Shown: positions 1-64,000 of the stretch, one piece after another | Layout of the letters: every line of letters starts with the position of its first letter | Numbering within the stretch: position 1 is the first letter of the stretch | Assembly (NCBI GenBank): GCA_902806095.1 | Contig: CADCVF010000040.1 | Coordinates: 1 to 64,000 of the forward strand | From: an uncultured Rubrobacteraceae bacterium | GTDB lineage: Bacteria > Actinomycetota > Rubrobacteria > Rubrobacterales > Rubrobacteraceae | DNA length: 64,000 nucleotides | Direction of reading: 5' to 3' | Made by a program: the position numbers and the translations under genes | The notes under the pieces: generated by a model | What the model saw: the letters and a program-made list of their open reading frames with translations, nothing else | Databases searched by the model: none | Told to the model about the DNA's origin: nothing

Positions 1-533
1 AGAATCACGGGGTCAGCGAGCTGCAGGATGAAACCGTCGGCCTTGCGCCCGACGAGGCTCAGGGCCTTGGGGCCGTAGCCGGCCATCCACACGTCGAGCT
101 TCCCGTCACTGACCCAGGGGATACTGACCTTGACGCCGGAGTAGTCGACCTCGCGTCCTTCGGCAAGCTCCTTTATGACGTGCATGGCCTCTTCGAGCTG
201 CCTGAGCGTCGTCGGCTTGCGGCCAAGTACCCGCACCACCGAGTCGCCGCGTCCGATACCGCAGATCGTGCGGTTGCCGAACGTATCGTTCAGGGTGGCG
301 AAGGTGGAGGCCGTGACCGAAGGGTCGCGGCTGACAGGATTGGTGACGAAGGGGCCGACCATGATCCTCTCTGTTGCGGAGAGCATCTGCGAGTGTATGA
401 CGTAGGGCTCCTGCCAGAGAATGTGTGAGTCGAAGGTCCAGGCGTATCCGAAGCCGAGTTCCTCAGCCCTCCTGGTCAGCTCGACGACGCGGCTTGCCGG
501 TGGATTCGTCTGAAGCGTGACGCCGAAGTCCAT
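1..533 (-). CDS. LLM-class F420-dependent oxidoreductase (C-terminus lies beyond window)
   Basis: The 177 visible codons show the N-terminal half of a luciferase-like (LLM) TIM-barrel oxidoreductase: MDFGVTLQTNPPASRVVEL, the AEELGFGYAWTFDSH strand-helix typical of F420-binding members, and a later GIGRGDSVVR segment. It resembles the F420 subgroup often found beside hydantoinase genes (TIGR03842-like); that subgroup call is from memory. The ATG is preceded by AGGAGGAAGGC, the same leader sequence as the next gene. It is the last visible gene of the minus-strand hydantoin/pyrimidine operon, so it probably performs a redox step on a pathway compound. The substrate is not deducible. Confidence 0.8.
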   Translation of the reverse strand, partial: MDFGVTLQTNPPASRVVELTRRAEELGFGYAWTFDSHILWQEPYVIHSQMLSATERIMVGPFVTNPVSRDPSVTASTFATLNDTFGNRTICGIGRGDSVVRVLGRKPTTLRQLEEAMHVIKELAEGREVDYSGVKVSIPWVSDGKLDVWMAGYGPKALSLVGRKADGFILQLADPVI

Positions 534-542
534 GCCTTCCTC

Positions 543-911
543 CTATTTCCTCTTGTGCCACCATTCGCGGAACTCAGTACATTTCCCGTCTGCGTCGAGC
601 TTCACCAGGAAGATGCCGTCCAGAGCGATCGCGGATCTCGAAGGTAGGCTGGTGAACTCCGAGCGCCAGTGGGCGATGCCACCGGCTTCAGTGGTCGCGA
701 TGACTTCGTAGGAGAACTCGATTGCTTCCTGGTTACGCGTCACGCCGGACCAGTAATCCAGGATGCCCTCCCGGCCCCTCGCAGGTTCGTCGAACGGGGT
801 CTCATGGTAGGTCGCGTTCGCGGTGAACAGATTCGCTGCGGCCTCCGGGTCTCTGGTCGCCCAGGCCCGCTTGTAAGCATCCAACCAGTACGTGAACTTT
901 GCCTGGTCCAT
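543..911 (-). CDS. SnoaL-like / nuclear transport factor 2 fold protein
   Basis: This 122-residue protein has the pattern of the SnoaL/NTF2 cone fold: an N-terminal helix (YWLDAYKRAWATRDPEAA), then LFTANATYHETPFDEPARGR with the acidic and histidine pocket residues usual in SnoaL_2 proteins, then beta strands ending EFREWWHKRK. Such proteins bind small molecules or act as isomerases or hydrolases, and the specific reaction cannot be read from sequence. It sits 9 nt downstream of the LysE gene and 9 nt upstream of the LLM oxidoreductase, so it is almost certainly co-transcribed. Its start has the same AGGAGGAAGGC-ATG leader as the LLM gene. Confidence 0.75.
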   Translation of the reverse strand: MDQAKFTYWLDAYKRAWATRDPEAAANLFTANATYHETPFDEPARGREGILDYWSGVTRNQEAIEFSYEVIATTEAGGIAHWRSEFTSLPSRSAIALDGIFLVKLDADGKCTEFREWWHKRK

Positions 912-920
912 GCCTTCCTC

Positions 921-1565
921 CTAATCCTTCCCCGAGACCGCGGCCCCGGCGCCGAGGGCTATGTAGACACCACCCGTGACGTAGCGTCCGGCCCGCCGCA
1001 AGCCCGCGCCTGCTCTCTGCTTCCTGATCCACTTACCAGCCGTACCACCTAGCAGCGCATAGAGGCCGTCCGTGAACAGCCCGAGGGCGGCGAGTGTGGC
1101 GCCGAGAACGACAACCTGCGTCCAGGCCGCGCCCCTGGAAGGGTCGACGAACTGCGGCAGAAAGGCCAGGAAGAATAGCGCGACCTTCGGGTTGAGGACC
1201 TGCACGAGCACGCTCTGTGAAAAGACGCGGAGTCGGTTCTCTCCGCCTCCTGACAGCGGCACCTCCTCGCCACCACCGTCGCGTCCGAGGATCTGCTTGA
1301 GGCCGAGCCAGACCAGGTATGCCGCGCCGAGCAACTTCACGATAGAGAACGCGGCCGCCGAAGAGACCACGATCGCCGAGAGACCTGCTGCGGCGAAGAC
1401 CACATGCAGTAGGGTTCCGAGTTCGACACCGAGGACGGAGACGAGTCCTGTCAGGCGGCCCCCTTCCATGCTGCGGGCCACGACGTAGATGACGGCCGGA
1501 CCAGGCACGAGCAATAGGGCCAGCGCCGCTGCGACGAAAAGGGCGTAAGTGGAGGCGTCTGGCAT
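921..1565 (-). CDS. LysE/RhtB family amino-acid exporter
   Basis: A 214-residue inner-membrane protein with about six hydrophobic segments. The family hallmark near the N-terminus is present (VPGPAVIYVVARSMEGG, around residues 20-38), followed by GVELGTLLHVVFAAAGL. LysE/RhtB members export amino acids or related small molecules. In this operon the likely cargo is an amino-acid-like product of hydantoin or ureido-acid hydrolysis, which is an inference from position. The gene starts 3 nt after the NCS1 permease stop, with AGAGG just before the ATG, so the two transporters are coupled: one importing the substrate and one exporting a product. Confidence 0.88.
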   Translation of the reverse strand: MPDASTYALFVAAALALLLVPGPAVIYVVARSMEGGRLTGLVSVLGVELGTLLHVVFAAAGLSAIVVSSAAAFSIVKLLGAAYLVWLGLKQILGRDGGGEEVPLSGGGENRLRVFSQSVLVQVLNPKVALFFLAFLPQFVDPSRGAAWTQVVVLGATLAALGLFTDGLYALLGGTAGKWIRKQRAGAGLRRAGRYVTGGVYIALGAGAAVSGKD

Positions 1566-1568
1566 CCT

Positions 1569-3095
1569 CTACGTGGCCTCCGGTTCGCGGGCCGGTTCCG
1601 CGGCGCTACCGCCGATCATGGAGAGCCCCAGGTACACCAGTGCCGATACCGTAAAGGTGAGGAACAGGCCGTAATTGTAGAGGCTCTCGATAAACGTTGG
1701 GTTCGGGAAAGGTCCACCATTCAGGCCGGCGGTAGTCGCCGCCTTGATAAATCCAGGTATTACGAGGATCACACTGACGAGGACGGCCGCTATCGCCCGC
1801 CAGTTCCAGCCGCTCGCGTACGAATAGCTGCCGTTCATCTTGTAGAGTTCGGCTAGGTCGAGTTGCCTCCTGCGCACGATCCAGTAGTCTACGATCATCA
1901 CGGCCCCGATGGCCCCGAGGAGGCTGCCGTAGCCAACGAGCCAGGTGAAGATGTAGGCGCCCGCGGTTTCAAGGATCAGCCAGGGAAACGAGAGCACGCC
2001 GATCACAGCGGTGATGATGCCACCCGTCCTGAACGAAATGTACTTAGGCGCGAGGTTCGAGAAATCGAAGGAGGGAGAGACTACGTTCGCCGCCATGTTG
2101 GTAGAGATCTGGGCTATCGCGATGATGAACATGGCCAGGATCAGCAGGGCGGGAATATCGCCGGTGAGTCGCGTGACGAGGGCCACAGGGTCCCAGATCG
2201 CCTCGTCGAAGACGACGATGGTCGCCGCAGTGACCGCGATCCCGATAAAGGAGAAGGCCGTCATCGTAAGCGGGAGGCCAAGGGCCTGCCCGATGACCTG
2301 CGAGCGCTGGGTCTTCGCGTAGCGGGTGAAGTCCGGGATGTTGAGGGAGAGGGTGATCCAGTATCCTACGTTCGCCGCGAGGCTGGGCCAGAAGAGCGTC
2401 CAGAACGGGATGTTGTCTTGCTGCAGGTTGGCCGAGGTCGCGAAAACGTTGCCGATGCCGCCGCCAGCGACGAACCCCCAGATCAGGAGCGCGACGCCGC
2501 CGCCGATAAGGAGCGGCGCGGAGAAGGACTCGAACCACTTCACGCCCTCGACGCCGGTCAGGATGATGACGAGCTGTATGGTCCAGAAGACCAGGAAGGC
2601 TATGAAGGTGTGTCCCGTTACGTTCGCCCATCCACCCCACGCGGCGGTCAAGAGGGCGTCGAGGGCTGCTCCACCGAGCCAGGTCTGGATGCCGAACCAG
2701 CCACAGGCCACGAGCGCCCTGGCTATGGCAGCGAGGTTAGCCCCCCTCACCCCGAAGGAGGCACGGACGAAGACCGGGAACGGGACGCCGTACCTGGTGC
2801 CGGCATGGGCGTTCAAGAGCATCGGGATGAGAACCAGGACGTTGCCGAGGGAGATGGTCAGCAGGGCCTGCCACCAGTTCATCCCTGCGGCCATGATGCT
2901 CGAAGCCAGCAGGTAGGTCGTGATGACTACGGACATCCCGATCCAGAGCGCGGCGATGTTGTAGGTCGTCCACGTCCGCTGCTCCGGCCCGGTCGGCGCG
3001 AGGTCCTCGTTGTACAGGCTGGAAGCCATAGCTCCGGCCTTGATCCGATCCAACTCAGCCTGGTTGTTTACCGCCAGGTCTCTGAATTCTTCCAT
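1569..3095 (-). CDS. NCS1-family nucleobase/hydantoin:cation symporter
   Basis: This 508-residue polytopic protein has about twelve membrane segments and the NCS1 signatures. These are the N-terminal LAPTGPEQRTWTTYNIAALW, the GMNWWQALLTISLGNVLVL segment, the GTRYGVPFPVFVRASFGVRG loop and the NIPDFTRYAK motif. NCS1 carriers of this type import allantoin, hydantoin, uracil or cytosine with Na+ or H+. The placement between an N-carbamoyl-amino-acid hydrolase and a LysE exporter supports a hydantoin or pyrimidine substrate, but sequence alone does not choose between them. GGAGGAG precedes the ATG. A 230-nt gap occupied by an intergenic repeat separates it from the upstream hydrolase, so it may be a separate transcription unit. 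Confidence 0.92.
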   Translation of the reverse strand: MEEFRDLAVNNQAELDRIKAGAMASSLYNEDLAPTGPEQRTWTTYNIAALWIGMSVVITTYLLASSIMAAGMNWWQALLTISLGNVLVLIPMLLNAHAGTRYGVPFPVFVRASFGVRGANLAAIARALVACGWFGIQTWLGGAALDALLTAAWGGWANVTGHTFIAFLVFWTIQLVIILTGVEGVKWFESFSAPLLIGGGVALLIWGFVAGGGIGNVFATSANLQQDNIPFWTLFWPSLAANVGYWITLSLNIPDFTRYAKTQRSQVIGQALGLPLTMTAFSFIGIAVTAATIVVFDEAIWDPVALVTRLTGDIPALLILAMFIIAIAQISTNMAANVVSPSFDFSNLAPKYISFRTGGIITAVIGVLSFPWLILETAGAYIFTWLVGYGSLLGAIGAVMIVDYWIVRRRQLDLAELYKMNGSYSYASGWNWRAIAAVLVSVILVIPGFIKAATTAGLNGGPFPNPTFIESLYNYGLFLTFTVSALVYLGLSMIGGSAAEPAREPEAT

Positions 3096-3120
3096 GTCGC
3101 TCCTCCCTTCGGTCGTCGCT

Positions 3121-3327
3121 AGCTAGTCAGCACGCTCAGGCTTCGCCTTCGCTCGCCAGCATTTCAGCTTTTTGGTGTGGGTACGCCGCCTGTGCTCGAC
3201 CATGAATCGTTCGCCCTTAGAAACCGCCTCTCTAGAGAACCTTCTCTCCGCCATCCGAGAGTCCTTGCTGACTTGCTGACAAGCGAGGGCCTTTAGGCCC
3301 GAAGCGTGCTGAATTGCTGAAATGCTT
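3121..3327. repeat. Dispersed octamer/hairpin intergenic repeat, copy 1
   Basis: The space between the hydrolase stop and the NCS1 gene is filled by this element. The left arm has CTAGTCAGCACGCTCAGG and CCAGCATTTCAGC. The right arm has TTGCTGACTTGCTGACAAGC and TGCTGAATTGCTGAAATGC, which is the reverse complement of the left-arm words. A small hairpin GGGCCTTTAGGCCC lies in the right arm. The hydrolase stop codon TAA (3326-3328) touches the right arm. No coding potential was seen inside. Confidence 0.75.
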
Positions 3328-4564
3328 ATCTTGCCCACTCCATCGTCTTCAGCGTGAGCCGGTGGAGTGCCTGGACGGAGAGCTCGAGGTCTTCTCGTGG
3401 CGTGTCCTCGTCTTTGGTGTGGCTCAGGCCCTTCAGACTCTTGACGAAGAGCATTACGGTGGGCATGAGGCGGGCCATCTCGGCCGCGTCGTGCAGGGGT
3501 CCGCTCGGCAGCCGGTGCGATCGCCCCGCTACTTCGCTTACCGCCGCTTCTGCCAGGGAGATCAGAGCTTCGTCGAAGGGGATCGGCTCTATGCGCCACA
3601 GTCTGTTCCATTCGACGGAGACGTCTTCTTCGGTGGCGATGCGGGCCGTCGCCTCCTGCGCCGCGTCGAGCATGCTCGCTAGCACGGAAGGGTCGAGCGC
3701 GCGCTGGTCGAGGGACATCTCGCAAAGGCCATTGAACGCCGTGACGATGGCTGGGCTGACGTTGACGAAACCCGTCGTGGCCCGCACGTCGTCGCGACGC
3801 TTCGCATCGTCGCGGAACTCTATCGCCGAGCGAGCCGCGGCTATAAAGGCGTCCCTCCTCACCTCCATCGGCGTGGAGCCTGAATGGGCTTGCTGGCCCG
3901 TGAAGCGGACGGCGTGACGCTCGACGCCGAAGGTGCCTAGCACCACCCCGAGCGGCAGGCCCATCCTCTCGAGGACGGGACCCTGCTCGATGTGCAACTC
4001 GAGGTAGGCGACGGCGTTCTGGAGTTGCCGCCCCGCCTCGTTGACCCTGTCGAGGTCGATGCCGTGCTCCTGCAACGCGTCCGGCAGGGCGACGCCGTCG
4101 GTGTCCTTCAAGTTGCGCACGTCGTCAGGTTTCAGCGCGCCAGCGGCAGCGCCCGAGCCGAAGAGGCTGCGCCCGAAGCGTGCCCCCTCCTCATCGGCCC
4201 ATTCCACGAGACGCAACGTAACGGGACGCTCTTGCGGGGCGAGTGCGCGCATGACTTCGAGGGCGCCGACTACGTTCAGGGCGCCGTCGAGCCAACCTCC
4301 GTTCGGGACGGAGTCTATGTGGCCACCGATCAGGACTTCGCGCTCAGAGTCACCCGGGACCGTGGCCCAGACGTTGCCGGCCTCGTCGGTCTCTATCTCG
4401 GTTATGCCCTCTATCTCCTCAAGCTTGCCCCTGAACCACTCGCGGGCTTTATTCCACTCCTGCGTCCACGCGACGCGGCGGGCGCCGTCAGGGCCGCCGG
4501 TAAGGTCGGCGAGCTCCTCGAGCTCATCGACGGCGCGGCTGGCGTCTACCCCTTCTGTCTGCAC
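3326..4564 (-). CDS. M20-family Zn-dependent hydrolase, N-carbamoyl-amino-acid hydrolase / allantoate amidohydrolase type
   Basis: A 412-residue di-metal amidohydrolase of the beta-ureidopropionase/hydantoinase-C branch of M20. The metal-binding core is visible: GGHIDSVPNGGWLDGALNV (His and bridging Asp), WADEEGARFGRSLFGSG (catalytic Glu pair) and LELHIEQGPVLE. The family hydrolyses N-carbamoyl amino acids to the amino acid, CO2 and NH3. It therefore fits directly after the hydantoinase encoded by the same operon. The start is GTG overlapping the aminotransferase stop as TAGTG (one shared base), which implies translational coupling. Allantoate amidohydrolase is an alternative, but no other allantoin genes are visible. 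Confidence 0.88.
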   Translation of the reverse strand: MQTEGVDASRAVDELEELADLTGGPDGARRVAWTQEWNKAREWFRGKLEEIEGITEIETDEAGNVWATVPGDSEREVLIGGHIDSVPNGGWLDGALNVVGALEVMRALAPQERPVTLRLVEWADEEGARFGRSLFGSGAAAGALKPDDVRNLKDTDGVALPDALQEHGIDLDRVNEAGRQLQNAVAYLELHIEQGPVLERMGLPLGVVLGTFGVERHAVRFTGQQAHSGSTPMEVRRDAFIAAARSAIEFRDDAKRRDDVRATTGFVNVSPAIVTAFNGLCEMSLDQRALDPSVLASMLDAAQEATARIATEEDVSVEWNRLWRIEPIPFDEALISLAEAAVSEVAGRSHRLPSGPLHDAAEMARLMPTVMLFVKSLKGLSHTKDEDTPREDLELSVQALHRLTLKTMEWAR

Positions 4565-5877
4565 TAGCCGACCTTCTCCCTGGTGCCGGCCTCGACCTCG
4601 GCGAGGGCCTCCTCCATGATGTCCGCGGCCTCGTCGGCCGCTTCGCGGGTGATGACGAGCGGCGGAGAGATGCGGATGGTGTTCGCCTTGAGGCCGCCCT
4701 TGCCGACGAGCAGGCCGCGGGCGCGGCAGGCCTCGAGGAAGCGGACAGCCGCAGCGGGGTCAGGCTGGAGGTTCTCCCCGGCGAGCTCCAGGGCCAGCAT
4801 CAGGCCCCTTCCGCGGACCTCGGCGACGATCGCGTGGTCTTCGGCCATCTTCATGAGGCGGTCTTTGAGGTGGGTGCCGACCTCGTGGGCGTTCGTCTGC
4901 AGGTCGTTGTCGAGGACGTAGTCTATGTTGGCGAGGGCGCCAGCCGTCGAGATCGGGTTCCCGCCAAAGGTGGAGAGGTGGAGGTTTGGGGCTACGGATT
5001 CGACTACCTCAGCCCTGCCGACGACGGCACCGATTGCGAGGCCGTTGCCAAGACCCTTGGCCATCACGATCATGTCAGGCTCCACGTCGAAGGCGTCGAT
5101 GCCCCAGAAGTGCGTACCTGTGCGCCCGAAGCCCGTCTGGACCTCGTCGGAGATAAGGAGTATCCCCGTCTCGTCCAGTATGCTCTTTACCCGTTCGAAG
5201 TAGCCGGGCGGCGCCTCGACGAAACCCCCGACGCCCTGGATGGGCTCGGCGATAAACGCGGCTACGTTGCCCGTGGTCTCCTCCTCCACCACGGCGCGCA
5301 CGTCGTCTGCGCAAAGGAGGTTGCAGCGGCCCTCGTCGCGGCACAGGGCGCAGCGGAGCCTGTAAGGGTTGCGGGCGTAGGCCACGTCTAGGGCCGAGCG
5401 CGAGGTCGGACTCCAGGTGCTCTGGCCCGTTATGCCCATCGTCATGAAGGTGGAGCCGTGGTAGGAAGAACGGAGGGCGATGATCTCACTTGACTTGCGG
5501 TGGCGCGTCGCGAAAAGGAGCGCCGCCTCGTTCGCCTCCGAGCCGCTGCCCACGAAGAAAGCCTTCTTCTCGCCGGAGATCGGGGCGAGATCTATAAGCT
5601 TCTCGGCCAGCCTGACCTGATTCTCGATCAGGTACAGCGTCGAGGAGTGAAAGACTTTGTCCACCTGGCTCTTTATGGCCTCTGTTATCTCGGGCACCGC
5701 ATGGCCGCTGATGGTCGTGACGATTCCGCCGAAGAAGTCCAGGTACTCGTTCCCCTCGGAATCCCACACCCTGAAACCCTCACCGCGCGCGAGCTCGAGC
5801 GGCTTCTCATAGTACAGCGGCGTCCACGATGGCAGCGCCGCCTTGTGCCGCCGCAATAGCTCATCCGGGTTCTTCAT
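4564..5877 (-). CDS. Class III PLP aminotransferase, AGXT2 / beta-aminoisobutyrate transaminase-like
   Basis: This 437-residue fold-type I enzyme carries the class III signatures. They are LDFFGGIVTTISGHAVPEIT, the GSGSEANEAAL cofactor loop, the DEVQTGFGRTG segment with the PLP-binding Asp, and the MAKGLGNGLAIGAVVG segment with the Schiff-base lysine. A cysteine-rich insertion (CALCRDEGRCNLLCADD) is typical of the AGXT2-like branch, which transfers the amino group of beta-amino acids such as beta-aminoisobutyrate. That matches the end products of reductive pyrimidine breakdown. The start overlaps the hydantoinase stop as ATGA, and the stop overlaps the next GTG. Confidence 0.9.
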   Translation of the reverse strand: MKNPDELLRRHKAALPSWTPLYYEKPLELARGEGFRVWDSEGNEYLDFFGGIVTTISGHAVPEITEAIKSQVDKVFHSSTLYLIENQVRLAEKLIDLAPISGEKKAFFVGSGSEANEAALLFATRHRKSSEIIALRSSYHGSTFMTMGITGQSTWSPTSRSALDVAYARNPYRLRCALCRDEGRCNLLCADDVRAVVEEETTGNVAAFIAEPIQGVGGFVEAPPGYFERVKSILDETGILLISDEVQTGFGRTGTHFWGIDAFDVEPDMIVMAKGLGNGLAIGAVVGRAEVVESVAPNLHLSTFGGNPISTAGALANIDYVLDNDLQTNAHEVGTHLKDRLMKMAEDHAIVAEVRGRGLMLALELAGENLQPDPAAAVRFLEACRARGLLVGKGGLKANTIRISPPLVITREAADEAADIMEEALAEVEAGTREKVG

Positions 5878-7280
5878 ACCCGCACCTCCAGTCCCTCCGT
5901 AGCCGTAAAGCTCCGCCCGACGAACCTCCCCGAGCCTCGCTCGCCGACGACCTCGCCGTCTCCGTACACCAGCCCGCCACGCACGTACACCGCTGCGGGC
6001 CCACCGTGAAACTCCATCCCCTCATACGGTGTGTAGTCAACGTTACCGTGACGGTTCTCGACCGTCACCGTCGTGGATAACTCCGGGTCCCACAGTACGA
6101 TGTCAGCGTCGGCGCCGGGTGCCAGGGTCCCCTTTCTCGGATACGCGCCATAGATGCGCGCCTGGTTGGTGGAGAGGACGGCGACGAACTGGTTCTCGGA
6201 GAGCTTTCCTTCCCTTACGCCAAGCATCCACAGCGTCATGGCGCGTTCTTCCGCGCCTGGCAGTCCGTTGGGGATCAGGGTGAAATCGTCCTTGCCCAGA
6301 TCCTTCTGTCCGTCGTAGTCGAAAGAGCAATGGTCGGAGCCGAAGATCTGGAGGTCCCCGAACTTGAGGCCGTTCCACAACGCGGGCCTGTTCCTCGGGT
6401 CGCGCAAAGGCGGCGAGCAGACGTACTTGGCGCCCTCGAATCCTTCTCTCGCGAGGTCCTCGTACTCGAAGGCGAAATATTGGGGGCAGGTCTCGGCGTA
6501 GACCGTCTGGCCACGCTCGTGCGCAAGATGAATCGCCTCCAGTGCCGGAGCGCACGAGACGTGGACGACGAGTATCGGCGCTCCTGCTACCTCGGCGAGC
6601 CTTATCGCCCTGTTCGTCGCCTCGGCCTCGACGGGCTCGGGACGAGTGAGGGCGTGGAAGCGGGGGGCCGTGTCGCCGCGCGCGAGCGCCTGCTCCTGAA
6701 GTTTGGCTATGGCGTCGCCGTTCTCGGCGTGGACCATGACGAGGACTCCTGCGTCTTTCGATAGCTGCAGAACCTCGAAGAGGTCTTCGTCCTCGGTGTA
6801 GAGTGGGGTGCCTTTGTAGGCCATGAAGATCTTGATCGAGGCGACGCCTTTTTCGGCCAGGTCGGGCAACTCGGCCTTGATGTCGTCACGCAGGTCGGTT
6901 ACGGCGACGTGGAAGCTGTAGTCGATGACCGCTTTATCGTGGGCCTTCTCGGTCCACGTGTCGAAGGCCCCGGCGAGCGTGCCTCCCGCTTCCTGCAGGG
7001 CGAAGTCGATGATCATGGTCGTCCCGCCGGCCGCCGCTGCCTCGGTTCCCGTAGCCCAGTCGTCGGCCGTCACGGTGCCTCCGAACGGCATGTCCATGTG
7101 GGTGTGCGCGTCTATAAAACCTGGCATCACCAGCTTGCCTGAGGCGTCTACGGTCTCGGCACCGTCCGCGTCCAACTCCGCGGCGACGGCGACTATCTTC
7201 TCGTCCTCGACGAGCACGTCAGCCCGGTAACTACCCTCGGCCGAGACGACGGTCCCGCCGGAGAAAAGAAGCCCGCTCAT
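5874..7280 (-). CDS. hydA: Dihydropyrimidinase / D-hydantoinase
   Basis: A 468-residue cyclic amidohydrolase that opens dihydrouracil, dihydrothymine or 5-substituted hydantoins to N-carbamoyl amino acids. Metal-site motifs are clear. GFIDAHTHMDMPFGG gives the HxH pair at about residues 59-61, SIKIFMAYKGTP gives the lysine that is carboxylated in this family, and IFGSDHCSFDYDGQKDLGKD gives the C-terminal Asp region. It is the first gene of the operon, preceded by AAGGAG eight nt before the ATG. The downstream hydrolase and AGXT2-like aminotransferase would complete conversion to a semialdehyde. No dihydropyrimidine dehydrogenase is visible here. Confidence 0.93.
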   Translation of the reverse strand: MSGLLFSGGTVVSAEGSYRADVLVEDEKIVAVAAELDADGAETVDASGKLVMPGFIDAHTHMDMPFGGTVTADDWATGTEAAAAGGTTMIIDFALQEAGGTLAGAFDTWTEKAHDKAVIDYSFHVAVTDLRDDIKAELPDLAEKGVASIKIFMAYKGTPLYTEDEDLFEVLQLSKDAGVLVMVHAENGDAIAKLQEQALARGDTAPRFHALTRPEPVEAEATNRAIRLAEVAGAPILVVHVSCAPALEAIHLAHERGQTVYAETCPQYFAFEYEDLAREGFEGAKYVCSPPLRDPRNRPALWNGLKFGDLQIFGSDHCSFDYDGQKDLGKDDFTLIPNGLPGAEERAMTLWMLGVREGKLSENQFVAVLSTNQARIYGAYPRKGTLAPGADADIVLWDPELSTTVTVENRHGNVDYTPYEGMEFHGGPAAVYVRGGLVYGDGEVVGERGSGRFVGRSFTATEGLEVRV

Positions 7281-7556
7281 AGTGTTCTCCTTCCACTTGG
7301 CAGCGGTGTATTGGCTAACTCTCGCACACCCCGCGCCTTCGCGTCAATCGTGAATTCGGGGGATCTGCACGGGCGTCAGAAGGCTCTGGCGGACCGGCAA
7401 TACATCCTGTTCCTGATCTCGGCATCGTTCTGTTCTGATGTACAGAGTTCTAGCAAGTTGCTCCAGATATCCTAATCCTTCACAATTGGCCCCGTTAATC
7501 AATTCAAGGCGGGACTGAAGACCCCGCCCTCTATGTGAAGGAGGTAGGCCAAAGCT
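7281..7556. other. Divergent intergenic region with a GC hairpin before the small ABM-like gene
   Basis: This 276-nt spacer lies between the divergent hydantoinase operon and the gene at 7557, so it must hold promoters for both. A perfect 6-bp hairpin (GGCGGG at 7508-7513 with CCCGCC at 7523-7528) sits just upstream of a strong ribosome-binding site AAGGAGGT (7538-7545). I could not pick a convincing -35/-10 pair or operator for either gene. Confidence 0.4.
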
Positions 7557-7847
7557 ATGTACGTTGCAGTGCGGCGCTACGAGGGCGTGACCGACTCGCG
7601 AAAGGTGGCGCAGCTAGTCGAGGAGGACTACGTGCCCGTCATCAGCGAAATGCCGGGATTCGTGGCTTACTACTGTGTCGACGCAGGCGACGGCGTGATG
7701 GTTTCGACCAGCGTCTTCGAGCATAAGGACGCCGAGGAGCAGTCGACCTTTAGGGCGGGAGAGTTCGTGGCGCAGGATCTAGGTCAGTTGGCCCCGAACC
7801 CGCCCCAAGTTACGGCTGGTGAGGTCGTCGCATACAAGGCAGGGTAG
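7557..7847 (+). CDS. Small ferredoxin-like-fold protein (antibiotic-biosynthesis-monooxygenase-like)
   Basis: A 96-residue soluble protein. Its layout of strand (MYVAVRRYEGV), helix (KVAQLVEEDYVPVISEMPGF), strand (VAYYCVDAGDGVMVSTSVFE) and helix (DAEEQSTFRAGEFVAQDL) is that of the dimeric alpha-beta barrel superfamily, which includes ABM and stress-responsive domains. No catalytic residue can be assigned. A strong AAGGAGGT site lies upstream of the ATG. It is a single-gene unit, divergent from the hydantoinase operon and convergent with the DadA-like oxidase. The function is unknown and a role in the neighbouring catabolic operon is only possible. Confidence 0.65.
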   Translation: MYVAVRRYEGVTDSRKVAQLVEEDYVPVISEMPGFVAYYCVDAGDGVMVSTSVFEHKDAEEQSTFRAGEFVAQDLGQLAPNPPQVTAGEVVAYKAG

Positions 7848-7905
7848 GCGAGAAACTCAGCTGAATCAGATCCCTCTACCTACGCGGAGTTTGTGGCGAG
7901 GTCTA

Positions 7906-9012
7906 TTAAGTAGAAGAGTACGCCTGGGTTGACGGGAAGCGATCCGCACGAAATGGCGCGATGAGCGGGTCCACTTCACCGGTCAGAATCTCACGCGACA
8001 GCAGACGCCCTATCAGTGGGCCGAGCGTGACCCCGCTGTGCGTCACGGCTTCGTAGTAGCCCAGGATCGCAGATAGCGCCCCGACGCAAGAGTGCCCGTC
8101 CGCAGGAACCGGGCGCATACCGAACCTCGCCTCTACGACCTCTGCTCTTTCGAGCGCCGGAAGTAAGCTCTGCGCACGCTTCAGAAGCTCCCCGCAGAGC
8201 GGGTCTTCCGCCCCGCCGAAGTCGCCCGGGAGCCGTTCGTCGACGGAGTCGTGGTGCAGCAGAATGTATCCGGGACCGTCGGGGCGAACGTTGATGCGCG
8301 GTGTGTGCATGAGATGATGCAAAGGTTCACCCGAGACGGCAACCCGGACGAGCAAACCCGGGAACACGTCGAGCGGCAACTCTCTCCCAACCATCTCCGC
8401 CACGGATGCGGCCCTCGCGCCCGTGGCGTTGACCACTGCATCGGCACGAATAGCGTCACCGTTCTTCAGTCGCAGCGTCACGCCATCGTCTACGACCTCG
8501 ATACCGCGAACTTCGTTTCCTACTAGCGCCCGTGCTCCATTGCGGACGGCAGCTTCCACGAGCGTTCTCGACAGAGCCGGAGCGTCGACCCAGGACTCTT
8601 CGGGGAAGTGTGCGACCCTGGTCTCAGAGTTCGGGAAGATGGCTCCAGGTTCGAGCTTCTCGTTTACGGTGGACGCGGGAAGTATCTCGGCAGCGTAGGA
8701 CCAGGAGCGTAGGCGTTCGACACGGCTTTCGAGGTCTTCCTGGTCTCGGGCCCAGATCAGGTTTCCCGTAGAGTGGAGCCAACAGCCGCCGATTTCATCG
8801 CGCAGCCGCTGGTGTTCGCGCATCCCGGCGACGTTCAATTCGAAATAGTTGCGAGGTAGCTTGTTGTTGGCGTTGACCCAGGCGAAGCTAGTCGAGGTGG
8901 TGCCGGAACCCGGCTCCGCCCCGTCGATCAGCACGACCTCAGCCCCCTCCTCGGAGAGCCGGTAGGCGACCGAAGAACCGACGATCCCGGCTCCGATGAC
9001 CGCGACATCCAT
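7906..9012 (-). CDS. FAD-dependent amino-acid oxidase/dehydrogenase, DadA-like
   Basis: The 368-residue protein opens with a classic dinucleotide-binding fold, MDVAVIGAGIVGSSVAYRL, followed by EVVLIDGAEPGSGTTSTSFAW, as in DadA/glycine-oxidase-type flavoproteins. The C-terminal PVPADGHSCVGALSAILGYYEAVTHSGVTLGP region contains the second FAD contact (HSGVTLGP). It would oxidise a D-amino acid, N-methyl amino acid or similar amine to an imino acid. I chose the ATG at 9012 because GAAGGAACC precedes it. An upstream in-frame extension has no family match and runs into the divergent region. D-amino acids from the hydantoinase pathway would be a reasonable substrate, but that is inference. Confidence 0.88.
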   Translation of the reverse strand: MDVAVIGAGIVGSSVAYRLSEEGAEVVLIDGAEPGSGTTSTSFAWVNANNKLPRNYFELNVAGMREHQRLRDEIGGCWLHSTGNLIWARDQEDLESRVERLRSWSYAAEILPASTVNEKLEPGAIFPNSETRVAHFPEESWVDAPALSRTLVEAAVRNGARALVGNEVRGIEVVDDGVTLRLKNGDAIRADAVVNATGARAASVAEMVGRELPLDVFPGLLVRVAVSGEPLHHLMHTPRINVRPDGPGYILLHHDSVDERLPGDFGGAEDPLCGELLKRAQSLLPALERAEVVEARFGMRPVPADGHSCVGALSAILGYYEAVTHSGVTLGPLIGRLLSREILTGEVDPLIAPFRADRFPSTQAYSST

Positions 9013-9181
9013 GGTTCCTTCAGATCCAGACTCCAAAGTTACTCCCTCCGGCTGTACAAACGTCGAAGTTTCAAAAAACGCCATAAAGTGTGACAGAGCG
9101 TGCGCATCTTGCCACAGACCGGGCGTACAATCTCTACAGCGTCGAACATCCATCAAAATCGATGCGGAGAGGATCGGGGCG

Positions 9182-9730
9182 ATGGGCAGAGTCTACGACG
9201 ACATAAGCGAAGAGCAGGCGCACTGGATTGGGGAGCAGCCGATGTTCTTGGTCGCGACAGCAGCACCGGACGCGTACGTCAACGTCTCGCCGCGGGGGCT
9301 CGACACGTTCAGGGTCCTCGGACCGAGGCGGGTAGCTTGGCTCGACCTCACCGGTAGCGGCGTCGAGACCATAGCCCACCTGCGGGCGGACGGCAGGATC
9401 ACGCTGATGTTCTGCGCGTTCGAGGGACTGCCGAAGATCCTGCGCCTCTACGGACAGGGCGAGGTGCGCGAGCCAGGCGACGCCGGATATGATGAGCTGC
9501 GCTCCCGCTTCCCCGACGTTCCGGGCGAACGCGCGATAATTGACGTGTCCGTGGGCAGGGTCGCCGACTCGTGCGGATACGGCGTGCCGCGCATGGACCT
9601 CGTCGGCGCACGCGACCAGCTCCTGACCTCAGCCGAGCGCAAAGGTCCGGAGAAGATGGCCGAGTACAGGAAGCTCAAGAACACCCGAAGCATCGACGGC
9701 CTTCCAGGGCTGGATCCGAAACACCAGTAG
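9182..9730 (+). CDS. Pyridoxamine-phosphate-oxidase-fold (PPOX) protein
   Basis: A 182-residue split-barrel flavin or F420-binding protein. The N-terminal part is diagnostic: SEEQAHWIGEQPMFLVATA, AYVNVSPRGLDTFRVLGP and DLTGSGVETIAHL, then ITLMFCAFEGLPKILRLYG. Proteins of this type reduce or oxidise small molecules with FMN or F420, and the reaction is not predictable from sequence. The ATG at 9182 was chosen because GGAGAGGAT lies just upstream and the PPOX homology begins immediately. A longer open frame back to 8996 overlaps the divergent oxidase and looks spurious. Confidence 0.8.
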   Translation: MGRVYDDISEEQAHWIGEQPMFLVATAAPDAYVNVSPRGLDTFRVLGPRRVAWLDLTGSGVETIAHLRADGRITLMFCAFEGLPKILRLYGQGEVREPGDAGYDELRSRFPDVPGERAIIDVSVGRVADSCGYGVPRMDLVGARDQLLTSAERKGPEKMAEYRKLKNTRSIDGLPGLDPKHQ

Positions 9731-9765
9731 AGACAGGAGAGATGCGCAGCAAGGGCACGAAGTGC

Positions 9766-10710
9766 TTACCCGGTGCCGACCACCGGGGAGGACGGGTCCG
9801 GCGCCGGAGCCTTCGCGTTCAGGTAGCCGAGTATGAATACGGCCCCCCAGAGGAGGACGAAGCCGATGACCTGGTTTGCACTCACGCCGACGCCGAGGAA
9901 CGTCCAGTTGAGGACGACCGCCGTTGCCGGGAAGGCCAGCTCAGCGAGCGTCGCGTAGGAGGCCCTGGTGCCGCTGAGCCCCCTGTAGTAGAGGAGCAGG
10001 GCCAGGAGGCCTGGTATCAGGGCTAGGAGGATGACCCGGCCAGGCTCGGAGGCGAACCCGGCGCCGAGTCCACCAGCGGAGCCCTGGGCGACCACGATGC
10101 CGGCGAGCAGGGGCACGGCCAGTAGGAGCCGCGCCCCTGTCAGGGCGTAAAACGGCATGTCCTTGAGGACGAGCCGCCCCAGCACGGTCGATGAGCCCCA
10201 AAGGAGCGCCGCTCCCAGGGCGAGGGCCGCGGTGAGGAGTTCGGCGGAGCCAAGAGCGGCGAAAGCGCCGAGGTCGCCGAAGGAGATCAAGTAAGCCCCT
10301 ACCATCGCTACCGCGAAGCACGGCCAGTAAGCCCACCCAAGCCGCTCGCGTAGCAGGATGCCAGCAAGCGCGATGGCGAACAGCGGCTGCGTTTTCTGAA
10401 GCAGGATCACCACGGTCGGGTTGCCCACTGCGAAGGCCATCGTGAATAGCAAGGTAGCGATGGCCGAGCCTCCCCAGCCGATGATGAGCAGCGCGACCCA
10501 CTGCGCCACCCCCAAACCGCGGAAGAACCTCCACCCCAACACCACGGCAGGTACCGAATACAGAAGCAAAACCAGGTGCTCGAGGAGCACTATCTGGGAC
10601 GGCAACGCCACCTTCAACAAGGGCACCCGCAAGATGCCGTCAGTCCCCCACATCGCCGCCCCGACGGCGACGAGCAGGACGCTAACGTAACCGCCGTTCC
10701 TCCAGCCCAT
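9766..10710 (-). CDS. DMT-superfamily (EamA) metabolite exporter
   Basis: A 314-residue membrane protein with about ten hydrophobic helices arranged as two EamA repeats. The first starts near GAAMWGTDGILRVPLL and the second near GAALLWGSSTVLGRLVLK. LAELAFPATAVVLNWTFLGV is typical of the second repeat's end. EamA proteins export amino acids, cofactors or other metabolites. It begins 3 nt after the stop of the F420 oxidoreductase gene, with AAGGGA before the ATG, so the two form an operon. The exported compound is unknown. Confidence 0.88.
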   Translation of the reverse strand: MGWRNGGYVSVLLVAVGAAMWGTDGILRVPLLKVALPSQIVLLEHLVLLLYSVPAVVLGWRFFRGLGVAQWVALLIIGWGGSAIATLLFTMAFAVGNPTVVILLQKTQPLFAIALAGILLRERLGWAYWPCFAVAMVGAYLISFGDLGAFAALGSAELLTAALALGAALLWGSSTVLGRLVLKDMPFYALTGARLLLAVPLLAGIVVAQGSAGGLGAGFASEPGRVILLALIPGLLALLLYYRGLSGTRASYATLAELAFPATAVVLNWTFLGVGVSANQVIGFVLLWGAVFILGYLNAKAPAPDPSSPVVGTG

Positions 10711-10713
10711 GCG

Positions 10714-11718
10714 CTATCCCTTCTCCGGCCAGTCGAGTTTGGGTATCACGCGCTCGCCGTAGGCCTCTATGAACTCTCCCTGGTTGCGGCCCACGTTGTG
10801 GACGTAGACCTCGTCGAAGCCAAGGTCAACGTAGTGCTGGATGTGCTCCAAGTGCTCCTCGAGGTCGGCCGACATCAGAACCCGGTTCTCGAAGTTCTCG
10901 ACAGTAACCTGCTTCGCCATCGCAGCGAAGTCCTCGGGGTTCCTTATGTCAGCCTTGGGGAAAGGCATCCCGCCGTTCGGCCACTCTCTCACAGCCTGCT
11001 GCTCGGCCTCTTGCTGGTCCTCGGCCCAGGAGACGTGGAGTTGTATCATGCGCGGCATCTCGGTTGCGTCCTTGTCGGCGCGGCGGGCCCCCTCCTCGAA
11101 CTTCTCCATGAGGTTCTTGATCTTCTCGTCCGGCGCGCCGACGGTGATGATGCCGTCGCAGAACTCGCCCGTCCTGCGGCTCTGTATGGGACCCGCGGTA
11201 GCCACGTAGATCGGGGGCGGAGTATCAGGCATCGTGTAGAGCCTCGCGCTCTCGAGCTTTATGTGCTCACCGCTGTATTTGACGACCTTGCCCGTGAAGA
11301 GACGCCGGATCACCTCGATGGCCTCCATCAGGATGCGGAGCCTGGTCGGGGCCTCGGGCCAGTAGTCTCCTACGACGTGCTCGTTCAGCGCCTCCCCAGC
11401 CCCGAGTCCGAGCCAGAAACGCCCAGGGTACATCGCTTCGAGCGTCGCAGCTCCCTGGGCGATTATGGCCGGATGGTAGCGGAAGCCGGGCGGGGTCACG
11501 CCAGTGCCGAAACGGAGATTCGTCGTTGCGCCCAAAGCCCCCATCCAGGACCACACGAAGGCGCTCTGACCCTGATCCGGGGTCCAGGGGTGAAAATGGT
11601 CCGAAGCCATAACGGATCCAAACCCCGACTCCTCAGCCTGTTTGCACCACCCGAGCAGCTCCGTCGGGTGGAACTGCTCGAACATCGCCGCGTAGCCAAT
11701 GGTACGCGTCGGTTTCAT
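10714..11718 (-). CDS. LLM-class F420-dependent oxidoreductase, glucose-6-phosphate-dehydrogenase-like family
   Basis: The 334-residue TIM-barrel protein starts IGYAAMFEQFHPTELLGWCK and contains GFGSVMASDHFHPW, RFGTGVTPPGFRYHPAIIAQ and FWLGLGAGEALNEHVVGD. This order closely follows F420-dependent glucose-6-phosphate dehydrogenases and the TIGR03557-like family. The His of DHFHPW and the GAGEALNEH segment lie at the deazaflavin and substrate sites in that family. It would pass hydride to or from F420 in the cytosol. I would not assign glucose-6-phosphate as substrate without checking phosphate-binding residues. It is followed at once by a DMT exporter. Confidence 0.87.
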   Translation of the reverse strand: MKPTRTIGYAAMFEQFHPTELLGWCKQAEESGFGSVMASDHFHPWTPDQGQSAFVWSWMGALGATTNLRFGTGVTPPGFRYHPAIIAQGAATLEAMYPGRFWLGLGAGEALNEHVVGDYWPEAPTRLRILMEAIEVIRRLFTGKVVKYSGEHIKLESARLYTMPDTPPPIYVATAGPIQSRRTGEFCDGIITVGAPDEKIKNLMEKFEEGARRADKDATEMPRMIQLHVSWAEDQQEAEQQAVREWPNGGMPFPKADIRNPEDFAAMAKQVTVENFENRVLMSADLEEHLEHIQHYVDLGFDEVYVHNVGRNQGEFIEAYGERVIPKLDWPEKG

Positions 11719-11732
11719 GAGGCCTCCTGTTC

Positions 11733-11904
11733 TAGCTGGTCAGTATCTCAGCCTGTCAGCACTTCAGCTTCTCTTCGGACGGAGCCCTCGCCGCTCCGCC
11801 GAACTCTAGTTTACAGTGGGACCAATGGTTGCCGCTCCTGACATGCCGCTGTCCACCAACGAGCTGAAATGCTGAGAGCGGCGAAGCTGCGTGCTGACAT
11901 GCTA
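11733..11904. repeat. Dispersed octamer/hairpin intergenic repeat, copy 2
   Basis: The left arm (AGCTGGTCAGTATCTCAGCC, TGTCAGCACTTCAGC) and the right arm (GAGCTGAAATGCTGAGAGC, GTGCTGACATGCT) are reverse-complementary in word content. They enclose an unrelated core of about 80 nt. The element spans the gap between the acetyltransferase stop (11906) and the start of the F420 oxidoreductase gene. No gene or promoter was recognised in the core. Confidence 0.75.
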
Positions 11905-11905
11905 A

Positions 11906-13084
11906 TCAGAAATGATCCGGCCCAAAGAGCCACGGGTCTCCCAGGGGGAAGAGATCCTCCAGGAGATCCAGAGCCTCGGGAGAGCTCGCCCTGACGAGCC
12001 CGTGCCTGGCAAGCTCCCTGGCCGGAAGGTACCCGGCGTAGAGCTGGGCGAGCTGGCGTACGTCTAACGAGACGCTCTCCCCAGCGTCAACTCCTCGGAC
12101 GACCCTGCCTTCTCCGATGGTGTACTCGCCGGCGTTCTCCGGTATGACGTCGTCTGACACGTCGACGACGAGCGGTGCCTCCGATACGCGCTCAAGATAC
12201 CCCAGTGCGACTTCGACATCGAGGAGGCGCAGCATCTGGTCTGGCTCGATCTTCGCCTCTACGTGCGAGCTTCTCAAATAAGGGTGGAGCGGCTCTCCGC
12301 GCGGGGTGAAATGCTTTATCCCGTAGACCAGGGGATCGAGGCCCGCCATAAAGGAGAGGAGCGCCTCCCTCGCCCTCGGCGTGGCGGCGACGCTCTCCTC
12401 TACCGAGAGGATGCGCCGCGGGTCGCGGTCTTGCCACCCTGATATCTTGTAGAGGATGTAGCCTTCCACCTCTCCGTCACGCTCGTAGACGGCGGCGTCC
12501 GTGTCTTTCTTGGACAGACTCGTTTTCCAATGTCCTTCGCTCCTGCGCATGGAGAGGGTATGCCTCTTCGCCTCCGCTGTGTAGAGATCCATCAATGCGG
12601 AAAGGTCTTCCTCCCTGTAGGCCCTGAGATGACTCTGTTCCTGGCTGGTAGGGAGGTCGGCGGGCTTGAGTTTGTACTCGATCTCCTCGGTGGCGAGCTC
12701 GTAGCCGAAGATCCTGTAGAAGGCGTGGGCGAAGGGGGCCAGCAGCGAGAGCGAGACGCCTCGTTCGCGCATGTCGCGTAGCGCGGCGCGCATCAACTCT
12801 CCCGCGTAGCCCCGCCGCCTGTAGGCAGGATGGGCCATGACGGCGGAGATGCCGCCCATCGGGCGCGGCTCGCCCGCCACAAACGACTCAAGCGGCAGCA
12901 CCGTGGTGCTCGCCCTGACCTCCCCGTCCTCCTCGATTACGTGGACCTGCTCGAGGTCGAGCCTGGCGTTCTGAGCCGGATCGAAGTTCTTCTCCCAATC
13001 CGAGACGCTACCCCCGAAGGCCGCCACCCCAACGCGCGCCAGCGCATCCATGTCCCCTTCACGGTACCTGCGTAGCTCCATCAT
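11906..13084 (-). CDS. Eis-like GNAT N-acetyltransferase with SCP2-like C-terminal domain
   Basis: A 392-residue protein with the three-part Eis layout. The first GNAT domain carries the acetyl-CoA loop AHPAYRRRGYAGELM at about residues 86-100. Then comes SLLAPFAHAFYRIFGYELATEEIEY, then a second degenerate GNAT region, and a C-terminal domain ending in the EDLFPLGDPW type of motif near a terminal acidic-aromatic tail. Eis enzymes acetylate amines, including aminoglycosides in mycobacteria; the natural substrate here is unknown. Two ATG codons are adjacent (13084 and 13081) directly after GGAGG. The second has the better, though still short, spacing. Confidence 0.85.
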   Translation of the reverse strand: MMELRRYREGDMDALARVGVAAFGGSVSDWEKNFDPAQNARLDLEQVHVIEEDGEVRASTTVLPLESFVAGEPRPMGGISAVMAHPAYRRRGYAGELMRAALRDMRERGVSLSLLAPFAHAFYRIFGYELATEEIEYKLKPADLPTSQEQSHLRAYREEDLSALMDLYTAEAKRHTLSMRRSEGHWKTSLSKKDTDAAVYERDGEVEGYILYKISGWQDRDPRRILSVEESVAATPRAREALLSFMAGLDPLVYGIKHFTPRGEPLHPYLRSSHVEAKIEPDQMLRLLDVEVALGYLERVSEAPLVVDVSDDVIPENAGEYTIGEGRVVRGVDAGESVSLDVRQLAQLYAGYLPARELARHGLVRASSPEALDLLEDLFPLGDPWLFGPDHF

Positions 13085-13148
13085 CCTCCGGCTCTGTAGC
13101 GTGCGACCGGATTCTACCGGAAGTGCTGGGCAGGAATCACCCGCGTTT

Positions 13149-13724
13149 CTACTCCTTGCCTACTCTCGTGGGTCCACGGCCCTCGATGGAGTCTGCCATC
13201 CACCGGCACCACCCGGCGTATTCTCTCTCGTAGCTGATGCCGCGCCGGAGCGTGGCGTAGGAAGCGAACTCGGGGCTGTTGGTAGAGGTCAGATCCTCCC
13301 GCCACTCTCCCTCCATCCAGGTCCGAAGCCCCTCGTAGTGCGCGAGCTGCTCCTCGTGCCTGAGCTCCTCTTCACGGAAGAGCCGTGTGGCCTCCTCTCT
13401 ATCCGCCAGCCACACTGAGTAGGCCTTCAACGTCAACTCGTCCCGTGTCGGCCTCGGCACAGGCGGCCGGGTCACCCACTCTTTGAGATCATCCAACCCC
13501 CGGGCCGTGATCTCATACACCTTCTTGTCAGGCCTCTCTCTCTGCTCGACCACGCTGTGCGTCACGTAGCCGCCATCCTCCAGCCTCGCCAGCTCAGGGT
13601 AGATCTGACTGTGCCTCGCACTCCAGAAATACCCGACCCGTCCAGCCATCCGCTGCTTCAGATCGTACCCGCTGAGATCCTCCCTCGAAAGTAGACCAAG
13701 GATCGCATACCCTAACGTCGTCAT
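13149..13724 (-). CDS. PadR-family transcriptional repressor
   Basis: A 191-residue DNA-binding protein. The PadR winged helix occupies about residues 1-85 (TLGYAILGLLSREDLSGYDL, then SQIYPELARLEDGGYVTHS). It is followed by the helical C-terminal dimerisation domain (Vir-like, residues 95-190). The ATG at 13724 is chosen because GGAGGAG precedes it and PadR proteins normally begin at this point. Upstream in-frame codons run through the operators. PadR proteins repress a divergent target and themselves and are released by phenolics, drugs or stress. Two ATGT-N8-ACAT sites lie immediately upstream, which strongly supports autoregulation and control of the cassette starting at 13827. Confidence 0.92.
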   Translation of the reverse strand: MTTLGYAILGLLSREDLSGYDLKQRMAGRVGYFWSARHSQIYPELARLEDGGYVTHSVVEQRERPDKKVYEITARGLDDLKEWVTRPPVPRPTRDELTLKAYSVWLADREEATRLFREEELRHEEQLAHYEGLRTWMEGEWREDLTSTNSPEFASYATLRRGISYEREYAGWCRWMADSIEGRGPTRVGKE

Positions 13725-13742
13725 ACTCCTCCAATATTCTAT

Positions 13743-13760
13743 TATGTCACTCTTGACATA
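13743..13760. promoter_or_regulatory. PadR operator 1
   Basis: TATGTCACTCTTGACATA is an 18-bp inverted repeat (TATGTCA, 4-nt centre, TGACATA) containing the PadR-type ATGT-N8-ACAT core. It sits 19 nt upstream of the padR ATG and overlaps the TTGACA -35 of the divergent promoter. Confidence 0.8.
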
Positions 13761-13781
13761 TAGACCGCTGGCCTTTAGAGT
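13753..13781 (+). promoter_or_regulatory. Candidate promoter of the PadR-divergent cassette
   Basis: TTGACA (13753-13758) and TAGAGT (13776-13781) are separated by 17 nt. Operator 1 covers the -35, and operator 2 covers the expected transcription start near 13788. This arrangement would allow efficient repression by PadR. Confidence 0.55.
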
Positions 13782-13785
13782 ATCA

Positions 13786-13803
13786 TATGTCAGGATTGAC
13801 ATA
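13786..13803. promoter_or_regulatory. PadR operator 2
   Basis: TATGTCAGGATTGACATA has the same 7-bp arms as operator 1 and differs only in the 4-nt centre. The centres are 43 bp apart, about four helical turns, so two dimers would lie on the same DNA face. It ends 23 nt before the ATG at 13827. Confidence 0.8.
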
Positions 13804-13826
13804 AAGGATAGAGGAAGGAGCGAGAG

Positions 13827-14336
13827 ATGTGCGGCGGGTCATACGTGGGGCGTGGGATGAGGCATGGTGCGTGGCGCCGGCGTGGCGGGCGTGAGTTCTT
13901 GGGGCGCGATGTGGAGAAGATGAGGCCTGGAGCGAGGATCTCGGCCGCGCTCGCCGTGCTCTTGCCTGTCGGGCTCTCGGGGGTGTTTCTGGTCGCATTC
14001 GTGCCTTCTCTGTGGTGGATCTTCACGACTTACTTCTGGATCGCATTCCCTGCGGTCGGGATGCTGAGTAGTGGCATAGCGGGGTTGGATGAGAGTAGGC
14101 CTGTCAGGGTCTCCGAGCAGGAGCGAGAGCGGGAGTTGCTGGAGGCGATCCGGGAGAGCGGTGAGACCTCGGCCGCATCGGCGGCGGCGAGGACCTCGCT
14201 TACTGTCGCAGAGGCCGACAGGAGGCTCAAAGAACTGGCCGAGAACGGCCACATCGAGGTCAGGGCCAGAGGCGGCGCCATCTTCTACGCCATGTGGGAG
14301 GGTGCGCCGGAGAACCGGTTGGCGAAGGGTGACTGA
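13827..14336 (+). CDS. Two-helix membrane protein with C-terminal winged-helix-like domain
   Basis: A 169-residue protein I do not recognise as a named family. A basic, glycine-rich N-terminus (residues 1-30) precedes two membrane helices (about residues 38-57 and 60-82, including FVPSLWWIFTTYFWIAFPAV). The cytosolic remainder (from about 95) has helix-turn-helix character: ERELLEAIRESGETSAASAA, then LTVAEADRRLKELAENGHIEV and a short wing ARGGAIFYAM. It looks like a membrane-tethered regulator or sensor. GGAAGGAG precedes the ATG by seven nt. It is the first gene under the double PadR operator. Confidence 0.7.
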   Translation: MCGGSYVGRGMRHGAWRRRGGREFLGRDVEKMRPGARISAALAVLLPVGLSGVFLVAFVPSLWWIFTTYFWIAFPAVGMLSSGIAGLDESRPVRVSEQERERELLEAIRESGETSAASAAARTSLTVAEADRRLKELAENGHIEVRARGGAIFYAMWEGAPENRLAKGD

Positions 14337-14393
14337 GGGAGATCGAACGACGATGTATAGACCCTTCGCCAGGCTCGAAGGCGGGGAGGCACT

Positions 14394-14825
14394 ATGAGCC
14401 GCGAGTCGCGGCTGACAGCGGGTGTGCTCTTGATCCTGATGCCCGCCGTAGTCTACGGTGGGACCAGCATCCTCTCGCTGTTGGTAGGCGACCCAGAATA
14501 TGCGCAGAACCAGTTGCGCCAGGATCTCTGGAGAGCGGGGCACGCGCACGCCGGTGTTCTGCTCGTGCTCTCACTGGTTACGTTGCGCTACGTGGACGAG
14601 GCCAATCTTCCGGGGTGGCTCAAGAGTGTGGCCAGGCACTCTATCCCGGCCGCCGCGGTTCTGTTGCCGGCGGCGTTCTTCTTATCTGTGCTCTCGCCTG
14701 AGGCTACGGAGCCGAACGCCATGATCTACCTGGCATACGTCGGCGCCGTCGCTCTGGCCTTCGGTTTGCTGGTGCTGGGGATCGGGCTCGTCCGAAGGCC
14801 ACGAAATCTAACGAAGGAGATCTGA
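14394..14825 (+). CDS. Four-helix integral membrane protein of unknown function
   Basis: A 143-residue protein with four predicted membrane helices, at about residues 8-30, 48-64, 78-97 and 108-131. The second begins after an HAHAGVLLVLSLVTL segment with two histidines at the membrane edge. I cannot assign a family. GGGGAGG lies five nt before the ATG. The stop overlaps the start of a mini-ORF (ATG at 14825). It is the second gene of the PadR-controlled cassette, so it is probably an effector or partner membrane protein. Confidence 0.7.
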   Translation: MSRESRLTAGVLLILMPAVVYGGTSILSLLVGDPEYAQNQLRQDLWRAGHAHAGVLLVLSLVTLRYVDEANLPGWLKSVARHSIPAAAVLLPAAFFLSVLSPEATEPNAMIYLAYVGAVALAFGLLVLGIGLVRRPRNLTKEI

Positions 14826-14875
14826 TGAAAGTATTGGGCATCGTCAACACCCTTTCGAATCGGATGGGAGATTAG
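14825..14875 (+). CDS. Translated mini-ORF (16 codons) linking two cassette genes
   Basis: MKVLGIVNTLSNRMGD is encoded from an ATG that overlaps the upstream stop (TGATG) and has an excellent AAGGAG site seven nt away. Its own stop TAG ends one base before the ATG of the DUF4188 gene. The first residues look like the start of a flavodoxin-like fold (MKVLGIV). It may be a remnant of a longer gene or a coupling peptide. Confidence 0.4.
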   Translation: MKVLGIVNTLSNRMGD

Positions 14876-14876
14876 C

Positions 14877-15383
14877 ATGGCGCAGGTAGTCAACGGAAGG
14901 TTCACTGCTAGGACGGACGAGCCGTTCGTGGTCTTTATCATCGGGATGAGGATCAACAACCTCTTCGCCGTAAGGAAGTGGCTCCCGACCTTCCGCGCAA
15001 TGGGGCCGATGCTCAGGGAGCTGTACAAACATCCGGAGAAAGGGTTCCTGGGCGGCGAGTTCTTCTTCTACGGCCGGGGACCAGCGCTCGTCCAGTACTG
15101 GCGCTCTTTTGAGGATCTTGAGCGCTTCGCCAGGGACCCGGACGATCCCCACATGCCGGCCTGGCAACGTTTCAACAGGACCGTCGGCAGGGACGGGAGC
15201 GTCGGGATCTTTCACGAGACCTTCATTGTGGAGCGGGGAAACTACGAGGCGATCTACTCCAACATGCCCGAGTTCGGGCTCGCCAAAGCCACAGAGCGCG
15301 TCAGGGCGGTCGGAGGCAGGGAGACCGCGCGGCGACGCCTGATGCGCGGAGAGAACGAGCCGGCCGTGCCCTCCCCAGAATAA
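14877..15383 (+). CDS. DUF4188 family protein
   Basis: This 168-residue protein has the features of the DUF4188 family: VFIIGMRINNLFAVRKWLPTF, GFLGGEFFFYGRGPALVQYW and RSFEDLERFARDPDDPHMPAW. It ends with a GIFHETFIVERGNYEAIYSNMP segment. The fold resembles heme- or aldoxime-binding dimeric barrel proteins, and no reaction is established that I know of. Its start follows the mini-ORF stop by one base, with GGGAG upstream, so it belongs to the PadR-regulated cassette. PadR control of a monooxygenase-like protein would fit detoxification of a small aromatic or aldehyde, which is inference. Confidence 0.75.
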   Translation: MAQVVNGRFTARTDEPFVVFIIGMRINNLFAVRKWLPTFRAMGPMLRELYKHPEKGFLGGEFFFYGRGPALVQYWRSFEDLERFARDPDDPHMPAWQRFNRTVGRDGSVGIFHETFIVERGNYEAIYSNMPEFGLAKATERVRAVGGRETARRRLMRGENEPAVPSPE

Positions 15384-15485
15384 CCTTGTAAGGGGACCTG
15401 ACTTCGCCCCTAAGACACCCGGCTTTATCCTCTTGATTTCCAGGTTCTGACTTTATTTCACTAGTGTCAGTGAGGATCCTGAAAG

Positions 15486-15491
15486 TATAAT
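15486..15491 (+). promoter_or_regulatory. Consensus -10 box TATAAT
   Basis: A perfect TATAAT sits upstream of the 12-codon mini-ORF and the small protein gene at 15541. The -35 region is weak (TAGTGT at 18-nt spacing). The predicted start near 15498 lies only about three nt before the mini-ORF ATG. Confidence 0.5.
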
Positions 15492-15500
15492 TGAAGGGCA

Positions 15501-15539
15501 ATGAAAATAGCTATCTCCCGCGGAAAGAAGGTGTGGTGA
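15501..15539 (+). CDS. 12-codon upstream mini-ORF
   Basis: MKIAISRGKKVW is encoded just downstream of a perfect TATAAT. It ends one base before the ATG of the next gene. GAAGGG lies close before its ATG. The position suggests a coupling or leader peptide for the gene at 15541, but coding status is unproven. Confidence 0.3.
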   Translation: MKIAISRGKKVW

Positions 15540-15540
15540 G

Positions 15541-15738
15541 ATGATAAGGATCTCGATCAAGGTGAGCAGTGGCGCGGCGCGTTTCAGGGTGGCGATACAA
15601 GCCGAGAGCATCGAGCGAGCCCTGGAGATCGTGGCGAGGCAAAACCCCGGCAAAGAGTGCGAGGTTGCGTTTCCCATAGATCCCGAGACCTTCTTCGTCG
15701 AAGACTCGGTCGCCACGGTAGGGCAGCTAGCGGCGTAG
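15541..15738 (+). CDS. Small conserved-looking protein, 65 residues
   Basis: The short protein MIRISIKVSSGAARFRVAIQ has a compact strand-helix-strand pattern, with ERALEIVARQNPGKECEVAFP after it. It contains no membrane segment or signal peptide and one cysteine. AAGAAGG lies upstream of the ATG. I do not recognise it. The regular alternation and sensible codon use argue for a real gene with its own promoter (TATAAT at 15486). Confidence 0.6.
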   Translation: MIRISIKVSSGAARFRVAIQAESIERALEIVARQNPGKECEVAFPIDPETFFVEDSVATVGQLAA

Positions 15739-15837
15739 GGTGATCGATGCGGCTTGTGCATCGTCGTTCGCGCGTCGGTTCTTGCGAAGGGTCCCACGAA
15801 GTTGTCTGACTTGTGGAGCCATTGGGAAGGGATCTTC

Positions 15838-16416
15838 ATGAACTCAGGCACGATGACATTGCAGGCAGTGAATAAGGACGATCTGCAGAAGCTATCCGAA
15901 CTTCCTATGAGACTAGCCCTACAGGAAGCCGCTCCGTTTCTGGCTCACCTTGTAGAGGACCCCTCCTTTCTCGAGGCTGAGATTCATCCTCTCCTGGAAG
16001 AGGCTAGAGGCACAGGAGGAGATTGGTACGTGGACCATAGCTACGAAGGCGAGGACCATTCCTACTCTTTGCAGGTATTTGTCTGGCCTCCGGGCACGGA
16101 GACAATGATCCACGACCATTCCTGCTGGGGAGTTTACTGCTGTGCAGTGGGGTCCGTACTCGAGGAGCGCTACGAGCGTCTGGATGACGGTTGCCGGCTA
16201 GATCACGCCCACCTGAAGAAGATCTGGCAACTCAAGTGGAGCAGGGAAGACGGAGCCTCGAGCGTCCTGCCCAACGACGGAGGCATTCATCGGGTAGGGA
16301 ACCCTGGTGACAGCGTGGCGATCTCGGTGCACCTGTACGGACCACGCCTGAGGGAGGTGGACGGTCGGGACTACGACCCCTCCTGCGACAACGTCTGTGA
16401 CCGGCGGGAAGACTAG
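15838..16416 (+). CDS. Cysteine-dioxygenase-like cupin
   Basis: A 192-residue cupin. The iron site of the cysteine dioxygenase family is visible: IHDHSCWGVYCCAVGSVLEE (HxH plus the Cys that can form the Cys-Tyr link) and GGIHRVGNP with the third His. SLQVFVWPPGTETM precedes the metal site. It would oxidise cysteine or a related thiol to the sulfinate in the cytosol. The ATG at 15838 is preferred because AAGGGA precedes it, and the upstream in-frame 28 residues lack family character. It is the last plus-strand gene before the convergent trkH. Confidence 0.85.
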   Translation: MNSGTMTLQAVNKDDLQKLSELPMRLALQEAAPFLAHLVEDPSFLEAEIHPLLEEARGTGGDWYVDHSYEGEDHSYSLQVFVWPPGTETMIHDHSCWGVYCCAVGSVLEERYERLDDGCRLDHAHLKKIWQLKWSREDGASSVLPNDGGIHRVGNPGDSVAISVHLYGPRLREVDGRDYDPSCDNVCDRRED

Positions 16417-16441
16417 ACGGGCTGAATGATCGACCGGTGCT

Positions 16442-17896
16442 CTAGGCTCGCCAGAATGCCGGGCTGAGCAGCACCAGAACCGTGAAGAGCTCCAGGCGTC
16501 CCAGGAGCATCAAGATGGCGAGGGTAGTCTTGGCCGTTGCGGGAAGATCCGCGTAGAACTGCGAGGTCCCGGCTGCGCCGGGGAACGTGCCGGTGATGTT
16601 CACGCACGAGAAGACCGATCCAAAAGCCTGGCCCACGGGAACCTGGTGCATGGCGATGAGGAGAGTGCCAACGGCCACGGTTGCCACGTACACGAAGAAG
16701 AAGCCGAGGGCCCCTACCCGAATCCGTTCGGGCAACACCCTGTCGCCCAACACGAGGGGGGTGACGGCCCGCGGGTGGACCAGGCGAAAGATCTCCTGTG
16801 CGGCGTTGCGCGAAAGCAGGTAGACCCGGATCGCTTTCATGCCCCCGGCCGTCGAGCCCGCGCAACCGCCTACGGCCATGATCAGCACGAGCAACGCAAC
16901 GGAGAACGGGGGCCAGGCGCTCCAGTCCGTCGTGCTGAAGGCGGTCCCCGTGGTAAGACTTGCGCTCTGGAACAGGGCTTCGCGGAAGGCTATGGCCAAC
17001 GAAAAGCTGTGGTCGGAGGCGCGAAGATCGGCGGTTATCAACATCGTACTCGCGAGGATCACCCCGAGGTAGGTGACCAGCTCGGCGTTGCCGACTGCAC
17101 GCCCCAAACCGCGCCGGGCCGCTATGTAGTAGATGGTGAAGTTCGTGCCGGCCAGCACCATCCCAACCGTGATCGCAAACTCGACGGCCCAGGAGTCGAA
17201 GGCTGCTACGGAGTCGGAGTCGGTAGAGAACCCGCCGGTCGAGACCGTGCTTAGCGCGTAGTTGACCGCGTCGAACGTTCCCATCCCGACCAGGTGCAGG
17301 ACGACGACCCCTCCCAACGTAAGGCCACCGTAGACGAAGGACAGCACCTTGACCGTGTCCCGAATGCGTGGGGTAATCCGCTCCTGCACCGGCGTCGCCG
17401 CCTCGGCCGAGTAGAGCTGGGTGGCGCCGAACCCAGCCACCGGCGCGATGGCCACGAACAGCACGATGATGCCTATACCCCCGATCCACTGACTCAGGCT
17501 GCGCCAGAGCAGCAAGGCGGGTGAGAGCCCTTCCGGAGTGACCGTTGAGGCCCCTGTGGTCGTGAAACCGGCCATGGAGTTGAAGAACGCGTCGACCGGA
17601 CCCATGACCCCGGCGAGGAGAAATGGCGCAGCACCGACCAACACCACACCCAACCAACACACAACCACCATGAGGAAGATGCTCTGTCTCGATACGTACC
17701 TGTTTTGCCTGGCCCGTGTGAGCGAAAAGAGGGCCGCCCCCAGGGCCAGGGCCGCCGTCCCTGGTGACCAGAAGGTCCAGCCGTCGTCCAGGCCTGTCAG
17801 CAGCGAGTAGGCCGCAGGGACGAGCATCAAAGCGCCCACGGCGGCCAGGAGTGCCGCCAGTGCATTCGCTATCAGCCTCAGATTCAGAACGCTCAC
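16442..17896 (-). CDS. trkH: TrkH-family potassium uptake channel subunit
   Basis: This 484-residue membrane protein contains the four pore repeats of TrkH/KtrB, each with a selectivity-filter glycine. They are FTTTGAST (111-118), STVSTGGFST (216-225), SLTTGTAF (313-320) and CVNITGTFPG (431-440). Two or more membrane helices surround each pore. The family imports K+ together with a cytosolic TrkA/KtrA ring, but no trkA is visible in this window. The start is GTG with only a weak GGGCGG upstream. Its start lies 34 nt from the stop of the AAA ATPase gene on the same strand, so the two may be co-transcribed. Confidence 0.93.
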   Translation of the reverse strand: MSVLNLRLIANALAALLAAVGALMLVPAAYSLLTGLDDGWTFWSPGTAALALGAALFSLTRARQNRYVSRQSIFLMVVVCWLGVVLVGAAPFLLAGVMGPVDAFFNSMAGFTTTGASTVTPEGLSPALLLWRSLSQWIGGIGIIVLFVAIAPVAGFGATQLYSAEAATPVQERITPRIRDTVKVLSFVYGGLTLGGVVVLHLVGMGTFDAVNYALSTVSTGGFSTDSDSVAAFDSWAVEFAITVGMVLAGTNFTIYYIAARRGLGRAVGNAELVTYLGVILASTMLITADLRASDHSFSLAIAFREALFQSASLTTGTAFSTTDWSAWPPFSVALLVLIMAVGGCAGSTAGGMKAIRVYLLSRNAAQEIFRLVHPRAVTPLVLGDRVLPERIRVGALGFFFVYVATVAVGTLLIAMHQVPVGQAFGSVFSCVNITGTFPGAAGTSQFYADLPATAKTTLAILMLLGRLELFTVLVLLSPAFWRA

Positions 17897-17930
17897 GCTA
17901 TCCGCCCGATCAGCCAGGAGCCGATCGGCG

Positions 17931-19478
17931 TCAACGCCGGATGCTCGGGCCTATGCGTTTCACGGCGGTGCGGAAGTCGTAGGTGGTGACGGAGAGGGCC
18001 GAGAGCTGGTGGGAGGCTATCCGCTTCTCGAAGTCGCGGAGGTTTATGGTGCGGCGCATGCACACGAGGGCGGCCTCGCGGCAGAGAGCTTCGAGGTCGG
18101 CGCCAGAGTAGCTCCCCGTGAGGCCGGCTATCTGATCCAGGTCCAGGTCGGGGTCCGTCGGCATCTCGCGGGTGTGGATCCCCAATATGTGCAGCCTGGC
18201 CTCGGCGTCGGGAAGTCCAATCTCGATCTCGTGGTCGAAGCGACCAGGACGCCTTAGGGCGGGGTCGAGCGCGCCCGGCCTGTTGGTCGTAGCGATAACA
18301 CACACCCTTCCCAGGCTATTGAGTCCGTCCATGAGGGAGAGCAGTTGCGAGACCAGGGTGGCCTCGAAGCTCTCGCTCATCATGTCGCGCGATGAGGCGA
18401 AGGAGTCTATCTCGTCGAATAGGACGATCGCCGGCGCTTTGGCGCGGGCCTCACTGAAGATCGAACGCAACTTCGCCTCGCTCTGGCCCCAGAACTTGTT
18501 GAGGATCTCGGGCCCCGAGACGGCCACGAAGTGGGCCCCGCTCTCGTGGGCCACAGCCCTCGCCAAAAGCGTCTTGCCCGTCCCCGGCGGCCCGTAGAAA
18601 AGGATGCCCTTGTGCGGCTTGATGTGGAGCTTGCGGAAGATCTCGGGGTGGGTTATGGGTAGCTCCACGGACTCGCGGATCAGATCTATGGTCTCGCGCA
18701 TCCCGCCGACGTCCTCGTAGCGGGTCGCCGGTACGTTGCGGTTGCCCGGCGCCGTGCCGCTCGCCGCTGCGACACCAGCTCCCCCACTCCGTACACTCCG
18801 TGCGAGGCGTTCGATGAGCCCCTCCCTGTCCTCCTGCGGGGCGGCCTCTTCGCGTCCGTCGCGCGTCTTCACGACCTTCCAACCCGAGAGTTCGCCGTCT
18901 TCCCTGTAACCCCAGGACTGGTCCCTGCTAGGATCTATCCTCTCGGGGAGACGGGCCACTATCTCGGCTGTCGAGTCGAGGTCCAGAATGGGGCACCTGA
19001 CGCACGGGCCGAGGTCCGAGAGGACGCGCTCGGTGATGGCGTCCTTGTCCACCTCGAAAACAGCCTCATCGTCCATCTTGCCGAAGGCGTACCACGAGTT
19101 GTCCGTGAGGTGGTCGTTGTCGTATACCCGGATCTGACGGCAAGGGAACAGTTGCTTGTCCGCGAGGGAAAGGGGCGTGCACCACTCCCTCGCCGCCCTC
19201 CCGGTGCGCTGTTTGCGCAGGAAACACCTCAGGCCCCCGAAGAGCTCCTCCGCCGAGAGCTGGACCCCGTCGGCCGCGTACTCGGTATCACCCTCGCCGC
19301 GCAGGAGGCCGGAGAAGTCGTCGAGGAGCCGCCAGTCGGAAGGGAGGTCCAGGTCCACACAGACCCGCGCCGTACCGTTCGCGCCATCGACGTGGTAGGA
19401 AGGGTGGCGGGAAGCGAGGGCCGCGGCCCGGCCGAGGTGGCCTTCGGATCTCAACGGGAAACCGACTCTCACAAGCAT
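17931..19478 (-). CDS. AAA+ ATPase of the CDC48/proteasomal type with an unrecognised N-terminal half
   Basis: A 515-residue protein with one classical AAA module in its C-terminal half. It has Walker A GPPGTGKT (296-303), a pore loop KFWG (328-331), Walker B IVLFDEID (351-358), sensor 1 ATTNRPGALD and the arginine-finger stretch ALRRPGRFD. It then has the GSYSGADLEALCREAA sensor-2 helix. About 250 residues before it match no domain I know. They contain cysteines at about 85, 100, 113 and a CVRC pair (159-162), so metal binding is possible. It should be a hexameric unfoldase or remodelling ATPase. No protease partner is adjacent. The start appears leaderless, with TAGAAT nine nt upstream. Confidence 0.87.
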   Translation of the reverse strand: MLVRVGFPLRSEGHLGRAAALASRHPSYHVDGANGTARVCVDLDLPSDWRLLDDFSGLLRGEGDTEYAADGVQLSAEELFGGLRCFLRKQRTGRAAREWCTPLSLADKQLFPCRQIRVYDNDHLTDNSWYAFGKMDDEAVFEVDKDAITERVLSDLGPCVRCPILDLDSTAEIVARLPERIDPSRDQSWGYREDGELSGWKVVKTRDGREEAAPQEDREGLIERLARSVRSGGAGVAAASGTAPGNRNVPATRYEDVGGMRETIDLIRESVELPITHPEIFRKLHIKPHKGILFYGPPGTGKTLLARAVAHESGAHFVAVSGPEILNKFWGQSEAKLRSIFSEARAKAPAIVLFDEIDSFASSRDMMSESFEATLVSQLLSLMDGLNSLGRVCVIATTNRPGALDPALRRPGRFDHEIEIGLPDAEARLHILGIHTREMPTDPDLDLDQIAGLTGSYSGADLEALCREAALVCMRRTINLRDFEKRIASHQLSALSVTTYDFRTAVKRIGPSIRR

Positions 19479-19487
19479 GGCCCGCAG

Positions 19488-19493
19488 ATTCTA
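19488..19493 (-). promoter_or_regulatory. -10 box (TAGAAT) of a likely leaderless transcript
   Basis: On the minus strand TAGAAT ends nine nt before the ATG of the AAA ATPase, and no good ribosome-binding site lies between. No convincing -35 was found. Confidence 0.45.
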
Positions 19494-19534
19494 ACCTACG
19501 CCACCCGGGACGGTCGGTGATCGCAAAGTGGGAA

Positions 19535-19590
19535 CCTCGTTGCCAGCATTTCAGCTCTTTGGTTACCGAAGCATTCCTTCGGCTTGCGCT
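19535..19590. repeat. Partial copy of the dispersed repeat with small hairpin
   Basis: TTGCCAGCATTTCAGC matches the left arm of the dispersed family. It is followed by a perfect CCGAAG-CATTC-CTTCGG hairpin (19566-19582). The right arm is absent. It lies in the gap before the adenosyltransferase gene. Confidence 0.5.
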
Positions 19591-19644
19591 AAGCGGTTCC
19601 CCGGGCTACCTTGCCTGTGCACTCCGAAGAGAACAGGAGACTTT

Positions 19645-20175
19645 TTGAGTGAGCACGAGAGCAACCCGCCGGTCTCGACCGGCAGGGGCGACGACGGGAC
19701 GACGACCCTGCTCGGGGCTGGACGGATGGGCAAGGACGACCTACGGATAATCGTGCTCGGTGACGTGGACGAGGCGAGCTCCTTCCTCGGCCTGGCCCGC
19801 GCCGAGGCGGATGATGAGGTCGGGAAGCTGTTGATCGAGCTGCAGCGCCTCCTCTACCGCGTCATGGGCGACGTGGCGATGCCGAAGGAAGATAACGCGG
19901 TCGGCGAGGAGGAGCTGAAATTCGTTGACGGCGTCCTCGAAGAGTGGCGTGGCCGAAGCGAGATTTCCAAGGAGTTCGTCATCCCCGGAGAGAGCCGGCT
20001 CGGCGCGCTCCTCGACGTCGCCCGCTCCGTAGCGCGACGCGCAGAGCGGAGCCTCGTCGCCGCCGGGTACGCGGGCGAGCACCCCTACGCCGCGCGCGTC
20101 GTCAATCGCCTCTCCGACCTCCTCTTCGTCCTCGCGCGTAACGTCGACGGCGAGAAGACCCTCTCGAAGGGGTAG
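19645..20175 (+). CDS. pduO: PduO-type ATP:cob(I)alamin adenosyltransferase
   Basis: A 176-residue helical-bundle enzyme that adenosylates cob(I)alamin to coenzyme B12. The N-terminal ATP loop is TGRGDDGTTTLLGAGRMGKD, with the family's later helices GDVDEASSFLGLARAE, ARSVARRAERSLVAA and the C-terminal NRLSDLLFVLARNVDG. The start is taken as TTG at 19645, because AGGAGA lies five nt upstream and the family begins about ten residues before the TGRGDDG loop. An upstream open extension is not family-like. No other cobalamin genes or B12 riboswitch are visible nearby. Confidence 0.9.
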   Translation: MSEHESNPPVSTGRGDDGTTTLLGAGRMGKDDLRIIVLGDVDEASSFLGLARAEADDEVGKLLIELQRLLYRVMGDVAMPKEDNAVGEEELKFVDGVLEEWRGRSEISKEFVIPGESRLGALLDVARSVARRAERSLVAAGYAGEHPYAARVVNRLSDLLFVLARNVDGEKTLSKG

Positions 20176-20394
20176 GGGCTGTTCGCGAACTACTCCTGCA
20201 TCAGGTCAGCTTGTCCACCCATTCGGGGTCAGGGGTGATATGGGACTCGGGGTGTGGTCCTGGGCCGCAGCCTCCCGCATCTATCTACACCGGCAGACCA
20301 GGCGCGAATGCCAGGCCGCTCACTTTCGGGGTTATGCATCTCCAAAACCGTCAGTGGATCGGCTAAACTGGCGATTCACGAAAGGGGGTCACGC
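20176..20394. other. Non-coding spacer
   Basis: A gap of 219 nt between the adenosyltransferase and the cupin gene. I saw no promoter with a good consensus and no recognisable riboswitch. An open frame running through it is in frame with the cupin but has no family character. Confidence 0.3.
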
Positions 20395-20757
20395 TTGGAT
20401 CACCGTCCGCCCTCCATAAAGGTAGACAAGCCCTGGGGTAGGTTCGAGCAGTACACGCACAACCTGCCGTGTACGGTCAAGATCATCACCGTCGCTCCTG
20501 GCGGCACTCTCTCGCGCCAGTACCACCACCGCCGCGACGAGCTCTGGGTCGTCCTGGATGAGGGAGCCCAGGTACAGCTCGGAGAAGAGGTCATCGAGCC
20601 CGAGACCGGGGAGAAGGTGTTCATCCCGCGAGGGACGGTGCACAGGCTCTCCACGTCAGGCGAAAAGGAGGTGCGAATTCTGGAGATCTCCTTTGGGGAG
20701 TTCGATGAGGAGGATATCGTCAGGCTCGATGACATCTACGGTCGTGTGCCGCAATGA
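20395..20757 (+). CDS. Single-domain cupin, mannose-6-phosphate-isomerase type II-like
   Basis: A 120-residue protein resembling the C-terminal cupin of bifunctional mannose-1-phosphate guanylyltransferase/isomerases. It has KPWGRFEQYTHNLPCTVKII, the metal site LSRQYHHRRDELWVVLDEGA, then VFIPRGTVHRLSTSGEKEV with the last metal His and RILEISFGEFDEEDIVRLDD. The family isomerises or binds sugar phosphates. The TTG start at 20395 is preferred because AGGGGG precedes it by seven nt and the cupin begins immediately after. It is followed after 21 nt by the DUF4097 gene, possibly an envelope or glycan unit. Confidence 0.8.
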   Translation: MDHRPPSIKVDKPWGRFEQYTHNLPCTVKIITVAPGGTLSRQYHHRRDELWVVLDEGAQVQLGEEVIEPETGEKVFIPRGTVHRLSTSGEKEVRILEISFGEFDEEDIVRLDDIYGRVPQ

Positions 20758-20778
20758 CGATTCTGGTGTAGATCCCCG

Positions 20779-21705
20779 GTGAGCTTCAGGGATGAAGAGG
20801 GGTCCCGACGCGGCGGGCGAGCACGAACGCCCAGCGGTCATGTACCCACCGGGTCGGAGAGGGAACACGGGCGGCCCTCCCGCGTGTCGCCGCTGCTCTT
20901 GTCGCTCGCCGTGCTGCTCCTGGCGCTGCTCGCTGTGGCCGCGATCCTCCTCTGGAGGTCCCTTAGCGAAAGTATCTCAGGCACCAGCGTCGCCAGGGAT
21001 TCCATGGATTCAGCCGGTCCGGACCCGCGCGTACGACTCGCCAACGCTGCAGGACAGGTGCGAGTCGAGGGCATAGAGGGATCCGGGTCCATAGATTACG
21101 AGGCTACGCGATACGCGATGGCCGCCGACCCTGCCGCCGCCAAGCAGCGGGCCTCCGAGGTGCCCGTGGACATATCCCGCGAGGATTCGGAAGTCGTCAT
21201 CGAGACGGACGGAGGCGAGGATACGGGGGCCGACTACACGCTCGGGGTACCGACTGGCGGCTCCGTCGAGGTCGAGTCCGAGGCAGGAGACGTCGAGGTC
21301 TCGGGCATCTCGGGCAACGTGACGGTCGCAGCCGAAGCCGGGGACGTGACGGTCAGGGACGTGGGTGGCGACGTCGAGGTCGAAGCCCCTAGAGGAGATG
21401 TTACCGTCGGCAACGTCAACACAGATACCGGGGGCGCGAATCTCGAGGTCGGCTCGGGGGACATTTTCCTCGAAGACATGATCCTGGGCACCCTCGAAGC
21501 CAGCGTCGAGGCCGGCGACGTCATCCTCTCGGGGCGCTTCTCCGGCGACGGCAGGGTCTCCGTGGAGACCGGCGACATCATCGCCAGGCTTCCCCCCGAG
21601 GATACGAGGGACCTGATCCTCCAGACGCGCGTAGGCAGCGTCTTGCGCGAGCCTCCTGACTCGGACGGGCAGGGTTCCGAAACACAGAAACAGCAAGGGT
21701 CGTAG
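20779..21705 (+). CDS. Membrane-anchored DUF4097-like beta-repeat protein
   Basis: The 308-residue protein has a basic, disordered N-terminus of about 35 residues. One membrane helix (about 38-60, SPLLLSLAVLLLALLAVAAI) follows, with a long extracytoplasmic part. That part is a right-handed beta-type repeat region with successive GDVEVSGIS, GDVTVRDVG, GDVEVEAPRGDVTVGNV, GDIFLEDM and GDVILSGRF turns, as in DUF4097/adhesin-like beta-repeat proteins. The C-terminus is polar and Gln-rich. The function is unknown; family members are linked to envelope stress. The GTG start is supported by the frame of the whole repeat region. The stop overlaps the YIP1 start as TAGTG. Confidence 0.8.
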   Translation: MSFRDEEGSRRGGRARTPSGHVPTGSEREHGRPSRVSPLLLSLAVLLLALLAVAAILLWRSLSESISGTSVARDSMDSAGPDPRVRLANAAGQVRVEGIEGSGSIDYEATRYAMAADPAAAKQRASEVPVDISREDSEVVIETDGGEDTGADYTLGVPTGGSVEVESEAGDVEVSGISGNVTVAAEAGDVTVRDVGGDVEVEAPRGDVTVGNVNTDTGGANLEVGSGDIFLEDMILGTLEASVEAGDVILSGRFSGDGRVSVETGDIIARLPPEDTRDLILQTRVGSVLREPPDSDGQGSETQKQQGS

Positions 21706-22307
21706 TGGTCCGCAGGGACCACCGCGGAGACGTGGGATACAGTGTTGAATCGCCTGAGGACTTCTGGGGCGTCCTGCGAGGAGTTTGGTTCGCCCCGGTC
21801 CGCTTCTTCAGGGGGCTCGACCCGCAGGGAGGAGTGATCCGGCCCGCCATCTTCGCTTCCGTGGTCCTCTACCTCGACCTGCTCCTCGAGGCGGTGCTCC
21901 AGATGCTCTGGCTCCGCGAGTTCAACTTCGGAGTGGTCTACGCTCCCTTCCTGGCGCTAGTGGTCGCGATCGTGCTCGCGCCGCTGCTCGTCGCCGGATT
22001 GGTGGTCCTCGTCCTTGTCATCCTCGGGGGAGGCACGCTCTCGCGCGGTGGCTTCGGTTCTCTGTTCCGCTCTCTAGGCTACGCGAGCGGGATAGGGTTC
22101 GCGCTCTGGATCCCCTTCGCCCCACTCCTTGCTGTCCCTTACGGTGCCTTTGTGGCCACCGTCGCCGTAAAGGAGACGCTGAACCTCACCTGGGCCAGGG
22201 CCGCCACCGCGACCCTCATCCCGCTCGGAGCCGTCATCCTGACGGTACTCGTCCTGCTCGGTCCCGGCGAAGCTACGAGCTTCCTCGTAAACCCGCCGGG
22301 GAGCTAG
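21705..22307 (+). CDS. YIP1-family membrane protein
   Basis: A 200-residue protein with five predicted membrane helices. The YIP1-like opening is clear: FWGVLRGVWFAPVRFFRGLDPQGGV, in which the amphipathic stretch precedes the first helix. It is translationally coupled to the DUF4097 gene by TAGTG, so the two should act together in the envelope. Bacterial YIP1 proteins have no settled role. The TAG stop (22305-22307) is embedded in the first word of the adjacent dispersed repeat (GAGCTAGTCAGCATTTCAGC). Confidence 0.8.
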   Translation: MVRRDHRGDVGYSVESPEDFWGVLRGVWFAPVRFFRGLDPQGGVIRPAIFASVVLYLDLLLEAVLQMLWLREFNFGVVYAPFLALVVAIVLAPLLVAGLVVLVLVILGGGTLSRGGFGSLFRSLGYASGIGFALWIPFAPLLAVPYGAFVATVAVKETLNLTWARAATATLIPLGAVILTVLVLLGPGEATSFLVNPPGS

Positions 22308-22425
22308 TCAGCATTTCAGCTTCCGTATGCCCAAACCCTGGCTGACCGGCTGACAAGGCGGCGCAGCCGCCGTGCTGACAAGCGGAGGCGTTAGCCGGAG
22401 CGTGCTGAGTCGCTGACAAGCGCGA
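22305..22425. repeat. Dispersed octamer/hairpin repeat, copy 3, running into the M20 gene
   Basis: The element starts with CTAGTCAGCATTTCAGC. It continues with GGCTGACCGGCTGACAAG, the hairpin GGCGGCGCAGCCGCC, CGTGCTGACAAGC, a second imperfect hairpin (GGAGGCGTTAGCCGGAG) and GTGCTGAGTCGCTGACAAGCG. It overlaps the YIP1 stop on one side and about the last ten codons of the M20 amidohydrolase on the other. Confidence 0.75.
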
Positions 22426-23596
22426 GCGCCGCGAGCAGCGCCGACCCTCGCGGCAGGACTTCCTCGTCGAAGGCGAACCGGGGCGTGTGCAGCCCGGAGA
22501 CATCCTCTCCGACGCCGAGCCAGATAAATGCTCCCGGCACCTTCTCCAGGAAGTACGCGAAGTCCTCGGCGCCCATCGAAGGATTGGGCAGCTCGAGGAC
22601 GGCCTCACCGCCGAAGAGGTCCTCAGCGACACCCAGGGCGTGGTCCGCCGCACCTCCGTCGTTGACGGTAACGGGGTAAGAGAAGGTGTAGTCCAGATTC
22701 GCGTCGCCACGCATTCCCTGCGCGACGCCGCGGGCCAGGGCCTCTATACGCCCTGGCATCCTCTCTCGGAGGTCCTGGTTCAGGGTCCTGACCGTCCCCC
22801 CGAGGCGGGCCTTCTCGGGGATGATGTTGAAGGCTGTTCCGGCCCCGATCTCCCCCACGGTAAGAACGGCCGACTCCACCGGGTCTACCTCCCGCGAGAC
22901 TATGGTCTGCAGCGTCGTCACTACCTGCGCCGCGATGACCACGGCGTCGGCGGCGAGGTGGGGCATCGCGCCGTGCCCGCCTGACCCTCTGATCTCCACC
23001 TCGAAAGCGTCGGCGGCGGCCATGATCGGACCGGCCTTCGTCGCCACCGTCCCGAGCGGCAGGCCTGGCCACAGGTGCAGCGCGAAGATGGAGGAGACAT
23101 CGTCGGCCACCCCCTCATCGACCATGACTCTCCCTCCGCCTCCGCCCTCCTCTGCAGGCTGGAAGACGAACTTTACTGTGCCGCCTAGTCGGTCCCTCAT
23201 CCCCGAAAGCGCGTGGGCCGCGCCGACGAGCATGCTGGTGTGCCCGTCGTGGCCGCAGGCGTGCATCCTCCCCTCTATCTCCGAGGAGAAAGGCAGGTCC
23301 GTCTCCTCCTCTATCGGGAGGGCGTCCATGTCCGCCCGCAGCGCCACCGTCGGTCCGTCCCCTTCCCCCCCGAGCGTGGCGACGATCCCATTCCTCGCGA
23401 CGCCCGTCTCGATGTCGAGTGGCAGACCGTCGAGGGCCGCGAGAACCTTTTCTGCGGTCTTCTCGGTATCGAAACCCAGTTCGGGCTCGCGGTGGATGTC
23501 GCGCCTGAGTGCGACGATCCTCTCTCCTATATTCTCTTCGATCTCTTGCTGCAAGCCTTCGAACCTCTGAGACACGTCCACAAAGTCTCCTCTCAT
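22391..23596 (-). CDS. M20 family amidohydrolase (IAA-amino-acid hydrolase/carboxypeptidase type)
   Basis: A 401-residue di-metal hydrolase. It contains LRADMDALPIEEETDLPF, HACGHDGHTSMLVGAA (metal Cys and His), VFQPAEEGGGGGRVMVDEGV (catalytic Glu) and the internal dimerisation domain SGGHGAMPHLAADAV. GAEDFAYFLEKVPGAFIWLG provides the last metal region. These enzymes cleave N-acyl amino acids in the cytosol. The final nine residues (LVSDSARSG) and the TAA stop are encoded by the dispersed repeat, so the C-terminus seems to have been replaced or extended by it. The substrate is unknown. Confidence 0.9.
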   Translation of the reverse strand: MRGDFVDVSQRFEGLQQEIEENIGERIVALRRDIHREPELGFDTEKTAEKVLAALDGLPLDIETGVARNGIVATLGGEGDGPTVALRADMDALPIEEETDLPFSSEIEGRMHACGHDGHTSMLVGAAHALSGMRDRLGGTVKFVFQPAEEGGGGGRVMVDEGVADDVSSIFALHLWPGLPLGTVATKAGPIMAAADAFEVEIRGSGGHGAMPHLAADAVVIAAQVVTTLQTIVSREVDPVESAVLTVGEIGAGTAFNIIPEKARLGGTVRTLNQDLRERMPGRIEALARGVAQGMRGDANLDYTFSYPVTVNDGGAADHALGVAEDLFGGEAVLELPNPSMGAEDFAYFLEKVPGAFIWLGVGEDVSGLHTPRFAFDEEVLPRGSALLAALALVSDSARSG

Positions 23597-23635
23597 GGCG
23601 ATTTGGAAGGGTGAACTCTTCCAAATCGCGCTGGT

Positions 23636-23716
23636 CAGCTAGTCAGCATTTCAGCTTGTCAGCTTTTTGTTTGCTGATGGCTGTCAGATACCGCTGCGGC
23701 GCTGCTTAGGAAAGGT
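23636..23716. repeat. Dispersed octamer/hairpin repeat, copy 4 (short)
   Basis: AGCTAGTCAGCATTTCAGC and TTGTCAGC form the left arm. A reduced right arm (TTGCTGATGGCTGTCAG) follows after only a few bases. It lies in the gap between the gluQRS stop and the M20 start and holds no gene. Confidence 0.6.
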
Positions 23717-23731
23717 ACCATAGAGCGCGGC

Positions 23732-24748
23732 TCAGACTGCGGTCTTTGGTGACCAGACGGTCGGCTCGCGCGGCAGGCGTTCAGGGTCGAAGCGGGCGAT
23801 GAGGTCGTCCGGTGACGGCATCTCCCCGACTCTGGCGAGGCCGAGCGAGCGGGCCATCCAGGCCCGCACCTCGTCAGGCCCCTCATCTCCCTCCGAGAGC
23901 GTGACGGCCCCGTGACGCTTGGCGAGACGCTGTTCGTCCGGACCTAGAACGAGCGGGACGTGGGCGTATCGGGGCTCTGGAAGGCCGAGCAGTCGCGCCA
24001 GCAGGATCTGGCGCGGGGTCGAGTCCGTGAGGTCAGCACCCCTGACCACCTCTCCTATCCCCTGCGCGGCGTCGTCGACGACGACGGCAAGCTGGTACGC
24101 TGGAGTACCGTCGTTGCGGCGCACGACGAAGTCGTCCACCGCTTCCTCGAAACGGCCGAGCAGGCGGTCATCGAAGACTATCCGGGCTCCTTCCGAACGC
24201 ACCCGCAGCGCTGGAGGGCGTCCTGAGGCCTCGCGCACCGAGCGCTGCGCCACTGTTAGTTCACGGCAGGTTCCGGGATACCGGTCCGAAGCCGGGATGC
24301 CGTGCGGCGCTGAGGCGGCGGCCCGGATCTCCGCCCGCGTACAGTAGCAAGGGTAGAGTAGGCCGTCGGTATCGAGTCTGGCTATGGCCTCCTCGTACAG
24401 CTCCATCCGCCCCGACTGGCGCACCACGGGACTGTCCCAGTCGAGTCCGAGGGCCCTGAGATCGGAGAGCTGAGCCTCCTCCACACCAGGACGTACCCGC
24501 GAGCGGTCGAGATCCTCCACGCGTACCAGAAATCGCGCCGCGGCCGAACGCGCGAACAGCCAAGCCAGGAGAGCTGTCCGTAGGTTCCCGAGGTGGAGCT
24601 GGCCTGTGGGGCTCGGCGCAAAACGTCCGTCGGAGACGTTTTTCTCCCTGTATCCTTGCTGCTGTCGGGGCGGGGAGCTTAGCAGGAGGAGGCTAGGGGA
24701 TCCAGACTCGGGCCGGTGATTCGGTGGGGAGAGAGGCGAGGACGACAT
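23732..24748 (-). CDS. gluQ: Glutamyl-queuosine tRNA(Asp) synthetase
   Basis: Truncated glutamyl-tRNA-synthetase paralogue that attaches glutamate to queuosine 34 of tRNA(Asp). It has the class I motif FAPSPTGQLHLGNLRTALLA, the GluQRS zinc site CYCTRAEI with YPGTC, and the KMSKS-type RLAKRHGAV. The anticodon-binding domain is absent. The catalytic core begins near 24640. No ATG or GTG with a ribosome-binding site lies there, so the start is uncertain. The ATG at 24748 would overlap the upstream yqeC gene by 56 nt. A queG gene at 47.8 kb means the queuosine pathway is at least partly present. Confidence 0.88.
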   Translation of the reverse strand: MSSSPLSPPNHRPESGSPSLLLLSSPPRQQQGYREKNVSDGRFAPSPTGQLHLGNLRTALLAWLFARSAAARFLVRVEDLDRSRVRPGVEEAQLSDLRALGLDWDSPVVRQSGRMELYEEAIARLDTDGLLYPCYCTRAEIRAAASAPHGIPASDRYPGTCRELTVAQRSVREASGRPPALRVRSEGARIVFDDRLLGRFEEAVDDFVVRRNDGTPAYQLAVVVDDAAQGIGEVVRGADLTDSTPRQILLARLLGLPEPRYAHVPLVLGPDEQRLAKRHGAVTLSEGDEGPDEVRAWMARSLGLARVGEMPSPDDLIARFDPERLPREPTVWSPKTAV

Positions 24749-25490
24749 CGTTGACACCGAGGCGCCAGAGTTCACGGGTGATGACGGCGGCGTCGGACAT
24801 AGTGCGGCCTGGTTCGACGCCGGTTATGAGGGCGGCCGTTCTGGCCCTCTGCGGCACTCTGGCGAGGGAGCCTTGCGAGAGGGCGATGGCGAATGCTCTT
24901 GGGGTTATGCTCTGGCCCTGGCCGATACCGGTGAGGTCGGAGAAGATAGTGGGGCGATGGACGTGTTCTTCGTCCACGGGTGTTCCGAGGGCGTGGACGT
25001 TGCCGACGGCGACGACTAGGGTGGCGGCATCGGGGATGGCTGGTTCGTGACCTGCAGTCCCTTTGATCGGGCGCCGCCTCGATCCATCCGCCTCGACCAG
25101 GACAACATCTGCGAGACCGGCGAGGTCGCCGACCCAATCGGGATCGACGCCGCCTACCCTGTTCTTGGAGAGCAACCTAGATCCCACGACCACAGCGGTC
25201 GCTCTGGAGAGTGCTTTCTCGGCCTTCGCGCGCAGGTCAGCGGGGTCTTCCGAGGTGACGAGCGGGCCCAGCACGTCGGCCTCGCTCGACAACATCTTCG
25301 TCGTCGGGGCCACGAGAACCTTCATCCCCTCCTGCGTGAGACCACTGGAGACAGCAAGGATCGCACCTGACTTGCCGCCAGCCCCGACGAAGGTGGCCAT
25401 GTCCCCAGAAGTGATCCCTAGTGCCGCGTGCAGCTTCAATACCACTCCCATCCCGCCAAGAGGCGACGGGTTTTGTACACCTGTATTCAT
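24693..25490 (-). CDS. yqeC: YqeC-like accessory protein of selenium-/molybdenum-dependent hydroxylases
   Basis: A 265-residue protein with a P-loop-like start (DMATFVGAGGKSGAILAVSS). APTTKMLSSEADVLGP, VLVEADGSRRRPIKG (Asp and Lys of the active region) and FSDLTGIGQGQSITPRAFA follow, as in the YqeC/TIGR03172 family. These proteins accompany selenium-dependent molybdenum hydroxylases. No such hydroxylase or xdhC gene is visible in this window, although a MOSC protein lies at 53.5 kb. The ATG is five nt downstream of a TATGAT box with no ribosome-binding site, suggesting a leaderless transcript. Its 3' end overlaps the likely start of gluQ. Confidence 0.82.
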   Translation of the reverse strand: MNTGVQNPSPLGGMGVVLKLHAALGITSGDMATFVGAGGKSGAILAVSSGLTQEGMKVLVAPTTKMLSSEADVLGPLVTSEDPADLRAKAEKALSRATAVVVGSRLLSKNRVGGVDPDWVGDLAGLADVVLVEADGSRRRPIKGTAGHEPAIPDAATLVVAVGNVHALGTPVDEEHVHRPTIFSDLTGIGQGQSITPRAFAIALSQGSLARVPQRARTAALITGVEPGRTMSDAAVITRELWRLGVNDVVLASLPTESPARVWIP

Positions 25491-25495
25491 GTTAC

Positions 25496-25501
25496 ATCAT
25501 A
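25496..25501 (-). promoter_or_regulatory. -10 box (TATGAT) directly before yqeC
   Basis: On the minus strand TATGAT is followed by five nt and then the yqeC ATG. This spacing would place transcription start at the initiation codon. No Shine-Dalgarno sequence is present. Confidence 0.45.
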
Positions 25502-25672
25502 GATTCACCTCGCGTGCTTTATGACATGTTGGATACTAAGATCTGGTGTAGGATAAGGATGGCCGCTCCCACGAAGCCAACCGGATTACGTGGAGCATGG
25601 CAAGGGTAATCTAGTGAGTAAGAAAGGCAAGAAGAACTCGTAGTTCTAGGATCAGTGGAAAGGAGCGTGGGG

Positions 25673-26110
25673 ATGGATGGGCGAGAGCGGGTAGCGGAAT
25701 TCGGCAGGGAGCTCAGGGAGGGGCCCGAGCCTTCCGACCGGAGCATCAAGGAGATCATCGACGCCCTGAGGCCCCAGCTTCAGGAGCTTGTCGACAAGCA
25801 GATCGAGTTGGCGAAGATGGAGATGGCCCCTGTGGCCAAGAGGGGAGGGTTGGCTTCAGGCCTCCTCGCGGCCGCCGGCGTCTTCATGCTCGTCTTCCTC
25901 ATAATCCTCTCTCTTAGCGGGGTTTGGGTACTTGATGTCTTCCTCTCTCTGTGGGTCTCGGCCCTGATCGTCAGTGGTATACTGCTGCTGATCGGTGGGA
26001 TACTCGGCGCAGCCGGAGCCAGCATACTGAGGAGGTTGGATCCCACGCCCCACCGGACGATCCTTACCCTCCAGCAGAACATCAACTGGATAAAGGGGCA
26101 GTTGAGGTAA
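25673..26110 (+). CDS. DUF1469 / holin-like envelope protein (YqjE-like)
   Basis: A 145-residue protein. An N-terminal amphipathic region (SIKEIIDALRPQLQELVDKQIELAKMEM) precedes two membrane helices at about residues 58-82 and 88-112. The order matches actinobacterial phage-holin-superfamily III/DUF1469 proteins. The ATG at 25673 is preferred over an upstream GTG, because GGAAAGGAG lies just before it. The stop overlaps the next ATG as TAATG. The pair resembles YqjE/YqjD-type modules that bind the membrane and possibly ribosomes. Confidence 0.78.
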   Translation: MDGRERVAEFGRELREGPEPSDRSIKEIIDALRPQLQELVDKQIELAKMEMAPVAKRGGLASGLLAAAGVFMLVFLIILSLSGVWVLDVFLSLWVSALIVSGILLLIGGILGAAGASILRRLDPTPHRTILTLQQNINWIKGQLR

Positions 26111-26457
26111 TGAGCGAGATACCTGAGCGCATAGAACGGGAGATGTTCGAGATCCGGAGCCGCATGGCCCCGGACGTTCGGGACCTCAAAAAGCACACCG
26201 AGCCTCCGGTCATCGCCAAGCGGGTCACGACGAGGGTCAAAGAACGCCTGAGGGAGGCCGCGATCCGCTTCGGCAAGAGCCTCAAGGAATCGGCCAGTCG
26301 CCAGGCGAAGATGATCGGTGAGGCGGGCAGAAAGAGGAACCCGGCGCCCCTCACGGACGCCGTGAAGAGCGACCCGCGGCCCCTCATACTGCTGGCCATC
26401 AGCCTGGCCGTAACCCTGATGGCCGCACGTAGAATCTCCAACGGACGAGGGGAATAG
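26110..26457 (+). CDS. DUF3618-like membrane-anchored protein (YqjD-like)
   Basis: The 115-residue protein opens with IPERIEREMFEIRSRMAPDV, the short helical motif of DUF3618. A basic helical stretch follows, and then a single C-terminal membrane helix (PLILLAISLAVTLMAARRI). It is coupled to the preceding DUF1469 gene by a one-base TAATG overlap. The function is unknown. Coupled expression suggests the two small membrane proteins work together. Confidence 0.75.
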   Translation: MSEIPERIEREMFEIRSRMAPDVRDLKKHTEPPVIAKRVTTRVKERLREAAIRFGKSLKESASRQAKMIGEAGRKRNPAPLTDAVKSDPRPLILLAISLAVTLMAARRISNGRGE

Positions 26458-26478
26458 CGGGGCGGTTCCCCTCGCCCC
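26447..26478 (+). terminator. Overlapping GC hairpins after the DUF3618 gene
   Basis: GAGGGGAA (26447-26454) pairs with TTCCCCTC (26466-26473). Alternatively GGGGCG (26459-26464) pairs with CGCCCC (26473-26478). The stop codon lies in the first loop. There is no T-run, so this is a weak terminator candidate. Confidence 0.3.
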
Positions 26479-26529
26479 GAATACTCCCACGCACCTGAGA
26501 CCGGTAACCACGAAACCAGGGGACCGGTT

Positions 26530-27693
26530 TTGACCCACGTACATTTTCAACCCGTTGGTGGAGCGGCTGGTGACATGACCCTCGCCGCGCTCGTCGCGGC
26601 TGGAGCGTCGCTGCCCGAGATCACATCCTCCCTGCGCGGCCTCGGCGTGGCCTTCGACCTGACTACGGAACGAGTCGAAGTAAACGGTGTCGGCGCACTC
26701 AGGGCGGACGTCGAATACCTCGAGGAGCACTCCCACAGGACATTCACGGACGTCCGCGCCCTGATAGAAGTGGCCGAACTACCGGAGAGAACGTCCTCAC
26801 GCGCGCTGGAGGCCTTCCGCCTTCTGGCCGTCGCGGAAGGCGCCGTCCACAACCAGGACCCTGAGGACGTTACCTTCCACGAGGTCGGGGCCGTCGACTC
26901 GATAGTGGACGTGGTCGGTAGCTGCGTGGCGCTGGAGTTGCTCGATGTGGCCTCAGTAAGCTGCGGTCCTCTGCCCATGGGCACGGGTGTCGTCGATGCC
27001 GCCCACGGTCTTCTTCCCGTGCCCGGGCCGGCGACGCTGGAGATCCTCGAGGGCTCGCGTGTCCGCTGGACCGACGAGCCCGCCGAGACGACTACCCCGA
27101 CCGGAGCCGCGCTAATGAGATCCTTCACCGGCGGCACCTTTACGGACGCGCCACCGCCCATGACCCTGCACAGTACGGGCTATGGTGCCGGAAGCATGCG
27201 TCTGCGGAGATCGCCGAACCTGCTGCGCGCCGTCGTCGGGGACCTCGAAGGTCCAGAAGGTAGCGTCGAGTTGCTAGAGGCCAACGTCGACGACGCGCCG
27301 GGCGAGCTTCTCGGGGCTGCCGTGGAGCGTCTCCTCGCGGCCGGCGCCATCGACGCCTGGCTCGAACCCATCGTGATGAAGCGTGGTCGCGGCGCTTACA
27401 AGGCGTGCGCCCTGGCCCTCTCCGGCGACCGCGAGCGCCTGGCCAGGCTCCTGATGCGCGAGACCGGAACGCTAGGCGTGCGCCACCACGCAGTCGGACG
27501 CACCGTCGCAGGGCGCAGGCGCGTCCTGGTAGCCCTTCCCTACGGCGGGTGCCTCGTCAAGGTGGGAAGCATAGAAGGTGAAGACTTCGTCGTCGCCCCC
27601 GAGTACGCCGACGCCGCCAGGCTCGCCGCAGAGACCGGGCTTCCACTGCCCAGGGTGTACGAGGACGCGAGGGCCGCCTTCGGCGGCAGCTAG
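26530..27693 (+). CDS. larC: LarC-like nickel-pincer cofactor biosynthesis protein
   Basis: A 387-residue single-frame LarC/TIGR00299-type protein. LarC inserts nickel into the pincer cofactor of lactate racemase and related enzymes using CTP. The family start is recognisable but altered (VHFQPVGGAAGDMTLAALV). It also has EDVTFHEVGAVDSIVDVVGS, GPLPMGTGVVDAAHGLLPVPGP, TTPTGAALMRSF and the C-terminal LLEANVDDAPGELLGAAVERLLAAGA domain. The start is TTG with AGGGG nearby. No larA, larB or larE is in this window. The TAG stop is embedded in the first word of the adjacent dispersed repeat. Confidence 0.87.
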   Translation: MTHVHFQPVGGAAGDMTLAALVAAGASLPEITSSLRGLGVAFDLTTERVEVNGVGALRADVEYLEEHSHRTFTDVRALIEVAELPERTSSRALEAFRLLAVAEGAVHNQDPEDVTFHEVGAVDSIVDVVGSCVALELLDVASVSCGPLPMGTGVVDAAHGLLPVPGPATLEILEGSRVRWTDEPAETTTPTGAALMRSFTGGTFTDAPPPMTLHSTGYGAGSMRLRRSPNLLRAVVGDLEGPEGSVELLEANVDDAPGELLGAAVERLLAAGAIDAWLEPIVMKRGRGAYKACALALSGDRERLARLLMRETGTLGVRHHAVGRTVAGRRRVLVALPYGGCLVKVGSIEGEDFVVAPEYADAARLAAETGLPLPRVYEDARAAFGGS

Positions 27694-27885
27694 TCAGCAT
27701 GCTCCGGCCTTCGGCCTCCGCTTGTCAGGTTTCATGGTCAGAGAAAAGTCTCAATGAGTACGTTCTCCTCTGGCATTCTCTGGAGCGCACGAGCGTCTCG
27801 TCACACCATACATAGCTGACATGCTGACAAGCCGCCTGGCGAAGCCTGGCGGCGTGCTGACTGGCTGAAATGCGCGGGTTGGGAA
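27691..27885. repeat. Dispersed octamer/hairpin repeat, copy 5
   Basis: The left part CTAGTCAGCATGCTCCGG includes the larC stop codon and leads into the hairpin CCGGCCTTCGGCC. The right part has AGCTGACATGCTGACAAGC, the hairpin CCGCCTGGCGAAGCCTGGCGG and GTGCTGACTGGCTGAAATGC. About 100 nt of unique core lies between. Confidence 0.75.
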
Positions 27886-27906
27886 GGGTAGACCCTTCCC
27901 AACCCG

Positions 27907-28020
27907 CTAGCAGGCTGGTGTTACGTTTACAGCCTGCAGTCCCTTCTTCCCCTGGGATGTCTCGAAGGTCACGTTGGCGCCTTCTTCGAGGGTCTTGAAC
28001 CCGGTGCCCTCTATCACAAG
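27907..28020 (-). pseudogene. 3' remnant of a cold-shock protein gene
   Basis: Thirty-seven codons in one frame, from [20 protein letters not shown] to [16 protein letters not shown] and a TAG stop, match the C-terminal half of CspA-type cold-shock proteins. An in-frame TGA lies only a few codons upstream, and the RNA-binding N-terminal half (RNP1/RNP2) is absent. No start codon precedes it. It lies directly after the HAD phosphatase gene and beside a dispersed repeat, suggesting a deletion at this junction. Confidence 0.8.
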
Positions 28021-28024
28021 ACCC

Positions 28025-28046
28025 CCTGGCTTTCACGCGAGCCAGG
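28025..28046 (-). terminator. Hairpin after the HAD phosphatase gene
   Basis: CCTGGCT (28025-28031) and AGCCAGG (28040-28046) form a perfect 7-bp stem with an 8-nt loop, just downstream of the HAD stop. A T-tract is lacking, so terminator function is only possible. Confidence 0.35.
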
Positions 28047-28048
28047 CG

Positions 28049-28690
28049 CTACTCGGGGAAGTCGGAGTCGAGGAGAGCGGCGCAGTCTTCGTAGACGGCG
28101 ACCGCTCCGGCCTCTTCGAGGACTTCCCTGTGGTAGGCGCCGCCGGAGAGGACGGCGACGGTGCGTATGCCGGCCTCCCTGGCAGCCTCGACGTCCCACA
28201 CCGCGTCACCCACGGCGACGGTCTCGTCCGCAGTCGCCCCGGCTCTCCGCAAGGCCTCCTCGAAGATGTCGGGGGCCGGCTTCGGGTTCTCGACGGCACT
28301 CGAGTTGACGACACCGTCCACGCTATCCTCGGCTTCCAGTTCCTGCATGTGATGCTCCAGCTCTTCGTCCTTGGCGCTGGTGACGAACCAGACCCCGTAG
28401 CCGCGCTCCTTGAGCGAGGAGATCAACTCCCTCGCCCCAGGGAGCGGGTGGCCATACTCTTGTAGCTCCTCGTAGAACTCGCTGTGGAGGTCCTGGATCT
28501 TCTCTACTGTCTCATCGTCGTCGACGAACTCCTGGATCAAGAGCCCGGCGCCCTTCCCGACCTCCCTGTGTAGCCTGACCCTCGGTACCCGATGGCCAGC
28601 TCTCTCGAACGCCCGCGCCCACGCCTCCGTGTGCAGGTAATTCGTGTCCATCAGCGTGCCGTCGACATCCAGTACGACCACTTTCACCAT
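28049..28690 (-). CDS. HAD-superfamily phosphatase, PGP/beta-phosphoglucomutase-like
   Basis: A 213-residue soluble phosphatase with all four HAD motifs. Motif I is VLDVDGTLMDTNYLH (nucleophile and acid Asp), motif II is WFVTSAKD, motif III includes NPKPAPDIFEEAL with the conserved Lys, and motif IV is VAVGDAVWDVEAAREAG. A helical cap lies between motifs I and II, typical of the phosphoglycolate phosphatase group. The substrate is unknown. It is divergent from ygfZ across 32 nt, so both promoters must share that short space. Confidence 0.9.
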   Translation of the reverse strand: MVKVVVLDVDGTLMDTNYLHTEAWARAFERAGHRVPRVRLHREVGKGAGLLIQEFVDDDETVEKIQDLHSEFYEELQEYGHPLPGARELISSLKERGYGVWFVTSAKDEELEHHMQELEAEDSVDGVVNSSAVENPKPAPDIFEEALRRAGATADETVAVGDAVWDVEAAREAGIRTVAVLSGGAYHREVLEEAGAVAVYEDCAALLDSDFPE

Positions 28691-28709
28691 CTAGACTCCT
28701 CTCGTGCCG

Positions 28710-28715
28710 TAGAAT
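28710..28715 (+). promoter_or_regulatory. -10 box (TAGAAT) of a likely leaderless ygfZ transcript
   Basis: TAGAAT is followed by seven nt and then the ygfZ ATG, with no Shine-Dalgarno sequence. The spacing puts the transcription start at or beside the start codon. Confidence 0.5.
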
Positions 28716-28722
28716 CAGACTC

Positions 28723-29730
28723 ATGAAGTCTTCGAAAGTTCCCCAAAACAACGCCGGCCCAAACGATACCGGAGGCTACACAGCCCTGCGAGATGGCGCC
28801 GCCGTAGTCGCCCGTCCTGGGAGAAGGATCTTCCGTCTCGCAGGCAGGGACCCCATAGGAATGCTCAACGCCATCTTGACGAACGAGGTGCCGGCGCAAG
28901 GAGACCGCGGCGCCTACGCCATGCTCCTGGATCCGAAGGGTAGGGTCCAGGCTGACCTCCGCGTCGTCAAAGCCGAGGACGCGATACTCATCGACACAGA
29001 ACCGGAAGGCGCTGAGGCGGCGAAGGAGATCCTGGGCCGCTATGCCCCCTTCTCCCGAGTCAAACTGGAAGACCTCTCCGACTGGGAGGTGCTCGGCATC
29101 TACGGCCCACGGGCCACAGATCTACTCGGAAACCCCGACCTCGCCGAACACGAGAGTACACGGGCAGAGGTCGGCAGCGCTTCGGTTCTCATCGTGGGCG
29201 TCGCTGTGCCCACCCGTGGGTACGACCTCATCGGACCGGCGAGCTCCTTAGGCACCATCCGCGGGCTCTTGATCCGAGCCGGCGCCCCGCCAGCCGGCCA
29301 CGACGCTTACGAGACCGCCAGGATAGCTGCAGGCGTTCCCCGCTTCGGAACCGACATCACACCCGAGAACTTCCCCGGCGAGTCAGAGAACTCTCTGGAG
29401 CGGGCCGTCAGCTTCGGGAAGGGCTGCTACCCAGGCCAGGAGACAGTGGCCAGGATGCACTACCGTGGAAGCCCGAACAAGAAGCTCTACCGCTTCGAAC
29501 TCGAGCCAGGCTCGACGGAGCCGCCCGAGGCGGGCGATGAGATCCTGCAAGACGGGAAGAATCTGGCCGGCCTGATCCCCTCGGTAAACGTCGTCGGCTG
29601 GCTCACTTCGGTGGCCCCGTTCCCCGTGGATGGGAAGACCTACGCCCTTGGCTACCTTGCCCGCAAAGCCGACCTCGAAGACCCCATGAGGGCGGAGGAC
29701 GCGAAGATACTCGCGTCAACACAAGCATGA
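28723..29730 (+). CDS. ygfZ: Folate-binding YgfZ/GcvT-like iron-sulfur cluster protein
   Basis: A 335-residue GcvT-fold protein with the diagnostic YgfZ motif GKGCYPGQETVARMHYRG (around residue 243). YgfZ proteins use tetrahydrofolate to support assembly or repair of certain Fe-S enzymes. The N-terminal part (FRLAGRDPIGMLNAILTNEV, then LLDPKGRVQADLRV) also fits. It lies just upstream of the suf genes on the same strand, consistent with a shared role. The stop overlaps a chorismate-mutase-like minigene as ATGA. The promoter appears leaderless. Confidence 0.9.
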   Translation: MKSSKVPQNNAGPNDTGGYTALRDGAAVVARPGRRIFRLAGRDPIGMLNAILTNEVPAQGDRGAYAMLLDPKGRVQADLRVVKAEDAILIDTEPEGAEAAKEILGRYAPFSRVKLEDLSDWEVLGIYGPRATDLLGNPDLAEHESTRAEVGSASVLIVGVAVPTRGYDLIGPASSLGTIRGLLIRAGAPPAGHDAYETARIAAGVPRFGTDITPENFPGESENSLERAVSFGKGCYPGQETVARMHYRGSPNKKLYRFELEPGSTEPPEAGDEILQDGKNLAGLIPSVNVVGWLTSVAPFPVDGKTYALGYLARKADLEDPMRAEDAKILASTQA

Positions 29731-29819
29731 AACATCCCGAAGACTGCGAGGGCATAGAGGACGTTCGACAAGGCATAGACGCGCTGGAGCGCAAGATGCA
29801 GCGCTGGCGAGAAACATAA
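29727..29819 (+). pseudogene. Chorismate-mutase/isochorismate-lyase-like minigene (30 codons)
   Basis: The ORF begins MKHPEDCEGIEDVRQGID, which is very like the first helix of PchB/chorismate mutase type II proteins. It then jumps to a short QRWRET end resembling the family's C-terminus. A normal protein is about 100 residues, so the middle appears deleted in frame. The start overlaps the ygfZ stop as ATGA, so translation by coupling is possible. Confidence 0.6.
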
Positions 29820-30027
29820 CGCCGAACTCTCCGAGCGGCCTATTGGGAAACGTTCTCAACAACCACCGTTTACGGGCCCGGTGCGATGTTACAAGCAGCC
29901 CTCTGCAGGGTCTTCTGACAGTGGTTCCCGAGAAGCATCCTCAGGACGTGACCTGGATCACGAAATCCTTGTAAATAGTCAGGTTTCGTGGATTTCAGGA
30001 GCAGTTCTTGGTCGTGATCTCTTTACG
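29820..30027. other. Upstream region of the suf operon with an imperfect inverted repeat
   Basis: This gap contains GATCACGAAATCC and GGTTTCGTGGAT about 13 nt apart. They form an imperfect inverted repeat that could be a regulator site for the suf genes. No SufR, IscR or Rrf2 gene is near, and the site matches no operator I know with certainty. Confidence 0.35.
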
Positions 30028-30056
30028 TTGTTAGGGCCCTGGTGCTGTGTTTTAAT
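30028..30056 (+). promoter_or_regulatory. Candidate suf operon promoter
   Basis: TTGTTA (30028-30033) and TTTAAT (30051-30056) are separated by 17 nt. The expected start is near 30063, about 41 nt before the sufC ATG. Confidence 0.5.
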
Positions 30057-30103
30057 AGCCTTGCTGTAGCAAAGTTTTTACATCGCCTAACGGCGGGGGT
30101 TTG

Positions 30104-30865
30104 ATGCTCAAGATAGAAAATCTTCAGGTAGAGATCGACGGTCAGGAGATAGTGAAGGGCCTGGATCTCGAGGTTGGCAAGGGTGAGATACACGCGATCA
30201 TGGGCCCGAACGGCTCGGGCAAGAGCACGCTGGCCAACGTGCTCATGGGCCATCCTCGTTACGAGGTGACCGGAGGCTCCATAACCTTCCAGGGTGAGGA
30301 CGTGTTCGAGTTGGAGCCGGACGAGCGGGCCAAGCTCGGGATGTTTCTCGCTTTCCAGTATCCGAGTGAGGTCCCCGGCGTCTCCGTGGCCAACTTCCTC
30401 AGGACCGCGGTCAACTCCGTACGCGAGGAAGAGCTGAGTGCAATGGAGATGTACAGGCTCATCCAGGACAAGATGAAGATCATGCAGATGGACCCCAGGT
30501 TCGCCGAGAGGTACCTGAACGAAGGCTTCTCCGGTGGTGAGAAGAAGCGGAACGAGATCCTCCAGATGCTCATGCTCGAGCCGACGCTCGCGATCATGGA
30601 CGAGACCGACTCGGGACTCGACATCGACGCGTTGCAGGTAGTCGCCAAGGGCGTCAACGAGTTACGCGGGTCTGACTTCTCGGCGGTCATCATCACGCAC
30701 TACCAGAGGATTCTGAGGTACATCGAGCCTGACCACGTCCACGTCATGCTCGACGGGAGGCTCGTGACCAGCGGCGGCAAGGAGCTGGCGCTGGATCTCG
30801 AGGACAAGGGCTACGAGTGGGTGCGCCAGGAGTTTGGCGCGAGCGCAGAGCTAGGGAAGGGATAG
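30104..30865 (+). CDS. sufC: SufC, Fe-S cluster assembly ATPase
   Basis: A 253-residue ABC ATPase of the SUF scaffold. Walker A is GPNGSGKST (from about residue 35), the Q-loop is [18 protein letters not shown], the signature is [14 protein letters not shown], and the Walker B/D-loop is [14 protein letters not shown], where Asp-Ser-Gly-Leu-Asp is typical of SufC. It drives conformational change of SufB(D) during cluster assembly in the cytosol. The start is ATG 30104, preceded by GGGGG; the TTG immediately upstream is less likely. It is the first suf gene, followed by sufB after 5 nt. Confidence 0.96.
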
Positions 30866-30870
30866 AGAAT

Positions 30871-32283
30871 ATGCCAGAAGACAGGACCATTCAGGAGCTC
30901 GGACTCGACGAGTACAAATTCGGGTTTCACGATCCAGAGGAGTACTTCTTCAAGACCCCGAGGAAGGGGATAGACCCGGAGATCGTCGCCATGATCTCCA
31001 AACATAAGAACGAGCCTGAGTGGATGCTGGAGTTCCGGCTGAAGGCTCTGGAGTCGTTCTTCGAGAAGCCGACCCCGACCTGGGGCGGCGACCTCTCGGA
31101 GATGGATTTCGATGAGATCTACTACTACATCAGGCCGATGGAGAACCAGGGCCGTACCTGGGACGACGTGCCGGACGACATCAAGAACACGTTCGAGAAG
31201 CTGGGCATCCCACAGGCAGAGCGCGATTCGCTCGCCGGCGTCGGGGCGCAGTATGAGTCCGAGGTCGTCTATCACTCGCTGAAAGAGGAGTGGGAGAAGA
31301 GCGGCGTCGTCTTCATGGACATGGACGGCGGCCTTCGCGAGCATGAGGATCTGGTGCGCGAGTACTTCGGAACCATTATCCCGCCTGACGACAACAAGTT
31401 CGCGGCGCTAAACTCCGCGGTCTGGTCGGGTGGATCTTTCGTGTACGTCCCGCCGGGGGTCCATATCGACATTCCGCTTCAGGCATACTTCCGCATCAAC
31501 GCGGAGAACATGGGCCAGTTCGAGCGGACGCTCATCATCGCCGACGAGGGCTCTTACGTACACTACATCGAGGGCTGCACAGCCCCGACCTACACCACGA
31601 ACTCGCTCCACTCCGCGGTCGTCGAGCTGATAGCGAAGCCGGGGGCCAGGATCAGGTACTCCACCATCCAGAACTGGTCGCACAACACCTACAACCTCGT
31701 CACCAAGCGGGGCGCGGCCTACGAGAACTCGACCATCGAGTGGGTCGACGGCAACCTGGGCTCCAAGCTCACGATGAAGTACCCCGCGGTCTACCTGCTC
31801 GGCGAAGGCGCGCGCGGTGAGATCCTCTCCGTAGCCTATGCGGGCGACGGACAGCACCAGGACGCTGGCGGCAAGGTAGTCCACGCCGCGCCGAATACGT
31901 CCAGCCTCATTACCTCGAAGTCCATCTCCAAGGGGACGGGCAGGAGCACCTACCGCGGTCTCCTCAAAGTGCACGAAGGAGCTGTCAACTCCAAGAGCAG
32001 GGTCGAATGCGACGCGCTACTCCTCGACGAGAACGCCAGAACGGATACCTATCCGTACATCGAGATCGAGGAGAAGAAGGTCAACACCGAACACGAGGCA
32101 ACCGTCTCGAAGGTCGGTGAGGACCAGCTCTTCTACCTCATGAGCCGCGGGCTCTCCGAGGAGGAGGCCATGGCGATGGTCGTCAACGGCTTCATCGAGC
32201 CCATAGCCAAGGAGCTCCCACTCGAGTACGCCATCGAGCTGAACCGCCTGATCCAACTGGAGATGGAAGGTTCAGTCGGGTAG
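30871..32283 (+). CDS. sufB: SufB, Fe-S cluster scaffold
   Basis: A 470-residue core scaffold subunit. Its family stretches include [60 protein letters not shown] and [18 protein letters not shown]. It also has the C-terminal [20 protein letters not shown], with the conserved Cys that accepts sulfur, and [20 protein letters not shown]. It binds SufC and SufD and builds the nascent cluster. The ATG at 30871 follows AAGGGA. A dispersed-repeat fragment and a possible new promoter separate it from sufD, so the sufD segment may be expressed independently. Confidence 0.97.
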
Positions 32284-32288
32284 AAGCT

Positions 32289-32320
32289 AGTCAGCACTTC
32301 AGCTTGTCAGCTTTCTGGCG
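32289..32320. repeat. Half copy of the dispersed repeat between sufB and sufD
   Basis: AGTCAGCACTTCAGCTTGTC and the following AGCTTT represent only the left arm. It lies a few bases after the sufB stop in the 147-nt sufB-sufD gap. Confidence 0.6.
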
Positions 32321-32342
32321 CAGAAATCGGTGCCGGAGAGTG

Positions 32343-32403
32343 TTGACAGAGCCTTACAGAAACGGGCAATTGATGGTGGGGCGGGCCCTCTCGGGACCCG
32401 CCC
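32343..32403 (+). promoter_or_regulatory. Possible internal sufD promoter followed by a GC-rich hairpin
   Basis: A perfect TTGACA (32343-32348) is followed 17-18 nt later by a poor -10 (GCAATT/CAATTG). Downstream GGGCGGGCCC (32379-32388) pairs with GGGACCCGCCC (32393-32403), with one bulged base. The hairpin could attenuate readthrough from sufB. Both claims are tentative. Confidence 0.35.
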
Positions 32404-32430
32404 TCTTGTTAGAGAGCAAGGGTAGGTCGT

Positions 32431-33792
32431 ATGCAGCAGAAGGAAGCGCCGGAAGTTCTAAAGAGTAAGGGTATAAGCGCGGAGACGGTGAAGGCGCTGT
32501 CTTCATTCAAAGGCGAGCCTGACTGGCTCACGGAGAAGCGCCTGGACGCGTGGCGGAGCTTCGAGAGTCTTCCCATGCCCACACTCCGCGATGAGGCTTG
32601 GCGCTACACGGATATCTCGGACGTAAGCGTGGATGACTTCCTCCCCTACGCCCCTAGCCCAGACGTAAGTCGAGAGGCCGACCTGCCAGACGCTGTCCAG
32701 AGACTCATCAACGAGGGCGAGGAGAACTCGGCCTTGCTCGTGCAGCACAACTCAGAGACGGCTTACAGCAGGGTCGATGAGGAGCTCTCGCGCAAGGGCG
32801 TCGTCTTTACGGATCTGCACACGGCGCTTGCGGAGCATGAGGATCTCGTCAGAGACAGGCTCTTCGGGCTCGTGCCTGGTGACTACGACAAGTTCGCGGC
32901 CCTTAGCGCCGCGGCGTTCGCCGGGGGGTCTTTCCTCTACGTGCCGCGCGGGGTCGATGTGGAGTTGCCGATCCAGAGCTATAGATGGCTCGACGTGGTC
33001 GGTTCGATCATGCCTCGCACCCTCGTCGTGGTCGAAGAGGGCGCGAGCGTCACGTACATCGACGAGTACGCCTCCGTTGACGACGAGGACCCCGCGTTCT
33101 CCAACGGCGCTGTCGAGTTGTACGTCGGACAGGGCGCGCACCTGCGTTACGTCTCGTTGCAGAACTGGGAGCGTAACATGCTCCACTTCAACACCATCCG
33201 CTCCAAGACCGAGAAAGACGCGACGATCAACAGCCTCGTCGTCTCCTTCGGCTCTCAGCTCTCCCGCACCAACGTCGAGGCCGGCCTGACGGCTGCTGGC
33301 AGCGACTCGGAGATGCTCGGCCTGTACTTCGCAGACCAGAACCAGGTCCTCGACCATCACACGTTGCAGGACCACATCGCCCCGAACGCCCACTCGGACC
33401 TCGTGTACAAGGGCGCTCTGCGCGACGAGTCCCTCGCTGTCTTTTCCGGGCTCATCAGGGTCGAGCCTGGGGCGCAGAAGACTGACGCGTATCAGACGAA
33501 TCGGAACCTCATCCTCGGGACAGACGACGCTTTCGCGGTAAGCCTGCCGCGCCTGGAGATACTGGCCGACGACGTCAAGTGCTCGCACGGCTCGACGACG
33601 GGACAGGTGGACGAGACGGATCTCTTCTACCTCATGAGCCGCGGCATCCCGCGCCGCGAGGCCGAGAAACTGGTGGTCTTCGGGTTCTTCGGGGAGATCA
33701 CGAGCAGGATCCCCCTCAAGGGTCTGAAAGACAAGCTCGACAGGGCTATAGAGGGTAAGATCGGGCTCGGCTTCGAGGAACGCGTCGCGTAG
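32431..33792 (+). CDS. sufD: SufD, Fe-S cluster assembly protein
   Basis: A 453-residue paralogue of SufB that forms the SufBC2D complex. The N-terminal helical part (EPDWLTEKRLDAWRSFESLP, DEAWRYTDISDV) precedes the beta-helix core (GSFLYVPRGVDVELPIQSY). The C-terminal DDVKCSHGSTTGQVDETDLF contains the His used with SufB for cluster formation, then FYLMSRGIPRREAEKLVVFG. The Rieske gene starts on the last base of the stop (TAGTG), so the two are translationally coupled. Confidence 0.95.
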   Translation: MQQKEAPEVLKSKGISAETVKALSSFKGEPDWLTEKRLDAWRSFESLPMPTLRDEAWRYTDISDVSVDDFLPYAPSPDVSREADLPDAVQRLINEGEENSALLVQHNSETAYSRVDEELSRKGVVFTDLHTALAEHEDLVRDRLFGLVPGDYDKFAALSAAAFAGGSFLYVPRGVDVELPIQSYRWLDVVGSIMPRTLVVVEEGASVTYIDEYASVDDEDPAFSNGAVELYVGQGAHLRYVSLQNWERNMLHFNTIRSKTEKDATINSLVVSFGSQLSRTNVEAGLTAAGSDSEMLGLYFADQNQVLDHHTLQDHIAPNAHSDLVYKGALRDESLAVFSGLIRVEPGAQKTDAYQTNRNLILGTDDAFAVSLPRLEILADDVKCSHGSTTGQVDETDLFYLMSRGIPRREAEKLVVFGFFGEITSRIPLKGLKDKLDRAIEGKIGLGFEERVA

Positions 33793-34145
33793 TGGCCGAG
33801 TTCCACAAGCTGGCCACTGTGGACGAGGTTGGTCCAGGGGAGATCAAACAGTACCTCGTCGAGGACCGCTTCGTGGCCCTTTGCAACGTGGAGGGCGAGC
33901 TCCATGCCTTCGAGGACGTCTGCACCCACCAGTTCACGCACCTGAGCGAGGGCGAGTTCACAGATTCAGAAGTGAAGTGCCCCCTCCACGGCGCGAAGTT
34001 CGACGTTAAGACCGGCGCGGCGAAGAGCCTGCCGGCCGTAAAGCCCGTCCCGAAGCACGAGGTGAAGGTGGAGAACGGGAACGTCTACGTCGCGCTCAAC
34101 CCCAAGCGGGTCAAGATCGGCGGCAGGAGAGGCCGCAGGAGGTAG
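33792..34145 (+). CDS. Rieske-type [2Fe-2S] ferredoxin
   Basis: A 117-residue soluble Rieske protein of the ferredoxin-subunit type. The cluster ligands are plain: EDVCTHQF (CxH, about residues 43-47) and KCPLHGAKFDV (CxxH). The C-terminus is basic (GGRRGRRR), which is unusual for this family and might bind nucleic acid or an acidic partner. The GTG start overlaps the sufD stop. It may supply electrons for Fe-S assembly or be an early client. The genomic coupling to sufD is a sequence fact; the electron-donor role is inference. Confidence 0.9.
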   Translation: MAEFHKLATVDEVGPGEIKQYLVEDRFVALCNVEGELHAFEDVCTHQFTHLSEGEFTDSEVKCPLHGAKFDVKTGAAKSLPAVKPVPKHEVKVENGNVYVALNPKRVKIGGRRGRRR

Positions 34146-34151
34146 CCGAGC

Positions 34152-34613
34152 ATGCTGCTCGAAGGTTCCTGCCATTGCGGGGCTGTGCGCTTCGGGGTCG
34201 AGTCGGAGACACCGTACCCTTATCAGGCCTGCTACTGCTCCATCTGTCGCAAGACGGCGGGCGGAGGCGGCTACGTCATCAACCTCGGCGCCGACGCGGA
34301 GACGCTAGAAGTCGAAGGCGCGGAGAACCTCTCCGTCTACGCTGTGCAGGCCCAGGATCGCGGCGAGTCGGAGCGCAACTTCTGCAAGCATTGCGCCAGC
34401 TTCCTGTGGCTCTTCAACCCGATGTGGCCTGACCTCATCCATCCGTTCGCCTCGGCGATAGACACGCCGCTCCCGAAGCCGCCGGAGCACGTTCGCCTGA
34501 TGCTAGATTACGCCGCCCCCTGGTGTGAGATCCCCGACAACGGCAACGAGAAGCACTTCCCCGAGTACCCCGAAGAGTCTCTGGAAGATTGGCACCGCCG
34601 CCATGGGCTGTAG
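34152..34613 (+). CDS. GFA/CENP-V family zinc protein
   Basis: A 153-residue protein with GFA-type zinc ligands: GSCHCGAVRFGVE near the start, YQACYCSICRKTAGGGGYV (CxxC), and a further FCKHCASFLWLF pair. The fold is shared with glutathione-dependent formaldehyde-activating enzymes, although real formaldehyde activity is rarely shown. It follows the Rieske gene by 6 nt, so it belongs to the suf operon. A role with thiol- or sulfur-containing intermediates is possible but unproven. Confidence 0.85.
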   Translation: MLLEGSCHCGAVRFGVESETPYPYQACYCSICRKTAGGGGYVINLGADAETLEVEGAENLSVYAVQAQDRGESERNFCKHCASFLWLFNPMWPDLIHPFASAIDTPLPKPPEHVRLMLDYAAPWCEIPDNGNEKHFPEYPEESLEDWHRRHGL

Positions 34614-34665
34614 CCTGACTTCGGAGATGCAGTACAAGAGCGCCAAGCCTCGCGTGCGCTCCTGA

Positions 34666-34671
34666 TACAAT
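34666..34671 (+). promoter_or_regulatory. Possible -10 box (TACAAT) before sufU
   Basis: TACAAT lies 13 nt before the sufU ATG (10 nt before an in-frame GTG). It is one of several TACAAT/TAGAAT boxes close to start codons here. No -35 was found. Confidence 0.35.
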
Positions 34672-34684
34672 TTCCTGCAAGGTG

Positions 34685-35092
34685 ATGCAGAGCTTCTACA
34701 GAGAGATCCTCCTCGACCACTTCGAGCATCCGCGCAACCGGCGCGAGCTGGGGGATGCCGACATCCACGAACACATTGATAACCCTCTCTGCGGCGACGT
34801 GGTGACGGTCTATGCGAAGGTGCATGATGGCACCTTCGAAGAGGTGAGCTTTATCGGGCGCGGATGCTCCATCTCTCAGGCGTCAGCCTCGATGCTCACG
34901 GAGCAGCTCACGGGAAAGAGCCGCGAGGAGGCAGAAGAGAAGATAGATGCCTTCCTCGAGATGATGCGCACGGAGGCGAAGGAAGAGCTCGGGGAGTTAG
35001 CCGCCCTCAAGGGCGTCGTTCAGACCCCTAACCGCATCCGCTGCGCCACCCTGGCCTGGGATGCCATGAGACGCGCTCTCCCAGGGCAGTAA
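34685..35092 (+). CDS. sufU: SufU-like zinc/Fe-S sulfurtransfer protein
   Basis: The 135-residue protein has the three conserved SufU/IscU cysteines: NPLCGDVVTVYAKV, FIGRGCSISQASASMLTEQL and the C-terminal NRIRCATLAWDAM. The insertion after GRGCSIS is typical of SufU, which accepts persulfide from the desulfurase SufS. SufS itself is missing from this cluster, where it would usually be found. GTG and ATG starts are adjacent, and the ATG is chosen arbitrarily. It ends the suf operon. Confidence 0.92.
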   Translation: MQSFYREILLDHFEHPRNRRELGDADIHEHIDNPLCGDVVTVYAKVHDGTFEEVSFIGRGCSISQASASMLTEQLTGKSREEAEEKIDAFLEMMRTEAKEELGELAALKGVVQTPNRIRCATLAWDAMRRALPGQ

Positions 35093-35225
35093 GCACCGCC
35101 AGCACCGGGAAGTGCCAGACATCGTACCCTACCCTGTGCACCGTCTTGTCGCCGGACCATCTTGCGTCGACGGCGGCGTAGCCACAAGGTAGAGTTAGAC
35201 CGTACCGTTCGCGAGGAGGCCGCGG

Positions 35226-36698
35226 TTGGAGACGGAAGAGCTAGGATCTGTAAGAAGGCCGGCGCCGGGTGGGTTCCGGCCCGAGAGGCTCGACCGCGCC
35301 CTGGCGCGCGCCAGCGACGCGCCGCTCCGGGAGGGCAACCGGCTGGAGCTTCTAAGGAACGGCCCAGACACCTACGACGACTGGCTCGCGGCCATCTCTG
35401 GGGCAGAGCAGTGGGTACACCTGGACAATTACATCTTCTGCGACGATGAGGTCGGGGACAGGTTCGCAAAAGCTTTGATCCGGAAGGCTCAGGAGGGGGT
35501 GAGCGTCCGTGTGCTCTACGACTGGTTCGGATGCCTCGACGTGCACCGTTCCTTCTGGCGGCGGATGCGGGAGGCCGGCGTGGATGTCAGGGTGGTCAAC
35601 CCTCCGACGTTTGGTGAGCCACTCGGCGCGATCCGGCGCGACCACCGAAAGCTGCTCGCCGTGGACGGCGAGTACGCCTCGACCGGCGGCGTGTGCATCT
35701 CCGATGGCTGGCTCGTGACATCCCCCGATACTGGGCTCCCCTACAGGGACACGGCCGTCGGCATCCGGGGCCCGGCGGTCGCCGAGGTCGAGCGGGCCTT
35801 CGCGGGGCTGTGGAGTGTCGCCGGTGGATCCCTCCCCGAAGCCGAACGCCCCGACCCTGAGAGCATCCCGCAGGCCGGCGGAGCGCCGGCGCGAGTGGTC
35901 GTCCAGGAACCGCGCAGGATGCGTACCTTGAGGATGCTGCAGTTGCTCACGGCAGGGGTCGAGCGCAGGCTCTGGATCACCGACGCCTACTTCCTCTCCA
36001 TGCCGATCCTCTCCCAATCCCTGATGTCTGTAGCCCGTGACGGAGTCGACGTGCGGGTCCTCGTGCCAGCGACCAACGACCTGCCCTGGATCGGGGCGCT
36101 CTCGCGCACGGGCTACCGGCAGTTCTTGGAGTCCGGAGTCCGTATCTTCGAGTACGGCGGACCGATGATCCACGCCAAGACCCTCGTCGCCGACGGCTGG
36201 TGGTCGAAGGTCGGCTCCACGAACCTGAACGTTGCAAGCCTCGTAGCCAACTGGGAGATAGACCTGGTGGCCGAGGACACCGGCTTCGCCGCCCAGATGG
36301 AGGAGCTTTTCGAGGAGGACCTCTCCAACGCCCGCGAGGTCCGCCTCGCCGGATCTGCCGAGAACCCCAGGGTGCGCCCGGAGCGCCCGATCCAGACCTC
36401 GGACCGCGATGCCCGAAGGGGTGTCGTTGGGAGCGGTTCTGGCGGATCGGCCACCGTCTTGCGCGTCGGCAGCGCGGCCCTCCAGAAGAGCGGCTATCCA
36501 CTGGAGACGCACGAACAAGCCCTGGCAGCCGCGGCCAGCGGCGCCTTGCTAGGAGCATCCCTCCTCAGCCTCCGCTTCCCACGCTTCCTCGCCTGGCCCC
36601 TCGCCGCCGCCGGCGCCATCTACGGGGGCCTCGGAGTCCTGCGCGCCGCCCGCTCAGCCATCTCTGAGCGTGTCAGGGGAGGGTCAACCCTCCCCTAG
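35226..36698 (+). CDS. Phospholipase-D/cardiolipin-synthase-like protein with C-terminal membrane segment
   Basis: A 490-residue PLD-superfamily protein with two HKD motifs. The first is in AIRRDHRKLLAVDGEYASTGG and the second is PMIHAKTLVADGWWSKVGSTN with NLNVASLVANWE after it. The layout suits a cardiolipin synthase or related phosphatidyltransferase. No N-terminal membrane helices are visible. The C-terminus instead has a hydrophobic alanine-rich region (about 440-475) that could anchor the protein. The TTG start is chosen as the first in-frame start of the long frame. Its 3' end overlaps the convergent ATP-grasp gene by 15 nt. Confidence 0.87.
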   Translation: METEELGSVRRPAPGGFRPERLDRALARASDAPLREGNRLELLRNGPDTYDDWLAAISGAEQWVHLDNYIFCDDEVGDRFAKALIRKAQEGVSVRVLYDWFGCLDVHRSFWRRMREAGVDVRVVNPPTFGEPLGAIRRDHRKLLAVDGEYASTGGVCISDGWLVTSPDTGLPYRDTAVGIRGPAVAEVERAFAGLWSVAGGSLPEAERPDPESIPQAGGAPARVVVQEPRRMRTLRMLQLLTAGVERRLWITDAYFLSMPILSQSLMSVARDGVDVRVLVPATNDLPWIGALSRTGYRQFLESGVRIFEYGGPMIHAKTLVADGWWSKVGSTNLNVASLVANWEIDLVAEDTGFAAQMEELFEEDLSNAREVRLAGSAENPRVRPERPIQTSDRDARRGVVGSGSGGSATVLRVGSAALQKSGYPLETHEQALAAAASGALLGASLLSLRFPRFLAWPLAAAGAIYGGLGVLRAARSAISERVRGGSTLP

Positions 36699-38114
36699 CG
36701 CGCTGGTCAGCACCCAGGTGTCTTTCATCTTGCCGCCGCTGGAGATGTTGACGAGCTTGCTACCTGGCGCGGCGACTCGGGTCATGGCGCCTGGAACGAC
36801 CTCGATCGTCTGGGCGTCTGGGGCGAGGGCGTGGATGCGGTAGTCTGCGTGGGCGTCGCGCAGAACAAAGCCATTCTCGGTCTCGTCTGTCTCGCAGAGG
36901 ACGTGGGTAGAGAAATCTATCATCTCCTGGGCCACGTACTCGACGGGGTTTTCCTCGACCTGCCTGCGGAACTCTTCGATGTTCTCCCCGGACTCTTCGG
37001 GAGCGATGAGGACGTCTTTGCCGCCCCAGCCGCTGCGGCTCTTTACGACCAGCTCATCGAAATGGTCGAAGACGTAGCGGCGATCCTGCTCGACGGCGAA
37101 CGAGTATGTCTCGACGTTGTCGAGTACCGGCTCCTCTCCCAGGTAGGTCCGGATCATCTTTGGGATAAAGGGATAGACGCCCTTGTCGTCGGCGATGCCA
37201 AGGTTGGGGGCGAAGACGGCGTCGACCAAGCCCCTGGCTTGAGATTCGATCAGGCCCTTTATGTCGTCGTAGATCCTGCCATCCTCGATGCGCTCGTAGA
37301 TTATGTCGATCCGGCGCCCGCTCGTTTTGTGGACGAGCCTCCCGTCGTGGTCGACCTCGACCTCGTGCCGCTCGGCCAGGATCGCCCCGAGCTCGCTGGC
37401 GAACACTTTGTGGTCGAGGTAGTACTGGTCGTGAGGCCCCGTGGAGAGGATCGCAACAGTCGGGTCGGGGTCGGGCGAGGCAGCCCGCACGACCGCGCCG
37501 AAGGTCTCCATCAGCCTGTCGAGTGGCCTCACCCGGAGCGCCGCGTAGGAATCGGGCATCACCTCGGCTGTCCTCGACCTGAGGATGTTTATCGGCTCGA
37601 TACCGACCGGCATCTTGGCGTTGTCCTCGATAACGAGGTATTTCCACCCGCCCGTCCGGCCCGAACGTTCGACGGCGACTATGTCGAAGCCCATCTGCCT
37701 GTTGGGGACGTCCCCGAATCGGGTTGGGATAGCTACATCGAAGAGGGCGCTGCTCTCGACCACTTCCTCGGGCACGACCTCATCTTTTCCTGCCTCCAGG
37801 CGCTTGAGCCACTCGTTGATCGCGAACATCCGCTGCGCAAGCCCCCGCTCCAAAACGGCCCAGTCCGCGGCAGGCAAGATGCGGGGCACGTAGTCGGTCG
37901 GGTGGATCTCATCGTCAGGGACGATCCCCAGATCTCGCTGCTTCTCGAGCAACCACCCGTGCGCCCTGTCGGTTCTCCGCCTCCATTCCCCAGAACCCAT
38001 TCGCCCCATCTCTTCGAGCACGGGACTGTAATGAGAGAAGGGCTCGCCATCAGGGCCGAAGACCTCGTTGGGTGAGGAGAGGCCGCGCTCGAAGCGTATC
38101 GAGCCATCAGCCAT
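36684..38114 (-). CDS. Circularly permuted ATP-grasp protein
   Basis: A 476-residue cytosolic protein of the circularly permuted ATP-grasp type (DUF404/407-like). The N-terminal region (SHYSPVLEEMGRMGSGEWRR, RAHGWLLEKQRDLG) is family-like. So are YLVIEDNAKMPVGIEPINIL, DIIYERIEDGRIYDDIKGL and the nucleotide-binding VVKSRSGWGGKDVLIAPEES with YVAQEMIDFSTHVLC. Such proteins are thought to ligate an acid to an amine at ATP expense. They usually occur beside an alpha-E or transglutaminase gene, and neither is here. The start codon lies within CATCAGC tandem words of the adjoining repeat-like sequence. Confidence 0.82.
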   Translation of the reverse strand: MADGSIRFERGLSSPNEVFGPDGEPFSHYSPVLEEMGRMGSGEWRRRTDRAHGWLLEKQRDLGIVPDDEIHPTDYVPRILPAADWAVLERGLAQRMFAINEWLKRLEAGKDEVVPEEVVESSALFDVAIPTRFGDVPNRQMGFDIVAVERSGRTGGWKYLVIEDNAKMPVGIEPINILRSRTAEVMPDSYAALRVRPLDRLMETFGAVVRAASPDPDPTVAILSTGPHDQYYLDHKVFASELGAILAERHEVEVDHDGRLVHKTSGRRIDIIYERIEDGRIYDDIKGLIESQARGLVDAVFAPNLGIADDKGVYPFIPKMIRTYLGEEPVLDNVETYSFAVEQDRRYVFDHFDELVVKSRSGWGGKDVLIAPEESGENIEEFRRQVEENPVEYVAQEMIDFSTHVLCETDETENGFVLRDAHADYRIHALAPDAQTIEVVPGAMTRVAAPGSKLVNISSGGKMKDTWVLTSALGEG

Positions 38115-38240
38115 CAGCCGTCAGCTTCCCGCCGGAGGGTATCGCTCCTGCCGGGAAAAAGAGGTTTCATTCCGCAGATGGTAGCGCTTTCGCATGACGC
38201 TCGCTAGCTTCACCTGGACAGCTGAAGGCTGACAGCTACC
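38105..38240. repeat. Repeat-like intergenic element related to the dispersed family
   Basis: GCCATCAGCCATCAGCCGTC, followed by AGCTTCC, on one side answers ACAGCTGAAGGCTGACAGCT on the other, about 100 nt apart. The words differ from the main family (ATCAGCC/GGCTGA rather than GTCAGCA/TGCTGAC). The left arm contains the start codon of the ATP-grasp gene. Confidence 0.5.
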
Positions 38241-38643
38241 CGAATATCCCCGTGAGGACGCAGGGGGAGCCGAGGAAGAAGGAGAGCGAGAAGGTGACGG
38301 CGAAGAAGATGTTCTCGTCAGAGGTGTATGAGTAGAGGCGCTTGTAATGAAACATCAGTAGTGCCGAGGGGATGGCTATCCCGGTCATCAGGACGCCCGT
38401 CACGCGTACGGTGTTGAGAGGGCCGATCCGATCGAAGACGCCTTCCGAGTTGAGGAGTAACAGCCCGAACCAGTCGGCGGTGAGCATGAGGGAGATGCCG
38501 AAGACGGCCAGGAGCGCATAGAACACAGGCTTCGTAAACAGCGGCCCCTTGACGGGCGCCTCGAAGGCTTCGTGGTGCGGGTCGTCGAACAGTGTCCTCG
38601 GCGGTTCGCGGAATAGCTTGGGTATCTTTCTGGGAACCTTCAT
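38236..38643 (-). CDS. Small membrane protein with three predicted helices
   Basis: A 135-residue protein. A basic, proline-rich N-terminus (MKVPRKIPKLFREPPRTLFD) precedes three hydrophobic helices at about residues 36-58, 73-92 and 108-128. I do not recognise the family. The ATG at 38643 is preferred; an upstream extension would run into the SDR gene's 3' end. It lies 40 nt downstream of the SDR gene and may be co-transcribed with it. Confidence 0.65.
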   Translation of the reverse strand: MKVPRKIPKLFREPPRTLFDDPHHEAFEAPVKGPLFTKPVFYALLAVFGISLMLTADWFGLLLLNSEGVFDRIGPLNTVRVTGVLMTGIAIPSALLMFHYKRLYSYTSDENIFFAVTFSLSFFLGSPCVLTGIFG

Positions 38644-38683
38644 GCGAGACGTAATGGTAGCGCAAGGAGGCCGAAAATGCCGC

Positions 38684-39514
38684 TCAAGAGCGGCGGAAGA
38701 AGCCTCCCTCGGAATGGATGACCTGGCCCGTGATCCAGGCCCCATCATTACCGGCCAGGAACGCCACGAGCCTCGCAGCGTCCTCGGGCTGTCCGATCCT
38801 CCCCGACGGGGACTTCGTCACGATCTCACGCTTCATCTCCTCGGTCATCCAGCCTGTGTCGGTGGCGCCAGGGTTGATGGCGTTCACCGTGATCCCCTTG
38901 TGTCCGACTTCGGCAGCGAGCGTCAGGGTGAATGCCTCGATGGCGCCCTTGGTCGCGACGTAGGCGAGCTCTCCAGGCATCGGCCCCAGCGACTGTCCCG
39001 AGCTGAAGTTGACGATCCTGCCCCCAGGCCCGCCTGGATACCGCCTTGCGAAGCCGACACTGAGGAGCGCCATGGCCCGCACGTTGACAGCGTAGTGGAT
39101 GTCCAGGGTCTCGGCGTCGAGCGCCTCGAAGCCGTCGCGGGTAGAGTAGGCTGCGGTGTTGACGAGGATCGAAGGCCTCCCCAGCCGCTCTTCGGCCGCA
39201 TCTAGTAGAAACGCAGGTGAATCGATCCGGGAGAGGTCCATCTCGGCCGCCTCGGCCCTGACGCCGGCGGCGCGCAACTCCCCGAGCAGCGTCTCAGGCG
39301 CGTCTTCGTCCGACGCCCAAGGCATCTCGCGGTCGTACGCTTTCCAGTAGGAGAGAGCGACGTCGGCGCCGTGGGAGGCGAGAGCCCGGCAGACCGCTGA
39401 GCCTATCCCCCTCCTCCTCCCGACACCGGTCACGAGCGCCACACGACCACGCAGGTCTCCTGTCGCCGGGGGGAAAGAGGGCCGCGGGGAAATAGTGGAT
39501 CGATCGTCGGACAT
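38684..39514 (-). CDS. Short-chain dehydrogenase/reductase (SDR)
   Basis: A 276-residue NAD(P)-dependent oxidoreductase. It has the glycine-rich cofactor loop ALVTGVGRRRGIGSAVCRAL, the NTAAYS strand, the catalytic serine in IVNFSSGQSLGP, and the YxxxK pair in ELAYVATKGAIEAFTLTLAA. GITVNAINPGATDTGWM follows. The extended GVGRRRGIG loop with two extra arginines resembles FabG-like or 3-oxoacyl-ACP reductase variants that bind NADP. The substrate is unknown. Confidence 0.9.
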   Translation of the reverse strand: MSDDRSTISPRPSFPPATGDLRGRVALVTGVGRRRGIGSAVCRALASHGADVALSYWKAYDREMPWASDEDAPETLLGELRAAGVRAEAAEMDLSRIDSPAFLLDAAEERLGRPSILVNTAAYSTRDGFEALDAETLDIHYAVNVRAMALLSVGFARRYPGGPGGRIVNFSSGQSLGPMPGELAYVATKGAIEAFTLTLAAEVGHKGITVNAINPGATDTGWMTEEMKREIVTKSPSGRIGQPEDAARLVAFLAGNDGAWITGQVIHSEGGFFRRS

Positions 39515-39711
39515 GGGCTTCTCCTCGAGTTAGCGCCCGCCGGGCGGGCGTGAAGGGTCTGGTCGAGGCTCCGTGGAGCCCGTTTACTACCTGGAACCTA
39601 TGCCAACGTATCGCCCATGGAAGGAAAGCTAGCACGACTACTGCCACGTCTCAAGCCCCTCGAAATCGAGAACTCCAGCACGTTGCGCCTGACCTGGGGC
39701 ATCTTCCCGGC
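39515..39711. other. Non-coding spacer between FUSC and SDR genes
   Basis: A gap of 197 nt. I saw short GC-rich words near 39535-39550 but no convincing hairpin, promoter or small gene. Confidence 0.3.
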
Positions 39712-40866
39712 TCAAGCCGTCAGAGCCATAGGCTCCCGGGCTGTACCGTCGCCGGCCTTGCGCAGCGCTTCGAGGGCTTCGGTCGATTCCATACCCGAGG
39801 CCCGTAGGAGATCAACAGCCGTTGACCTGACCTGGCCTACCAGCATGCTGGTCCTGAGGTCGTTACGCTCCGTGAGTACGGCGGTCGCCCCTCCCGCGGC
39901 TTCGAGGGCAAACCTGCGGGTCTCCACGGGATGCTCCGGCTCCTCGATGTAGGCTGTAAGGGTCTCGACGGCTCGCGCGAGGTCGCGGATGGTCTCGGAT
40001 AGCGCTTCTGGGGCTGGCTCTCCTTCGCGCACCGAGGTCGCGACGGCGCGCGCGAGCACCCTGACGTTGCGGACCGCAAGGTCCAACTGGTCGGCCGCCG
40101 TAGCGTAGAGCCCGAGCTGGCCGAGCACCCGCCTGCGTGGCGGAGAGAGCCTGACGGTATCGTATCCGGCGTCGAGCGCCTCCCTGAAAGCTCCCATGTG
40201 TCCATCCATCTCGCGTGCCTTCTGCAGCGCGCGCTCGGCCAGGCCGAGATCACACTCCCGCAGCGCTACCGCCGTCTCCTCCAAGACGCCGACGAGGTCG
40301 TCGAAGATCGGGTGCGCCGCCCGCTCAACCATGTGCCTCGGGTCGCTGGGGAACACCGCCCTGACCGCGAGAGCGATCCCGCTCCCGATCAGCGCGTCGA
40401 TAAACCTATCAGGCGAAAGACCCGTGGTGGAAGGCTCGAGCGTGATCGCAAGTAACGCCGAGACCCCGGCCTCGGTGACGAGCAGCGTCCCACCACCGAG
40501 CATCACGGCGGCAGCCATTGCCAGGGCCACCACGATCCCGATCTGGACCGTCCCCGTCCCGATGGCGAGCACGAGCAGGTCGGCCACAGCAAGCCCGCAC
40601 GCGACCCCGAACACGAGCTCGATCGCCCGTCTTCCCTCCTGACCAACGACGACGCCAGAGGAGATCACAGCCGCTATCGCGGCGAAGAACGGCTGGCCGT
40701 GCCCGAGCACCGCTGAAGCCAGAAACCATGCCAGACTCGCCCCCACCGCCGTCTGCAAGATAGGCCACACCCCAGCCCCCAACCGGCCGAACGACTCCTC
40801 GAACCGGCGCCGTAACGCCAGGGACCCACTATCAGGCACAACCCATGTAAGCACACTCAGGTTCAC
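39712..40866 (-). CDS. FUSC/aromatic-acid exporter family membrane protein
   Basis: A 384-residue protein with one set of about six membrane helices in residues 30-165 (QTAVGASLAWFLASAVLGHG, FFAAIAAVISSGVVVGQEGR). It is followed by a helical cytosolic region of about 210 residues, as in the single-domain FUSC/ArAE family. It may export aromatic acids or other organic acids. The GTG at 40866 is chosen over a TTG six nt upstream, because a perfect anti-SD complement (AAGGAGGTGAT) ends six nt before it. Confidence 0.82.
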   Translation of the reverse strand: MNLSVLTWVVPDSGSLALRRRFEESFGRLGAGVWPILQTAVGASLAWFLASAVLGHGQPFFAAIAAVISSGVVVGQEGRRAIELVFGVACGLAVADLLVLAIGTGTVQIGIVVALAMAAAVMLGGGTLLVTEAGVSALLAITLEPSTTGLSPDRFIDALIGSGIALAVRAVFPSDPRHMVERAAHPIFDDLVGVLEETAVALRECDLGLAERALQKAREMDGHMGAFREALDAGYDTVRLSPPRRRVLGQLGLYATAADQLDLAVRNVRVLARAVATSVREGEPAPEALSETIRDLARAVETLTAYIEEPEHPVETRRFALEAAGGATAVLTERNDLRTSMLVGQVRSTAVDLLRASGMESTEALEALRKAGDGTAREPMALTA

Positions 40867-40871
40867 AACCA

Positions 40872-40882
40872 ATCACCTCCTT
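40872..40882 (-). promoter_or_regulatory. Full-length Shine-Dalgarno sequence of the FUSC gene
   Basis: AAGGAGGTGAT on the minus strand is complementary to the 16S rRNA 3' tail over eleven bases. It decides the GTG start at 40866. Confidence 0.75.
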
Positions 40883-41038
40883 CATAATTCTCTTTGTGCC
40901 TATATGCTATCTGCATACAATCGACACTAACACGCTGAACCGTACGATTAAAGGGCCCGAAGAGGAGTTTGAGCAACTTGTTATCGAGCTGTTACTTGGC
41001 TGTTACTTTTTCCGGATTCGGCCCTGGCTAGAGAAGGT
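40883..41038. other. AT-rich upstream region of the FUSC gene
   Basis: This spacer of 156 nt is clearly richer in A/T than its surroundings. It holds no credible gene; an ORF on the plus strand runs into the GNAT gene. It probably contains the FUSC promoter, but I could not choose one. Confidence 0.35.
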
Positions 41039-41548
41039 TCAAAGCGCGGTCTCCGGGGAGCCCAGGATCATCTCCACCTCGTGAACCACGTGCCTGTAGA
41101 ACTCCTCCGCGTGCTCCCCAGTGCGTCTGAAACCGTGGGCCTCATAGAAGCGTTGGGCCTGCGCGTTGTCCCGCTCCACCCGTAGCATGAAGCTTGTAGG
41201 TGGTGGAAACCTGGCGATGCCGGCTTGGAGTAGGCGAGCGCCAATACCACGTCCCTGGATCTCCGGCAGTAGGTAGATGGCCGCGAGTTCCACCGTTGTC
41301 TCCGACAGCCGACGGAAGTCTGCGAACCCGAGGATCACTTCGCCCGTTGCTGCGACCAGGAAGACGTTAGACCCTATCCTATGCATGAGCGAGTCTTTAG
41401 AGTGAGCTTGACTTACAAATTCCCTCCGCACGCTCTCTGGGATGATCTCTCTGTAGGTGTGATCCCAGGTGATCCGTGCCACACGTTGGATCTCCCGAAC
41501 GTCATCGACGCCAGCTTCACGGAATTTCAAGGCACACTTAGCCCTCAA
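41039..41548 (-). CDS. GNAT N-acetyltransferase
   Basis: A 169-residue single GNAT domain. AAIYLLPEIQGRGIGARLLQ is the acetyl-CoA-binding motif A (about residues 93-112) and RVERDNAQAQRFYEAHGFRR is motif B. The substrate is unknown. The start overlaps the HicB-like gene stop by four nt (ATGA), so it is translated from the same message. Confidence 0.88.
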   Translation of the reverse strand: MRAKCALKFREAGVDDVREIQRVARITWDHTYREIIPESVRREFVSQAHSKDSLMHRIGSNVFLVAATGEVILGFADFRRLSETTVELAAIYLLPEIQGRGIGARLLQAGIARFPPPTSFMLRVERDNAQAQRFYEAHGFRRTGEHAEEFYRHVVHEVEMILGSPETAL

Positions 41549-41760
41549 GCAGCCCCGGCCTCAACGTACTCGCTGCTGGACGAAGGCTCAGGGATCGGCA
41601 GCCCATCCTCGCGCATTCCCTTCAAGTGCAATTCGACCGCTTCCCGGATCAGGTGCAACGTCTCTTCTCTTGTCTCTCCCACGGTGACGCAACCTGGAAG
41701 ATCAGGCACGTATGCGCCGATACCGTTCTCGCCCTGCTCCCATATCACCACGTAGCGCAT
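41545..41760 (-). CDS. HicB-like antitoxin, orphan
   Basis: A 71-residue protein with the partial RNase-H fold of HicB: MRYVVIWEQGENGIGAYVPD, then LPGCVTVGETREETLHLIRE and AVELHLKGMREDGLPIPEP. HicB normally neutralises the HicA mRNA interferase. No hicA is upstream or downstream. The adjacent coupled gene is a GNAT acetyltransferase instead. The C-terminal DNA-binding domain of longer HicBs is absent. Confidence 0.8.
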   Translation of the reverse strand: MRYVVIWEQGENGIGAYVPDLPGCVTVGETREETLHLIREAVELHLKGMREDGLPIPEPSSSSEYVEAGAA

Positions 41761-41788
41761 GATCCCCTACCTGAACGAGTCGTCCACA

Positions 41789-42649
41789 TCATACCAACTC
41801 GCATCTGGCCACCATCTGTACTTTGCCTCCGACATGGACAGTCGTTTCGTCGTCTTTCTCCGTCCGTAAGTACAGGAGCGAAGGGCGGCCGATCTCGTGT
41901 CCCTGCTCGACCTGCACGTCTATGGAGTCGGTTCCCAGGTAGCGATGTTCGACGAGGTACGCGGCCAGGCAGCCTGCTGCGCTGCCGGTCGCAGGGTCTT
42001 CGGGGACACCGAGGTCGTTTGCGAACATGCGGGCCGAGAGGTCGCCTGGACCGTCGTCGTGCGATTCCGGGCAGAAGACGTAGAGGTTCTTTCCAGGACC
42101 GGCCACTTCCGTATAGCGTTCCCAATCGACCTTGCAGCGCAGCAGGGCGTCCAGGTCTCTCAGCGGGACTACGAGGGTCGGAAGTCCGGTGGAAACTTCT
42201 TGCACGGGGAAGCGATCGTCGAGGTCCGCCGTTTCGAGATTCAGGGTTCGGGCGACCAGGGCAGAATCGAGGGTCGCTCCGAAGGTGGGCGGGAGCTGAC
42301 GCATCCAGAGGACTTCGCCGAAGATCACGGGGATCTTACCTGCCCTCAGGTTCAGGGTGATGCGCTCGACGGGGCTGGCGAGGATCTCGTGCTGGATCAC
42401 GTACGCCGTACCGAGGGTGGGGTGGCCGGCGAATGGCACCTCATCGCCAGGGGTGAAGATGCGGACATCGTAGCCACCTTCGATCTCTTCCTCCGATAGG
42501 ACGAAGGTGGTCTCGGAGTAGTTCATCTCCAGGGCTATTTTCTGAAGTGTCTCATCTGACAGGTTGGCTCCGCCGCGAACGACGGCGAGCTGGTTGCCCG
42601 CGTATTTCTCTTCAGCGAAGACGTCCACGATGTAGAAAGGGAGATTCAC
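41789..42649 (-). CDS. PhzF-family isomerase/epimerase
   Basis: A 286-residue protein of the PhzF/diaminopimelate-epimerase fold. It has YIVDVFAEEKYAGNQLAVVR, the conserved catalytic Glu in ALEMNYSETTFVL, TPGDEVPFAGHPTLGTAYVI and the C-terminal EDPATGSAAGCLAAYLVEH. In phenazine producers PhzF isomerises dihydrohydroxyanthranilate, but most homologues act on unknown metabolites. No other phenazine genes are present, so phenazine synthesis is not implied. The M55 peptidase lies 8 nt upstream on the same strand. Confidence 0.9.
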   Translation of the reverse strand: MNLPFYIVDVFAEEKYAGNQLAVVRGGANLSDETLQKIALEMNYSETTFVLSEEEIEGGYDVRIFTPGDEVPFAGHPTLGTAYVIQHEILASPVERITLNLRAGKIPVIFGEVLWMRQLPPTFGATLDSALVARTLNLETADLDDRFPVQEVSTGLPTLVVPLRDLDALLRCKVDWERYTEVAGPGKNLYVFCPESHDDGPGDLSARMFANDLGVPEDPATGSAAGCLAAYLVEHRYLGTDSIDVQVEQGHEIGRPSLLYLRTEKDDETTVHVGGKVQMVARCELV

Positions 42650-42657
42650 GATCGCTC

Positions 42658-43482
42658 CTAACCGTAATCAGGGTCGCTGCGGGATAACATCATGACGCCG
42701 ATAAGCATCTTGAAGGCCGTTTCGTAGTCTTCGTGAGTCCAGGAGACGCGCCGGTCGTCCACGCGCTCCAGGCCTGGGAAGAAGAGGACGCTCGCTGCCG
42801 AGCTTGCGGTCGCGAACTCGATAGTGAAGGAGTAGGGTGGATTCAGCGCGTAAGGGGTCAGATCTCCTTGTCCTGCCGCCCGCCGGGCCGCCTCCCTGAT
42901 GCGCTCTCCGGCCACCTGTGGGGAGAGGCACCTGGCCGTGTAGCGGTCGACGGCGGTCTTCACCCTTGCTGTCTGTACGCCAGAGTAGAGATCCTCCGCC
43001 TCAGCGCAGGCCAGGTCGTCACCGGTAACGAGGCCGACGGGGATGCCCTCGAGGCCGGCGAGCGTCGCGTTCATGCGCGCCTCGCTGCACGGCTCGCCGT
43101 TCAGCCCGACTCCAGTAACGACCGTAGGACTGTCGAAGGTGTGGCTCAGTACCCCCTCAGTGCCGGCGCGGGCATGGTAGCCGACGAAGAAGACCAGGTC
43201 GGCGCCCTCGAAGCCCTGCATCATCGAGAGGGGCTTTCGCTGGCCGACGATCACCTCTGCACGCGGGTCGAGGTCCTCGAGCAGGATGTTCCGCATACCA
43301 TCGTGGGCTTCGTTGACCAGGAAGTCAGTGGCGCCGGCCTCCGCCGCGCCTTCGATGGCGGCGTTCACGTCGGCGGTCAGGAGCCTCCGGAAGATTTCGT
43401 ACTGCGAGCGGCCAGGTATCACGTCCTGGGAGTGTGTCACCCCAGTCACGCCCTCCATATCCGCCGAGATGTAGATCCTCAT
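42658..43482 (-). CDS. M55-family D-aminopeptidase (DppA-like)
   Basis: A 274-residue zinc peptidase of the DppA type. It has SADMEGVTGVTHSQD with the Asp-x-Glu metal pair, FLVNEAHDGMRNIL with a metal His, and VFFVGYHARAGTEGVLSHTF with two further His. DppA forms a decameric self-compartmentalised enzyme that cleaves D-Ala-containing peptides. PhzF follows it closely, suggesting a small peptide or amino-acid salvage unit. No peptide transporter is adjacent. Confidence 0.9.
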   Translation of the reverse strand: MRIYISADMEGVTGVTHSQDVIPGRSQYEIFRRLLTADVNAAIEGAAEAGATDFLVNEAHDGMRNILLEDLDPRAEVIVGQRKPLSMMQGFEGADLVFFVGYHARAGTEGVLSHTFDSPTVVTGVGLNGEPCSEARMNATLAGLEGIPVGLVTGDDLACAEAEDLYSGVQTARVKTAVDRYTARCLSPQVAGERIREAARRAAGQGDLTPYALNPPYSFTIEFATASSAASVLFFPGLERVDDRRVSWTHEDYETAFKMLIGVMMLSRSDPDYG

Positions 43483-43576
43483 AACGTCGACTCCTCTCCC
43501 GCAGCGTGCAGGTCATAGAGAGGCCGGCACAACCATTCAGTATCGCGGGCCTCCAGTCCCGAGTTCCTGACCTCGG

Positions 43577-45091
43577 TCAGTATCGGGGCAAGGGTCCTCC
43601 GGCGTCTTCGATGACGTAGTCGTCGAACATACGCCGCGCGACGTCGGGACGTTTCCCTGCGACGTCCTTGTGCATGCCTGGATCTTCTCTCAGATCGTAG
43701 AGTTTGGCCTCCGTCCCGTCGTTGCGGCTGATCATGGCGTACTCTTCGTCCCTGGTGAAGACGTGGTCGTGGTAACCGAGTGTGAAGTGGGGTCGCGCCT
43801 CAGTCTCTCCACCTTCGAGCATCACGGAGAGATCCTGGCCATCCAGAGGTTGCGGTGGTTCGATCCCGAGGAAGCCGAGGATCGTTGGGGCTACGTCGTG
43901 GGTGGAGGCGTAGTAGTCGCTCGTCGTTCCTGCTCCCTTACCCTCAGGATGGCGGATGAGGAGCGGTATGTCAGTAACCTCGGGCCAGAGAGTCGATGGA
44001 AGCTTACCGACGACCCCGTGTTCCCCGTGGGCGATGCCGTGGTCGGAGATGGCGATGAGGAGGGTGTTGTCGAAGAGGTTCATCTCTTCCATCTTATCCA
44101 GGAAGCGGCCTAGCCAGCGGTCCATCATAGTCACCTCGCCCGAGTAGAGGGATCTCATCCGCTGGATCTGCCGTCTGCTCAGGTAGTCGGTGGCCCCGTC
44201 GACCGGAGAGAAAGGCTCAGGGCCATCGTAACCGTCGTCGTACATAGCTACGTACTCTTCTGGAGGGTCCCACGGCGCGTGAGGATCGTAGCAGTCCACG
44301 GTCAGGAAGAAAGGCTTGTCCGACCTGGCACTCTCCAGGAACTCGGAAGCCCGCGTGAAGACCTGCGGGGCGAACCAGTCCTCTTCCGATTTGCGGTGAG
44401 CCGTATTGGCGAAGTACCGTTGGAAGTACAGCCTGCTCCCCGTTCCCTTAACGCCTTCCTTCACCAGCACCTGCTCGACTGTCCCGGGAGGGCAGGTGTA
44501 GATCGGTCTGTAGCTGTCTGTGGTCTGCCCCCGGATAAAGTCGAAGGCGTCGAAGCCGCGCTGGAAGTTCATGGAGGCATCGTACTGTTGCAGGTTGTCT
44601 GTGACGAACATCGTCGCGTAGCCCGCACTTCGCATGGTCTCCGCGAGGGTGGTCTGGTCGTTGGGGATCGGCTGCCAACCCTGAAGGCCGACGTCTATGC
44701 CTTTGTAACGCCGCCAGTCCTCGAAAGGCCACGTCCTGAGGCCCGTGTGTATCGCCCTCCTCGCACAGATAGTCGGTGCGGACTCGGGGTAGGCCTGCGT
44801 GAAGCGCAGGCTGTCTTTGGCGAGGGCGTCGAGGTTCGGAGTCTCGATCTGCTGATTGCCATAGACGCCGACGTGATCCTTCCTCAAGCTGTCCATGATG
44901 ATCAGCACCACGTTGGTGACCCTATCCGCGGACGGAGTATTGACCGGGAGGTCAGGGAGTATCCCGGGACGTTCGCACCCGGCGAGCAGCGACGCCCCGG
45001 CCACCCCAGCACCCGACACCTTCAAGAACTCTCTTCGCGTTAGAGTCCGCCTCAGCTTCTCCTCCTGCGTGCTCGTACCGCCAGTCTTCAC
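43577..45091 (-). CDS. Tat-exported sulfatase-fold lipoprotein with Thr at the nucleophile position
   Basis: About 504 residues. The N-terminus carries a twin-arginine signal (LTRREFLKVSGAGVAGASLL) ending in a lipobox (LLAGC), so export by Tat and lipid anchoring are expected. The alkaline-phosphatase/sulfatase fold follows, with IIMDSLRKDHVGVYG metal ligands and a later AISDHGIAHGEHGV metal pair. The signature that should read C/S-x-P-x-R reads T-I-C-A-R (in SAPTICARRAIHTG). Formylglycine formation is therefore not possible at that site, and a Thr nucleophile as in LtaS or EptA-type phosphotransferases is likelier. I chose the GTG start (45091) over TTG (45097), because TATGAT lies five nt upstream. 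Confidence 0.87.
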   Translation of the reverse strand: MKTGGTSTQEEKLRRTLTRREFLKVSGAGVAGASLLAGCERPGILPDLPVNTPSADRVTNVVLIIMDSLRKDHVGVYGNQQIETPNLDALAKDSLRFTQAYPESAPTICARRAIHTGLRTWPFEDWRRYKGIDVGLQGWQPIPNDQTTLAETMRSAGYATMFVTDNLQQYDASMNFQRGFDAFDFIRGQTTDSYRPIYTCPPGTVEQVLVKEGVKGTGSRLYFQRYFANTAHRKSEEDWFAPQVFTRASEFLESARSDKPFFLTVDCYDPHAPWDPPEEYVAMYDDGYDGPEPFSPVDGATDYLSRRQIQRMRSLYSGEVTMMDRWLGRFLDKMEEMNLFDNTLLIAISDHGIAHGEHGVVGKLPSTLWPEVTDIPLLIRHPEGKGAGTTSDYYASTHDVAPTILGFLGIEPPQPLDGQDLSVMLEGGETEARPHFTLGYHDHVFTRDEEYAMISRNDGTEAKLYDLREDPGMHKDVAGKRPDVARRMFDDYVIEDAGGPLPRY

Positions 45092-45096
45092 AGACA

Positions 45097-45102
45097 ATCA
45101 TA
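45097..45102 (-). promoter_or_regulatory. -10 box (TATGAT) directly before the sulfatase-fold gene
   Basis: TATGAT on the minus strand is followed by five nt and GTG. The spacing is identical to that before yqeC and suggests a leaderless transcript. Confidence 0.45.
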
Positions 45103-45189
45103 AAACAAGTCCAGCGGGAAACTTCCACGTACCCGGAATCGCCGGGGCGAAGCGTCCCGCTGCACGATGTGATCCAGGTCAAGCCGGTG

Positions 45190-45195
45190 TACAAT
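45190..45195 (+). promoter_or_regulatory. -10 box (TACAAT) of a leaderless small gene
   Basis: TACAAT is followed by six nt and the ATG at 45202, with no Shine-Dalgarno sequence. Transcription would start on the A of ATG. Confidence 0.5.
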
Positions 45196-45201
45196 CCGCG
45201 C

Positions 45202-45450
45202 ATGACGGTCTTTCGTTACGGGCGGGAGCACTTCGAGGAAGGGGAGTACGTACGCCGCGTGGAAGCGACGCCTGGCGACGACCTGGATCCCGTGGTGCGC
45301 ATCGTCGAGGACCTTGGGACGGTCGAGATCCCCTGCGGCAAAGTAGATTGTCGCAGTAATTGCCTCGAATACATAGTCAGCGCCACCGGCAGGCGCGCCG
45401 ACTATAACCTGGCCGAGTGCAAGATCTCCGCACTAGTAAGCATAATTTAG
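45202..45450 (+). CDS. Small cysteine-containing protein, 82 residues
   Basis: The protein starts MTVFRYGREHFEEGEYVRR. It has an acidic/basic mixed N-terminus, then VRIVEDLGTVEIPCGKVDCR with the spaced cysteines IPCGKVDCRSNC, and CKIS near the end. Four cysteines suggest metal binding or a redox role. No family is recognised. The ATG follows a TACAAT box by six nt. A longer in-frame start upstream (45169) would place the promoter inside the gene. Confidence 0.55.
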   Translation: MTVFRYGREHFEEGEYVRRVEATPGDDLDPVVRIVEDLGTVEIPCGKVDCRSNCLEYIVSATGRRADYNLAECKISALVSII

Positions 45451-45451
45451 A

Positions 45452-45606
45452 AGCATGTCAGCATGTCAGCACGCCGCCTTGCAGGCGGCTTGTCAGCAAG
45501 TCAGCACGGCGGAGCCGCCGTGCTGAAGTGCTGACAAGCGGAGGCGAAGCCGGAGCATGCTGACATGCTGACAAGCGAAGCCCGAAGGGCGAAGCGTGCT
45601 GAAACG
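45452..45606. repeat. Dispersed octamer/hairpin repeat, copy 6 (densest)
   Basis: Nearly the whole gap is repeat. It has ATGTCAGCATGTCAGCACG and the hairpin GCCGCCTTGCAGGCGGC. TTGTCAGCAAGTCAGCACG and the hairpin CACGGCGGAGCCGCCGTG come next. TGCTGAAGTGCTGACAAGCG and an imperfect hairpin (GGAGGCGAAGCCGGAG) lead to CATGCTGACATGCTGACAAG. It ends CGAAGCCCGAAGGGCGAAGC and GTGCTGAAACGC. Octamers TGTCAGCA and TGCTGACA alternate with hairpins. It abuts the stop of the gene at 45607. Confidence 0.8.
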
Positions 45607-46149
45607 CTATTCCTCCCAGGAATAGCGTTTTTGTTCTGGTGGTCTTTCGGCGGCGTAGAGCCGCTGGAGTGCGCCTCCGGCCAGGGGCGCGAGGAAGAGG
45701 CCGGCGAGGCCAGCCGGCAGCAGGTCGCGGGCGATGGTCCAGGCCACGAGGAGCGGCACCCCTGTCGGATGGTTGGCGTTTTCTATGAGGCGCAAGGGGT
45801 CGAGGACGCCGCCGCTCGGGAGGATGCCCGTGGCGTAGACGAGGAGTGTGAGGACGCCGGAGACGAGCCCCGTCAGCAGTGCGAGCGCAAGGCTTAGGAC
45901 GAAGCGGGGGCCTGAGCCTTCGCTGCGGCCGCGCCGAAGGAGCAAGGCCCCGCCGAACAAGGGGCCTGCGATGATCCCGGCGAGCAATCCGACGCCCATG
46001 TAGACGAGGGCGAGCGTGGTCAGATCTCCCTCGCTGCTCTGTCCTCCCTGCAGGATCAGGAGCACGAAAGGCTCGGGGAACAGCGATTTGACGAACATGA
46101 AGCCCACGCCATAGACGAGCCCTATCCCCAACAGGCGCAAGATTATCAT
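45607..46149 (-). CDS. Integral membrane protein of unknown function
   Basis: A 180-residue protein with about five hydrophobic helices (for example IILRLLGIGLVYGVGFMFVK and LALALLTGLVSGVLTLLVYA). The C-terminus is polar (AAERPPEQKRYSWEE). No motif is recognised. It is a single gene whose stop touches a dispersed repeat. It faces a GT-C glycosyltransferase gene on the same strand, 149 nt upstream. Confidence 0.65.
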   Translation of the reverse strand: MIILRLLGIGLVYGVGFMFVKSLFPEPFVLLILQGGQSSEGDLTTLALVYMGVGLLAGIIAGPLFGGALLLRRGRSEGSGPRFVLSLALALLTGLVSGVLTLLVYATGILPSGGVLDPLRLIENANHPTGVPLLVAWTIARDLLPAGLAGLFLAPLAGGALQRLYAAERPPEQKRYSWEE

Positions 46150-46298
46150 GGTCCATCCGCCGCGCGGTCGGGGAAGATGAGGCCTTGATTGAGGGCATAC
46201 GTCATCATGCTCTAGAGCCTAACCTACAGTGGACGAAGCGTCAGCAAGAGCTTTCACGAGGCTGTTACTCCCGTGCGCCCTCCCGATCCTCGACGGGC

Positions 46299-47603
46299 TC
46301 ATGCTACAAAGCGCCAGCTCACGAAGAAGGCGCAGAACACCAGCGAGACGGCGGCGCTGAAAGAGAGCCAGGCCCCCATCGCCCGCCGTTTCTCCAGCAG
46401 CGTCGCGAGCGTTATGAAGAGCGGGAAGGCGACCAGGATGTACCGCGGGAAACCGAACAGGGGGGTTGCCGGCTTCCCGTAGGAGACGGCGGAGATGATG
46501 AGCAGGAGGGTGTAGAGGCTCAACGAGAGAGGAAGTGCCCTGAACCCCATGCCGAAGAGCGCTATCGTAAAGAGCAAGAACAGAAGAGCATAAGCGTCGT
46601 TCGCGCCGTGGATACGCTCTATCACGCCTCCGAACGCCGAACCCGCGGGAGGCTGCGCACCGAAGAGCCCTTGCAAGCTCCCGTAAGCCTCGCCGAAGAT
46701 GTCTGTGACCAGGACCAAGGGACCCGTATGCCTCCGGTTCCAGAACTCCTGTGCGGAGTAGAAGAGTAGCGGGTCCCCGAAACGTACCCACAGGTAACCC
46801 ATGTAGGCAATGAGTCCCGAAGGAACCAGTGCCAGGTATACTACCCTCCACCTTTCACGCCCTTCTTCCAAACCCCCTCTCTCGACCCATTCGTAGAGGA
46901 GTGGCACGACCAGAAACACGCCCACATTGCGTGTGGCAGCAGCAAACCCGGCCAACACGCACGCGAGCAGGAGGTCTCTCCTTACCCTCATCGCCCACAA
47001 AGAGCCTGCAGAGAGCGCAAGAAAGAGGCTCTCTGTATATGCGGCGTTCAAGAAGAAGGTGGTCGGGAAAAAGGCCAGTATCAGGACTGTGCCTCTAGCT
47101 ACTCGCTCACCCCAGCCGTCCAGGGCTATCTGGTAGATAAAGTAGAGGGCAAAAGGTAGAAGGATAAGTGAGATCAGGGGTGCCCACACCGAGAGGGCTT
47201 GCTGGGTGATGGGGCCACCGAAGAGCTCTGCGAAGGACCTGACCAGCAGCGGGTACAGTGGGAAGAAAGCGGTAGCGGCAGGGGCGGAGGCTCCGTAGCC
47301 CTCCCCTGCTATCTGCGTGTACCAGATCCCGTCCCAATGCGACCAGATATTAAGCGTCCCGACAGGCACGTCTGGGGTGCGACGGTAGAACCAGCCCGCA
47401 GGCACGATGTAGGCGAGCAGGGAGCCGGAGATCAGGTAGAACAGGCGGCTCGCAGCGTAGACCGCGAGCACGAACCGTAATCCCGCACTCAGGGCATGCT
47501 CGCCCCGTCCTACCCGTGAGGGAGGTCGTCTTGGGCGCCAGCCAGAAATCTGCCCGTTCTGGCCATTCGTGTTGTTGGCTACCCTGGGTCGGTCCTCGGA
47601 CAC
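46299..47603 (-). CDS. PIG-V-like mannosyltransferase (GT-C fold)
   Basis: A 434-residue polytopic protein with about nine membrane helices. NIWSHWDGIWYTQIAGEGYG carries the Asp typical of GT-C active-site loops. TAFFPLYPLLVRSFAELFG and FFPTTFFLNAAYTESLFLAL follow, as in PIG-V/GT76-like bacterial proteins. It would add a mannose or similar sugar from a lipid carrier to a membrane or exported acceptor. The start is GTG with only a distant GGGG. No partner glycan genes are near. Confidence 0.82.
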   Translation of the reverse strand: MSEDRPRVANNTNGQNGQISGWRPRRPPSRVGRGEHALSAGLRFVLAVYAASRLFYLISGSLLAYIVPAGWFYRRTPDVPVGTLNIWSHWDGIWYTQIAGEGYGASAPAATAFFPLYPLLVRSFAELFGGPITQQALSVWAPLISLILLPFALYFIYQIALDGWGERVARGTVLILAFFPTTFFLNAAYTESLFLALSAGSLWAMRVRRDLLLACVLAGFAAATRNVGVFLVVPLLYEWVERGGLEEGRERWRVVYLALVPSGLIAYMGYLWVRFGDPLLFYSAQEFWNRRHTGPLVLVTDIFGEAYGSLQGLFGAQPPAGSAFGGVIERIHGANDAYALLFLLFTIALFGMGFRALPLSLSLYTLLLIISAVSYGKPATPLFGFPRYILVAFPLFITLATLLEKRRAMGAWLSFSAAVSLVFCAFFVSWRFVA

Positions 47604-47749
47604 TTTTGTGTTTGCCCCTCATTGGCCGATGCTCCCCGGATTGTACTCATCCGAGCCCAGGGTCGTCAGCTTGAGATCCTACGCGACCCGGGTCGGCAGG
47701 ACAAGCCACCCAGCGCAACGCGGTGGCGCCGTCTTCCCGCGTTGCCGGG

Positions 47750-47755
47750 TACAAT
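47750..47755 (+). promoter_or_regulatory. -10 box (TACAAT) of queG
   Basis: TACAAT is followed by ten nt and the queG ATG, allowing at most a four-base leader. No clear -35 or Shine-Dalgarno sequence was seen. Confidence 0.4.
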
Positions 47756-47765
47756 CGGCGGCAGC

Positions 47766-48935
47766 ATGAGTAGAGGACGAGCAGTACCTGACCCGGCAGA
47801 AGGGCGGCGCGTACTCGAGGAGAGGGCGCGAGAGGCCGGCTTCGACCTCGTCGGCGTGGCGCGCGCGGAGCCCTTGCGTGAGGGTGGCGAGCGCCTGCGG
47901 AAGTGGCAGGAGGCTGGGATGGCCGCCGACATGGGCTACATGCACAGGCCCGTGGAGTTACTCTCTGACCCGAGGAGGCTCCAGAAGAGCGCCAGGAGCG
48001 TGGTCTCTCTCGGGGTCTCGTACTATCCAGGAGACCATCCCGAGAATGAGGGTGGGGGCCGCGTGGCGCGGTACGCGTGGGGCCTCGACTACCACGAAGT
48101 CATAAAAGGGAAGCTATTCCGGCTGAGGAAGGAGCTCGAGGAAGAGCTGGGCGTCAGGATACGAGCCCGCGGTTTCACTGATGCCGTGCCCCTCCTGGAG
48201 CGCTCCGCTGCCCAGCACGCGGGGCTCGGGTTCTTCGGGCGTAACTCGTGCTTGATCAACGGCGAGATCGGGTCGTACTTCTTTATAGCTGACCTGATCT
48301 TGGACCTCGACCTGGATCCCGATCCGTCTGGTGAGGGGACCTGCGGACGCTGTACGCGCTGCATGGACCGGTGCCCTACAGGCGCCATAAAGGCGCCCGG
48401 CGTCGTGGACGCCCGCCTGTGCATCTCCTACCTCACCATCGAGAACCGGGGAGAGATCCCCCGCGAGCTACGTCCGAAAGTGGGTGACTGGGCCTTTGGG
48501 TGCGACGTGTGCCAGGAGGTCTGTCCCTACAACAAGACGAAGTCCTCGAGGAGCCGCTGGCCCGAGTTTTCCGGGGAGTCTGGGTCAGGACCGTACCTCG
48601 AGATAGAGGAGGTCCTGAAGATTAGGACCGAGGAGGAGTTCGAGAGCCGCTTCGGCGGGACCCCACTCACGCGCCCTGGCAGGGCAGGCCTGTTGCGCAA
48701 CTGCTGCGTGGCCGCCGGGAACCTGAAGCTCGCGAAGGCTGTCCCTGATCTCGTGCGGTCCTTACGCGATGATCCCTCGGCGCTCGTACGCGGACACGCG
48801 GCGTGGGCGCTAGGGGAGATCGGAGGCGCAGAAAAGTCTCTCGCGGAAGCGGCCAAAACGGAGAAGGATACTTGGTGCTCGAAGGAGATCAGGCTCGCGC
48901 TGGCTGACGGGGCCACGAACGCTACCTTGGGTTAG
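47766..48935 (+). CDS. queG: Epoxyqueuosine reductase
   Basis: A 389-residue cobalamin and Fe-S enzyme that reduces epoxyqueuosine to queuosine in tRNA. The eight cluster cysteines are visible as GTCGRCTRCMDRCPTGAI and GCDVCQEVCPYNKT. The cobalamin-binding part includes GRVARYAWGLDYHEVIKGKL and ERSAAQHAGLGFFGRNSCLI. The C-terminal HEAT-like repeat (DDPSALVRGHAAWALGEIGG) is present. The ATG at 47766 follows a TACAAT box; longer in-frame codons upstream are not family-like. The gluQ gene at 23.7 kb further supports queuosine use. Confidence 0.94.
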   Translation: MSRGRAVPDPAEGRRVLEERAREAGFDLVGVARAEPLREGGERLRKWQEAGMAADMGYMHRPVELLSDPRRLQKSARSVVSLGVSYYPGDHPENEGGGRVARYAWGLDYHEVIKGKLFRLRKELEEELGVRIRARGFTDAVPLLERSAAQHAGLGFFGRNSCLINGEIGSYFFIADLILDLDLDPDPSGEGTCGRCTRCMDRCPTGAIKAPGVVDARLCISYLTIENRGEIPRELRPKVGDWAFGCDVCQEVCPYNKTKSSRSRWPEFSGESGSGPYLEIEEVLKIRTEEEFESRFGGTPLTRPGRAGLLRNCCVAAGNLKLAKAVPDLVRSLRDDPSALVRGHAAWALGEIGGAEKSLAEAAKTEKDTWCSKEIRLALADGATNATLG

Positions 48936-48938
48936 AAT
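48933..48938 (+). promoter_or_regulatory. -10 box (TAGAAT) at the queG stop, before the DnaJ gene
   Basis: TAGAAT includes the queG stop codon and is followed by nine nt and the next ATG. AGGGA between could act as a ribosome-binding site, so leaderless expression is only possible. Confidence 0.35.
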
Positions 48939-48947
48939 AGGGAAACG

Positions 48948-49784
48948 ATGGCGGACCAGATCAACTACTACGAGGTGCTAGGTATCTCACGCGAGGCCTC
49001 CCAGGCCGAGATCCGGAACGCTTACCGCAACCTGGCGAAAGAGCGTCACCCCGACCATCCCGGCGGGAGCGCGGAGGAATTCTCCATGCTGCAGGAGGCC
49101 AACGCTGTCCTCTCCGACCCGAACCGTCGCCGACAGCACGACGAGGCGCTCGACCTGGCCCACGCGGCCGACCAGCTAGCCGGCCTCAACCTAGACTTCG
49201 GCTCCGTAGAGGACGAGCTCTCTGCCAAGCGCAGGGAACGCGAGTCGGCTGGCCCTTCCCTGGGCGAGCGCCTGAGAAGCCGCTTCGGCAGGCAGGAAGA
49301 GGACCCCTACGAGTCCATGCGAAGAGAGGCTCGTGGCTCCGGGCGCGGAAGCGAGCGCAGAACCAGGGGCCGCTACGACGTTAGTGAGGCCCGCTGGTAC
49401 GAGCCCCACCGCTTCGACCCCGAACCGATAACTCTGAAGAGCGGCGCCATAAGCTTCGTGGCCGCCTTCCTCGCGTTTATCGTGATCGGACAGATCGGGC
49501 TGTGGGCAACGGCCCCGGAGCAGGTCGACCCCGGTGCCTTCGCTTTTGTTACTGCCCTGGCCCCGTTCATGCCCATCCTGTACTCGCTGGTCGGGCTGAC
49601 CGTGGCTTACTTCGCCTTCAGGGCCGCTGGTTACGCGGCTCTGGCCCTGGCCTTCGTGGCCGCGCTCGTCGTCGGTGGCCAGGGTGGGCCTGAGAACTTT
49701 TTGCAGTTCGTGACCGTAGGCATCATCGTCCTGCTCGTCGTGGTCTACCTCGGCAACCGCCGCGAGAGCGCCGCCAGGCGCTGA
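48948..49784 (+). CDS. Membrane-anchored DnaJ-domain protein
   Basis: A 278-residue protein. The J domain occupies residues 5-70, with NYYEVLGISREASQAEIRNA and the HPD tripeptide (ERHPDHPG). A charged linker (residues 85-150) leads to three or four membrane helices at the C-terminus (about 165-270). It should recruit a DnaK-type chaperone to the membrane. The family is not otherwise recognised. It starts 12 nt after the queG stop and is followed after 7 nt by the zinc peptidase. Confidence 0.88.
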   Translation: MADQINYYEVLGISREASQAEIRNAYRNLAKERHPDHPGGSAEEFSMLQEANAVLSDPNRRRQHDEALDLAHAADQLAGLNLDFGSVEDELSAKRRERESAGPSLGERLRSRFGRQEEDPYESMRREARGSGRGSERRTRGRYDVSEARWYEPHRFDPEPITLKSGAISFVAAFLAFIVIGQIGLWATAPEQVDPGAFAFVTALAPFMPILYSLVGLTVAYFAFRAAGYAALALAFVAALVVGGQGGPENFLQFVTVGIIVLLVVVYLGNRRESAARR

Positions 49785-49791
49785 TAGATCT

Positions 49792-51393
49792 TTGGCGATA
49801 ACCAACTCGGAACTGGAACGCTTCATCTCCGACTTCGAGAAGCGCATGGCTCCACTGGAGCAGGCGGCGGACGAAGCCTGGTGGAACCTGGCTACCTCGG
49901 GTACTGACGAGGCGCGGGAAGAGTTCGTGCGCGCCGGTAAAGAGTACAACGGGCTCTTCTCGAATCAGGATGAGTACCGGGATCTCCGTAGCCTTTACGA
50001 GAACTTGAATGAACTGCAGAGCCCGCTCCTGCAACGGCAGGTCGAGGTGCTCTACAGGGCGTTCGCGGAACGCCAGGGGGACGAAGGGATCCTGGGTCGC
50101 ATAGAGGAACTGGAGGCCGAGGCAAACGCTGTCTACGGCAACCATCGGAGCGTCGTCAGGGGCAGGGAGATGGCAGAGAACGAGGTCAGGGACCTGCTGC
50201 GCACCAGCGCGGACCAGGACCTGCGCCGGGAGACATGGGAGGCATCGAAGTCCGTCGGCCGCGCGGTCGAGGGGACCGTACGGGAGTTGGCCGGCCTCAG
50301 GAACAGTCTAGCCCGCGATCAGGGGTATGAGAACTACTACGCCCGCTCCCTGGATCTTCAGGAGATCGAAGCCCGAGAGCTAGCCGGGATCATGGACTCG
50401 CTCGAGTCGGCGACAAACGAACCGTTCAGGGAACAAAAAAGGGACATCGACGCGAAGGTCGGGCTGAAGTTCGGGGTGGATGCTGTCATGCCCTGGCACC
50501 TCTCGGGCCCGTTCTTCCACAGGGCTCCCGATATAGCGGGCATCGACCTCGACCGCTACTTCGAGGAGGAGGACATCGAGGACCTCACCCGCAGGACCTT
50601 CGATGTCCTGGGGTTGGACGTGCGGGGCGTGATCTCATCGAGCGACCTCTACGAGAGAGAGGGCAAGAGTCAGCACGCGTTCTGCGCCCGCCTGGGCCGC
50701 GAATACCCTTACGACGTTCGGGTGCTGGCCAACGTCAGGCCCGACGCCTACTGGATGGACGCGATGCTCCACGAGTTCGGCCACGCCGTCTATGACCGTC
50801 ACATCAACCCGCGGCTCCCCTACCTCCTGCGCACCTACGCCCACGCCAACACGACCGAAGCCATCGCCCTCATGATGGGATCTCTTGTCGACGATCCCGG
50901 CTGGCTCAGCACCGTCGCTGACGCGAACCGAGAGAGGCTGGGAGAGGACTCAGAGAAGCTCGCCGCCCACCGCCGGGCCGGCAGAATGATCCTCACCCGT
51001 TTCGTGCTCGTCATGTACCACTTCGAGCAGGCACTCTATGCCGACCCTGATAATGGAGAGTTGAACTCCGTGTGGTGGGACCTGGTCGGGCGGTTCCTTT
51101 TCGTAGACCGCCCGACTGGCAGGGATGAGCCCGACTGGGCTGCCGTGATCCACGTGGCCGTAGCCCCCGTCTACTACCACAACTACATGCTCGGGGAGTT
51201 GATCTCGGCCCAGCTAAGGAACTACCTGGAGTCCCACATAACTCAGGGTCCCTTCTACGAGAACGAGGTCGCTGGCCGCTACCTGCTCGAATCCTTCTTC
51301 GGCCCCGGCGCCCGCGAGAATTGGCGTGACACCGTCCTGCGCGCCACCGGAGAGCCACTAAACCCCGATTACTTCCTAGAGTCTCTTAGCTAG
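49792..51393 (+). CDS. Zinc metallopeptidase, clan MA (M3/M2-like)
   Basis: A 533-residue helical peptidase. The zinc site is MLHEFGHAVYDRHINPRLP (HEFGH at about 327-331), with the third ligand Glu about 25 residues later in NTTEAIALMMG. The N-terminal helical region (ISDFEKRMAPLEQAADEAWW, then LRTSADQDLRRETWEASKSV) resembles M2/M3 oligopeptidases. No signal peptide is present, so it should cleave peptides in the cytosol. The start is TTG (49792) with poor ribosome-binding context. Confidence 0.85.
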   Translation: MAITNSELERFISDFEKRMAPLEQAADEAWWNLATSGTDEAREEFVRAGKEYNGLFSNQDEYRDLRSLYENLNELQSPLLQRQVEVLYRAFAERQGDEGILGRIEELEAEANAVYGNHRSVVRGREMAENEVRDLLRTSADQDLRRETWEASKSVGRAVEGTVRELAGLRNSLARDQGYENYYARSLDLQEIEARELAGIMDSLESATNEPFREQKRDIDAKVGLKFGVDAVMPWHLSGPFFHRAPDIAGIDLDRYFEEEDIEDLTRRTFDVLGLDVRGVISSSDLYEREGKSQHAFCARLGREYPYDVRVLANVRPDAYWMDAMLHEFGHAVYDRHINPRLPYLLRTYAHANTTEAIALMMGSLVDDPGWLSTVADANRERLGEDSEKLAAHRRAGRMILTRFVLVMYHFEQALYADPDNGELNSVWWDLVGRFLFVDRPTGRDEPDWAAVIHVAVAPVYYHNYMLGELISAQLRNYLESHITQGPFYENEVAGRYLLESFFGPGARENWRDTVLRATGEPLNPDYFLESLS

Positions 51394-51420
51394 GCTGAGG
51401 TTCGTACCTTCGCCGGTCGC

Positions 51421-52395
51421 CTATCGGGCGGCCCAGACAGAGATTTTCATGCCCTCGAAGGAGTCGTCGTGGGCTTCTTTGGTCCCGACCTTCAGGGTTC
51501 CTTTTCCGGAGAACGGCGGCAGATCCAGGGTAGCTTCGAAGTATCCCCAGGTGTGGTTCCAGTCGTTGCTCCGAACGGTACGGCGCACCAGTACCTTACC
51601 TTCCGCATCGATCAAGGTGATGGTGTTCGCGGCGTCACGGTTGCGGGAATAGCCACTGACTATAAGGGGGTCGGAGATCCTGGCGTGCGGGCGTGGCTCG
51701 ACGAGAACCGTGTTGCCGCCCTCCGCAGGGAGCGGCACCTTCGGATCTTCCCCCGCCGGCTTGACGTCGACGACGAGGCGCGCCGGGTCTCCGAGCTCGA
51801 GCACCCTGTAGAGGAACGCCTCGCGCGCGAAGAAGTCCACGAACATGCCCCCCTCGGGGGTGTGCACGACGTGGAAGCTCTCGAGCAACCCTTCGCCGAA
51901 TTCACCGTCCGATACGCGCGTCGCGCTCGCCGAAGGCAGGGATACGCGCAGGAGACCGTCACCCTCCGGGCTCACGAGGGACCACTCCGGCACGCCACCG
52001 GCGGGCTCCCAGCCGGTCCCGAGGTCGATGACCGCCCGCTCGTAGTCCTCCTGAACCCCGTAGCGCACAGCGAGCACGGTGTCCGCGTCGTAACCGGACC
52101 CGCCACTCGCCTGCATCTTCGCGACGAAAGGGACCCCGGAAGAGGCCTCAGTAGCCCCTGCGAGGTCGCCCTCGATCTCCGGGGCTACACCTGCCGTAGC
52201 CTCGGGCACGCCTACCGTATCCGACGTGTTCTTTTTCGAGGTCTCTGCAGGACCGCCCGACGCGGCCGCGGCAGAAGCCTCTACGGATTGGACCTCCGAA
52301 CCTGGCTTCAGGCAGCCGGCGAGGAGCGCGGCTGCCAGGAGCGAGAGCAGCACATGGGCGGAAGCCCGCCTCACTGCCCACCCGCGTCGGATCAT
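51421..52395 (-). CDS. Lipoprotein with AMIN-like and Gmad2-like domains
   Basis: A 324-residue exported protein. The signal peptide ends at a lipobox (LLAAALLAGC, Cys near 27). A low-complexity linker is followed by an AMIN-like beta domain (about 90-220, YERAVIDLGTGWEPAGGVPE, FYRVLELGDPARLVVDV-like stretch). A C-terminal Gmad2-type immunoglobulin-like domain (PHARISDPLIVSGYSRNRDA to the end) completes it. The ATG at 52395 is chosen; an upstream in-frame ATG lies in a TATAAT-like sequence. It probably binds cell-wall or surface components. Confidence 0.78.
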   Translation of the reverse strand: MIRRGWAVRRASAHVLLSLLAAALLAGCLKPGSEVQSVEASAAAASGGPAETSKKNTSDTVGVPEATAGVAPEIEGDLAGATEASSGVPFVAKMQASGGSGYDADTVLAVRYGVQEDYERAVIDLGTGWEPAGGVPEWSLVSPEGDGLLRVSLPSASATRVSDGEFGEGLLESFHVVHTPEGGMFVDFFAREAFLYRVLELGDPARLVVDVKPAGEDPKVPLPAEGGNTVLVEPRPHARISDPLIVSGYSRNRDAANTITLIDAEGKVLVRRTVRSNDWNHTWGYFEATLDLPPFSGKGTLKVGTKEAHDDSFEGMKISVWAAR

Positions 52396-52438
52396 GCTCG
52401 TGTGTCCATATAATGATGTTCGGTCATCGGCGCGGCAC

Positions 52439-52444
52439 ATTATA
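52439..52444 (-). promoter_or_regulatory. Consensus -10 box (TATAAT) of the lipoprotein gene
   Basis: On the minus strand TATAAT lies about 43 nt before the chosen ATG. No good -35 was found. Confidence 0.4.
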
Positions 52445-52555
52445 GGGGGGTGCGCATTGCGAGATGTTTAAAGGGGTGTTGCGCTCCTGTTACGATGCAG
52501 GAATGTCCGCTGTAATGTGCTGGTCCTCGTTTTCGGCCCAGAGGAGAATGAAACC

Positions 52556-53518
52556 ATGCTCGGCTTAGAGGACATCGAGGTCGCGCGGAGGCGAGTGCAG
52601 GGAGTGGCGCTCCGCACGCCGCTAGTGGCTTGCCCCGGCGGTACGCGCAAGCGGGCGCTGTACTTCAAGCCGGAGAGCCTCCAGCCGACAGGTGCTTTCA
52701 AGCTGCGCGGCGCGTACAACAAGATCTCAGCCCTCTCCTCTGAGGAGCGCAGCCGCGGGGTCGTCGCCCACTCCAGCGGGAACCACGCCCAGGCCGTAGC
52801 CTACGCGGCCCGTGCCCTGAATACGCGGGCTGTCGTCGTCATGCCACGGGGGGCATCTCGCGTGAAGCTCGACGCGACGGCGGAGCTCGGGGCCGAGATC
52901 GTCCTGGTCGGCACGGGCAGCGCCGAGCGGACTCGCAAGGCTGAGGAGCTTGCGGAGGAGCACGGCTATATTCCCGTGCCCCCGTACGACGATGAGGTCC
53001 TCATGGCCGGCCAGGGCACCATCGGACCCGAGATCCTCGAAGACCTGCCCGAAGTGGAGACCGTGCTCGTGCCCGTAAGCGGCGGGGGGCTTATCGGTGG
53101 GATCTCGGCCGCCATCAAGCTGTCACGCCCCGAAGTGCGTGTGATCGGGGTCGAGCCAGAGCTTGCGGCCGATGCCAAAGCGAGCCTGGAGGCCGGAAGT
53201 CTGGTCGAGTTCCCGCCGGAGCAAGTCGCCCGCACGGTCGCTGACGGTCTGCGCGTTCAGAGACTCGGCGAAGCGCCCTTCGAGCATATCCGCGCCTTCG
53301 TCGACGAAATCATCACCGTAACGGAAGAGGAGATCCTGGAATCCATGCGCCGTCTGGCCCTGCGAGTCAGGCTCGTCGCAGAGCCGAGCGGGGCCGTGAC
53401 TTTCGCAGCCTACCTCTGCCACAGAGAGGAACTGCCAACCTCTCGCCTCACCGTGGCCGTGATCAGCGGCGGCAACGTCGAGCCAGGCCTCCTCTCCGAG
53501 GTCCTCTCCACGAGATAA
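52556..53518 (+). CDS. PLP-dependent threonine/serine dehydratase
   Basis: A 320-residue fold-type II enzyme without a regulatory ACT-like domain, so the catabolic or serine-racemase-like form is likely. The PLP lysine is in ESLQPTGAFKLRGAYNKIS, the phosphate loop in VPVSGGGLIGGISAA and the Ser/Asn contacts in AHSSGNHAQAVAYAAR. It deaminates threonine (or serine) to the oxoacid. The ATG at 52556 follows AGGAGA. It is divergent from the lipoprotein gene and convergent with the MOSC gene. Confidence 0.9.
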   Translation: MLGLEDIEVARRRVQGVALRTPLVACPGGTRKRALYFKPESLQPTGAFKLRGAYNKISALSSEERSRGVVAHSSGNHAQAVAYAARALNTRAVVVMPRGASRVKLDATAELGAEIVLVGTGSAERTRKAEELAEEHGYIPVPPYDDEVLMAGQGTIGPEILEDLPEVETVLVPVSGGGLIGGISAAIKLSRPEVRVIGVEPELAADAKASLEAGSLVEFPPEQVARTVADGLRVQRLGEAPFEHIRAFVDEIITVTEEEILESMRRLALRVRLVAEPSGAVTFAAYLCHREELPTSRLTVAVISGGNVEPGLLSEVLSTR

Positions 53519-53533
53519 GGGTAGGCGACCCGT

Positions 53534-54346
53534 TTACCGCGGTGTGGTCTCGATGGGGTCGCCGACACGGACGGTCCCGAGCGAGTCGTGGATCAGGTTG
53601 CGCCCGAAAAAGACCTCTCCGTCGGACTTTCGGTAGGTCGCGAGTGTACGCAGCGGCTCTTTACCGCGGGCGCCCGTTCTCTGGTCGACCGTGGTGATAG
53701 CGCAGCGCGGGCACGCTTCGGCTACCCGGAAAGGCACATCCCCTATCCTGAGCCGGCTCCAACCGTCTTCGGCGTAGGGCCCGCAGCCACTGACGACGAA
53801 GTTCGGTCTGAAGCGGTTCATGGATAGAGGATCTTCCAGTCGACCGTTCAGGTCTTCGAGTGAGGCCTCGGAGATCAAGAGGAAAGCGAACCCGTCGGCG
53901 AAGCCGACCTGATCCCCTCTCTCGGCATAGAACGAGTCAATCAACCTGAGGTCGTCGTCAGGCTTGTGGACGAGCCGGCAGGGGAACTCCAGGAACTCGC
54001 TGAACCAGCGGTCGGCCTCCCCATCCACGAGCGTGCCCCTGTTCGTGTCTCCGAAGACGCGCACGTCTATTAGGTTACCGGGACCCTGTTGAAGTGGTAT
54101 CTCCAGCTCGGGCATGCCGGGCGCGCCGACGATCAGATGCTCGGGAGCGAGCCGGGTTGAGATCAGGGCCATCCGCGGATGGGCACGCTGCGACATGAAC
54201 TCGCCGGTCTCGTCGACAAGCATCCAGCGCCGGTCGTGGCGGAGGCCCGTAGCATTCAGGTCGGATCTCTGCAAGGAGATCCCGGCGCAGGATTTGATCG
54301 GGTAGACGTACAACCCGCTCAGGATGACGTTCTCAGCAACGCGCAA
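53534..54346 (-). CDS. MOSC-domain protein (mARC/YcbX-like)
   Basis: A 270-residue molybdenum-cofactor-binding oxidoreductase. The N-terminal MOSC beta barrel starts LSGLYVYPIKSCAGISLQRS. NRFRPNFVVSGCGPYAEDGW and the C-terminal AEACPRCAITTVDQRTGARG with the Mo-ligating Cys candidate follow. mARC-like proteins reduce N-hydroxylated compounds. The downstream 2Fe-2S ferredoxin domain of YcbX is absent. It starts 7 nt downstream of the HIT gene's stop. Confidence 0.87.
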   Translation of the reverse strand: MRVAENVILSGLYVYPIKSCAGISLQRSDLNATGLRHDRRWMLVDETGEFMSQRAHPRMALISTRLAPEHLIVGAPGMPELEIPLQQGPGNLIDVRVFGDTNRGTLVDGEADRWFSEFLEFPCRLVHKPDDDLRLIDSFYAERGDQVGFADGFAFLLISEASLEDLNGRLEDPLSMNRFRPNFVVSGCGPYAEDGWSRLRIGDVPFRVAEACPRCAITTVDQRTGARGKEPLRTLATYRKSDGEVFFGRNLIHDSLGTVRVGDPIETTPR

Positions 54347-54353
54347 GATCCAC

Positions 54354-54854
54354 CTAAGACCTCTCTATTCTTTGCCCGATACGGGCGGCGAGGGCCGCCT
54401 TCTCTTCGTCGGGGATCTTCAACGCGCCCGCGGTCTCGAGCATGACGGCCGCAAACTGCTGCTCCTCGTAAGGAGTGTCTGGAGGCAAAGGTACGACGTG
54501 CCAGTGGACGTGGGCGTTACCCTGGTTGGAGCCGAGCGAGAGAATGTACACCCGCTCGGCCTGCGCCTCCGCCCGCACCGCCTCGGCCACGCGGTGGACG
54601 ACTCGCTGCAATCCGAGGTACTCCTCGACCGTGAAATCGTCCGCCACCTGCTCTCTATGCTCTTTCGGCGCGACCAACGTGTACCCGTGCTGCGTAGGAT
54701 TCATGGCTAGAAAGGCGATAGCCCCTTCGTCTTCATAGACGATGTGATGATCGGGGAAGGCCGAGTCCCGCGACACAATGCCGCAAACGAAGCAAGGTCC
54801 TGACCGTACCCGTTTCACGTAGGCGTCAATGTCGGGAGTGTAGCGTTCGAACAT
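54354..54854 (-). CDS. HIT-family hydrolase
   Basis: A 166-residue nucleotide-binding hydrolase or transferase. The HxHxHxx motif is HVHWHVVPLPPDTPYEEQQF (around residues 110-116). CFVCGIVSRDSAFPDHHIVY with spaced Cys may bind zinc. HIT proteins act on AMP derivatives such as adenosine-5'-monophosphoramidate or Ap4A. The MOSC gene follows 7 nt later, so the two may be co-transcribed. The substrate is not predictable. Confidence 0.88.
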   Translation of the reverse strand: MFERYTPDIDAYVKRVRSGPCFVCGIVSRDSAFPDHHIVYEDEGAIAFLAMNPTQHGYTLVAPKEHREQVADDFTVEEYLGLQRVVHRVAEAVRAEAQAERVYILSLGSNQGNAHVHWHVVPLPPDTPYEEQQFAAVMLETAGALKIPDEEKAALAARIGQRIERS

Positions 54855-54942
54855 TTCCTACCCGGCGCGAAGGTTCTCGGGCTGTCTTGTGCGAGGCGTC
54901 ATGGACACCATGATCCACCTTGACGCCGGCCGCTTCAAGCTC

Positions 54943-56697
54943 TCAGGCCAGGCTCTCACGAGACGCTGGTGTAGTGGAATCGCCAGGGGAGAGTTCAGCT
55001 TCCAGGTCTGAGATCTCCTTTCTGACCGCGGCGAGGGCCTCTTCGATGGGAACTACGAAGCTTTCTGGGCTGAGGCGGGCTTTGATCTCGACTCCTCCCT
55101 TTTGCAGGGAGCGGGGTGTCAGGGTAAGGCGAATGGGTGCCCCGATCAGGTCGGCGTCCTTGAACTTCGCCCCAAGGCTCTCGCGCCGGTCGTCGTACAG
55201 CACCTCTACGCCTGCGGAGACCAACCCCTCGTAGAGCCCCTCGGCAACCTCCCCGACTTCGGCCGCGACCATGTGGACGTGATAGGGCGCGACGGAGACG
55301 GGCCACGTTAGCCCGTCCTCATCGTGGTGCTCCTCAGCGATGCAGGCCAACAGCCGCCCGACGCCGATGCCGTAAGACCCCATCACCACGGGCTTTCGCT
55401 CCCCGTCGCTGTCCAGAAAACTCGCGCCGAGGGCCTCGCTGTAGCGCGTGCCAAGCTTGAAGATATTCCCGACCTCGACGCCCCGCTCAGCGCGCATGGC
55501 GTTGCCGCACTCGGGGCAGAGCGAACCGTCCCCGGCCGCGGCTATGTCGGCGACCGTGTCGGCCTCGAAGTCCCTGCCGTGGTTCACGTTCAGGAAGTGG
55601 AAACCCTCTACGTTGGCGCCCGCGACGAGGTTGGAAGAGGCCGGTATTGTATCGTCAACGACCACGTGCGCCCCCTCCACCCCGAGCGGGGAGCCGTATC
55701 CCGGCTCGGCCCCGACGGCCCTGACCTCCTCGGGGAGCGCGGGTCTAAGCTCGCTCGCCCCGACCGCGTTCGCCAGCTTGGTCTCATTGAGCTCCATGTC
55801 GCCACGGACGACGGCGAAGACGAACCGCTCTGAGCCGTCGACCATTGCGACCAGGAAGACCGCCTTGGCCGTGCGGGACTCGGGCATCTGTAGAGCGCGG
55901 GCCAGCGACTCGATCGTGTTTGCGCCTGGCGTTGAGACCTTCTCTATCGGTCTCTGCTCCTCGGCTTCGGCAATAGGTTTGCGGAACCTCGCCACCTGGC
56001 GGTTTGCGGTGTAACCGCAGCCGTCGCAGATGAGGATGGTGTCCTCCCCAACGGAGGCCAGGTACATGAACTCGTGGGCCATGCTCCCGCCCATGATACC
56101 CACGTCCGCGCCGACCGCTATAGCCGGTAATCCGCAGCGGGCAAAGATCCTGAAGTATGCCTCGTGGAGCGTGTTGTACTGTCTGTCCAGGCCTGCCTCG
56201 TCCCTGTCGAGGCTGTACGCGTCCTTCATGGTGAACTCACGAGCACGGATCAGGCCCGCTCTGGGACGCTGGTCGTCTCGGAATTTGGTCTGGATCTGGT
56301 ACACGAGCCTTGGCAACTTCTGGTAAGAGTCCACCTCGCCCGCAGCAAGGCCGGCGACTATCTCCTCGTGGGTCATCGCCAGGACCATCTCCCGATTCCT
56401 GCGATCGCTGAGCCTTACCAGCTCCTGTCCCGTCGCAGTGTAGCGGCCGGATCTCTCCCACACCTCAGCGGGCTGTACTACAGGCATGGACATCTCCTGC
56501 CCGCCCGCAGCATCCATCTCCTCCCGCAAAATCTTCTCGATCTTGCCGATAGACCTCTTCGCCAGCGGCAGATACGAAAAGATTCCCGCCGCAAGTTGCC
56601 TGATAAATCCGGTCCTGAGCAGGAGCCCGTGGCTCGCAACCTCGACTCCGGAAGGCGCCTCTCGTAACGTCAGGCCAAATAGTTTACTCATACGCAT
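54943..56697 (-). CDS. proS: Proline--tRNA ligase, bacterial type
   Basis: The 584-residue class II synthetase has bacterial-type length, including the insertion (editing) domain. The N-terminal LLRTGFIRQLAAGIFSYLPL, motif 1 region EMDAAGGQEMSMPVVQPAEV, motif 2 FRDDQRPRAGLIRAREFTMK and motif 3 GSYGIGVGRLLACIAEEHHD are all clear. GVEGAHVVVDDTIPASSNLV lies in the editing domain. It charges tRNA(Pro). The GNAT gene is 36 nt upstream. The start is ATG; a second in-frame ATG two codons downstream is possible. Confidence 0.96.
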   Translation of the reverse strand: MRMSKLFGLTLREAPSGVEVASHGLLLRTGFIRQLAAGIFSYLPLAKRSIGKIEKILREEMDAAGGQEMSMPVVQPAEVWERSGRYTATGQELVRLSDRRNREMVLAMTHEEIVAGLAAGEVDSYQKLPRLVYQIQTKFRDDQRPRAGLIRAREFTMKDAYSLDRDEAGLDRQYNTLHEAYFRIFARCGLPAIAVGADVGIMGGSMAHEFMYLASVGEDTILICDGCGYTANRQVARFRKPIAEAEEQRPIEKVSTPGANTIESLARALQMPESRTAKAVFLVAMVDGSERFVFAVVRGDMELNETKLANAVGASELRPALPEEVRAVGAEPGYGSPLGVEGAHVVVDDTIPASSNLVAGANVEGFHFLNVNHGRDFEADTVADIAAAGDGSLCPECGNAMRAERGVEVGNIFKLGTRYSEALGASFLDSDGERKPVVMGSYGIGVGRLLACIAEEHHDEDGLTWPVSVAPYHVHMVAAEVGEVAEGLYEGLVSAGVEVLYDDRRESLGAKFKDADLIGAPIRLTLTPRSLQKGGVEIKARLSPESFVVPIEEALAAVRKEISDLEAELSPGDSTTPASRESLA

Positions 56698-56733
56698 AGG
56701 TAGTCTCTCCTCGACTCCTGACTAGCAGACAGG

Positions 56734-57696
56734 CTAGGTCGCCAGATACGGCGTCGTGCTGTAGTGGACGAGGCCGGTACGGCAAGTAGCCGTCTTCTCG
56801 CCCAGCTCCATCCGCATCCTGTCCTCTGTGCCCTCGAAGCCGAACTCTTGCAAGAGGGAGTGCGCGTGGCACCGGTCAGGACCAGGGACTGTGACCTGGA
56901 CCGGCCCCCCTCCGGGGGTCGAGAGCGCATAGGTGAGCAGCAGGCGTGCCACGTCGGGTGTGGAAGCCAGGAAGGGACCGATACGGGTCGCGCGGTCCCT
57001 CGCGCTCCTGATCAGATAGCCCTTGATCCGCCCTGAGGAGTCGCGCGCGACGATTCCAAGGCCAGGGTGAAGTCTCAGGGTGGCGAACAGCAGCGCCGAA
57101 CGGTCGGCCCCGTAGCTCCAGTGGTCCACGCCGTAGAGCTCTGGCAGGTCTCCGAACGTGAGCGTCTCGACCCTGTGGCCGTCTACCTGGCCTGGCACGG
57201 GGAGCGTCCTGTGTCCCTCCTCCAGCCGGTATATGGTGCGCGGCGTGACCTCCCCGAATCCGAGCGACCGGTAGAGGGCTTCTGCCCGCAGGGTCGAGTA
57301 GAGCCTGATCATCTCCGCGCCGCGGCTTCTGAGGTAGGCTACGGCCCAGGAGGAGAGCAGGGCGCCGAGGCCTGTGCCCCTGTACCCGTCGTGGACTGCG
57401 AGATGGCAGAGGATGCCGATGTCTCCAAGCGGCACCGCGCCGACCATGCCTGCCAGGTCGCCGTCAGGAGCCTCGGCCACGGCCCAGCGGGCGTCGCTCA
57501 CGCCCCGTAGCAAGTCGAATGCCCTCGGGTCCACCGACCAGCGTACGATACTCCGTAGCTCCAGGACACGCTCCAGGTCCGCGTCTTCCATCTGCCTGAC
57601 GCGGACGCCCGTGTCCAGCTCGGTCACGGTCCGTAGCCCGCTCCGGGTAATGGTTTCGTCTTTTTCGGTGTCTTCTCTCGCGGTGAATGCCAGCAA
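56734..57696 (-). CDS. GNAT acetyltransferase with YitH-type C-terminal domain
   Basis: A 320-residue protein. The N-terminal GNAT domain carries CHLAVHDGYRGTGLGALLSS (acetyl-CoA loop) and a later RLYSTLRAEALYRSLGFGEV. The C-terminal part (VETLTFGDLPELYGVDHWSY, FATLRLHPGLGIVARDSSGR) is that of YitH/HolE-like acetyltransferases. The substrate is unknown. It could be co-transcribed with proS, 36 nt downstream. Confidence 0.85.
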   Translation of the reverse strand: MLAFTAREDTEKDETITRSGLRTVTELDTGVRVRQMEDADLERVLELRSIVRWSVDPRAFDLLRGVSDARWAVAEAPDGDLAGMVGAVPLGDIGILCHLAVHDGYRGTGLGALLSSWAVAYLRSRGAEMIRLYSTLRAEALYRSLGFGEVTPRTIYRLEEGHRTLPVPGQVDGHRVETLTFGDLPELYGVDHWSYGADRSALLFATLRLHPGLGIVARDSSGRIKGYLIRSARDRATRIGPFLASTPDVARLLLTYALSTPGGGPVQVTVPGPDRCHAHSLLQEFGFEGTEDRMRMELGEKTATCRTGLVHYSTTPYLAT

Positions 57697-57941
57697 CGTT
57701 ATTCCCTCGATCTCTCTTTATTCATGGATAGAGACTCTTCCGCGCAAAAGGTTTCTGAGAAACCAGAACAGCCGCGGATGCCCCGAGCGCGCCCTTAGAG
57801 GGACGGTCGGGGCAGGGACGGTCGAGGGAGCCGTCCCTTAAAGGAACTCGCAGTAAACTCTATGTGATCCCGCTCCACGTCAACAATGCTACACCAGATA
57901 ACGCCTTTTGGGAAGAACGTCGACACACTCGTCGGCCCGGT
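57697..57941. other. Spacer with direct repeats and a hairpin before the GNAT gene
   Basis: GGGACGGTC occurs twice near 57800-57823. AGGGACGG (57814-57821) pairs perfectly with CCGTCCCT (57831-57838). No T-run follows in either direction. There is no T-box motif, so I see no known riboswitch and no gene. Confidence 0.4.
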
Positions 57942-58919
57942 TCAGTCGTACCGCGCGACGCTGTCCAGTATACGTTCTATCTCGGAGACCATATCAGCGG
58001 AGAGATCTACCCCGGAGGCCGCGGCGTTGTCGTCGACCTGTTCGGGCCTGGAGGCGCCGATGATCGCGCTGCTCACGTTCTCCTGGCGCAACACCCAGGC
58101 GAGGGCGAGCTGCGGCATACTGAGTCCTGCCTCGGACGCGACGGAGCGCAGCCCGTCCACGGCCGAGAGCACCTCCTCGTTCATTAGCTGCTGCATAAAG
58201 CGGTTGGATTCAGGGTCAGCAGCGCGGGTCCCCTGCTCGGGAGCGTCACCGGGACGATACTTGCCTGTGAGCACGCCCTGGGCGAGGGGTGAGAAGACCA
58301 CCTGTCCTACGCCTTCGCGTTCGCAAAGGGGTATGACTTCGCTTTCGATCCGGCGTTGGATCATGTTGTACTGCGGCTGGTTGGAGACGAGCCGATCCAG
58401 GTTCATCTCACCGGCGATCCTCATGGCGTCGGAGATCTGATCCGCCGTCCACTCCGAGACGCCGATATACAGAGCCTTCCCCTGCCGCACCAGGTCGTCG
58501 AGCGCCCTGAGTGTCTCCTCGAGTGGCGTGTTCTCGTCGTAGCGGTGGCACTGATAGAGATCGACGTAATCTACCCCCAACCTCCCGAGCGACGCGTGGC
58601 ACTGCTCGGTTATGTGCTTGCGCGAGAGACCCCTGTCGTTCGGCCCCTCGCCCATCGGGAAGTACACCTTGGTCGCCAGAAAGTACGAGTCGCGCTCGAA
58701 TCCTTTCAACGCCCGGCCCACGATCTCCTCGGCCGCACCCCGCATGTACACGTTGGCCGTGTCGAAGAAGTTGATGCCGATCTCGTACGCCCTGTCTATA
58801 CACGCCGCCGCCTGCTCTTCGGCAACGCTCCCACCGTAGGTCAGCCAGCTCCCCAGGGAGATCTCACTGACCTTCACCCCACTCTTGCCCAGCCGCCTGT
58901 ACTCCACCAAAACCTCCAT
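57942..58919 (-). CDS. Aldo/keto reductase (Kv-beta-like/YghZ group)
   Basis: A 325-residue NADPH-dependent reductase. It starts YRRLGKSGVKVSEISLGSW, with the catalytic Asp/Tyr region GINFFDTANVYMRGAAEEIV, the LGVDYVDLYQCHRYDENTPL strand, the YNMIQRRIESEVIPLC segment and the C-terminal VSSAIIGASRPEQVDDNAAA cofactor loop. The family reduces aldehydes in the cytosol. The substrate is unknown. The start ATG is taken at the frame's first in-frame methionine, though a GTG four codons later is possible. Confidence 0.88.
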   Translation of the reverse strand: MEVLVEYRRLGKSGVKVSEISLGSWLTYGGSVAEEQAAACIDRAYEIGINFFDTANVYMRGAAEEIVGRALKGFERDSYFLATKVYFPMGEGPNDRGLSRKHITEQCHASLGRLGVDYVDLYQCHRYDENTPLEETLRALDDLVRQGKALYIGVSEWTADQISDAMRIAGEMNLDRLVSNQPQYNMIQRRIESEVIPLCEREGVGQVVFSPLAQGVLTGKYRPGDAPEQGTRAADPESNRFMQQLMNEEVLSAVDGLRSVASEAGLSMPQLALAWVLRQENVSSAIIGASRPEQVDDNAAASGVDLSADMVSEIERILDSVARYD

Positions 58920-59040
58920 CGTATCGGGAACGAAGTGCTAATAGTACACGCCCACCGGCCCGTGAACCCCTTTTCCCACCGGCCCATTGCGCTGTAACCG
59001 GCCTTGCTTACTGATTTGTTGTCGGTTAAGAGCATCTTTA

Positions 59041-59068
59041 TTGCAAGAACGGCCTATTTTGTTACAAT
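59041..59068 (+). promoter_or_regulatory. Candidate rex promoter
   Basis: TTGCAA (59041-59046) and TACAAT (59063-59068) are spaced by 16 nt. The expected start is near 59075, 38 nt before the GTG start with AAGGAG in between. I found no Rex operator overlapping it. Confidence 0.5.
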
Positions 59069-59112
59069 GCTCCCATCGATATTCGATCCACGAAGAAGGA
59101 GCGGAAGCAACG

Positions 59113-59754
59113 GTGCGAGCAACTTTACAGCCCGGCCTGACGAACAGGCTTACGAAGTATCTAAGGACCACGCAGCAGCTCATCGAGGAGGGCCGTGACG
59201 CGGTCTCCAGCAAGGAGCTCGGCGACTTCACCGGCATAAACCCCGTGCAGGTACGCAGGGATCTGAACGCCATAGGCTTCTCGGGGACTCGCGGGGTCGG
59301 CTACCAGGCCTACGACCTCGTCGAGGCTGTGAGGAACATCCTGGGGCTCAGGCAGACCTACAACATTGCGCTTGTCGGCGCGGGCAATCTCGGCAGCGCC
59401 ATAGCGGCGAGCACGATCCTCCCCAAGCGAGGCTTCGTCATCCACGACGTCTTCGACGACAACCCGGAGAAGATCGGACGCACCGTAGGCAACGTCGTCG
59501 TCAAGCACATAGACGAGCTCAAGAAAAGCGTCACCGAGGCCGAGGAGATCATCGGCATCATCGCGACTCCAGCCTCCTCAGCCCAGGAGGTCGCCGAACT
59601 GATGGTCGACTCCGATATCAGGGTCATCCTCAACTACACAGACGTTCTCCTCCATGTCCCATCCCACGTAGACGTCCACCGCATAGACCCCACCGCCCAG
59701 CTCATGCATACGCTCTACTACCTGACTCAGGCGGAAGGACAGGAAGCCTCGTAA
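59113..59754 (+). CDS. rex: Redox-sensing transcriptional repressor Rex
   Basis: A 213-residue repressor that senses the NADH/NAD+ ratio. The N-terminal winged helix (SSKELGDFTGINPVQVRRDL, NAIGFSGTRGVGYQAYDL) is followed by a Rossmann domain (YNIALVGAGNLGSAIAASTI). The C-terminal swapped helix is also present (DVHRIDPTAQLMHTLYYLTQ). It would repress fermentation, respiration or cytochrome genes. The GTG start is preceded by AAGGAG. No regulated gene is adjacent, and no Rex operator was found upstream. Confidence 0.95.
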   Translation: MRATLQPGLTNRLTKYLRTTQQLIEEGRDAVSSKELGDFTGINPVQVRRDLNAIGFSGTRGVGYQAYDLVEAVRNILGLRQTYNIALVGAGNLGSAIAASTILPKRGFVIHDVFDDNPEKIGRTVGNVVVKHIDELKKSVTEAEEIIGIIATPASSAQEVAELMVDSDIRVILNYTDVLLHVPSHVDVHRIDPTAQLMHTLYYLTQAEGQEAS

Positions 59755-59942
59755 AGCATTTCAGCACGCTCCGGCCTTTCAGGCCTCCGCCTGTCAGCTA
59801 GTGGTCCTCGGTACTCGACCGGGGACCGCTTTCCTACAGAGAACTCCACGCAGTCGCCGCACGGAAGCGCTATGCGCGGCCTGGCTGAATTGCTGACTAG
59901 CTGAAATGCTGAGAGCCACCGTAGGCGGCGTGCTGAAATGAG
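59753..59942. repeat. Dispersed octamer/hairpin repeat, copy 7
   Basis: The left arm AAGCATTTCAGCACGCTCCGG starts at the rex stop and runs into the hairpin GGCCTTTCAGGCC and CCTGTCAGC. The right arm has GGCTGAATTGCTGACTAGC, TGAAATGCTGAGAGCC and GTGCTGAAATG. About 70 nt of unique core lies between. Confidence 0.75.
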
Positions 59943-59944
59943 GA

Positions 59945-60017
59945 AGAGCCCGGGGCGCACTTAGGGGTGATAGGTGGGGAAAGGGAAAGGAGGAGTAGCG
60001 CCCCGGACTCTTTAATT
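59945..60017 (+). terminator. Large stem with purine-rich loop and T-rich tail after rex
   Basis: AGAG-C-CCGGGGCGC (59945-59958) pairs with GCGCCCCGG-A-CTCT (59998-60011), 13 bp with one mismatch, followed by TTTAATT. The 39-nt loop is almost all purine, with several G-runs (GGGG, GGTGGGG, GGG, GGAGG). It could be a transcription terminator of rex and possibly bidirectional toward gcvH. Confidence 0.55.
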
Positions 60018-60194
60018 GTGCCGGTTTAGTTTCGCACCAACCGACTGACCGAATGATACATCGCTCGTCACACTTTGTAAAGGCTTTGAAACAGAGAATT
60101 TAAAAACTTTCTGTAGATATCTGCAAAGTGCATATAAAGGTGCATCGTGGATCTACGCAGAGTTGAGCGAGGAAGCCTGGATCAGGGGTTTGCG
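60018..60194. other. AT-rich non-coding stretch after gcvH
   Basis: A gap of 177 nt richer in A/T than the surroundings. It contains GTGCAT twice (around 60128-60146) and no credible gene. It may hold the end structure of the gcv transcript, but I see no clear hairpin. Confidence 0.35.
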
Positions 60195-60572
60195 CTATGA
60201 CTCTTCGGCTACGACCTCCTCGTACTCTCCTGGGGAGAGGAGGTCGGCTGTGTCGGAGGTGCGGAGCTTGACGAGCCAGCCCTCTCCGTATGGGTCTTCG
60301 TTGATCTTCTCCGGTGCATCTTCGAGGGCCGAGTTGACCTCGACGACCTCACCGCCGACCGGTGCGTAAAGGTCGGAGACGGCCTTGACGCTCTCGACGG
60401 TGCCGAAGGATTCGCCGGCGTCGAAGGTATCTCCTTCACCGGGCAACTCGACGAAGACGACGTCGCCGAGCTCGTCCTGGGCGTGATCCGTGATACCTAT
60501 GGTCGCTGTGTCGCCCTCTGTGCGGACCCATTCGTGGCTCTTGGTGTACTGTAGGTCTTCAGGTACGCTCAA
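60195..60572 (-). CDS. gcvH: Glycine cleavage system H protein
   Basis: A 125-residue lipoyl-carrier protein. The lipoyl-lysine site is the [18 protein letters not shown] region (Lys at about 64). [20 protein letters not shown] at the start and [20 protein letters not shown] near the end are characteristic. It shuttles the aminomethyl group between P and T proteins. It is the last gene of the gcv operon and follows gcvT by 12 nt. Confidence 0.96.
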
Positions 60573-60584
60573 GGTTCTCCTCCT

Positions 60585-61670
60585 CTACTCTCTGTCGCGC
60601 TTGTAGAACGGTAGCGGAACTGTCTTGGCCGGTACGGGGTTGTCCCTTATCACGATCTCGAACCTATCTTCCACCCCTGGGTCTACGAGCGCAAGTCCTA
60701 TCGCCCTCTCGAGGGTGGGAGACCTGGTGCCGCTCGTGACCTCGCCGACGATCTCGGCCCCGCTCGTTACATGGTGGCCGTGGCGGGCGATCCCACGTCC
60801 CTCCATCTCGAAGCCGACGAGCTTCTTGCGCAACCCCCCGGTGTCCTCGAGCAAGAGCGCCCTCTGCCCGATAAAGTGCGGATCTTTGTCCAGGTGCACC
60901 GCGAAGGAGATGCCGGCCTCCAGGGGCGTGGTCTCGGCGTCGAGCTCGTTCCCGTAGAGGCACATGCCGGCCTCGAGACGCAGGGTGTCGCGAGCACCGA
61001 GCCCGGCCGGGGTGGCGCCTGCCTCTACCAGGGAACGCCAGACGCGCGGGGCGTCGCCTCCGGAAAGGTAGATCTCGAACCCGTCCTCGCCCGTGTAGCC
61101 GGTGCGGGAGATGAGGCTCCTCGCGCCATCAATCTCTCCCCAGGCGAACCGGAAGGGCTTGAGGCCTGAGAGGTCCGTGCCGGTGAGGTCCTGCAAGAGC
61201 CTTGCCGCCTCGGGTCCCTGCAGCGCCAGAAGAGCCCAGTCGTCTGACTCGTCTGCGACCTCGACGTCGAGGTCTTCGGTGTTCTCGCGGAAGTGGTCGA
61301 GGTCCTTCTCGCGGTTCGAAGCGTTCACGACGACGAGGAAGTCGCCTTCGCGCCGGTAGACGATCACATCGTCCACCGTCCCCCCGGCCTCGTAGCAGAC
61401 CGCCGAGTAGCCTGCCTGTCCGACATCCAGGCGACCTACATCGCGGGTGACGAGGCGCTGAACTGCGCTCTCGGCGTCGGGGCCGCGGAAGATGGCCTCG
61501 CCCATGTGCGAGACGTCGAAGAGTCCGGCGTGGTTACGGACCGCTCTGTGCTCGGCCTGTATGCCCGAGTACTGCACCGGCATCTCGTAGCCGGCGAAAT
61601 CCACGAGCCGCGCCCCGAGGTCTTTGTGCTCCTCGTAGAGCGGGGTGTGCCTGAGACCTTCCTTCGCCAT
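60585..61670 (-). CDS. gcvT: Glycine cleavage system T protein (aminomethyltransferase)
   Basis: A 361-residue folate-dependent enzyme. It starts [20 protein letters not shown] with [20 protein letters not shown] and [17 protein letters not shown]. The catalytic and folate motifs [20 protein letters not shown] and [11 protein letters not shown]-type sequence follow. It transfers the methylene unit to tetrahydrofolate. The ATG at 61670 is chosen because AGGTGG precedes it. A longer in-frame extension overlapping gcvPB is spurious. It starts 2 nt after the gcvPB stop. Confidence 0.95.
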
Positions 61671-61672
61671 CG

Positions 61673-63088
61673 CTACCACCTGGCCTTGAGTTGCCTGGCG
61701 GCGCGGGTCTCGTCGAGGCGGCGCGTCGGGGCGTGGGTTGGAGCCGCTTCGAGGTCTTCCTGGCTCGTCTCGGCCAGCTCCAGCATCGTCCCGATAAAGT
61801 CGTCGAGGGTCTCTTTGGACTCCGTCTCGGTCGGCTCTATGAGCATGGCCTCCTTGACGACGAGGGGGAAGTAGATCGTCGGCGGGTGATACCCGTGGTC
61901 GATCAGCCCCTTGGCGATGTCGAGGGCCTTCTTGCCCTGGGGGGGTTGCACGACGACCTCGTGCTTGCACAGCTCGTCGTAGGGGATGCGGTATGTACCT
62001 CCGAGCTGCGTCCGCACGTAGTTGGCGTTCAGGACGGCCATGTCCGTCACGTCCCTGAGCTCGGGGCCGTGCATCCTTATGTAGTTCCAGGCCCTGAGCA
62101 TCTGCCCGAAGTTGCCGTGGAAGCCTGCCACGCGACCGATAGTCTTGTCGGGCCGTACGAAGCGGTACTCGTCGCCTCTTTTCTCCACCGTGGGTTCGGG
62201 GAGGAAGGGCGCGAGGTCGTCCGAGCAGGCGATGGCGCCGCAGCCGGGTCCGCCGCCGCCGTGGGGGGTCGAGAAGGTCTTGTGCAGGTTGAAGTGCATG
62301 ATGTCCACGTCGGCCTCGGCCGGGCGCATCCGGCCCATGTTCGCGTTCATGTTCGCGCCGTCCATGTAGAGGAAAGCTCCTGCCTCGTGCAAGACCTCCG
62401 CTATTTCCTTTATGTTCCGCTCGTAGACGCCGCAGGTGTTGGGGTTGGTGATCATGAGCGCCGCTGTCGACTCGTCAACCATCTCCCGAAGCTCATCCAC
62501 ATCTACGCAACCATGCTCGTCGAGCCCGACCTCCTTTGCCCTGAACCCTGCCATCGAGGCGGTCGCCGGATTGGTCCCGTGCGCCGTCGAAGGTACGAGG
62601 ACCGTGGTGCGCCCTTCGTCACCAGCATCGTCGAAGAACCTCTTGACCATCAGTATGCTGGTCAGCTCCCCCTGCGCCCCGGCGAGAGGCTGCAGGGAGA
62701 CGTAAGGCAGCCCCGATACCTCGGCCAGGAAGCCCTGTAGCTCGTGCATGATCCGTAGCGCGCCCTGGGCCTGCGCTTCTGCTTGGAGCGGATGTAGTCC
62801 GGCGAAGCCCGGTACGACCGCCGCGGCCTCGTTGGCGCGCGGGTTGTGCTTCATTGTGCATGAGCCGAGGGGGTAGAACGTCGTGTCGATGCCCTCGTTC
62901 TCGCGCGATAGGTTAGTATAGTGCCGTATCACGGTAGGCTCGTCCACCTCGGCGAGGCGCGGCTTCTCTTTACGGAGCACCGACTTCGGCACGACCGCAT
63001 CAAGCTGTTTCATCTCCACGTCCGGCTTTGGGAGGGTGTATCCCCTCCGGCCCTCGCGGCCTTTGTCCCGGATCAGGTCAAAAGGCAT
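61673..63088 (-). CDS. gcvPB: Glycine dehydrogenase (decarboxylating) subunit 2
   Basis: A 471-residue PLP-carrying half of the split P protein. The lysine that binds PLP is in IMHFNLHKTFSTPHGGGGPG. STAHGTNPATASMAGFRAKE and ITNPNTCGVYERNIKEIAEV also belong to the cofactor site. ATG 63088 with GGAGGTGG upstream is preferred. It overlaps the gcvPA stop by 11 nt, so the two P subunits are coupled. It decarboxylates glycine together with GcvPA and GcvH. Confidence 0.96.
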   Translation of the reverse strand: MPFDLIRDKGREGRRGYTLPKPDVEMKQLDAVVPKSVLRKEKPRLAEVDEPTVIRHYTNLSRENEGIDTTFYPLGSCTMKHNPRANEAAAVVPGFAGLHPLQAEAQAQGALRIMHELQGFLAEVSGLPYVSLQPLAGAQGELTSILMVKRFFDDAGDEGRTTVLVPSTAHGTNPATASMAGFRAKEVGLDEHGCVDVDELREMVDESTAALMITNPNTCGVYERNIKEIAEVLHEAGAFLYMDGANMNANMGRMRPAEADVDIMHFNLHKTFSTPHGGGGPGCGAIACSDDLAPFLPEPTVEKRGDEYRFVRPDKTIGRVAGFHGNFGQMLRAWNYIRMHGPELRDVTDMAVLNANYVRTQLGGTYRIPYDELCKHEVVVQPPQGKKALDIAKGLIDHGYHPPTIYFPLVVKEAMLIEPTETESKETLDDFIGTMLELAETSQEDLEAAPTHAPTRRLDETRAARQLKARW

Positions 63089-64000
63089 CAGAGACCACCT
63101 CCACAAAAGCGTCGAGTTCGTCTTTAGTCCGCTTCTCCGTCACCGCCACGAGCATCGCCCCGTCCCCGAGATCGAGTCCGCCGACGATACCGGCCTCCAG
63201 CAATGCCTCGTTGGCTTTCGCCACGTCGGGCAGCTCCACGGCGAACTCCCACAGGTAAGCCGCATCCGGATACCGAAGCCTGAAGCCTGAAGCCTGAAGC
63301 CTGTTGCCCAAGTAGTGCGCCTTCGAGATAGAGAGTTCTGCCACCCCGCGCAGTCCCTCAGGTCCCATCAGGGCCGTGTACACGGTCGCTGCCAGGGCCG
63401 TTAGCGCCTGGTTGGTACAGATGTTGGAGTTCGCCCTCGCGCGCCTGATGTCCTGCTCGCGACCCCGCAGTGTGAGGACGTAGGCGAGCTTGCCATCCTT
63501 GTCTATCGTCTCCCCGCAGATACGTCCAGGGAGCTGGCGGACGAACTCTTCTCTGGTCGCCATGTAGCCTGTGTACGGGCCACCGAACATTAGCGGCATC
63601 CCTAGCGGCTGGGCCTCGCCTACGGCCACGTCGGCCCCGAGGTTCCCAGGGGCTTCGAGTATGGAGAGTGAGATCGGGTCGCACACCGCAACACAGAGCG
63701 CGCCCACATCGTGCGTCGCCTCCGAGGCAGCCTGTATATCCTCGACAGCTCCGAAGAAGTTCGGACTCTGCACGAAGACCCCGGAGACGTCGTCGGGGAC
63801 GTTAGAGAAGTCCGTAGTGCCGTATTCGAACGGAAGGTCGACCACTTCGACGCGGTAGGTCTCTATGACCCCGCGGTAGCGGGGGTTGAGGCCGGAGGAG
63901 ACGGCGACTTTGGGATCCCTCTTCGTCAGCCTCGCCGTCATGAGGGCGGCTTCCACGACGGCGTTCGCGCCGTCGTAGACGGAGGCGTTGGAGATTTCGA
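63078..64000 (-). CDS. gcvPA: Glycine dehydrogenase (decarboxylating) subunit 1, N-terminus outside window
   Basis: The visible 307 codons cover the middle and C-terminal part. SNASVYDGANAVVEAALMTA leads the visible sequence. TYRVEVVDLPFEYGTTDFSN, GEAQPLGMPLMFGGPYTGYM and RARANSNICTNQALTALAAT follow as in GcvPA. The reading frame continues upstream past position 64000. A sevenfold-base tandem repeat (GAAGCCT on the plus strand, 63275-63302) lies inside the coding region, encoding QASGFRLR-type residues. It is the first visible gene of the gcv operon. Confidence 0.93.
   Translation of the reverse strand, partial: EISNASVYDGANAVVEAALMTARLTKRDPKVAVSSGLNPRYRGVIETYRVEVVDLPFEYGTTDFSNVPDDVSGVFVQSPNFFGAVEDIQAASEATHDVGALCVAVCDPISLSILEAPGNLGADVAVGEAQPLGMPLMFGGPYTGYMATREEFVRQLPGRICGETIDKDGKLAYVLTLRGREQDIRRARANSNICTNQALTALAATVYTALMGPEGLRGVAELSISKAHYLGNRLQASGFRLRYPDAAYLWEFAVELPDVAKANEALLEAGIVGGLDLGDGAMLVAVTEKRTKDELDAFVEVVSDAF
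63275..63302. repeat. Tandem heptanucleotide repeat inside gcvPA
   Basis: Four perfect copies of GAAGCCT in a row (plus strand). On the coding strand they read AGGCTTC and encode LQASGFRLR-like residues. The unit is not a multiple of three, so loss or gain of one copy would frameshift gcvPA. Confidence 0.8.

Follow-up and report, generated by a model that had tools for sequence, protein, structure and literature searches.

PchB is an intertwined dimer of three-helix subunits in which Val55 favours lyase activity, while most AroQ mutases have Glu at that place, according to PMC12329711. Compared with PchB (PDB 2H9C/2H9D; NCBIfam NF005475), a 30-codon ORF in the window, the whole 64,000-nucleotide stretch of uncultured Rubrobacteraceae DNA analysed here, shares the N-terminal 22-24 residues and a WR-E/Q-T-like C-terminus, but differs by the absence of 67 of 98 codons. 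Deletion pseudogenes formed by short direct repeats are a general class; the window form resembles them in having conserved flanks around a single internal loss bounded by short similar stretches, but differs from them in that its frame and start happen to be intact. We found no paper joining isochorismate lyase and Rubrobacter, and the papers on chorismate mutase and Rubrobacter include, by title, none on this point. The mini-ORF is very probably a deletion remnant of a PchB-like gene, offering a clean example of gene loss through internal deletion; this is ordinary gene decay, which would gain greater importance only if the short peptide proved to be made and selected.

The mini-ORF and the intact genes of relatives

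The mini-ORF reads MKHPEDCEGIEDVRQGIDALERKMQRWRET, then a TAA stop. Its ATG overlaps the TGA stop of a ygfZ-like gene (29728-29730) as ATGA, and its stop lies 284 bp before the ATG at 30104 of a sufC-like gene, whose start is TTG 30101 in the ORF list. An earlier note, made from the letters alone, had described a 30-codon ORF with this overlap and an in-frame stop, located just upstream of suf; the sequence agrees on each point, with the sufC-like gene next downstream. The features of the locus are as follows.

28723-29730, + strand: ygfZ-like folate-binding (GCV_T) protein gene, the upstream partner; ORF of 335 aa, Pfam GCV_T E = 9e-20
29727-29819, + strand: very probable PchB-like (AroQ-type) gene remnant, 30 codons, ATGA overlap with the ygfZ stop
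29788-29796, + strand: deletion junction zone; best breakpoints against the closest intact gene (L004) after mini-gene bases 62-65 or 69
29843-29859, + strand: conserved Fur-box-like inverted repeat TTGGGAAACGTTCTCAA, just past the PchB-like stop in relatives and outside the deletion
30104-30865, + strand: sufC-like ABC ATPase gene, suf cluster gene 1; ABC_tran E = 1e-23

Relatives were collected by a ygfZ search over 60 genomes, from which 30 loci, the window's own included, were examined; the relatives are Rubrobacter-type MAGs of the same family as the window genome. Full-length homologues at the same position, the check proposed by the earlier note, are present in 8 of the 30 loci, each starting right at the ygfZ stop, and could be aligned. 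The start is a GTG laid over the ygfZ stop (GTGA) in six intact genes (G015, G007, G001, G006, G013 and G004). L019 (G005) and L022 (G003) have CTG at the usual GTG place; CTG or another start is used there. The intact PchB/AroQ-type products of the relatives are 98-103 aa long, and the same regulatory DNA and sufC follow downstream, sufC standing at the matching relative place. In the other 20 loci, the window and G002 excepted, no PchB-like gene was seen within 1.4 kb, and a profile of the eight intact proteins run on the 30 loci returned, below E = 1, just those eight and the window form.

In G031 and G025 the PchB-like gene lies about 2-4 kb further on from ygfZ; its end is frameshifted in G025, on a contig titled with a coverage of 1.6, and this frameshift may be a sequencing error. 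In two lineages, L005/L039 (G031) and L065 (MGR_bin332, whose sequence is apparently identical to that of G025), the ygfZ/PchB-like overlap is interrupted by inserted genes for a Vsr mismatch endonuclease and a C-5 cytosine methylase, which separate ygfZ from the PchB-like gene. Strong profile matches of this PchB-like subfamily (138-179 bits) occur in 10 of 39 family genomes. Five genomes (G011, G010, G032, G035 and G034) have members of another, more distant PchB-like group (L043-L047, 68-86 bits), and in four of them the member lies within an open frame of some 490-500 codons. A PchB-like gene between ygfZ and suf is a feature of part of the Rubrobacteraceae.

Against NF005475, three intact proteins tested score 124.9-136 bits (cut-off 126), and their CM_2 matches have E = 4e-19 to 9e-21; the pchB structures match one intact relative tested with E about 1e-24. 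By these matches the intact genes seem to encode an AroQ-fold enzyme, a putative isochorismate lyase or chorismate mutase. At the place aligned with Val55 of PchB, just after PER, the intact relative carries Q, and the Q of the PchB motif EQIKYW is replaced by E, residues that single out neither activity.

Descent from the PchB family and the 201-bp gap

The 30-residue product matches NF005475 over residues 1-24 with E = 1.3e-5, its 25.2 bits lying below the cut-off of 126 for a full-length family match, and the PDB pchB entries with E = 0.004-0.005; a Pfam search of the 30-mer, PF01817 included, gave no match. The closest relative's intact gene finds the mini-ORF by tblastn with E = 2e-8, and a PchB-like profile searched against the window's own genome matched the window form as a fragment (E = 2.5e-5); the N-terminal identity amounts to 75% over 24 residues. 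For the other end, a scoring matrix was built from the C-termini of the eight intact proteins, the members themselves scoring 15.9-22.5 bits. RKMQRWR of the mini-ORF scores 15.7 bits, the sole 7-mer among 109,811 in the window to reach this value (runner-up 11.9). The C-terminal-like QRWRET of the earlier note thus holds, as RKMQRWR is the best 7-mer of the window against the family C-terminus. Its "first helix of a PchB-like protein" stands as to the PchB-like N-terminus, which NF005475 and pchB both match, and goes too far as to extent, about the first half of helix 1 being kept if the limits of that helix on the PchB-like protein are as we assume. Both ends show that the likeness to PchB is not due to chance, and that the mini-ORF derives from the PchB/AroQ-type family, yet would be no functional member of it.

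When the mini-ORF is aligned from the common final Trp codon to six of the eight intact genes (the other two carry N-terminal insertions), a single in-frame gap of 201 bp (67 codons) appears against each of the six, which confirms the internal deletion claimed by the earlier note. The mini-ORF corresponds to about codons 1-24 plus the last codons of an intact gene; after the gap it reads KMQRWRET, against EMQHWRDAT in the intact form. In L004 the gap ends are GACCGGGAGGTG and GGCCGCGAAATG, and the two ends share a short imperfect repeat, DRE(V/I) / REM (DREV / REM in L004), in or near which the junction is placed. With four of the six intact genes as reference the best breakpoint falls within mini-gene bases 58-69; with L019 and L022 it falls later, at base 78, outside the short repeat. 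The non-coding DNA leading to sufC is conserved in 10 of the 10 loci aligned, so the deletion is confined to the gene.

We propose that the ancestor carried, between ygfZ and suf, a gene some 98 codons long for a small AroQ-fold enzyme (an isochorismate lyase or a chorismate mutase), with its start overlapping the ygfZ stop. A stretch of 201 bp then went missing between two similar motifs, DRE(V/I) at about codon 22 and REM at about codon 89, probably by slippage or short-homology recombination; the frame survived, and about 24 N-terminal codons were fused to the C-terminal end. As in a deletion pseudogene, relatives have an intact homologue in this position, and the lesion takes out the active part.

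Enzyme function and age of the deletion

R14, R31, K42 and E90 are invariant in the six intact proteins, and we take them to be the catalytic residues; only R14 is surely kept in the mini-ORF. Enzyme function would have been lost because the middle 67 of 98 residues, and hence most of the fold, are missing; the remnant, without most of the three-helix fold, presumably has neither lyase nor mutase activity of its own. A search of the window's own genome for an intact copy of the PchB-like subfamily elsewhere returned none, just two ordinary CM_2 genes, of which one is presumably part of a fusion with prephenate dehydratase and the other presumably neighbours a DAHP synthase gene; the second profile match in this genome is the PheA-type CM_2 gene. 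Isochorismate synthase (TIGR00543) scores over cut-off in 28 of the 39 family genomes, the window's own included, and no co-loss with it was seen among the 39, as TIGR00543 occurs with and without the PchB-like gene. Given two other chorismate mutase genes and an isochorismate synthase match, the loss should not stop aromatic amino acid synthesis.

L010 (G002) holds a remnant after the ygfZ stop, with the GTG start changed to GTA and few recognisable codons. G002 adjoins G007, which has an intact gene, in the ygfZ tree (support 80/75), and probably lost its PchB-like gene separately; its remnant, too short for the eight-protein profile, is recognised by its first codons and start site only. 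This probable independent remnant suggests that the PchB-like gene is dispensable, and in part of the Rubrobacteraceae the gene is probably being lost more than once.

A ygfZ tree built from the 30 loci groups the window with G015 plus G031 as its sisters (support 100/99), and since both sisters hold intact genes the loss took place on the window genome's own branch. Over the first 21 codons the window and L004 differ at 3 of 42 sites at positions 1+2 and at 11 of the 21 third positions; six intact genes, compared in all 15 pairings, differ on average at 5.6 and 6.9, respectively. Ten of the first 20 residues are invariant in the six intact proteins, and all 10 are kept, and the start codon is ATG, against GTG in relatives. 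Under a crude model, the probability of three or fewer changes at positions 1+2 is 0.002 if evolution was neutral over the whole end branch, and 0.097 (without background changes) or 0.026 (with two) if neutral over half of it; with one sequence and 21 codons these constraint figures are a crude bound. Few changes at positions 1+2, kept invariant residues and an open frame are unlike an old, freely drifting remnant. The kept codons, without visible relaxation, fit either a fairly young deletion or a peptide still constrained.

Such a constrained peptide would be a 30-residue protein whose translation is coupled to ygfZ and which selection maintains, for instance as a partner-binding helix, as the open frame, the ATG start and the low whole-branch neutral probability might indicate. 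However, a more recent deletion would also account for these data, the short 30-codon form occurs in just 1 of the 39 family genomes, and a fragment of this sort has no known function. The mini-ORF also lacks a ribosome-binding site: no Shine-Dalgarno-like site precedes its ATG (the best duplex there has +0.3 kcal/mol, compared with -9.3 at sufC), so that its translation would depend on coupling to ygfZ. We consider a retained small protein unlikely. It is quite unlikely that the 201-bp in-frame loss made a new coupled 30-residue peptide that selection has kept in the lineage, as a small gene put together from both ends of an AroQ-type enzyme. The most likely reading is a deletion pseudogene of fairly young age, whose translation, if any, would depend on coupling and whose peptide would be without function.

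It is highly improbable that the genome truly has an intact gene that lost 201 bp during assembly. The sequence comes as 85 contigs and is perhaps a MAG like its named relatives, but the similarity of the gap ends is short and imperfect, the usual assembly words being longer, and another loss is seen in a second relative, G002. The probability of a chance ORF unrelated to PchB, which just 30 codons and no Pfam match might suggest, is negligible, since position, start overlap, N-terminal identity and C-terminal match agree on one gene, and the intact homologues at the same place rule it out.

Non-coding DNA before sufC

An Rfam search over 29600-30200 gave one match far below the gathering score, which was taken as chance. 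The 284 bp before sufC (29820-30103) are strongly conserved in ten loci, and contain the Fur-box-like inverted repeat at 29843-29859. They also hold a GTTACAAGC...CTGACA stretch, a GTGA-N6-TCAC site, presumably CRP/FNR-like, and, near the sufC start, a TTGC-TGTA-GCAA inverted repeat. Judged from these conserved elements, 29820-30103 looks like a region of layered control of suf.
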